This document shows, one piece after another, positions 1-32,862 of a stretch of 32,862 nt of DNA (within the stretch, counting starts at the first letter, position 1; each line of letters begins with the position of its first letter). The stretch is taken from contig NW_003129880.1 in the NCBI RefSeq assembly GCF_000003605.2, positions 25,609 through 58,470 on the forward strand, given 5' to 3'. The position numbers and the translations under genes were made by a program. This stretch comes from Saccoglossus kowalevskii. Taxonomy: Eukaryota > Hemichordata > Enteropneusta > Harrimaniidae. Under the pieces are notes generated by a model. The model was given only the letters and a program-made list of their open reading frames with translations, did not search any database and was not told where the DNA came from.

Positions 1-1249
1 TTGAAAACTGTCTACCAGTTGTCAATTTTGCAGGGCAGCAGCTTAAATATCACTACTTCAAGTTTATGTATACATTAACACCCAGGCTAGTTGTATGTAC
101 GATTGTTGTGACACTGTTCAACCAAAAACAATGCCCCGAGGGCGTTTTGAAGATAAACACATTGTCAATCATTTGTGAAAATTTTAAAACAAAAGGTCAA
201 AGCGTCTAGGAGCTATTTTTTTAAAGTTCTGGAATGTGCACTGAAAAGAAACTGATATAATTGCTAATTTGCATAACAATTCACTTAGTAAGAAGTTTGC
301 TTATGCTCAAAATTAAAATAGTTGTAACAGTTCCAAATTTAAATGTATTATCGTTTTCTAAAAAGTTAAATATAGTGCATAATATGGAGATTCCGTCATT
401 TCTTTTTTCACCATGTTTCTTTTTTATAATTTATGTACAACCTTACTAAATCTTGCTAAGCATTCAAAAGAGAGAGTGTTTGCACCTGTCATCTATATTT
501 TAAAATCGTTTTTTGAGTATGTTCCACTATTTACAATACCTATAGCCAAGACTGTTTGGATGATAAAAAGCAAAATAAAAATAGAATTACACTCCCAAGT
601 GCCCACGAACCTGCATCTCTACCTTAATGAAACTTTACTACATCATCTGTACATGCAGAATCAGATTGCTACGATGCATGCCACAGCACAGATTATTGAT
701 ACATACCTAGCCAAGGATTTCCAAATGTACTTTGTATATTGTCAGTGTCAACATATGGTAAAAATAAAGTTGTTGTAGTTCTTATAAAATGACTTGTCTA
801 GCATTGTTCTTGTAGGAAGAGTTGCTGTAAATCAAAAATCAACAGATATTATAAACAATGATAATTAAATAACAAAGTGTGACAAGTGTTTATTATTTGT
901 TCTGTTTTTCGGTTTCATACGACCATTTCAACATAGTTACACTTTGCCATATCACGAACAAAACTTCGGTCTTACTCGAAGGAAATCTTCAATCATTTTA
1001 GAGATTACCTAAATTATTCATTATATAGAGAAAACAATATAAACAACTGCATAGAAATTCGTATTATTCTAAGTGCCCTTATTCATCTCGAGTTTGAATT
1101 ATTACATTCGGATTGTCCATATACAAGCGCCAGTACAAACAAGTCCTTTCACATGGCATTTGCATCTTGAAATTAAACATTCTGTTCCGAATTCTCAAGC
1201 ATTTATTTCAAGACAAATAAAGCCACTGATTCCTTTGGCATCAAGAATA

Positions 1250-2760
1250 AGTCAAATCTTTTCTTTTTTCAACCTATCTGAATAAACTGGATCAGGTACA
1301 ACCTGTAGTGTGGCAATTTCTTGCATCCATATTATCACCTGGTGAACTGATTACCAAAGCCATCAGACAGATTATCTAATGTTTTCGCTTGAGATGTATT
1401 TCCTAATACTTGTACCAGAGCTAGCCCATCATTCAGTAAGCATAATTTCTATATTATCGTTAGGAAGTGATACTTTGATGCCAACATCAGTTTTGAGGAT
1501 GATTCCCACCTAACTCAAAATTTGTCATAACTTTTGTTAAAGAACATATGCAAGATTAACCGGCTTCTTACAGTCTATAGAAAAAGTTCCTATCACCTTT
1601 GACAATGGTGCTTTCATCTATGAATTTTCTGAAGAAGTGGTGTCAACAAATACTTACGTCTATCAATAACTCTGTTCTTAACCAACAACTCTCTATGCTC
1701 TACTTGCAACACGTTTTATTTGATATCCTACGGGACAATATCATTACATATAATACATTGTAGCTCTTTCAAATTGTTGAAATATCTGTTGAACAACATT
1801 TTAAACTTTCTGTAGTTCAAATGGGAGTGTGTCATTTCTAGTCGGGACAGCTTCTCTGTTATCAAAAATAGCAAATATTGCATTTTGAGAAGCGTTTCCT
1901 AAACTTCTTGATTTTTTATTATTTTTAGAACAATTCCATAGAACACAATGTTAAAAAAATATTGCATTTTTTGACATTTTTTAAAACCCAGATTTTTTAA
2001 ATAATTCAGAACAACAAAAGTACTTCACCATTAATAGTATATGATCTTTGCAGCCTATGTCACCAGGCTAGATTTTGAGATATTGCATAATATCTCTGCC
2101 ATAAGAACTTGTGGTAAAAGTGTTATAATAGCCTCAAAATGGCGACTTCCATTAAAATACAACCATCAATTTCTCGGAAAAAAAGGCTAGTGACCCCCAA
2201 GTTGTTTTAGGCCAATATCCTTATATTGCCTTGGAGTACAATTTATTGCAAGATTAATAAATTCTGGGCTTTTCAATATATGAGTAGGCTTCTGCCTTAA
2301 ACTCTATTTGTCTTTTAGCAGTTTCACTCTTATCAAACCACCAGCAGCAACCTTACATGAATAGTTCAATCGCCGAACAGCTGAAATTTGGTTAAACACT
2401 TCTTCACTGCGTATGATGATACAATTGCCTGCAAAAGATTCTCAATGTTTCTGGGGCCATTACAAATAATACATCTTTTCAATACACTGGATCCATCTTT
2501 CATAGTTGATATGATAATATGAGTGTTGAATTATCTAAATTTGCTGTATCATACTCCTGGAAGCAATCTACAGACAATGTCTTTCTCATTATCTGCTCTG
2601 AAACAGCATTTACCAGGACCTTAACTTCAATCATGTATCACAATATCAATTTCATTTAATCTCATTGCATTTAGGACATTGTGGGTTATTGCAAGATAAA
2701 ACGAGAAGATAAAACTTGTGTAGTTTGATCACTCATGTCTAGTGCCTGCTGGATAATTGA
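1250..2760 (-). pseudogene. Decayed coding-like tract, family not recognised
   Basis: On the minus strand several stretches read as ordinary protein for 25-40 codons and then continue in another frame after a stop or shift. Examples are about 2640-2520, about 2500-2370 (with a Cys-x-x-Cys near 2470), about 1870-1800 and about 1500-1330. This is the pattern of an old, broken coding sequence such as a transposon ORF. No domain could be named and no intact ORF remains. Confidence 0.3.
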
Positions 2761-5700
2761 AATTGAATCTAGAAATATATTTAATGGTGTATGGTGGTCA
2801 TTTTGTATTTATGCAAATTATCAAATATATATATAAAAAGCGGAGGGACTGTTTGTCTAAAATATTTTTTTGTCGAACTGAAGCTGTGGCGGACATTTCG
2901 GTTATGTAATTTAGGCAATTATAATGATACCTTGACAACTAGTATCCATCTTGAGAGTGTACTTTTAAGTTTCAGGGGATCGAGGGTGTAATCTTCTAGA
3001 CAAACACTTCTACAATGTAAGTGAGGTTCAAAGACAAACTAAGTCTATGCGACTAAGCCCTTTTAGTGTTAACGCACTCAATCTTCACACATTTATGGTT
3101 ATTTTACCCTATACACCCTGATTTGTGTATCCAGGGTGTCTTTCTGGTTCTGTTCAGTATGTACTTTTTCTCAACGGCAAATTTGTTGATAAAAAACTCT
3201 CATGCGTATTTTGGAGTGCCTTTCTAGAGGGAAAGTATATTATATAATTATGATTTGGTTGTTCACAGATATGCACTCAGAAGGTAGGTTATGTTGAGTA
3301 TATTACGCCGGACTTGTTCAGGCAAAATTGCTAACAAAGCTGAATTGCAGCTTATTTTTTCTTGAACATTTGTGCCATATCCGACTACAACAACTGTGAA
3401 CGATGCTACAAGCATCAATAAATTTCATCCTAAATGTCAATCATCGCAGGTGATAGGAAACAATGCCCACCAGCCAATTTCAGGTTGGAAGCGATCGTAT
3501 ATCAATGTGACCATGTGTGTAACACTGTAATTTATACATACACATCACAAGGTTCAGCCTTACAATGTCACAATGCATTTTAGTGTTCTCCATGACGAGA
3601 CTAATTAAAGAAGTTGATTATTCCACAGGCAAGGAGCAGCGGCCCACTGTACAAAATGAGCCGCAGGGACCACAAAACAAGCTTCATACCTATATGTTAA
3701 GTTGCTGCACTCAACCACCGCAAATCTTATATATCATAGCATAAAATAACAGAAAAGAGATTTAATATACGAAACAGCGTAACTAGATTAACAACTACTT
3801 TGGATTTTGTTAAATTAACCAGCATTTTTGTATTGCAGGTATTAAAAGGCTGTTTTTTTTCATTCAATATCAGCATATATGTTTTTGATTTTTGATATTA
3901 AAGGTATGACATTCGATGACCAAACAAAAAGCAAACATTAGTGACAAACCAGAGCAAATGCACTGGAAATAGACGTGAGTAGATTAAATTCGGAGGATCC
4001 CATTAGTGATTTGTTCAATACCTTGCAATTGTCTGGAAAGCCGCACATGCAATATAAATAACAAGCAGAAATCACGCCAGTGTGCGGTACAGAATTAATA
4101 CGCTTTATTAAGTTAATAGTGATTTTTTTACATAACGAGGAGGGGTGCTAAGGGAAATATTACTAGTTATATTAATACATGTCACAATCCATAAAACGAC
4201 ATACAATTATAAGACCAACTAGACTACACGCTCATCAAAATTACAATAATGCGTGAAGCATACACGTTATAAATACAAGCAGTAAATTAAGAACTACCAT
4301 TAGATGTTGGTAATATAACCGGTTAGACCTCACGAACACGTCACACAGTAACAAGTTCAGACTGTCCTAATGTCCGGTAAGTTCAACCGTTCACTTGCTC
4401 AACACTTTTGCTTCACTCAAAATAATCCAATTCCACTTCACAGTCTTCCACTCAGACTGTCCTCCATGCTCCATGCGCTACGACGGCTCACCACTCACAG
4501 GTCATCTGGAAAAGGTACAAGTGCATTCCATATTACCTGCCGTTTCAAACACAACTAAAGTAACAATGTATGGATGTATTCAACCGGGCTACCGTTCACC
4601 GTACAGTTGCTATGTGCTGGCGTCTTGTCTATCTCCCTCACCAAAGGATGGAAACTCCAAGTCTCAGGAATATCCCCAAGCTGCAAGACCAATTTGGCAG
4701 ACCTCTACTCTATATTCTTGGCTGACCAAATACAGTGAAGCTAACACTGACTCCCACCAACTCAAAGCCTGAACGCCTTGACAGTTGATAGTAAACTTAC
4801 GAGTCACCACGAGTAGAATTGCAGGAGATGCTCACTCTTGGGCAACTGGTGGACAACTAACCACATCACACTGCAAAATTACCAATGAAGTTACTTTTAC
4901 AGTACTATAACCTACATACACACATGACTAGCAAATAACAAATAACACCAAAATAGTGACAATTTGTCACAATGCGTAGCAATGGTAATAGCAGATTTTA
5001 TTAACGCAGTAATATTTATCAGAACTGTTCCTGGGGAACTCGCCACTGGTCATTGATTTGCATAACTGACTGTAAATTAGTGTGTGAAGTAGTGAAATCC
5101 AATAAATTGGTGAGTGAAAAACGGCTAAGAATAGACATTAGTGGCATCAAGAATGTTTTCAGAGCACCCAGAATAAAAAGATTATGTAGCAGAAGAGAGG
5201 TAACGGACAAATGACAATTATTTTGTGTAGTGTTGCTCTTCATCACACTAGAGTTTTTTGGGGGATTTCTTATAAATTGTATTGTACCTAAACATTTTAC
5301 GTTGAACATTTTATTATTCATCATAGACTCATATACATTGAAAATTTATATTGTTTTTATCTGGGAGACCTTTGACCACATGAGACATAAACAGTGTGAC
5401 GGTTCTGTACGTTCCTGTATGTAGAAAGCTCCTGGTCATTATACAGTCTGCCATTTTGGCTGGGTTGTGTTTATAACAGTCTTAGACACTAAGTTTGTCT
5501 GAACAATTTGTCTACGGACTCATCTTATTGTATGTTAACTTATCATAGAAGTATATTTCTGCAATATGTTTGTAATTGTAAGAAATTAATGTGAGAGATT
5601 TATTTATATATTTAATTATTATCACGGTATAAAATAATAACAGCCCACGCTCAGAGGTGAGGTTTATATATAAACATTACAAATGTCTGAAAGTAGATTG

Positions 5701-6710
5701 TGCTATATTTCCCAGAGGGAATCACAGACCCAGTCGTCCCTAATTGCATATTTCAGATGAACATACCATAATGAATGTACAGGTATATTAATTGCAACAA
5801 CAAACTGTGTGACGTCAGTCAGTCAGACACGACACGTACTTATTGGTGTATAACTAGTTGTTTATTGAACTACCGGAAAATAACATAGACGAGCCCTGAA
5901 CCAAGTACATCGAATTCTTATATACCCTCATGGGGATTCTGAACTTGAGCGGAAAACTTTGATACAAATATACAATACCATGATTAGTCAATAAAGATAT
6001 GTGGTTTGCCTTGCGGCGTTCAAGGTCTTGTCCGTTTTGTTACATTCAAGTACCAACCAAAGACATTAGAAAGAGATAAACAATGTATATAGTAGTATAA
6101 TAAAACGATACAATATCAGTAATAATATTAAACAATAAACCTTTCCATATATATTCTCGACAGTGGTATTTAAAATTGTATGGCGTGTTTCCACAAGATT
6201 GTTACTCAAGATTTTGAAAACAAAGATGTTCTATGTTTTGGGTGATCCTGATATCTGTTGAGTTGGTCTACATACTACTATAGTTGACCCAAGCATTTAA
6301 AATTGAGGTCCGCAGTCAAACTGAAATGGAAACTTAGTGTATCAGTTGGACGATCCAACAGAGTTGACACATATTTTAAATACCGAACATTTCTACACTC
6401 TAAGTAGTTCGTCCTTGGTGTTCAGTTATTATTATTTTGATTCTTCTCTAACTAATCGAGTAATTGTATTCTATTTTGTTATATAGTTATATCATTTTAA
6501 ACTGGTTAGGAACCCGCACAATATTTGATATTATTGGGGTTATTATTTGACCTGGCCCTGTTGCATTGTGACATTTGGATAGCTTAGATTGAACAGATTG
6601 TACGCTATTGTGACCTATATTGGACTACAAATATAATTATATGCATTTGAACTAGTTACACTTACACATATCTTGGTTGAAATTTTATTCACACTAGAGT
6701 GTATAATTAG

Positions 6711-6735
6711 TATATATATATATATATATATATAT
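6711..6735. repeat. (TA)n microsatellite
   Basis: A perfect TA dinucleotide run of about 25 bases. It keeps frames open on both strands, which explains the small ORFs with Tyr-Ile repeats around it. Confidence 0.95.
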
Positions 6736-8127
6736 GTTAGTAGTGTTCGAATTTTTCTTGTGCTAATTATTGTTCTTAAATACAGGTTTAAAATGTTTAA
6801 AACGTCTGCAATCAAGTATTCTTCCAATTGTACAGCTGGCAATGACATGGACGTCTATATACATCGGTTTGCCATTGTGTCAGGCTTATTTTGGCAAACC
6901 TACAAAACTCTGTTGTTGCTTCTTGCACATATGCAATAGCAAGGGGGACCCTACCATGTTAAGGAACAAATTGGGTCAAATCTCTTGTGTAGAAAAGATG
7001 GTACATGATAAACTACACCATGCCAATTTATTGAAGAAGACAACAATGCAAACATAAATATATACTGATACCTTTTTTATGCAACTGGGCACACCAATAT
7101 TTGTGGCTTTATTGAAATTCCACCTACCGACCGTGGCTTAGAGGGTCCAGAATATCTGGATTGTGACTTTATAGAATTAGTCCTCTTGCAGGGAAAATGA
7201 AACCATTAAGAACTTACATTTAGACCATGAAACTACAGATCGAAGAAGTACATTATTGGGAGTGTATAGTACCACACTTACAAACGTACCAGGCAAGTCA
7301 AACATTGGTTGCCGTGACATACAAATCCCCTTAATGGCAAACCGTAAAGTATTGCAACACAAGTAACTCGTATTGCAACACGTAAGCAATATGATGAAAC
7401 TATGAAACATTGAGTGGTCTGATTCACTTTACTGCTCACCAATTATGGTTATTAGGAATCCTGATAGAAGTCAATTGTATAAGGATACCAGGAAGCTCAA
7501 AAGGATCATAAGCGTTAATGCGATGTTTGCACAATTGGTTGATGGTAATTCTCGATCTCAAAACAGGGTTCTTTCAAATAATTTTAGCAATGGGACGGTC
7601 GCCATACTTTAGTTGGATGGCGATTTCGCTCCCAAATATACCAGGGAAAGTGTTCTATTTTCTTCGGGTAATGAGGTGTTCGTATAAAAAGGAATTATCC
7701 ACGCAAAAACTATGGATGATGTCGAATTTTATTAAAGGTTGCTTTAATGTTACCCCAACAAATCGTTTGGATGTGAAAATTGATTTTCTCCCCGATTCAT
7801 AGAAAACTGTTTCTCAATTTGTCTTTTTAAATAGTTCCAATCGGTGTTCAAGATGGCTACCCCCGTATAGTAAATATCGATGGATGAATCGTATTATCAC
7901 TTATACGCCAACTGACTGTGGCCATTCTCTGGCTGACCAGGGAAACTAATTTCACATTATCACGCCTCGCAAAGCAAATCATTGATGGGAATCCAGACAT
8001 GTAACAGGCTACGTAAAAAACATTCTATGTCCCCTAATGCAATATAGACTCGCCCAGAGTGGACGCGACCACGAGTCGGCGCCAGCGAATTTCGAAAGCG
8101 AACTGTTTAGTCAAAACCCAAGCAATT

Positions 8128-8159
8128 AGCCAATTCGCTAGCGAGTTTGCAAATTGGCT
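8128..8159. repeat. Imperfect palindrome
   Basis: AGCCAATTCGC at the left pairs with GCAAATTGGCT at the right, with one mismatch, around a GCTAGC-containing centre. It lies in a locally GC-richer patch (8050-8165). It could be part of an old repeat. Confidence 0.5.
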
Positions 8160-9077
8160 GCGCCAATACTTTTGAGACTTGCTTTAAAAGTGTGAAACTT
8201 TTAGAAGGCATTGCGAAAAAGCTATTCAATGGAAACTTTTGTTCTATAATTCTAGTGAACATATGTTTTAAACAAGTCAACCTGCCATTCGATAAACCTA
8301 TGCGTTCGGAAGTTAAATAGTTTTAAACACAATTCAACCAAAACGGACATTTTCAAATCATTTTCGATACCGTAATGCATCATACTGTTGGAAAGCTGTT
8401 AAAATAAGCTTTCATATGGTATATAATATGACAAAATTAACGTATTTGTTAGTAGTGTAATTGATTGTTTAAAATTCCTATAAATCATAGTGCGTTAATA
8501 CCGAATTTGAATGAAATCATCCAAAGCATGCCTACAAAACGGTTGTATAAACGAGAAGCGATGTCGACTAGCCACTGGCAGATTCAGAAATTCGGTAAAG
8601 GGGCGCGCTCCGGTGGGCTGAGTTTATCAGTTGATTTGTCAATTTTTTGCGGGCTGACTGGGCGGACGGAATCAAAGTCTCTACGTCCTTGACAATGTGA
8701 TTCAGACGGAAATGTAACCAATAGTATGTTTCTTCCCTACATTATTATTCTTATTGTTAATTCTTAGGTACTAGAATTAAGCAGCAAATTTCAAGATGCC
8801 GCAAATGTAGAACTAGGGAAAGTCATGTAATTATTTACACGAGCAGAATCTGTTTGACATGGTTTCCCGTGTGTTCGAGATTAAACCGCTATAATTGTTT
8901 GAGTTGAGTTTGAGTTGAGACACCTTAAACATATCCTATTGAGAGTGACGAGGAAGCCAAGGGACATATTTTTTCTTTCATCGCGTCCACTATTGCGAAT
9001 ACCGGCGTTATGGTAGTGTCACTGTCAAATATAAAAAGAAATTGACGCTAAGAATTAACATTTTTTCACGTGGAAAA

Positions 9078-9083
9078 TTTAAT
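9078..9083 (-). terminator. Possible poly(A) signal of gene A (ATTAAA variant)
   Basis: Minus-strand ATTAAA lies about 70 bp past the stop codon. It is the commonest variant of the canonical hexamer. No AATAAA was seen nearer to the stop. In AT-rich sequence a chance match is possible. Confidence 0.4.
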
Positions 9084-9151
9084 TATTGTTTTCCATCATT
9101 AAGAGTAGCACATTAGATTGAAAATCTAATCAAAATTTAAAACTGCAGCTT

Positions 9152-9319
9152 TCAATTCGCCAGCATAACGCTCTCGATCCATGGTTCGACGGCATCTACT
9201 CTGCCGTATAGTCCAGGCAAAACCGGCACAGCACAAGAGTGTTCGTTTCTAACTCCGATAACTCCAGCTTGATACCACCGAGATCCATCATACCACACCA
9301 AAGGACCACCATCGTCATC
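9152..9319 (-). CDS. Gene A exon 9: C-terminal S1 exon, nucleophile Ser is Asp
   Basis: One hundred and sixty-eight nt including the TGA stop at 9154-9152. It opens Asp404-Asp405-Asp406-Gly-Gly-Pro where active enzymes have Gly-Asp-Ser-Gly-Gly-Pro, so both the oxyanion-hole Gly193 and the nucleophile Ser195 are replaced. Asp405 (Asp194) is kept. Trp412 replaces Cys201. Gly425-Val426-Arg427 replaces Ser214-Trp215-Gly216. Pro-Gly-Leu-Tyr and the C-terminal amphipathic helix are normal for the fold. Confidence 0.92.
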   Translation of the reverse strand, partial: DDDGGPLVWYDGSRWYQAGVIGVRNEHSCAVPVLPGLYGRVDAVEPWIESVMLAN

Positions 9320-12300
9320 CTGTGCACAGTGAAATTAGTGAAGCACAACTTTAATATTCACAAACTCACATACTGAATCTAACTTCAGTTATTATGCTTT
9401 AAGCATAATTATAATAATAATTGTATAATACACAACAGGATATGCTTACCACACACGCATCCCTTCCTTCGATAGCACCGGCGCACATCAGTGATTCAGT
9501 CACGTCACCGTTATACCTGCCCGGAGCATTACACCAGTTATCGTCATATATATTTACTGGTGCTTGCATTAGGACTACAGCGCCAACTTCATCAACTGCA
9601 TTTGTAGAGTAGAAAAACAAATAAGCAACTTGGTTCACACGCTTTGCATACATATCATTACACCCATATAGAAGTCGTTTTTTTTTAAATATACCATAGC
9701 CCTTAGTCCTTATCTATAAATTTCTTCCTCATCATGTCATATCAAATAATTGTTCTTATTTGCTCAACGAAACCCCGAATAAATTGCATTCCAATGTTGG
9801 GTACTCACGTTGACTATGTGGACTTTATGAAGTAATAATTTATATTTATTAATCATGTATCGTTGATTAATGAGAAATATAATATATATGACATGTGCTT
9901 ACTTGATGGAGAACTAGCAACTGTAGAGCCCCAACCAGTAACCCATGCCTCAGTGCCGTTAGGGTACTGTGTTCCCTCCGCGGGTAAACATATATCCTGT
10001 ACCCAGTCATTAACATAAAGTATTGCTCCTCTAAGTCTCAACAAGGCAAAGTTGTATTCATCCTTAAACATTTCGAACTCAGGGTGAACAAATATCTCTT
10101 CAATATCCCAGGTTTGCTCATATGGGTCCGGTTGTGTATATATATGGTTGGCTGTAATAACATCGAACATCTCAGGATGATCCTGGTCTCTGTAATAATA
10201 TATAAGTATTGTAAATTAGATGATTTTCCTAATATAAATGTTACCGATTCTTTCAACGTTTGATCGTCCAGCACATCATTGCTGATAAGCAGGCCTGATT
10301 GTGCAATAACCCTTGTACACATTGGCGGCCGAGATCTCGTTAAAAGTGAGATTAGCAACAAAACTAGTTTACCCTTGAATCGGTGTTTAATTGTTACCTG
10401 TCGCCCCTATTTGTCATGACTGTTTAGGTGACGTAAAGATTGGGAGAATATAGCATATAATAGCTATTTGGTATCAAAAACAAGCCTTTCGTCTTGTTAG
10501 GGCCAAATCAACATTTTGTGTATTTAATTGCTCTTATATTTTTTGTATTTACTGCATGCTATGCTATATATTATTTACTGTAAACTCAGATAAAACCGTG
10601 TGGCGAATAGCGCCACCCAGAGTTATTGGTGAAAGTTATTTAATAGTATCAAGGTCAGTTCTTATCTGAGATTAAAAACAGGTGGGTTGGCAGTGTGACT
10701 CAGCCAACTGTACGGTACGGATGTACGTCTTTGAGATCCATCAATATCTTGATATTGCAAACTGTTTCACTGGGAATTGATTGGCTAGGAAGGTCTACAA
10801 ACACGGTGAGTGTTTAATGATTCACATGTGCTCTTTTGGCGGTTTAATTTTAGTGCCATTATGGTGCAAATATATCGTACACTGTTTACTGTGCCATTAG
10901 ATTGATTTGAAGTGTAAATAACTTCACTATAGCCAGAACAANNNNNNNNNNNNNNNNNNNNNNNNNNNNNNNNNNNNNNNNNNNNNNNNNNNNNNNNNNN
11001 NNNNNNNNNNNNNNNNNNNNNNNNNNNNNNNNNNNNNNNNNNNNNNNNNNNNNNNNNNNNNNNNNNNNNNNNNNNNNNNNNNNNNNNNNNNNNNNNNNNN
11101 NNNNNNNNNNNNNNNNNNNNNNNNNNNNNNNNNNNNNNNNNNNNNNNNNNNNNNNNNNNNNNNNNNNNNNNNNNNNNNNNNNNNNNNNNNNNNNNNNNNN
11201 NNNNNNNNNNNNNNNNNNNNNNNNNNNNNNNNNNNNNNNNNNNNNNNNNNNNNNNNNNNNNNNNNNNNNNNNNNNNNNNNNNNNNNNNNNNNNNNNNNNN
11301 NNNNNNNNNNNNNNNNNNNNNNNNNNNNNNNNNNNNNNNNNNNNNNNNNNNNNNNNNNNNNNNNNNNNNNNNNNNNNNNNNNNNNNNNNNNNNNNNNNNN
11401 NNNNNNNNNNNNNNNNNNNNNNNNNNNNNNNNNNNNNNNNNNNNNNNNNNNNNNNNNNNNNNNNNNNNNNNNNNNNNNNNNNNNNNNNNNNNNNNNNNNN
11501 NNNNNNNNNNNNNNNNNNNNNNNNNNNNNNNNNNTCGAGAATGTACATGAAAGTTTGTTTAACTATCGGGATTATTTAAAATAAAATGATCAAAAACAAT
11601 TTTATGTCACTTTCTCATTACCCAAAAGGAAAAGACTCTTCAATCGTTTAATATTGACAGTAATATCACCAGTTGGAAACAATTTTGCTACGGTCATATG
11701 TTAATTAATATTAATTCAACATAGTTTACTATAAATTTGGATAAAATTAAACTTAGCAATTACCTAAATTACAGACGCCTTTCCTGTCTATAAGCCTAAT
11801 ATAGTACCATTTTATCTTTCATATCCAACCGTTTAAATGTGACACATACTTTTTAGAAAAAAGCAGACATATACTTACAAATTTACACAGTGTCCTGCTG
11901 TCAATATCCACCGGCTTTTAATAATTGACCCGCCACATATGTGTATCCTATTCCTTTGTATAGCCACCTAAATAATACAGAAACAAAATATACCTATGGG
12001 ATCGCAATATACGGTAATCACAAATGGTCGCCAAAATTTCATTGGGGAGAGAAGGCACGTGAATTGCATTTGTCCCCCCCCCCCCCTCCCATATTGTTCC
12101 ACTCTCTACTGATGACGCGTTCACTGTTCGACTGACCCATGCTACTGTGTGGTATTTTGAACGGTGGACACGATGGAGAATGGAGCACTATTTGAAGGAG
12201 AAAAAATAGTCGTCTCTCTGTCTCTATCCCAGCGAGATCACGTGGTCATTTGAAAATAAAGTCTACCATCGGATTCCCAGCTATACATTTCTAGCTGTAG

Positions 12301-15300
12301 TTGGTCAGTAGAAAACATTGGGTTTCGCATGGCTGCAAAATTAGAAACTTGCTTGTGTGATGAACAAATGTGTTTTGTTTTTTTGTGTTATTTGCGCTAA
12401 TAACTAAAGACGATGATCATTACTTTACTCAAAGAAGACAGTGATGTAAATGTCTTCCATTCGAGTGTTAATATTCACAAGCAGTTCCCCTTCGCTTTCT
12501 AACTCAACTGCAAGTGTTAGAGATACCTGTGTCTCTAGGACAAAAGAATTGGTTTCTGATATCGCAGTTACGGTTCAATTTGTAATGTCTTATCTTGGAA
12601 AACACAAGGTATGATTTACTGGTTATGCTCCTGTACGCTTTGTAGGCATTATAAAATATTGCCAATGTTTCAATCACTTAAATGGTAATGTTGTTTTGTT
12701 CTCGTTTAGTTTTGATAGTTTAGAATCAGTAAATACATACCTGCTATGAATCTCTCACGCCAACACCCTTCACTCCATTGACGTGTCAAGCTTAAAGGGC
12801 GGCAGTCGTCGCGCCGCGTTCTGTTCGATATGGGACTCATAGCGACGTATACAACGCGTGTAAAATACATTGTTTATTCACATTCGAACACGCGCTGCGC
12901 GACGACCATCACGCTTTAATATGGACAGACATGAGTTATGTAAAACCTCACCTGCCATGGCCAGCTACCGGGCTCAGCCTGGACGCCTCCAACAATATCG
13001 GCTCCAACTTCTCCTTCTGGTAGGGTCAATACGGGCTCGATATCTTGGATACCACAATTAGCTGTATTCGCTAGAAAGGTTTAGAAATAATACCGGTGAT
13101 GTTTGTTTGTTTGTTGGAAAAATTACTTTGTGACGTAATTGTGGTTTTGATAACATGAATTTGTTTATATATGTCCTTAGAACGTTCCACGTATTCCACT
13201 TTATACAGAATTCGAATGAAACCTCCCCACGTTTTTAGTCACATTCAGTGGCACCATGAGCAAAGCAAGAAATGTTGTAAAACATGTTTAAATAGCTGCA
13301 CGCCATTTTAACCGAATTTTAATTCAGCTAAAGTGCCAACAGTCTCTTTGTGAGAATATACTTTATTTTAAATTAATGACATCTTGAATTTGCGAAATTA
13401 CAGATTAGCTAAATTAGCTAAAAATAACATACTAGCTAAAAAGACATGTTTTACAGTATACACACTGGGAAATAACATTATAAGAGCGGTATATACTACA
13501 CATTTGCTTTCAGATAATCGAAAAATGGTAACAGACATTAGTAATTTTCATCTCGCTGGTCTTTATAAAAGAGTTATTTGCTGATTATCGTGGTTTGGTT
13601 TTAGTAACTAAACAACATGTTACAATATCCGTTTTTTTTATTCGCATTATGTTATTGAACTAAACTGAATTATCACTATTTATCGCACTATTTTTTCATA
13701 CATTGTTTATTTGCCGTTTGTTTTTTCTTTTGTGGTTTGGTTTTTTGGTCTGTAACTGAATGGGTTATGAATTTCAACATTCATTTGCTGTGATTGTGAG
13801 TTCAAATTTATGACTTGGTCAAAATTATGTGATAACAGCCTTTTAAGCGGAAACCGTCAAAATGCATTTTTGTCATGTCGACTTGATTTTTTTTTAATTA
13901 TCGGTTTTAAATTCGTTTCTGGTTGATATATTAAGACCATAGACTAGAAAGTTCAAAATGATAAACATATTATTTTATAATAGCGAATGTATTAACTTAG
14001 AAACTTCCAACAGCCGTTAAAAACAAGTACACATATTTGTTCACCATAGTGTATATATTTTACATATTTGAAAACAAAAATTGTTATAAGTTTGAGACAA
14101 GATTAATGTGTTGATTTAAGGAAGAAACTTACACACGGACTGTAGTTTACATATAAGAAGTATGATATATTGTTTGAAGTATTTTACTACTATTGACACT
14201 AGCCGAAGTAATTAGGGGCTTCTGCTGGAATGGCGTTGAGGTTGTTTATTCTGATTGTAGGGCTCGGTTATAAACAGGATATGACATATTACACTTTTTA
14301 TGGGAAATTCTAGTATCTTAATGGCGACTACCATTTACTGGGATATGTATAATAATAATAATAGGTTATGAATTAGGAGTGAAATTCACTTTTAAATGGA
14401 CATCAGAATAAATACTGTCAGCTTTGTGGATATTGGAATATATTTACCGGTACTAAATACAATAATGAAGCAATTACACGCAATGATTGAATGAACCGAC
14501 TACTTGTGATTCTTACACTATATAATAGTATATATTTTTACTTACATGGGCAGTTTAGCTCATCGTCTCCCATTGGACAGTCTTGGGCACCATCACAACG
14601 TTGGGCAAATGGGATACAGAAACCATTAACATCGTTTCCACAACGATATTCCACTTGTAGCTCACATTCGACTGTAATAGATGTGATGTTTTGAGTTGTT
14701 AGATGAAATATGGAACCCAAAAAAACATGGTGAAGGGTTTTTCTGTTGTAATACTTACTTGGTTGGTCACGTGTTTCCCAGTAGGCAGAAAATCCAGTGT
14801 ACTGGACACTTGAATCCGTGCTGAAAATTACGTACATTACATATCCTGTTCCTATGGTTGGGTTTGGTATAGAGTGACCACATATTTCACGCAGTATTGG
14901 GAATGAGTCGTCTCCTCCATCATAAACGACCACCATGTCATAGGAACATTGCAATGACCCCTCGAGGTCGAAATAGTTGAAAAACAGTTCTATAACCTGT
15001 AACAAATTATATAGTTTATTGTTATATTATATGCTAATTAGGAAATCAGCATTTGGGAAAACTATCATTTCTGACTAGGCCACATACTTTGGTTAACATG
15101 AAGGAAAAAATTATAGACTATTTTCACGGCGTGCGATTTCATTGCCAATATATAAGTCGTAAACTGCCTGTCTTTGCAATACATCGACATTGACTGAGAA
15201 CAGTAACTGCGCACCATGTCGTAACAACATTGAAGTAGTGTATTGTGATCCGCCGTGTCTTTATATTGACGGAAAAATCCGCACCATAAGATTAAGTATG

Positions 15301-18300
15301 CCTATATATGTAATCAATTCTGAAAGCGAAATCGAAACCATTTTGAGTAGTATAGCAACATGGTACTTACAAATATGAATATTGACTGTATTTGTCAAGA
15401 AGATGTAAAGATCAGTTTTATTCAGATGAAATGAACACTGAAGGTGAATGAGCGGTATCGATGAGAGCAATTCCGCTCACAAATCCTATTCCAAAATTTC
15501 GACCCAAAAAAGCCAAATAAATATTCGTTATATTTTCAACTACAAATAATTCCATGAAACGAATACATTACAATAAGCTCATTTCCTGATACATACATAC
15601 GAAATATGATATCTGGACGTAATATCCGTTGACTGAAAACAACCTTTAGGAAGCGCGATTTCGAACAAACTGTGGGTAATTAGCCATAAAGTAAACTCTG
15701 TATTATCGGACGCAAAAATGTTGTTTAATACTTGTTACTAGATGTTTATTTCCTATATAAATTTAGAAGCTTACTATGATTTTGCGCTGATGTGTTTATA
15801 CAGACTGTTAGTGTTAGTGTTGAGTCACACTTTCTAATTTTACCTTATGTTCAAGATTGTCACGTTAATATCACGTGGTCGTGAATAAGTATTGCCATGA
15901 ATATTGGTAACTAATTGTTCACTCTAACCAAATGACATATGTAAAAAGGAAAAGAACGTACCTGACCCTGGGCCTCAGATGTCTCTAATACCCAGTCACA
16001 CATCGCATTAGGATCGTACTTGACATTTGCTTCTGGATCAAAATTCATCGATGTGAACGACCCAGAGAATCCATATTGGAAATGATCATTTCCACAACCA
16101 GAATCTACAACAAACAAAAGCATTATTTTACATACAATAATATGTCAGTAACAACCAATAAAAATCAGTAAATGTAAAAGTGAAACAACTTACGTGAACA
16201 AAACTTTTAAGTGATTTTTTTTCATGATTATATATTTTTAGCCAACAGTATTATTTTCGACTTGTAGTAATCGGGGCAGACCTCTTTCAGACCTTTGTTC
16301 ATTTCGTAATTATATCTTCAATTTTGTGCAATTTCTGATTATTTTTAGGCCGATCTTCTGTGTAGCCTGTTGATGTGGTATCATTATCTTCAATTTCCTA
16401 TTTTTAGTGATTTTTTAAAATGTTTTGGTCGAAATCATAATTTTTGGGACCGTCACACAGATTGCTTTTATGTCACCCATAAAATTTTCCGGCAAAAATG
16501 CATTTTCAAGAATGCTAGATTGAACGCGTGAAGGTTCATTATTGGTTGAAGATAGTAATTTGTCCAAGAGGGGTAGATTGACTAATGTATCTGCAAATGG
16601 GATCAGAAAACATCTCAAATGCTGTAATTTTATGTCATATTGACTTTATATTTACTATGCAGGTACATGGGCTAATACTGTGTCTTGTAGATGTTGTGGT
16701 TTTGTTTTTTGATTATTTTTATGTATTTTTTGGTTGAAAACTAAACTTTTGAACTTTATATATGGCGGCTCGGTATCTGGGCTGGTTCTCTGCGTGACAG
16801 AAGCACCAAAAGAATGTACACAATTCAGTGATCACCCACATACGGCATTGAGTAACTATACATTGCATGCTAACAACAATTTTATAATTTTAGCTACATG
16901 TACATCTTGGCCTTGACACACTTGACCAAGTATAGTATATTATACTTCTAATTGGCTAATGTTGTAATTACCAATGAGCGTCAGGCCTACGGGCCAATAT
17001 TTCATGGATAAGAACATGTTTCTCGACTTGTGATGCCATAATATTACTGCCTTTATTATATGTGTGGTTGCTGTTTTAATGCTTTGTCGTTTTATTTTAA
17101 TATTCATGAAATTCATTCATTGAATATTGATCGATTGAGCCATTGAGTCTGTTGTTCAATATTGGTAATCAAATTCATTCCTTAAATTCCCTAATAATCT
17201 CAACAACGTTGAACATTTCCCATGAAATGCAGCTGCTAATAAAATAATAAACTGTAGACTTGAATTATGGAACAAATATTAATATAAACATTCCAGGAAG
17301 GAGGTGTGTCTTTCTGGTTGGCATATCAACAGAAAGTAGTAAGTCTGTCTGGTTGGTGGCATGTCAGCATATGAAATTGAGTCTGTCTGGTTGGCATATC
17401 AAGAGCAAGTAGTAAGTCTGTCTGGTTGGCATGTCAGCAGATGGAGGTGAGTCTATCTGTCTGGTTGGCATGTCAGCAGATGGAGGTGAGTCTATCTGTC
17501 TGGTTGGCATGTCAGCAGAAGGAGGTGAGTCTATCTGTCTGGTTGGCATGTCAGCAGAAGGAGGTGAGTCTAACTGTCTGGTTGGCATGTCAGCAGATGG
17601 AGGTGAGTCTATCTGTCTGGTTGGCATGTCAGCAGAAGGAGGTGAGTCTATCTGTCTGGTTGGCATATCAACAGAAAGAGGTGAGTCTGACTGGTCGGTA
17701 TGTCAGCGTAAGTAGCTGAATCTGTCTGAGTGGCATTTCAGCGGTACGTGTGATTGTATGAAAATCGTAGTTTGCACTATAAAAACAGAAATTGTGTTAC
17801 ATCAATAAATAGTTGAAGAGTGAATGGTTTGCATATAGTATATATTATTTTTTTTCAATGTTGATTTTATTTCCAAACGTATGTCTACGTATTAACTATC
17901 GCCATGTGACTTTGATACTAAACGAGGCACTAATATGACAACGTACGTATTCTGCCAAAATTCATCTATCCTCGGGGGCGGACATCCGGGCATTTTCACC
18001 GCCTGGCAACCCGCGGCGGTGAAAACAAAGGCCCAAAACTCGCAGAAAACGATACTTTGGGATGATTGTTGAGACTCCTCTGAACAGTGGAACAAGATTA
18101 GCCCTACGTGTGTAACATATATAAATTTGGTTGTTCGGAATTACTTCAAAGTTGAGTTTGTGTTGTTTTCTCAAATTTTCACCGGCTCGACCGGCGTTCC
18201 ACAGCAGCGCGCACAGAGCCCATAGAAATGCATGGTACAGTGGTGCGCGTCTTAGCAACGTGGAACGTCTTGTGACGTAGCTCCGCCCCCGAGGATACTT

Positions 18301-18518
18301 ATATATGTATATACTAATAATTGTTTATAGACCGCCGCCTTATTATTTGGTCGTCTGAAACAACACCCAATAATGAAACATTCAAACTGCCAATGTATAT
18401 GTAATTAGAATATCCAAGTACCGGGGATCCGAAAGCTAATACTTTTGATTAACTTACCTCGTTGCTGTGCCAACGAAAGAGCCCACAGGCTAACAAACAC
18501 TACCCACAAGCTGTGCAT
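9152..18518 (-). CDS. Gene A: secreted CUB-LDLa-serine protease homologue, predicted non-catalytic (complete, 9 exons)
   Basis: The spliced CDS joins 18518-18458, 16104-15962, 14996-14759, 14671-14546, 13070-12952, 11967-11879, 10189-9903, 9595-9450 and 9319-9152. This gives 1377 nt and 458 residues; all splice sites are GT-AG and all phases agree. Domain order: signal peptide (1 to about 18), CUB (24 to about 143), LDLa (150-188), linker with Cys195, S1 fold (215-458). His255 matches catalytic His57. Asn305 sits at the Asp102 position, Asp406 at Ser195 and Asp404 at Gly193. The activation site reads Asp214-Ile215 with no Arg or Lys. Asp400 matches Asp189 of a trypsin-type pocket. Catalysis is therefore not expected. 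The role is inferred to be extracellular binding or cofactor activity, with CUB and LDLa as protein-binding modules. The 593-N gap lies in intron 6 and does not break the model. The family assignment is secure; the biological role is unknown. Confidence 0.92.
9450..9595 (-). CDS. Gene A exon 8: S1 domain, specificity-pocket exon
   Basis: One hundred and forty-six nt, phase 1 in and phase 0 out, donor GTAAGC. It encodes residues 356-403. Cys376 and Cys392 match the Cys168-Cys182 pair. The motif Met-Cys-Ala-Gly is present. The exon ends Arg-Asp400-Ala-Cys402-Val. Asp400 is the Asp189 equivalent that gives trypsin its basic P1 preference, so the base of the pocket is kept although the catalytic residues are not. 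Confidence 0.9.
9903..10189 (-). CDS. Gene A exon 7: central S1 domain, catalytic Asp position is Asn
   Basis: Two hundred and eighty-seven nt, phase 2 in and phase 1 out, donor GTAAGC. It encodes residues 260-354. The strand that normally reads Asn-Asp-Ile-Ala-Leu-Leu reads Tyr-Asn305-Phe-Ala-Leu-Leu, so Asp102 is Asn. Cys326 matches Cys122. Trp-Val-Thr-Gly-Trp-Gly is intact, but the residue before it (Cys136 in trypsins) is Ala340. Asn336-Gly-Thr is an N-glycosylation sequon that gene B shares. Confidence 0.92.
10942..11534. other. Assembly gap (593 N)
   Basis: A run of N inside intron 6 of gene A, between the His exon and the Asp exon. Exon phases on each side agree (phase 2 to phase 2), so no coding exon needs to be hidden here. 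An optional cassette exon cannot be excluded. Confidence 0.98.
11879..11967 (-). CDS. Gene A exon 6: active-site histidine exon
   Basis: Eighty-nine nt, phase 0 in and phase 2 out, donor GTAAGT. It encodes residues 230-258, with Cys240-Gly-Gly-Ser and the motif Trp-Ile-Leu-Thr-Ala-Gly-His255-Cys256. The Cys42-Cys58 disulfide pair and His57 are kept. Ala56 is Gly here, whereas gene B has the usual Ala. The exon is too short to stand out as an ORF and was found from the family motif. The gene B counterpart is also 89 nt. Confidence 0.9.
12074..12086. repeat. Poly(C) run
   Basis: Thirteen consecutive C bases in intron 5 of gene A, about 110 bp from exon 6. The exact length may be uncertain in the assembly. 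Confidence 0.9.
12792..12919. mobile_element. Short TTAA-flanked relative of the MITE (128 bp), in gene A intron 5
   Basis: TTAAAGGGCGGCAGTCGTCG at the left matches the right-hand ends of the two 305-bp copies. The right end, read inward, matches the copy that begins at 32828 (both carry GTCGCGC-GCGCGTGTG-type sequence). The interior is different and shorter, so this is a deleted or separate subfamily member. It lies 33 bp from exon 5 of gene A. Confidence 0.6.
12952..13070 (-). CDS. Gene A exon 5: linker and N-terminus of the S1 domain
   Basis: One hundred and nineteen nt, phase 1 in and phase 0 out, donor GTGAGG. Cys195 corresponds to Cys1 of chymotrypsin, which tethers the propeptide to Cys122 (here Cys326). 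The new N-terminus would be Ile215-Val-Gly-Gly, followed by a Ser-Trp-Pro-Trp-Gln motif. The residue before it is Asp214, where Arg or Lys is usual, and no basic residue occurs between 191 and 214. Cleavage by a trypsin-like activator is therefore not expected here. Confidence 0.9.
14546..14671 (-). CDS. Gene A exon 4: LDL-receptor class A module
   Basis: One hundred and twenty-six nt, phase 1 to phase 1, so the module is a symmetric cassette. Six cysteines (150, 158, 166, 173, 179, 188) have LDLa spacing. Cys173-Asp-Gly is followed by Asp178-Cys179 and Asp183-Asp184-Glu185, the acidic calcium-binding cluster of the family. The donor is GTAAGT. Intron 3, between exons 3 and 4, is only 87 bp. 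Confidence 0.92.
14759..14996 (-). CDS. Gene A exon 3: second half of CUB domain
   Basis: Two hundred and thirty-eight nt, phase 0 in and phase 1 out, donor GTAAGT. It encodes residues 69-147. It carries the second CUB disulfide pair, Cys85 and Cys107. Tyr87-Asp88 and Asp129-Ser130 sit at the places where calcium-binding CUB domains have their ligands. The domain ends with Tyr-Thr-Gly-Phe-Ser-Ala-x-Trp (134-141), the usual last CUB strand. The matching gene B exon has exactly the same length. Confidence 0.92.
15962..16104 (-). CDS. Gene A exon 2: first half of CUB domain
   Basis: One hundred and forty-three nt, phase 1 in and phase 0 out, donor GTACGT. It encodes residues 21-68. It starts with the CUB opening (Ser-Gly-Cys24-Gly), continues with Gly-Ser-Phe-Thr-Ser-x-Asn-Phe-Asp-Pro (35-44), and ends with Asn-Ala-Met-Cys56-Asp-Trp, the second cysteine of the first CUB disulfide. 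No exon like this was found for gene B inside the window. Confidence 0.9.
17310..17745. repeat. Minisatellite with 39-bp unit, in gene A intron 1
   Basis: The phrase CTGGTTGGCATGTCAGCAG recurs at a strict 39-bp spacing from 17422 (17461, 17500 and onward) for about six near-identical units up to about 17690. Shorter, diverged units flank it on both sides (17310-17420 and 17690-17745). Because 39 is a multiple of three, open frames of 94-100 codons with a 13-residue repeat appear on both strands. They are by-products of the repeat and lie inside an intron. Confidence 0.9.
17967..18297. mobile_element. 331-bp inverted-repeat element with TA ends, in gene A intron 1
   Basis: The ends are a perfect 16-bp inverted repeat, TATCCTCGGGGGCGGA at 17967-17982 and its complement at 18282-18297. 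If TA is the duplicated target, the element would be a Tc1/mariner-type MITE. An internal hairpin, TTTTCACCGC (17993-18002) against GCGGTGAAAA (18016-18025), lies near the left end. The element is much more GC-rich than its surroundings. Short open frames across it look like chance. It lies 161 bp from the signal-peptide exon. Confidence 0.7.
18458..18518 (-). CDS. Gene A exon 1: start codon and signal peptide
   Basis: Sixty-one nt encode MHSLWVVFVSLWALSLAQQR plus the first base of the next codon. The hydrophobic stretch ending in Leu-Ala-Gln looks like a secretory signal peptide, with cleavage probably near Ala17-Gln18. The donor is GTAAG, phase 1. No other in-frame ATG lies close upstream, and a TATA box lies about 50 bp upstream, which supports this start. 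Confidence 0.87.
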
Positions 18519-18565
18519 GATGAACCTTTGATAATTGTGCTAAACTCTAAGAATCAACCTATAAG

Positions 18566-18573
18566 TATTTATA
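18566..18573 (-). promoter_or_regulatory. Putative TATA box of gene A
   Basis: On the minus strand TATAAATA lies 48-55 bp upstream of the gene A start codon. A start site about 30 bp downstream would leave a 5' UTR of roughly 20-25 nt. The position and the perfect match support a TATA-type promoter; no transcript evidence is available. Confidence 0.55.
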
Positions 18574-18774
18574 CGTTTAGCCAAAATCGAGAGAGGTTAT
18601 CGTTACATGGGTAAGCAGAAAGAGAGCACGTGTGTGTTATCTGGTCGAACGTGCCTTCAATCATTGTACGTCAGACCTTGGTGACGGCACATTACACACG
18701 ACACGCTTGTTTACAACAATGGACAAAATAGCGTGTTAAATCTGTTATAAACAGACATGGGAATTTCTTTATAA

Positions 18775-18798
18775 TATATATATATATATATATATATA
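18775..18798. repeat. (TA)n microsatellite upstream of gene A
   Basis: A TA dinucleotide run of about 24 bases, roughly 260 bp upstream of the gene A start codon. Confidence 0.93.
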
Positions 18799-20689
18799 AA
18801 TATACGTGCATGTTAATTTTCGAAAACATAATATATTAATTTGAAATCTGTTCTAGCTTGTAGATATATTGCGTGAAATCTAAATATGAAATGGCCTCTG
18901 TTCATGCGTCTTTACTTGAACTTGTTTCATTTTGTTAACATTGTTTTGTCAGCAAAATGTATAATTAAATACATATTTATATAATAATGGCAGTTGTATT
19001 GATAAGTAACTCTATGCAGTCTGTTACTGTTCTCACCACAGTTTTTCATTTCAGCTGATTCCAGTTTACTATAACTATAATTATATCACTGTAGAAATAT
19101 ATATTATCGTGTCACAAGAAGTACATGCTAGCTTAATCAATGTGTAGATTCTATTCCCAGCAATGGGTAGTTATACGCTCTCTTTGTATACAGTAAAACT
19201 CTGTGAATCAAATCTACTGTATCCACGATCGTAATATTTTTATTTGTAATATTTCAGCAAAGCTTTTTACGATATGATCCGTTTTTTCTCAAAAATGCTT
19301 CGCTTAGCTGGTGGCCTAAAAAGATGGATATGTACTTTTAAAAACAAATAGTTCATGCTCTATTTCAAGTCTGAGTTTCAACAGCTGCCAATGAAAGCCA
19401 CAGTTGGGGTGGGCGACGCATTTGGCATATTAATCTCTCATATCTCTCAATGCTTTTTATCACATGATAAATACAGTATAGGTGTGGAATAAGAATTATA
19501 GCTGCGTGTGCGCCCAAGATAACCAGAGAGGGGCAAAGGGTGAATATTATGACGAAAACACTTTATATTAAAACCAGACAAATTTCAAAACGCGTGCATT
19601 TATGAAGAAGTCTTTTTTTCCTAATTTGCATTTCATTAATTTATAAAGCATTTACGATTGATCTGTCGTGCATGGTTAAGATGTAAGGCAAGAAGTAACA
19701 CATAATCAGGACGGTAAATGTTTTTTTTTAATAATATAGGGAGTCTCGGCCACCTATGTCTTATTCTATTGTACACCCCATTTATATAAATGAAGCATAA
19801 ATATTGTTTGTTATTATATTATTTTTCATCAATATAATTATCATGACTTGCAGGACACTACCTAATTTTCCAATGTTCGGATTACTGCTCGTCGAATCAC
19901 AATCGCTGCCCCACTAAGTAGGTTTGTGCAGTGCCCCGTTTGTTTAGTTTAAGACTTGGTAACAACGCATGGTAATTTCCTCGCCACCCAAAACATTTAG
20001 AAATAGTGAGTTCAAATGTTCACATTTATAACGACCTGCTTGCTCTGGATTTTCTTCAAATAAATTCTAACCTAATGTTTGATATCGAGGTATAATGTAA
20101 CATGTAGATTTCGTGCCGCCTAATTAGCCATTTATCAAATAAGCCATACTCAAACATGAAAACAGTGCATATATTACACTATGTTATATACTGTATAATG
20201 AGTCATTCCAAGGGTTATGAAGTATATAAACAGATTGACTAGTTTAACAAGATCAGTATATTAGTGTTATAAACTGTGCTTTTTTTCTGCAGGCTTATGT
20301 TAAACACGTAATTATTTTATTTGAGACTGAGATGTTTTGTCGATCAACCTCGATTTAAAAATTTAGAAAAAAATCCTAGTTCCTAAAGAGATTGTACAGT
20401 ATGCATTCCTATTTTGGTGTCCTTATTTGCATATTTGCCTTCTGATCATTATCTATTAACCTAAATTTTTGTCAGAGTACAGTACAGTATTGTAATCTTT
20501 CTTGTGGTCTGTTCATACTAAGGGACAGGTTAATCTTGTTCGGGTGGCATGCAATATTTAAATGTATCAACAATCTTGCTTAACCTTGGTCGCTATGCCA
20601 GTTCAACTTGTGTTTAATGTTCAAAACTTTTGGAGGCGAACAGGAAGACGATGATGGCTAAATTGGCTAAATATTTTATCATTAGTTGG

Positions 20690-21230
20690 ATGTGGGTGAA
20701 ATTTGAAACACATATACTTTTGGATGTAATCCAGGTCAAATTTTGCTACAAATCCGTTTCAGCAATTCAAATGGATTGAAATTTAGAACATGCATGCTGT
20801 TTGATACTTACAATTAGGCTAATTAGGCTGCATATGGTAATTACTTACTTTAAATATTAATTAACTACTTTCAGAATGTTTTGTAGACATGCTAACAACT
20901 GTTTTGTCTTATTACATGCTTTTTTTTTGTAGTTTTTGTAATTAACTCAATTTAGCATGTTTTGTTGATCTTCTGAAAGTTGGCTCAAATAGGTTAGAAC
21001 TTTTCTGTAAGTGTCTAGCTTTACTTCGTAATTACTCTGCATATGGGAATTAGCTTAATTACTAGTAGCATACAAGTACTTTTTTCAGCATGTTTTTGGA
21101 TATCCTATTAACGATTTGAGTTACAACTTTATACATGCATACTGTTTGTGTTGTTGAATGCCTAACACTACTTTGCAATTAGTTAGCTAATTTGCATACT
21201 AATTACCTGAATTAGTTTGGAATCAATCAA
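20690..21230. repeat. Old, diverged direct repeats in the intergenic region
   Basis: Related phrases recur in the same orientation. TTGAAATTTAGAACATGCATGC-like blocks start near 20777, 20985 and 21117, with a weaker one near 20695. GCATATGGTAATTA-like blocks lie near 20830, 21040 and 21194. Spacing is irregular, about 150-210 bp. This suggests a decayed tandem array or a repeatedly duplicated AT-rich element. Confidence 0.4.
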
Positions 21231-23352
21231 TAAATAGAATTGTATGTTAGTAATTAAAATTAACATCACAAATATTGAATTTACATATAATCACTTACCA
21301 GCATATCAGTCTCGTGTCTGTATATATGTTGATTTAATGTCGTATTATTTTTGTTTTAAATGCATGATCTGGATCTAATAATACATATAAAAGGTGAAAC
21401 TCAAGGGATGATATAAATAAAGTCCAACCATCTTGTAGAAGATTTGTAAACATTTTTGATGTTTTCACACAAAAAAGATGGAGAACAAAGTTTTAACTGG
21501 TTTTATAATGGTAGTACATGCCATAAACAAATCAGGTTGTCTATGCCTCAGTGCGTAAATACCACTTTCCTGTTTAATTTCAATTAAAAAAATAAAACTG
21601 TTATGTCATTTATTTTTACTTTTTGACCTCAGAGGCTTGATGTCAGACATCAACCTAGCTCCACGTGTTTGTGGAGAATGGATATCAAATCTATCGATCA
21701 ATGTAGTGTATCTTTTCGCACAGGAAGTGTGATCCAGAAAATAACGGGTTTTAGCAGTTAAAACACATGCGCGTTGATTGTGGATACTAAATATATTTGA
21801 TCGGCCCTAACTGTATTGTAGCATGATACAATTGTAGAATAAACCGCATCACTAAAAGTGTAGTATTACGTGTAGTAATTGGTTCTACATTGCAATGACT
21901 AGGGGCAATTGAACGACAATAAACTTAGATACTTGTGTGACTTAAATATATTTACATTATTTCAACTCTTTAAAGTTTACGATTGTCAAGTACACATTAA
22001 TCTTAAACATTCTGTGAAACTTTGAATTCTTTACTTTAAGTATTTCTCTTAGTGGAAATGACCTTACATAGTGTTTTACATGATTTATTAGACCTGCAAA
22101 TACTTTGTAAATAACTTTTCTGTCTGGTGATTTCATGTGCTCCTTGAATACATATCACACTGCTCACATATATTGGAAAGTACTTGAAATCATCCTATAA
22201 GTATATAAGTGACTTGTATTTTTGATCATGTTTCGATCTATGGCACATCAAGTAATTTAACTCATCGCACAGGCCAGCATCTGGGGTGTCACCAAAGTCG
22301 ATCGAGTAAACTTAGGCTTTAGAAAAGCTAAGACTTGAGTTGCATCACTTGACTAGGAACTGGTCGCTAAAGTAAAACTAAGTCCCTCACGCATTGAAAT
22401 ATTTTGCCTCAACGAAGGGTGATTATGCAACATAGCAAATACTTTTTTATTTCTAGGCACTCAGCAAAAAATTCAATTTGAAACAGCTTCAATAACCCTT
22501 ACAGTGCCTAATTTTTCCAATACCTATCACATTGTGTTCACCCTCAGAATTATGTTAGTAGTTAAACAAAACAAAACTAGTAGCATTTAAACATTAATTG
22601 ACAAACCACATTTGATTTGAGGTAGGTACGAGGCAAAGATCTGTCCAATCATGTGATTTGTTAGAGCAGATAACTGGAATACTTCTATTAGTGCCATGTG
22701 TGGTGATTGATAGTTTAGAAGCAAAACCGAACAAGCTCTTGTTGTCAAGGAAACCAAGAATATACCCCATCCCAGCTCCATGTTCATATAACTACAATAA
22801 TTTTAACCGTCTTTACCACCATATAAATATCTTGTTTAATGCCAAAAACGCCATTGTAAAAATACGTCATGAAGTCGAAATATTTAGTTTTCCAATTTTG
22901 TAAAATATCAAACTACGCAATTGAAGCTAACTTCCTCAAAAGTCAACAACATTAAACAATTACATCGCTGTGTTGCTCACCGGCTAACAATTAAATTTTA
23001 GCAACAAAACTTGTTCAAACCTTAAAGTAAAAGGAGCTACACAAAACAGTATTGTCTTTAAAATGTCAGGTCAAATGTTTTCTGAGACTTTATAACTCAA
23101 TTATAATCAAGCAGCACTAAAAAAAACAATTCCATTTTGTAAGCCAAGGTTTATTTATTTCAGTCTTCATTATTAATAATGCTAACATCAAATCGACAAA
23201 GTTACCTCCATCAAAATCCTGTATATAAAGTTCCTTTATTTCCATCGCTAAAATTCAAAAAAATATATAAGAAAGATATAATATAATTTCAATAACCCTA
23301 GGGTCTATCACACAATATTCCTAGTGGCTGAAGCCATGTCGATCACATGTTT

Positions 23353-23387
23353 ACTCAGTTACACAACTGAGTTTCTTGGGGGGGGGG
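23353..23387. repeat. Hairpin followed by poly(G) run
   Basis: ACTCAGTT-ACAC-AACTGAGT is a perfect 8-bp stem with a 4-base loop (23353-23372). Six bases later there is a run of ten G (23378-23387). It lies about 310 bp from the left end of the MITE at 23698. No function is inferred. Confidence 0.7.
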
Positions 23388-23697
23388 AGTGTAATATTTT
23401 GTAAGATATAAAACACTAACATTTCTTTGCAGTTAGGACACCAGTAACTATTTCATAGGTTACAGAAGTCCGTAGACACTGGACGAATTGCTGTATAACA
23501 CATGGTCTGTAAACCCACACGTTTGATTTTGTTAAGATGAAACTTACAACGGATGAAAGTACATACAACAAATAACACATCGTCCTTGATTCAATCCTAA
23601 GCTTAACAAATAGAATTAATTACTTCATTGTATCATACAAGTGAGCGATCAGAGTAACAAACACACCGCAATTTTAAATCAATTCAACAAAACTCAC

Positions 23698-24003
23698 TTA
23701 AAGCGCAGTAGTCGTCGCGGTGCGCATGTGCGACCTTTGTGTTGATAAACATTGATTTTCCCATAATCCAATGCGCTTTTCAAATGGAAATTACAAGTAT
23801 GAGGTTTGAGCTGGGCGCGATTTACACTGATTACCACCGGTAATTCTTTCGATACCTTCCAGCATATGAAAATTACCTAATTAAAGCTTGGAAATGTCTC
23901 AGTCCGTACTTGTTGATCTGTGCAACAGTCAAAGTCGCCATCTTTGTTTATATGGGACCCATATATCTCGCACATGTGCAGCGCGACGACTACCGCCCTT
24001 TAA
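23698..24003. mobile_element. TTAA-flanked MITE, copy 1 (306 bp)
   Basis: The ends are imperfect inverted repeats of about 36 bp: TTAAAGCGCAGTAGTCGTCG on the left, and TTAAAGGGCGGTAGTCGTCG reading inward from the right. Both ends extend into a GC-rich GCGCATGTGCGA-type core. The element is bounded by TTAA on both sides, and there is no coding capacity. TTAA target duplication and this small size suggest a non-autonomous DNA element, possibly of piggyBac type. It lies in the intergenic space just past the 3' end of gene B. Confidence 0.75.
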
Positions 24004-24238
24004 TGTGACGCTTCACGTAGCCAATGCTGTGTGTCCTACGTTAAAATAACATCACCACACGACTCTGTGGCTTATTTATTGACAACATTTCAGTATACGA
24101 CTGGGAAAGGTAGTGCGAAGTGATATCCTGGGAATGTAATTCCAATTAAAAAGAGAACAGTTTCCGCTACTTTCAGCATTGATTGTTTATAACCGAATAC
24201 ATTACAATTACGCAGGTACATTTAAATTCATATATTTC

Positions 24239-24244
24239 TTTATT
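24239..24244 (-). terminator. Poly(A) signal of gene B
   Basis: A canonical AATAAA on the minus strand lies about 47 bp past the gene B stop codon, which suggests a very short 3' UTR. Confidence 0.6.
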
Positions 24245-24290
24245 TGAATCTGTTGTTTAATTACTAACATAGGTAATCTGTTTCAATTTC

Positions 24291-24461
24291 TTAACCACCC
24301 ATCATAATACTTTGAACCCAAGTGAGCACGCTATCCACATTGCCATAGAGACCGGGCATACCCGATGTGCCACACTGTTCCCGCCGAGGACCCACGACAC
24401 CAACGAGAACCCATTTATCGTTTGGTGCGTTGTACCATACCATTGGGCCACCATTGTCCCC
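24291..24461 (-). CDS. Gene B exon '9': C-terminal S1 exon, nucleophile Ser is Asn
   Basis: One hundred and seventy-one nt including TAA at 24293-24291. It begins Gly336-Asp337-Asn338-Gly-Gly-Pro, which is a canonical active-site loop except that Ser195 is Asn. Trp344 replaces Cys201. Gly359-Pro360-Arg361 replaces Ser214-Trp215-Gly216. Cys365 pairs with Cys334 (Cys191-Cys220). Confidence 0.92.
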   Translation of the reverse strand, partial: GDNGGPMVWYNAPNDKWVLVGVVGPRREQCGTSGMPGLYGNVDSVLTWVQSIMMGG

Positions 24462-27400
24462 CTGGAAAAGAAACAACATCGTTATTACCACAAATTAATA
24501 CAACAACACTGTCAAACAATCATCGATCGAGAGACTTGCATAATAGTTGTACAGCTTTCATCATTAAATTTGTTTAATAAATACTATATAAACCAAAATC
24601 GTGAGAATACTTTTACTTCCCAGTACGTAGCTAAACTTGACATTTCAGATAATTACTGCAATTTTCATTTTCATAACGTATTCTCGCTCAGACCGAAATT
24701 TCACCCATAATTCTTGGGATACATATGCACGTCCATTTTGTTCACGATCCGATTCAAAACGGACGAATGATTCAAACTTGGTACACACATGTGAAAAATT
24801 ATATTATTTTAAATCGATCGAATTCAAAATAATTTCCATTTGGCTGCTTTATTTTAACGAATACTGTTTTGGAGCCATAGCTTAGACATGCTTAGACCGA
24901 TCATGTTCAGCTTCTTCGAACATGATACATTTAGTCACACATGAACATAAATTCGTTTTCGCATTAATGATGACAGCAGTTATAAATATTCGATGTCAGA
25001 ACTAACAGTTAACCAGTATACATACTTGACATGCGTCTATCGTTCCATCTACGGAGCCAGCGCACATTAAAGTCTCTGTAATAGCACCGTCGTGCATACT
25101 TGGCTGATTGCAGAAATCGTCATCATAAATAGTGACCTCCGTCTGCTGTAGTACTGTAGTCCCAATATCATCAACTGAAAGAAGTATCATTAAACGAGAA
25201 TAGCTTAACAATATTGAATTGAAACTCAACACAGCAAACTACCACATAACACCGAGAACACTATTTTCTCCTCATATTTTTTCTTCTAAGTCGAACAAAT
25301 TATAATGAAAGTAGAAACTAAGACTCTTCTTACTTTCAATACGCATGGCACCGACAGCATCTTCGCCCCAGCCTGTGACCCAAGCTTTGGTTCCATTTGG
25401 GTAATTTGCTCCTTTAGGGGCCAGGCAAATATCGTGAGCAGCGGGATTTGCTGTTATATTTATCGGGACTCTCATTTTTACCATAGCAAAGTTGTATTCA
25501 TCTTTAAACATATCAAAGGTTGGGTGTACAAATATCTCATCCACAGCATGGACTTCTTCATAGGGATCAACTTGCGAGTAGATATGGTTCCCAACGATAA
25601 TATCAAACAACTGGGGATTCAGTGCATCACTACAAAAACATATAAAAGAATTATCATGGCATTTATTGTCAGTGAAAATATTACAGGTGAAGTATAACAA
25701 AAAAGGAACATGAATTGGGTAAATATATTATTTACAATTTTTTTTACGCTAAATTGCATTACAATATTCAGGAATTCTGTGGATTTCGTTTAATAATTAA
25801 ATATGCAGGAATGTGTTTTGCTTCTCTGTATTTTACTTGTGATTGGTTGAAAAGTGTGTGGAGATTGTAGAAAATATGCAGTTGTCAAAAGAAAATAGGT
25901 AAGTTAATCACAACTGCCTAATGAATGAGTGCGTAATTTGGCGTAGTTGGCTCACTTGTGAGAGTTCGCTGGTTCCCGGCGTCCCTTGCGAATGGCAAGA
26001 AGAACGCAGGTACTAGTAATCGCCATATTGTTTCACTGGGCCGGGATTCGGGCCCAAAGTCACGTGACTGAGTAACGTAATTTGAAAACATTCCAAGACT
26101 AGCATATTTGAGATGTTTCTGGCATTTCTCGCTGTTTCTGTGCAAATTTATAACAAAAAAAACAGTTTTATATTCGCCCAACTCCCGAGAGTAAAAGGAA
26201 ACCCCTGCTCTCGGGCCACGAGCGTAAGCCCTGACGTCAGGTAACCAAGGGAAATAGAACAAGAAACGAAAAGTAACGAATCAATCAGAATACCGGAACC
26301 TTTACCAGTTATCGGCCTTTTGTGGCTTGGTACGCCATGACACTTGGCGGGAACCAGCCAATTGTGAGAGTTTACTATAGAACCAGAAAGAGGCACTGGC
26401 TTTTCCTCGCTGTGAACACATCATGAACAAAATGTCGCGTATTACTACAATTGTGCTCCAATTCGTTTAAAAGTGTCTAATTTCATTGCAACAAAACCTT
26501 TTAAAACTTGTTTAACACCTTAAAAATAAAAATATCAATCTTTTTCTTATTCAAAACATCATGCTATTTTTGCCATGTAAAACATCGACACCGAAGCTCT
26601 GTATTCCCGTACATCCCCAATTCACTGATATTGGTGGAAACGACGTAGAATAAATCTACTGTTACCATAATTGTTACATAGAGAGTGAGTGTAGGAGACA
26701 GTAATAAATAAATAACGACCGAGACCATTTGTAGATGTGTCACCACTGAACACGGTTACACTCATTTCAGAAACGATAAAAAGTAGTTTGAAAATACGAA
26801 TAGCAGAAAATACACATGTTAAATACAAACAATAGTTGCAGACTTTTGTTGAACGAAAAATTATAGTCATGTTTACTAATTTCGATTGTTGTCTTTAAAT
26901 GGGACCTCATTGTCTGCCTCACTCACAGACCATCAGTTTACGTGGTGTTGTAGAATACATTTTCTATGTTGTTGTGTTCCCTACCTCCCAATCATGATAA
27001 TAAAATCCCTCACCATGTGTAAAGTGCATGTTGACTTTTATACGTGATGTATGAGTGTTAATGTTTGCTGTGGAACAGCTGCGAGAGGGTCGTCACCTAT
27101 GCACGCGCGGGAATTGAGTTCCAACGCGAATGCTCGTGGGTAGACGCTTGTTTGTAAACAATGACACGTTATGGCCATCTGCGGCATGCGCAGGTGACGA
27201 ATCCCCCGCTTTATACAAAATAATACTCACGATTGAACGCAATGAGCAGCTGTCAAAATCCAAAAAGGGTCTAGAAGAATCCCACCACATTGATGAGTGA
27301 ACATCCGCTGAATGGCTACCTGTAATTACAAAATAAATGAAGCACAATGTCTGAACAAGTTTGGTTATTGGTCGCCTGTAAATATCATATGAATATATTA

Positions 27401-30400
27401 ATGTGGCTAGTCTAGTTTTATAGGCATCGGTTTCAATAAATTTCAAATACCCCGGTGAAAAAGTACATACTTACAAACGGACACGAAAATTAGCTATATA
27501 TGCCTTGAAGCGCTTTTGATTCGTAAAACATGGCCTATGTTGGTTCAGGTCATGCCATGAAACGTAACATTCTGACATTCTTGCATTGTTTCTTGCGTTT
27601 TCAAGGTATTTTAGCAGCAGATCATACTTTACCATGGGAATTGAAACTATATATCTAGTCGTAGCATATCATCGGTGTCGTCATAACTATGTATGTTATA
27701 CGCTATGATAGTAAAACTGCACCAATGACCACAAAAAATACCCACCTGCCACGGCCAACTATACGGCTCTGCCTCGGTACCTCCAGTTACCTGCGCACTA
27801 ACCGGATTCAACACAGGGTCAATGGCAGGTTGCCCACAAGTTGCAGAATTTACTGAAAACAACAGTGAATACGCTCAATTATGTTGCAAGTAAAATTTAA
27901 ACGAATAGATAATTTTCCGTTCACTACGAGATCTCGCACAAAGAGTGAAAAGATAGAACAATAAATTAACGAGTAGGTGGTTTAATCTCTCAATCGTTAG
28001 GTTATACTTGTATGGTGCTGGTAAGGTGATGATTTACGCCAGTTCTATCGCTGCATTGACACGCAGATCGCCGCAAACCAACCGAATGTGCTGAATAGCG
28101 CCACCTGTGTTGACACAATGCTATCGCTGTATATAATAAGCCATTTTTCGCAGGCTGCGAGATCACGCAGTCATGTGATACAGGTCAAGCTTCCAGTTTA
28201 ATATGGTAGCAACCACATTGTCCTACGCGTTGTAAACCTCATCTCGAAACAATATCTGTCCCAATGGGAGTCAAACGGTACGCTTACGGCGAATGTAAGA
28301 GTGATTCTCGCTTTCAATACAAACATTATATGAATGCTGTTTTTTTTGTTTTTTTTGTTTGTTTTTTTGCGATTCCCTAAACTAAAAACGCAGTCTGAAA
28401 AGTGCGATTGATGGTTCAGTGCCTGTTCTCGGGCAGACAGTTTTGGTCGACACAGAAAAATCCAGGACATGTACATGTACACTTGTTTCCTGCACTTTGC
28501 GGGAGCAAAGGGTCCTTCGGAGTCGTATCCAGACCCAACAACAGCGATTGCGAGAGGTGTCGAACGCCGTATATTCAAGTCGAAGACATCGCCGAGTGGC
28601 AATCAAAAGAAGCGCCGGAAAACATTGAAACCTGTTGATACGGTTTAACTTTCTTTTGCAAGTTGTACTGATCGGAACTTTACCGTGCCGTGCCGTGCCA
28701 TTAATATTTATTTTTCAAAATTTTATGATCGTGTATTTTATTGCGATCCCGAAATTGCTTTACAATTTTTATTAACTCATAACAACCTACTGAAGGAGGT
28801 TAAAGGTTACAACAACAACAAAAATTACAGAAAAATATTAATCAAATTACAATGGCTAATAGTTTAAAGACAACCAAAAACAGACTAAATTGAAGTTAGT
28901 AACGGAAATATATAATAAAGTAAAATGAAACACCAACAACAAACTATAAACTGAATATAAAAACAAAAACCCAATGAATAGGTTTTTAAAAAAAAAGTTA
29001 ATGACTAAGTAGGTGCTGCTGTCTAATAGCAAACCTGTATTTCAGATATTGTGCCAGAGGAATTGCTAAGTTATTATTTGACATTATTTTTATGAATTTA
29101 TTTTCAGGTGTGAGATTAGTATGCTTTACCATGGGATTGACCATTTTATTGTTATTTACAACTCACAAGTGTACATCTTAAATTGTCTTATCATTAGTAT
29201 CCCGATGAAAACTAGATTCCTGACAACACTGTTACCTCAGAATTTGAAAAGGATTTCAATGCGAATATCTATGCATTTAATGATAACAATACTAGTATTG
29301 CCACAGTTAGGGAATACCTCTCCTGACAAAGCGCTAAGCCTGAATGTGAACTAATTATATTACTAAGCGCAGAATTAAATTGTAATACTAGTATTTAATA
29401 CTTGTACAATTTAATACTCATACTATCGGGTTTTAATAATAGTTTTATTCAACTTCCCTTCTATGTCGAAAAGTTGTGAATTTTTAAGCTATGTATTTTT
29501 AAAGCATGCTTGTTGTTTACAATATTGACAGTTTCCTGTTATTTGTATTGATGCTTGTGTGTATCATGCCGTGTCGACAGATTGTTGTTATCCATATAAA
29601 CTAATGTGTGAATCGTGCAATGTTGGCCGTTTTCCGATATGTTAGGAACTTCAAAAGCTGTTCACGCTAGTAATGGTGAAAGTAGCAGTAATGTGAAATA
29701 TGTGCCTTTGACATGTGATGCTAGTACACATACAAATGTTACATTTGAACATGCCCGTCGCCAAACAACTTGAAATCTTCGCACGATTTGTAGGCCCTGA
29801 GCTTCTCCCGGTCATAGTCGAACCGATAACGCATTAAACATCGGAAAAACCGAATTCTGGAACATTCCTGAAATCACTAGAGTAGCCTGGTAATTTCAAA
29901 GGATCGATGAAATTGCAACCAAGTTTGTTAAGTCTTGAAGCGACGAATTGTTTTAGGATCATGTCGTAAAAAATCAGGGTCTTCCTCGAGCTACAAATCG
30001 TGCACAGCTTTAGTGATTGCAAGAAGTCTTTGAGCTGTGGCACGGTCATTCTGTCGAAGACAGCCATGGTCGAAAACGTGAAACAAATGCAATAAATCAC
30101 TCGAAAATGTAATGCACGACACTAGGTACACAAACGATTTAGCGCTATTTTGATTCAAAGCTTGACCTGTATCACATGACTAGCAACCGGTTGCTAGGCA
30201 AATTTAACGGTCTCGCAAGATCTCGTCCAAAGCGAAAAATAGCCTATTGGTCAACTTCTTTTAAAGCTGTTTGTACCGAAATCCCGCGAGATATTGCAAG
30301 TAGGTAACTTTTTGCTGTCAAAAACTTTTACCAAATGACATTGAAATTTGCAAAATGTTACATTGAAACTTTAGCGGGTAAAATTCAGGCATTCAAAGAG

Positions 30401-31390
30401 TTAAAATAAAGACAGATGACGCCAAAGGCGTGTTGTATGTTCAATATGATGGATACAATATGGCACGTCTAATAGTGTCAACAATTAATCCAACAAAGAC
30501 TCACTTGGGCAACTCAGCTCGTCCTGTCCATTGGGGCAGTCATCGACTTGATTGCATCGGTTTTCAAATGGGATACAATATCCATTCTCATCATCACCAC
30601 ATCGGTAGCCTACTCCAACTTCACATTCGACTGAAAAAGACACGACTTTATCAAATCATAGTCACCAATACAACGGTGAACCGCTCATGGCGACGGGACA
30701 ATTTTCAAATATAAACAAACTGTGGCCGTGCATTCAATACACAAACACATAATATACTTGTTCACACAGAAGTGTTTTAGTTATCGTGTAAAGATCAGTG
30801 TGACCTTTAAACGGCAGTCGTCGCGCTGCGCATGTGCGACATTTGTGTTGATAAACATTGATTTTCCCACAATCAAATACGCTCTTCTACTATGGAAATC
30901 ACAAGTATGAGGTTTTACCTGGGTGCGACTTTCACTAATTACCACCGGTGACTCCTTCGATACCTTGCAACCACCTAAAAATACCCAATTAAAGCTTCGT
31001 AACGTCTCAATTTGTACTCGTTGATCTGCACATCAGTCAAAGTCGCCATCTTTGTTTATATGAGACCCATATATCTCGCGCATACGTGGCGCAACGACTA
31101 CCGCCCTTTAAATGATGACTGGTCATCAATTAAAGCGTCTAAATTATCTCACCTGGTTGATTTCTTGTTCTCCAGGTAGCACTGAATCCAGTATAGGCGA
31201 CGCTGGAATCTGTAGTGAACAGGACGTACATGATATGTCCTGTGCCGACGGTTGGATTTGGGAGATTGTGGCCGCACATAGTCCTGAGAACGGGTGCTGT
31301 GGTATCAAGTCCGTCGTATGCAATCACTGAGTCATACATACAATTAACAGAGCCCTCTACGTGGAAGTAGTCGAAATCCAATTCAATAAC
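24291..31390 (-). CDS. Gene B: CUB-LDLa-serine protease homologue, predicted non-catalytic (5' end outside window)
   Basis: Seven exons, 31390-31153, 30630-30505, 27852-27746, 27319-27231, 25629-25334, 25174-25026 and 24461-24291, join to 1176 nt: 391 residues and a TAA stop with consistent phases. Numbering from the first residue present: second half of CUB 1-79, LDLa 82-120, linker with Cys127, S1 fold 143-391. His183 matches catalytic His57. Asn233 sits at Asp102 and Asn338 at Ser195. Gly336 (Gly193), Asp337 (Asp194) and Asp332 (Asp189) are kept. The activation site is Gln142-Val143 with no basic residue. It is a tandem paralogue of gene A: three exons have identical lengths and every shared phase matches. 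Signal-peptide and first-CUB exons should lie to the right of 32862. A non-catalytic extracellular role is inferred. Confidence 0.9.
25026..25174 (-). CDS. Gene B exon '8': S1 domain, specificity-pocket exon
   Basis: One hundred and forty-nine nt, phase 1 in and phase 0 out, donor GTATGT. Cys307 and Cys323 form the Cys168-Cys182 pair. It ends Asp332-Ala-Cys334-Gln, so Asp189, Cys191 and Gln192 are all typical of trypsins. It is one codon longer than in gene A, just before Asp332. Confidence 0.9.
25334..25629 (-). CDS. Gene B exon '7': central S1 domain, catalytic Asp position is Asn
   Basis: Two hundred and ninety-six nt, phase 2 in and phase 1 out, donor GTAAGA. Lys-Asp-Glu-Tyr-Asn233-Phe-Ala carries Asn at the Asp102 position in the same local context as gene A. 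Cys255 matches Cys122. Ala269 replaces Cys136. Two N-glycosylation sequons are visible: Asn244-Ile-Thr, and Asn265-Gly-Thr, which is shared with gene A. Confidence 0.92.
25938..26380. repeat. Possible dispersed repeat in the gene B intron before exon '7'
   Basis: A GC-richer block of about 440 bp. GCTGGTTCCCGGCG near its left end (from about 25968) and the complement GGCGGGAACCAGCC near its right end (from about 26347) form an imperfect inverted pair. TGTGAGAGTT occurs at both ends in direct orientation. Composition differs sharply from the surrounding intron. No coding function is recognised. The boundaries and the element type are uncertain. Confidence 0.35.
27231..27319 (-). CDS. Gene B exon '6': active-site histidine exon
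   Basis: Eighty-nine nt, phase 0 in and phase 2 out, donor GTGAGT, acceptor TTACAG. It encodes Cys168-Gly-Gly and Trp-Ile-Leu-Thr-Ala-Ala-His183-Cys184, a fully canonical His57 motif. It starts Val-Ala-Ile-Gln-Arg, as in gene A. Confidence 0.9.
27746..27852 (-). CDS. Gene B exon '5': linker and N-terminus of the S1 domain
   Basis: One hundred and seven nt, phase 1 in and phase 0 out, donor GTGGGT. Cys127 is the Cys1 equivalent. The domain start reads Ala-Gln142-Val143-Thr-Gly-Gly, then Ser-Trp-Pro-Trp-Gln. There is no Arg or Lys anywhere in this exon. It is twelve nt shorter than in gene A, all in the linker. Confidence 0.9.
28135..30248. mobile_element. Candidate ~2.1-kb DNA transposon remnant in gene B intron
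   Basis: A perfect 24-bp inverted repeat is present at 28169-28192 and 30158-30181. Similarity resumes outward: AATAAGCCATTTTTCGC at 28135-28151 matches the complement of 30232-30248 at 15 of 17 positions. The right arm carries extra bases between the two blocks. Inside are a SAP-like ORF at the right end and coding-like but broken sequence at 28380-28640. The element fills most of the 2.65-kb intron between the LDLa exon and the linker exon. The superfamily is not recognised, and the outer limits are approximate. Confidence 0.55.
29834..30067 (-). pseudogene. SAP-domain-like ORF remnant inside the transposon candidate
   Basis: A minus-strand ORF of 77 codons counted from the internal Met that fits best (Met-Ala-Val-Phe-Asp-Arg). 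Its N-terminal part reads Met-Thr-Val-Pro-Gln-Leu-Lys-Asp-Phe-Leu, then Leu-Cys-Thr and Ser-Arg-Lys-Thr-Leu-Ile. This follows the helix-turn-helix pattern of a SAP DNA-binding motif. It ends at a stop after a short acidic tail, with no larger protein visible, so it is probably a decayed or split transposon protein. The assignment is by pattern only. Confidence 0.4.
30505..30630 (-). CDS. Gene B exon '4': LDL-receptor class A module
   Basis: One hundred and twenty-six nt, phase 1 to phase 1, the same length as in gene A. Six cysteines (82, 90, 98, 105, 111, 120). The usual Cys-Asp-Gly after the fourth cysteine is Cys105-Asn-Gln, but Asp109-Asp110-Cys111 and Asp116-Glu117 are kept. Calcium binding may be altered compared with gene A. 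Confidence 0.9.
30807..31111. mobile_element. TTAA-flanked MITE, copy 2 (305 bp), in gene B intron
   Basis: It is closely similar to the element at 23698 along its whole length. Shared internal landmarks are the run beginning TTGTGTTGATAAACATTGAT, the ACCACCGGT segment, and the AAAGTCGCCATCTTTGTTTA segment near the right end. TTAA is present at both ends. It sits in the 522-bp intron between the CUB and LDLa exons of gene B and makes up over half of it. Confidence 0.75.
31153..31390 (-). CDS. Gene B exon '3': second half of CUB domain
   Basis: Two hundred and thirty-eight nt, phase 0 in and phase 1 out, donor GTGAGA, acceptor TTTTAG. Cys17-Met-Tyr-Asp20, Met-Cys39-Gly-His and Thr-Asp61-Ser62 line up with gene A, as does the Tyr-Thr-Gly-Phe-Ser-Ala-x-Trp ending. 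It starts at a normal 3' splice site in phase 0, so an upstream exon encoding the first half of the CUB domain must exist. Confidence 0.9.
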
Positions 31391-32827
31391 CTAAAAGATA
31401 GTAATGTCGTCGTTGTTAATAATGCATTTCACAAAAAATGCCTGTGGTGTGTGATCCCTGTTAGCGACATTGACTTGATCGCAGCAAGTGGATGAGTATC
31501 TCTCATAGACAAATTAACAACAACATTGACCTTTGGCTGCCAACAACCAAATTATTCAGTTGTTTCTGAAACTCGTGTTTGTTATTGGCTTCCATTCGCA
31601 GTACATAGGTCATTCAAATCATTGGCCACAAAGGCTGTAGTCGATGCCGCTAACACAGTCGATGAGTTAGCACGTTAAGAAAATCAGGAAGTCACTGTAC
31701 ATTGCTAGAGAGTTGAAAGTATCTTTATCGGAGTGACATTGATATTAAAATCAGATTATTGGAAAATGTTACCCTTACAATAATACTGTTATATGTTTTG
31801 TTTTTTTTTATTTTTAGCCCCCTCCCCAAAGAGAGACGTGAATTGTTATATCTTATGTCACTTTCAACAATATCGACACACTGTATCACTACTACACGTA
31901 TCACAAGTAGCATGATCTTCATTCGTTTGTAAATAATTTCCTCTTATGTACTCACAATTTTTCGATTTGAAAATTCTATGCTATAAAAATGTTGCATTTA
32001 TTTAATTCAGCCACTTTCAGGTGAGCCAATATTATGATATGAGATTACACAATGATATATCCTTACAGCTTTCCTCTTCGAATGTCACTGTTCTTGACAC
32101 ATGCGTACTTTATGTAGGGTCTCTTCGAATAATTATATTATTGAAATTCAACTTTCTATAGGTGTCCAACCACCACCCAATGTTGTACAAAATAATACAA
32201 TCATTGCTTACAATAGCTTGTGGTGTAAGAAGAAATATTTTTTGGAGAGCTAAAAGCCGAAACTCATAGCATTTCAGGCGGTCGTTGGTCACAGCTGAAT
32301 CATAGCTAATTACGAAGAAAATGTGTTTGTGTAAAGCTCTTAAACGTCAATCTTTGTTTCTATATAGCAGTATGAATTAATAGTATTAAGTATGTATTTA
32401 TTTTAATTGTTAAAAATTAAGGAATCGGGTTAATTAATGACAAAAATTAATAACAGTTTCTCGCATGCAGGAAGAACGGGGGCATCACCTGCCAAACGTC
32501 TTTTTTTCCAACTTATGGCATCTATTTGAATCGTTAAGAGGTTGATCACAACAAAACTTTGGACGTAATTAAGGTGAATCAGGTTTAATTACAACCTGAT
32601 TAAAAGCTGTGTTTTCCTGCCTGTAGATCATCAGCTCTTGCAATGATACGCAATATTTCCTTCATACCACATTTGTTGGTATTTGGATACCTAAATATGG
32701 CTATATTCAACTTTCGATGAATGGTGCGTAATTCGACGAAATGGTCTTTGGACGAAATTAATTTGATATACTACTCCCAAGTGTGCATGTGTATAGTTAT
32801 GCATTGCAAGATCGTTTTCAAGTAAGG
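31391..32827. other. Upstream intron of gene B (probable)
   Basis: A 1.4-kb stretch upstream of the first gene B exon present. I looked on the minus strand for a first-half CUB exon (Cys-Gly start, Asn-Phe-Asp-Pro, Cys-x-Trp) and for a signal-peptide exon and found neither. It is most likely intron, with the missing exons further right. Confidence 0.55.
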
Positions 32828-32862
32828 TTAAAGCGCGGTAATCCGGTCGCGCTGCGCGTGTG
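32828..32862. mobile_element. Start of another TTAA-flanked MITE copy, cut by the window edge
   Basis: The last 35 bases begin TTAAAGCGCGGTAATCCGGT and continue into GCGCTGCGCGTGTG, matching the terminal repeat of the other copies. The rest lies outside the window. Confidence 0.55.

Follow-up and report, generated by a model that had tools for sequence, protein, structure and literature searches.

Several roles of inactive S1 domains are described in the available portions of three sources (PMC13194640, PMC5008636, PMC5718610): protein Z serves as a cofactor, HGF as a receptor ligand and haptoglobin as a scaffold, and others act as decoys. In HGF and MSP the inactive S1 fold provides the surface that binds the receptor, and both become active upon proteolytic cleavage (PMC13194640, in part); for protein Z, the residues named in an excerpt of PMC3320014 are Thr and Ala. 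The partial account of Tenebrio molitor (PMC11172050) lists 125 inactive S1 homologues, of which 24 keep Ser195. In the others it is replaced by Gly (26), Thr (21), Asn (11), Leu (10), Val (9) or Ile (7), with Ala, Met, Asp, Glu, Lys, Arg, Tyr and Phe found one to four times each. Asp102 is changed in 13 of the 125, some have unconventional activation sites and 102 are without extra domains. In the moth Ostrinia, 21 of its 177 S1 genes were reported to have a non-standard P1 residue (PMC10036332, in part). Schistosoma mansoni SmSP1 and matriptase-like proteins have one CUB, one LDLa and one S1 domain, and in the portion of PMC3967958 available SmSP1 is presented as a protease whose activation site carries Arg or Lys.

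The window analysed here is a stretch of 32,862 nucleotides (C2182:25609-58470) of the Saccoglossus kowalevskii genome, and the searches covered an assembly of 4830 contigs with a total of 572 million bases. Gene A, on the minus strand, consists of eight exons, with AG before each and GT after each internal one. The reading frame had been taken as intact, and the eight exons indeed join in one open frame of 437 residues with a stop at the end. In hmmscan the spliced frame, as predicted from genomic DNA, matched PF00089 over profile positions 1-220 of 220 (E 6.3e-46), CUB (E 1.4e-19) and LDLa (E 4e-6), in the order CUB, LDLa, S1 along the chain. Because the 437-residue predicted protein covers the whole of PF00089 and has CUB and LDLa domains as well, the PF00089 match is not due to chance. 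The first part of CUB is encoded at 15962-16104, recognised in the spliced frame (the exon by itself had no Pfam match); its second part is encoded at 14759-14996 and the LDLa domain at 14546-14671.

The number of domains and their order are those of SmSP1 and the matriptase-like proteins, from which gene A differs, as far as the accessible text on SmSP1 goes, in lacking both a full triad and a basic P1 (PMC3967958). The best PDB matches were TMPRSS11D and other type II transmembrane serine proteases, and the S1 domain aligned to TMPRSS11D over 238 query residues (E 1.4e-45). No transmembrane segment like that of these proteases was found for gene A; in the scan for an N-terminal exon the one candidate was a possible signal-peptide exon (MHSLWVVFVSLWALSLAQQR, 18458-18518, minus strand). 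This exon is kept as tentative because at least one hit of this kind also arose in 16 of 100 simulated sequences. A 39-base tandem repeat of about ten copies lies at 17309-17743, upstream of the CUB exons, and a run of N at 10942-11534, in the intron between the exons for His57 and position 102, could hide an exon. Pfam was also searched with ten other open frames from the window, and none matched at an E-value of 0.01 or below.

The active-site loop of gene A is divided between its last two exons. The penultimate exon (9450-9595, acceptor atgcag), which encodes the 168-182 cysteines and Asp189-Ala-Cys191, closes with GAT GCG TGT GTG|gtaagc at 9450, and the junction is of phase 0. The last exon (9319-9152 on the minus strand) opens directly after the acceptor gcacag with GAT GAC GAT GGT GGT CCT, runs from the loop to the stop and ends in TGA. 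The sequence thus reads Cys-Val | Asp-Asp-Asp-Gly-Gly-Pro, and in the phmmer alignment with TMPRSS11D (PDB 8vis_B) C-V-D-D-D-G-G-P stands on C-Q-G-D-S-G-G-P. Asp thus stands at 193 in place of Gly and at 195 in place of Ser, with Asp194 unchanged; the codons GAT GAC GAT at 9311-9319 take the place of Gly193-Asp194-Ser195 in active enzymes. Both the codons and the alignment bear out the initial annotation in reading Ser195 and Gly193 as Asp; the buried negative charge that it placed at the acyl-enzyme site is an inference. The span 9314-9319, to which it assigned the change, holds the codons of 193 and 194 only, and codon 195 is at 9313-9311.

A splice alternative restoring Gly-Asp-Ser-Gly-Gly-Pro was also looked for. 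No exact GDSGGP-coding stretch is present in the window on either strand, and with one mismatch allowed the sole match was GDNGGP of gene B, the neighbouring paralogue. The shorter DSGGP pattern gave, besides gene B, a single one-mismatch match at 28511-28524, no more than the chance level of 0.52 would give. The window therefore has no alternative exon that would restore the motif. In the whole-genome S1 search the rest of the contig beyond the window gave no match at E up to 1.

Further residues needed for catalysis or activation are replaced in gene A. Residues of genes A and B outside the displayed alignments are numbered by the chymotrypsin convention of the family. The exon at 9903-10189 (acceptor ttacag, donor gtaagc) encodes DEYNFALLRL, aligned to HENDIALVRL of TMPRSS11D, so that position 102 is Asn; chain 8vis_B of TMPRSS11D has Asp102 and GDSGGP, neither of which is found in gene A. 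His57 (LTAGHC) and His40 are encoded at 11879-11967 (acceptor atttag, donor gtaagt). With His57 kept, Asn at 102 and Asp at 195, two of the three triad residues are replaced. Gene A lacks the triad of active S1A enzymes and belongs to the serine protease homologues, that is, proteins with an S1 domain in which at least one triad residue is replaced. The activation site, in the exon at 12952-13070 (acceptor ttctag, donor gtgagg), is Ala-Asp|Ile-Val-Gly-Gly. Since P1 is Asp where Arg or Lys is expected, there is no basic residue for a trypsin-like activator to cut after. The Ser214-Trp215-Gly216 strand of most relatives is Gly-Val-Arg-Asn in gene A and Gly-Pro-Arg in gene B; Ser214 and Trp215 are clearly lost in both, and the alignment leaves residue 216 ambiguous. 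Cys136 is replaced by Ala and Cys201 by Trp in both genes. Gene A retains Asp189 (GRDAC) and Asp194 and the 42-58, 168-182 and 191-220 cysteines. Given several independent losses in the sequence and the established enzymology of S1 proteases, the S1 domain is predicted to keep a trypsin-like sequence framework without the ability to cut. Two catalytic elements had been counted as gone; these are 193 and 195, and to them must be added Asn102, the activation P1 and Trp215.

Gene B runs on the minus strand from 31390 to 24291. Its seven exons correspond to exons of gene A and agree with them in phase, and its frame is open. Its second CUB part is at 31153-31390, where the contig stops at the end of the window; the first half of CUB was not found up to the contig end, the best chance match having E 0.16. 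The LDLa exon is at 30505-30630 and the exon with the activation site Ala-Gln|Val-Thr-Gly-Gly, in which the non-basic P1 is Gln, at 27746-27852. His57 (LTAAHC) is encoded at 27231-27319, Asn102 (DEYNFAMV) at 25334-25629, the 168-182 cysteines and Asp189 at 25026-25174, and Asn195 (GDNGGP) in the last exon at 24291-24461. Asn102, the loss of Trp215 and a non-basic activation P1 are common to A and B, and the Asn102 codon is AAC in both. It is extremely unlikely that codon 195 (or 193) of gene A is an assembly or sequencing error. The codons rest on one assembly, but an error would require two separate wrong bases in a clean frame, and inactivity would not depend on codons 193 and 195, since Asn102 is common to gene B.

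A census of S1 exons in this genome placed the replacement at 195 in context. The large-family counts from the genome search are lower bounds, and the input was the 110 exon matches listed (106 and four from a second search), of which 99 were read; none of the 11 left unread spans position 195. Among the matches listed, residue 195 was read in all 33 exons that span it: Ser in 26, Gly in three, Asn in two, Val in one and Asp in one, the last being gene A only. Outside this genome, Asp is also on the Tenebrio list at one to four occurrences, as far as that source was available, so Asp195 is uncommon, as had been supposed, but already known (PMC11172050). Gly had been thought to be carried by most homologues; in the same partial list it is the commonest replacement (26 of 101) but not the majority (PMC11172050). 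Residue 102 was Asp in 30 of the 33 exon matches read and Asn in three, namely gene A, gene B and one gene on contig C176. Gene A shares with the Tenebrio homologues an S1 domain recognised by sequence, replaced triad residues and an Asp195 that is on the beetle list, but, going by the portion available, it differs from them in combining Asn102, Asp195 and a kept His57 in a CUB-LDLa protein (PMC11172050). Gene A is an ordinary kind of protein with an unusual residue set, and the inactive S1 proteins gain a CUB-LDLa member with the set His/Asn/Asp.

After A and B themselves, the best match by E-value was a single-exon S1 gene on contig C3976, 28% and 30% identical to them, and no close active paralogue of the pair could be named among the best candidates scored. 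A tree built from 21 S1 rows paired A and B with support 100/99 on a long shared branch. The other rows were rough exon joins and only 4 of 18 inner branches were well supported; the tree program warned of long branches meeting at the A/B node, and the tree accordingly informs on the pairing and not on the placement of the pair. Ser195 was replaced in five more S1 exons (L062, L076, L078, L079 and L039, on contigs C1270, C4527, C176 and C2174), which read GDGGGP twice, GDVGSS, GDGDGP and GDNGGP; on some of these contigs SAQC or AARC stands at His57. These exons probably represent a second set of inactive homologues.

Comparison of A and B also bears on the order of the losses. Because Asn102, the lost Trp215 and the non-basic P1 are common to both genes and residue 195 differs, catalysis was most simply lost before the duplication, and Asp193 and Asp195 would have arisen later in gene A only. 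By this comparison, Ser195 was probably changed to Asp late, in a gene that had lost its activity before, and was not the inactivating event. However striking, a residue at 195 can thus be acquired late by a dead enzyme and need not be the cause of its death. AAT and GAT differ by one base, and an ancestor with Asn195 would therefore offer a simple path to Asp195 of gene A, though the residues at 195 of A and B may instead be independent changes from Ser.

The alignment of A and B spans 385 codons, with 56% protein identity, pN 0.29, pS 0.77 and an undefined Jukes-Cantor dS; 63 of the 90 fourfold sites common to the two genes differ. The CUB/LDLa part gave dS 2.10, dN 0.30 and a ratio of 0.14, and in the S1 part silent sites were saturated, hence no dN/dS ratio; all these figures average over both lineages and are not specific to position 195. 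As 56% identity has persisted despite near-saturated silent sites and both frames are open, both predicted proteins were kept long after duplication. It is quite improbable that gene A is a decaying pseudogene whose residue changes reflect drift. Several of its catalytic positions are lost and its Asp195 is unique in the census, among the matches listed, as decay might produce; yet the splice borders of all eight exons are intact, and the exons join in one open frame. Neutral simulation of this frame at 0.2 changes per site introduced a mean of 8.4 stops and left none of 400 runs stop-free. At 0.1 changes per site there were 4.8 stops and 4 of 400 runs stayed stop-free, and a very recent death of gene A may fit these. 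On the evidence of the simulations, decay was rejected as the main reading. The initial description of gene A as a maintained pseudoenzyme is supported by Asn102, the P1 Asp, the lost Trp215, paralogue B and the near-saturated silent sites, that is, on a broader footing than the loop.

We consider it fairly probable that gene A encodes a non-cutting CUB-LDLa-S1 pseudoprotease with a binding role as cofactor, decoy or scaffold. The protein would be secreted and extracellular, and would remain single-chain, zymogen-like and uncleaved. Its S1 domain may dock a protease, a zymogen or an inhibitor, the CUB and LDLa domains could provide localisation, and the whole could act as a cofactor, decoy or scaffold within a local protease cascade. 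Human protein Z, which may itself have Asp at 195, has Gla and EGF modules before its S1 domain, where gene A has CUB and LDLa instead. The two are alike in having an inactive S1 domain, which in protein Z acts as a cofactor according to the accessible part of PMC13194640.

Binding is a common function of CUB and LDLa domains, and a receptor-ligand or adhesion role like that of the HGF beta chain would suit gene A equally well in kind, in place of the regulation of a cascade. HGF and MSP are precedents for an inactive S1 domain that binds a receptor, but they need cleavage according to the part of PMC13194640 available, and A and B have no basic activation residue; we therefore hold the ligand role to be rather unlikely, though the most plausible of the alternatives to the cofactor, decoy or scaffold role. 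Retention of an altered chemistry, by His57 with Asp195 or by a cation held by Asp193-195 and Asp189, is very unlikely indeed. In its favour, gene A still has His57 and Asp189, and there is a cluster of four acidic residues where the S1 and oxyanion site used to be. Against it, Asn102, a P1 that is not basic and the loss of Trp215 speak against a formed substrate cleft, and Asp195 was absent from the other genes in the 33 active-site exons read, among the matches listed.

Asn195-Gly196 of gene B is encoded at 24445-24461, and gene A directly encodes Asp at the corresponding position. Asn-Gly is prone to spontaneous deamidation to Asp. It is conceivable, though very doubtful, that Asp193-194-195 and Asp189 form a charged docking or cation site on the uncleaved domain, A then being the constitutive version of a binding switch and B a version that depends on time or pH. 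If so, gene A would hard-code a charge that gene B could gain through deamidation of Asn195-Gly196. The pair suggests an order in which the losses at the activation site, 102 and Trp215 are common to both genes and the changes to Asp195 and Asp193 are not.

A search of this assembly for the GFP family gave no match, and its controls gave none either. A mitochondrial contig of 17,037 bases (C4830, L009) was also seen in this assembly. On it TGA encodes Trp, and AGR codons interrupt genes when the vertebrate code is applied. COX1 lies on the strand opposite ND1 and COX2, with tRNA genes for Leu, Lys, Val, Ile, Cys, Gln, Ala, Asn and Tyr nearby.
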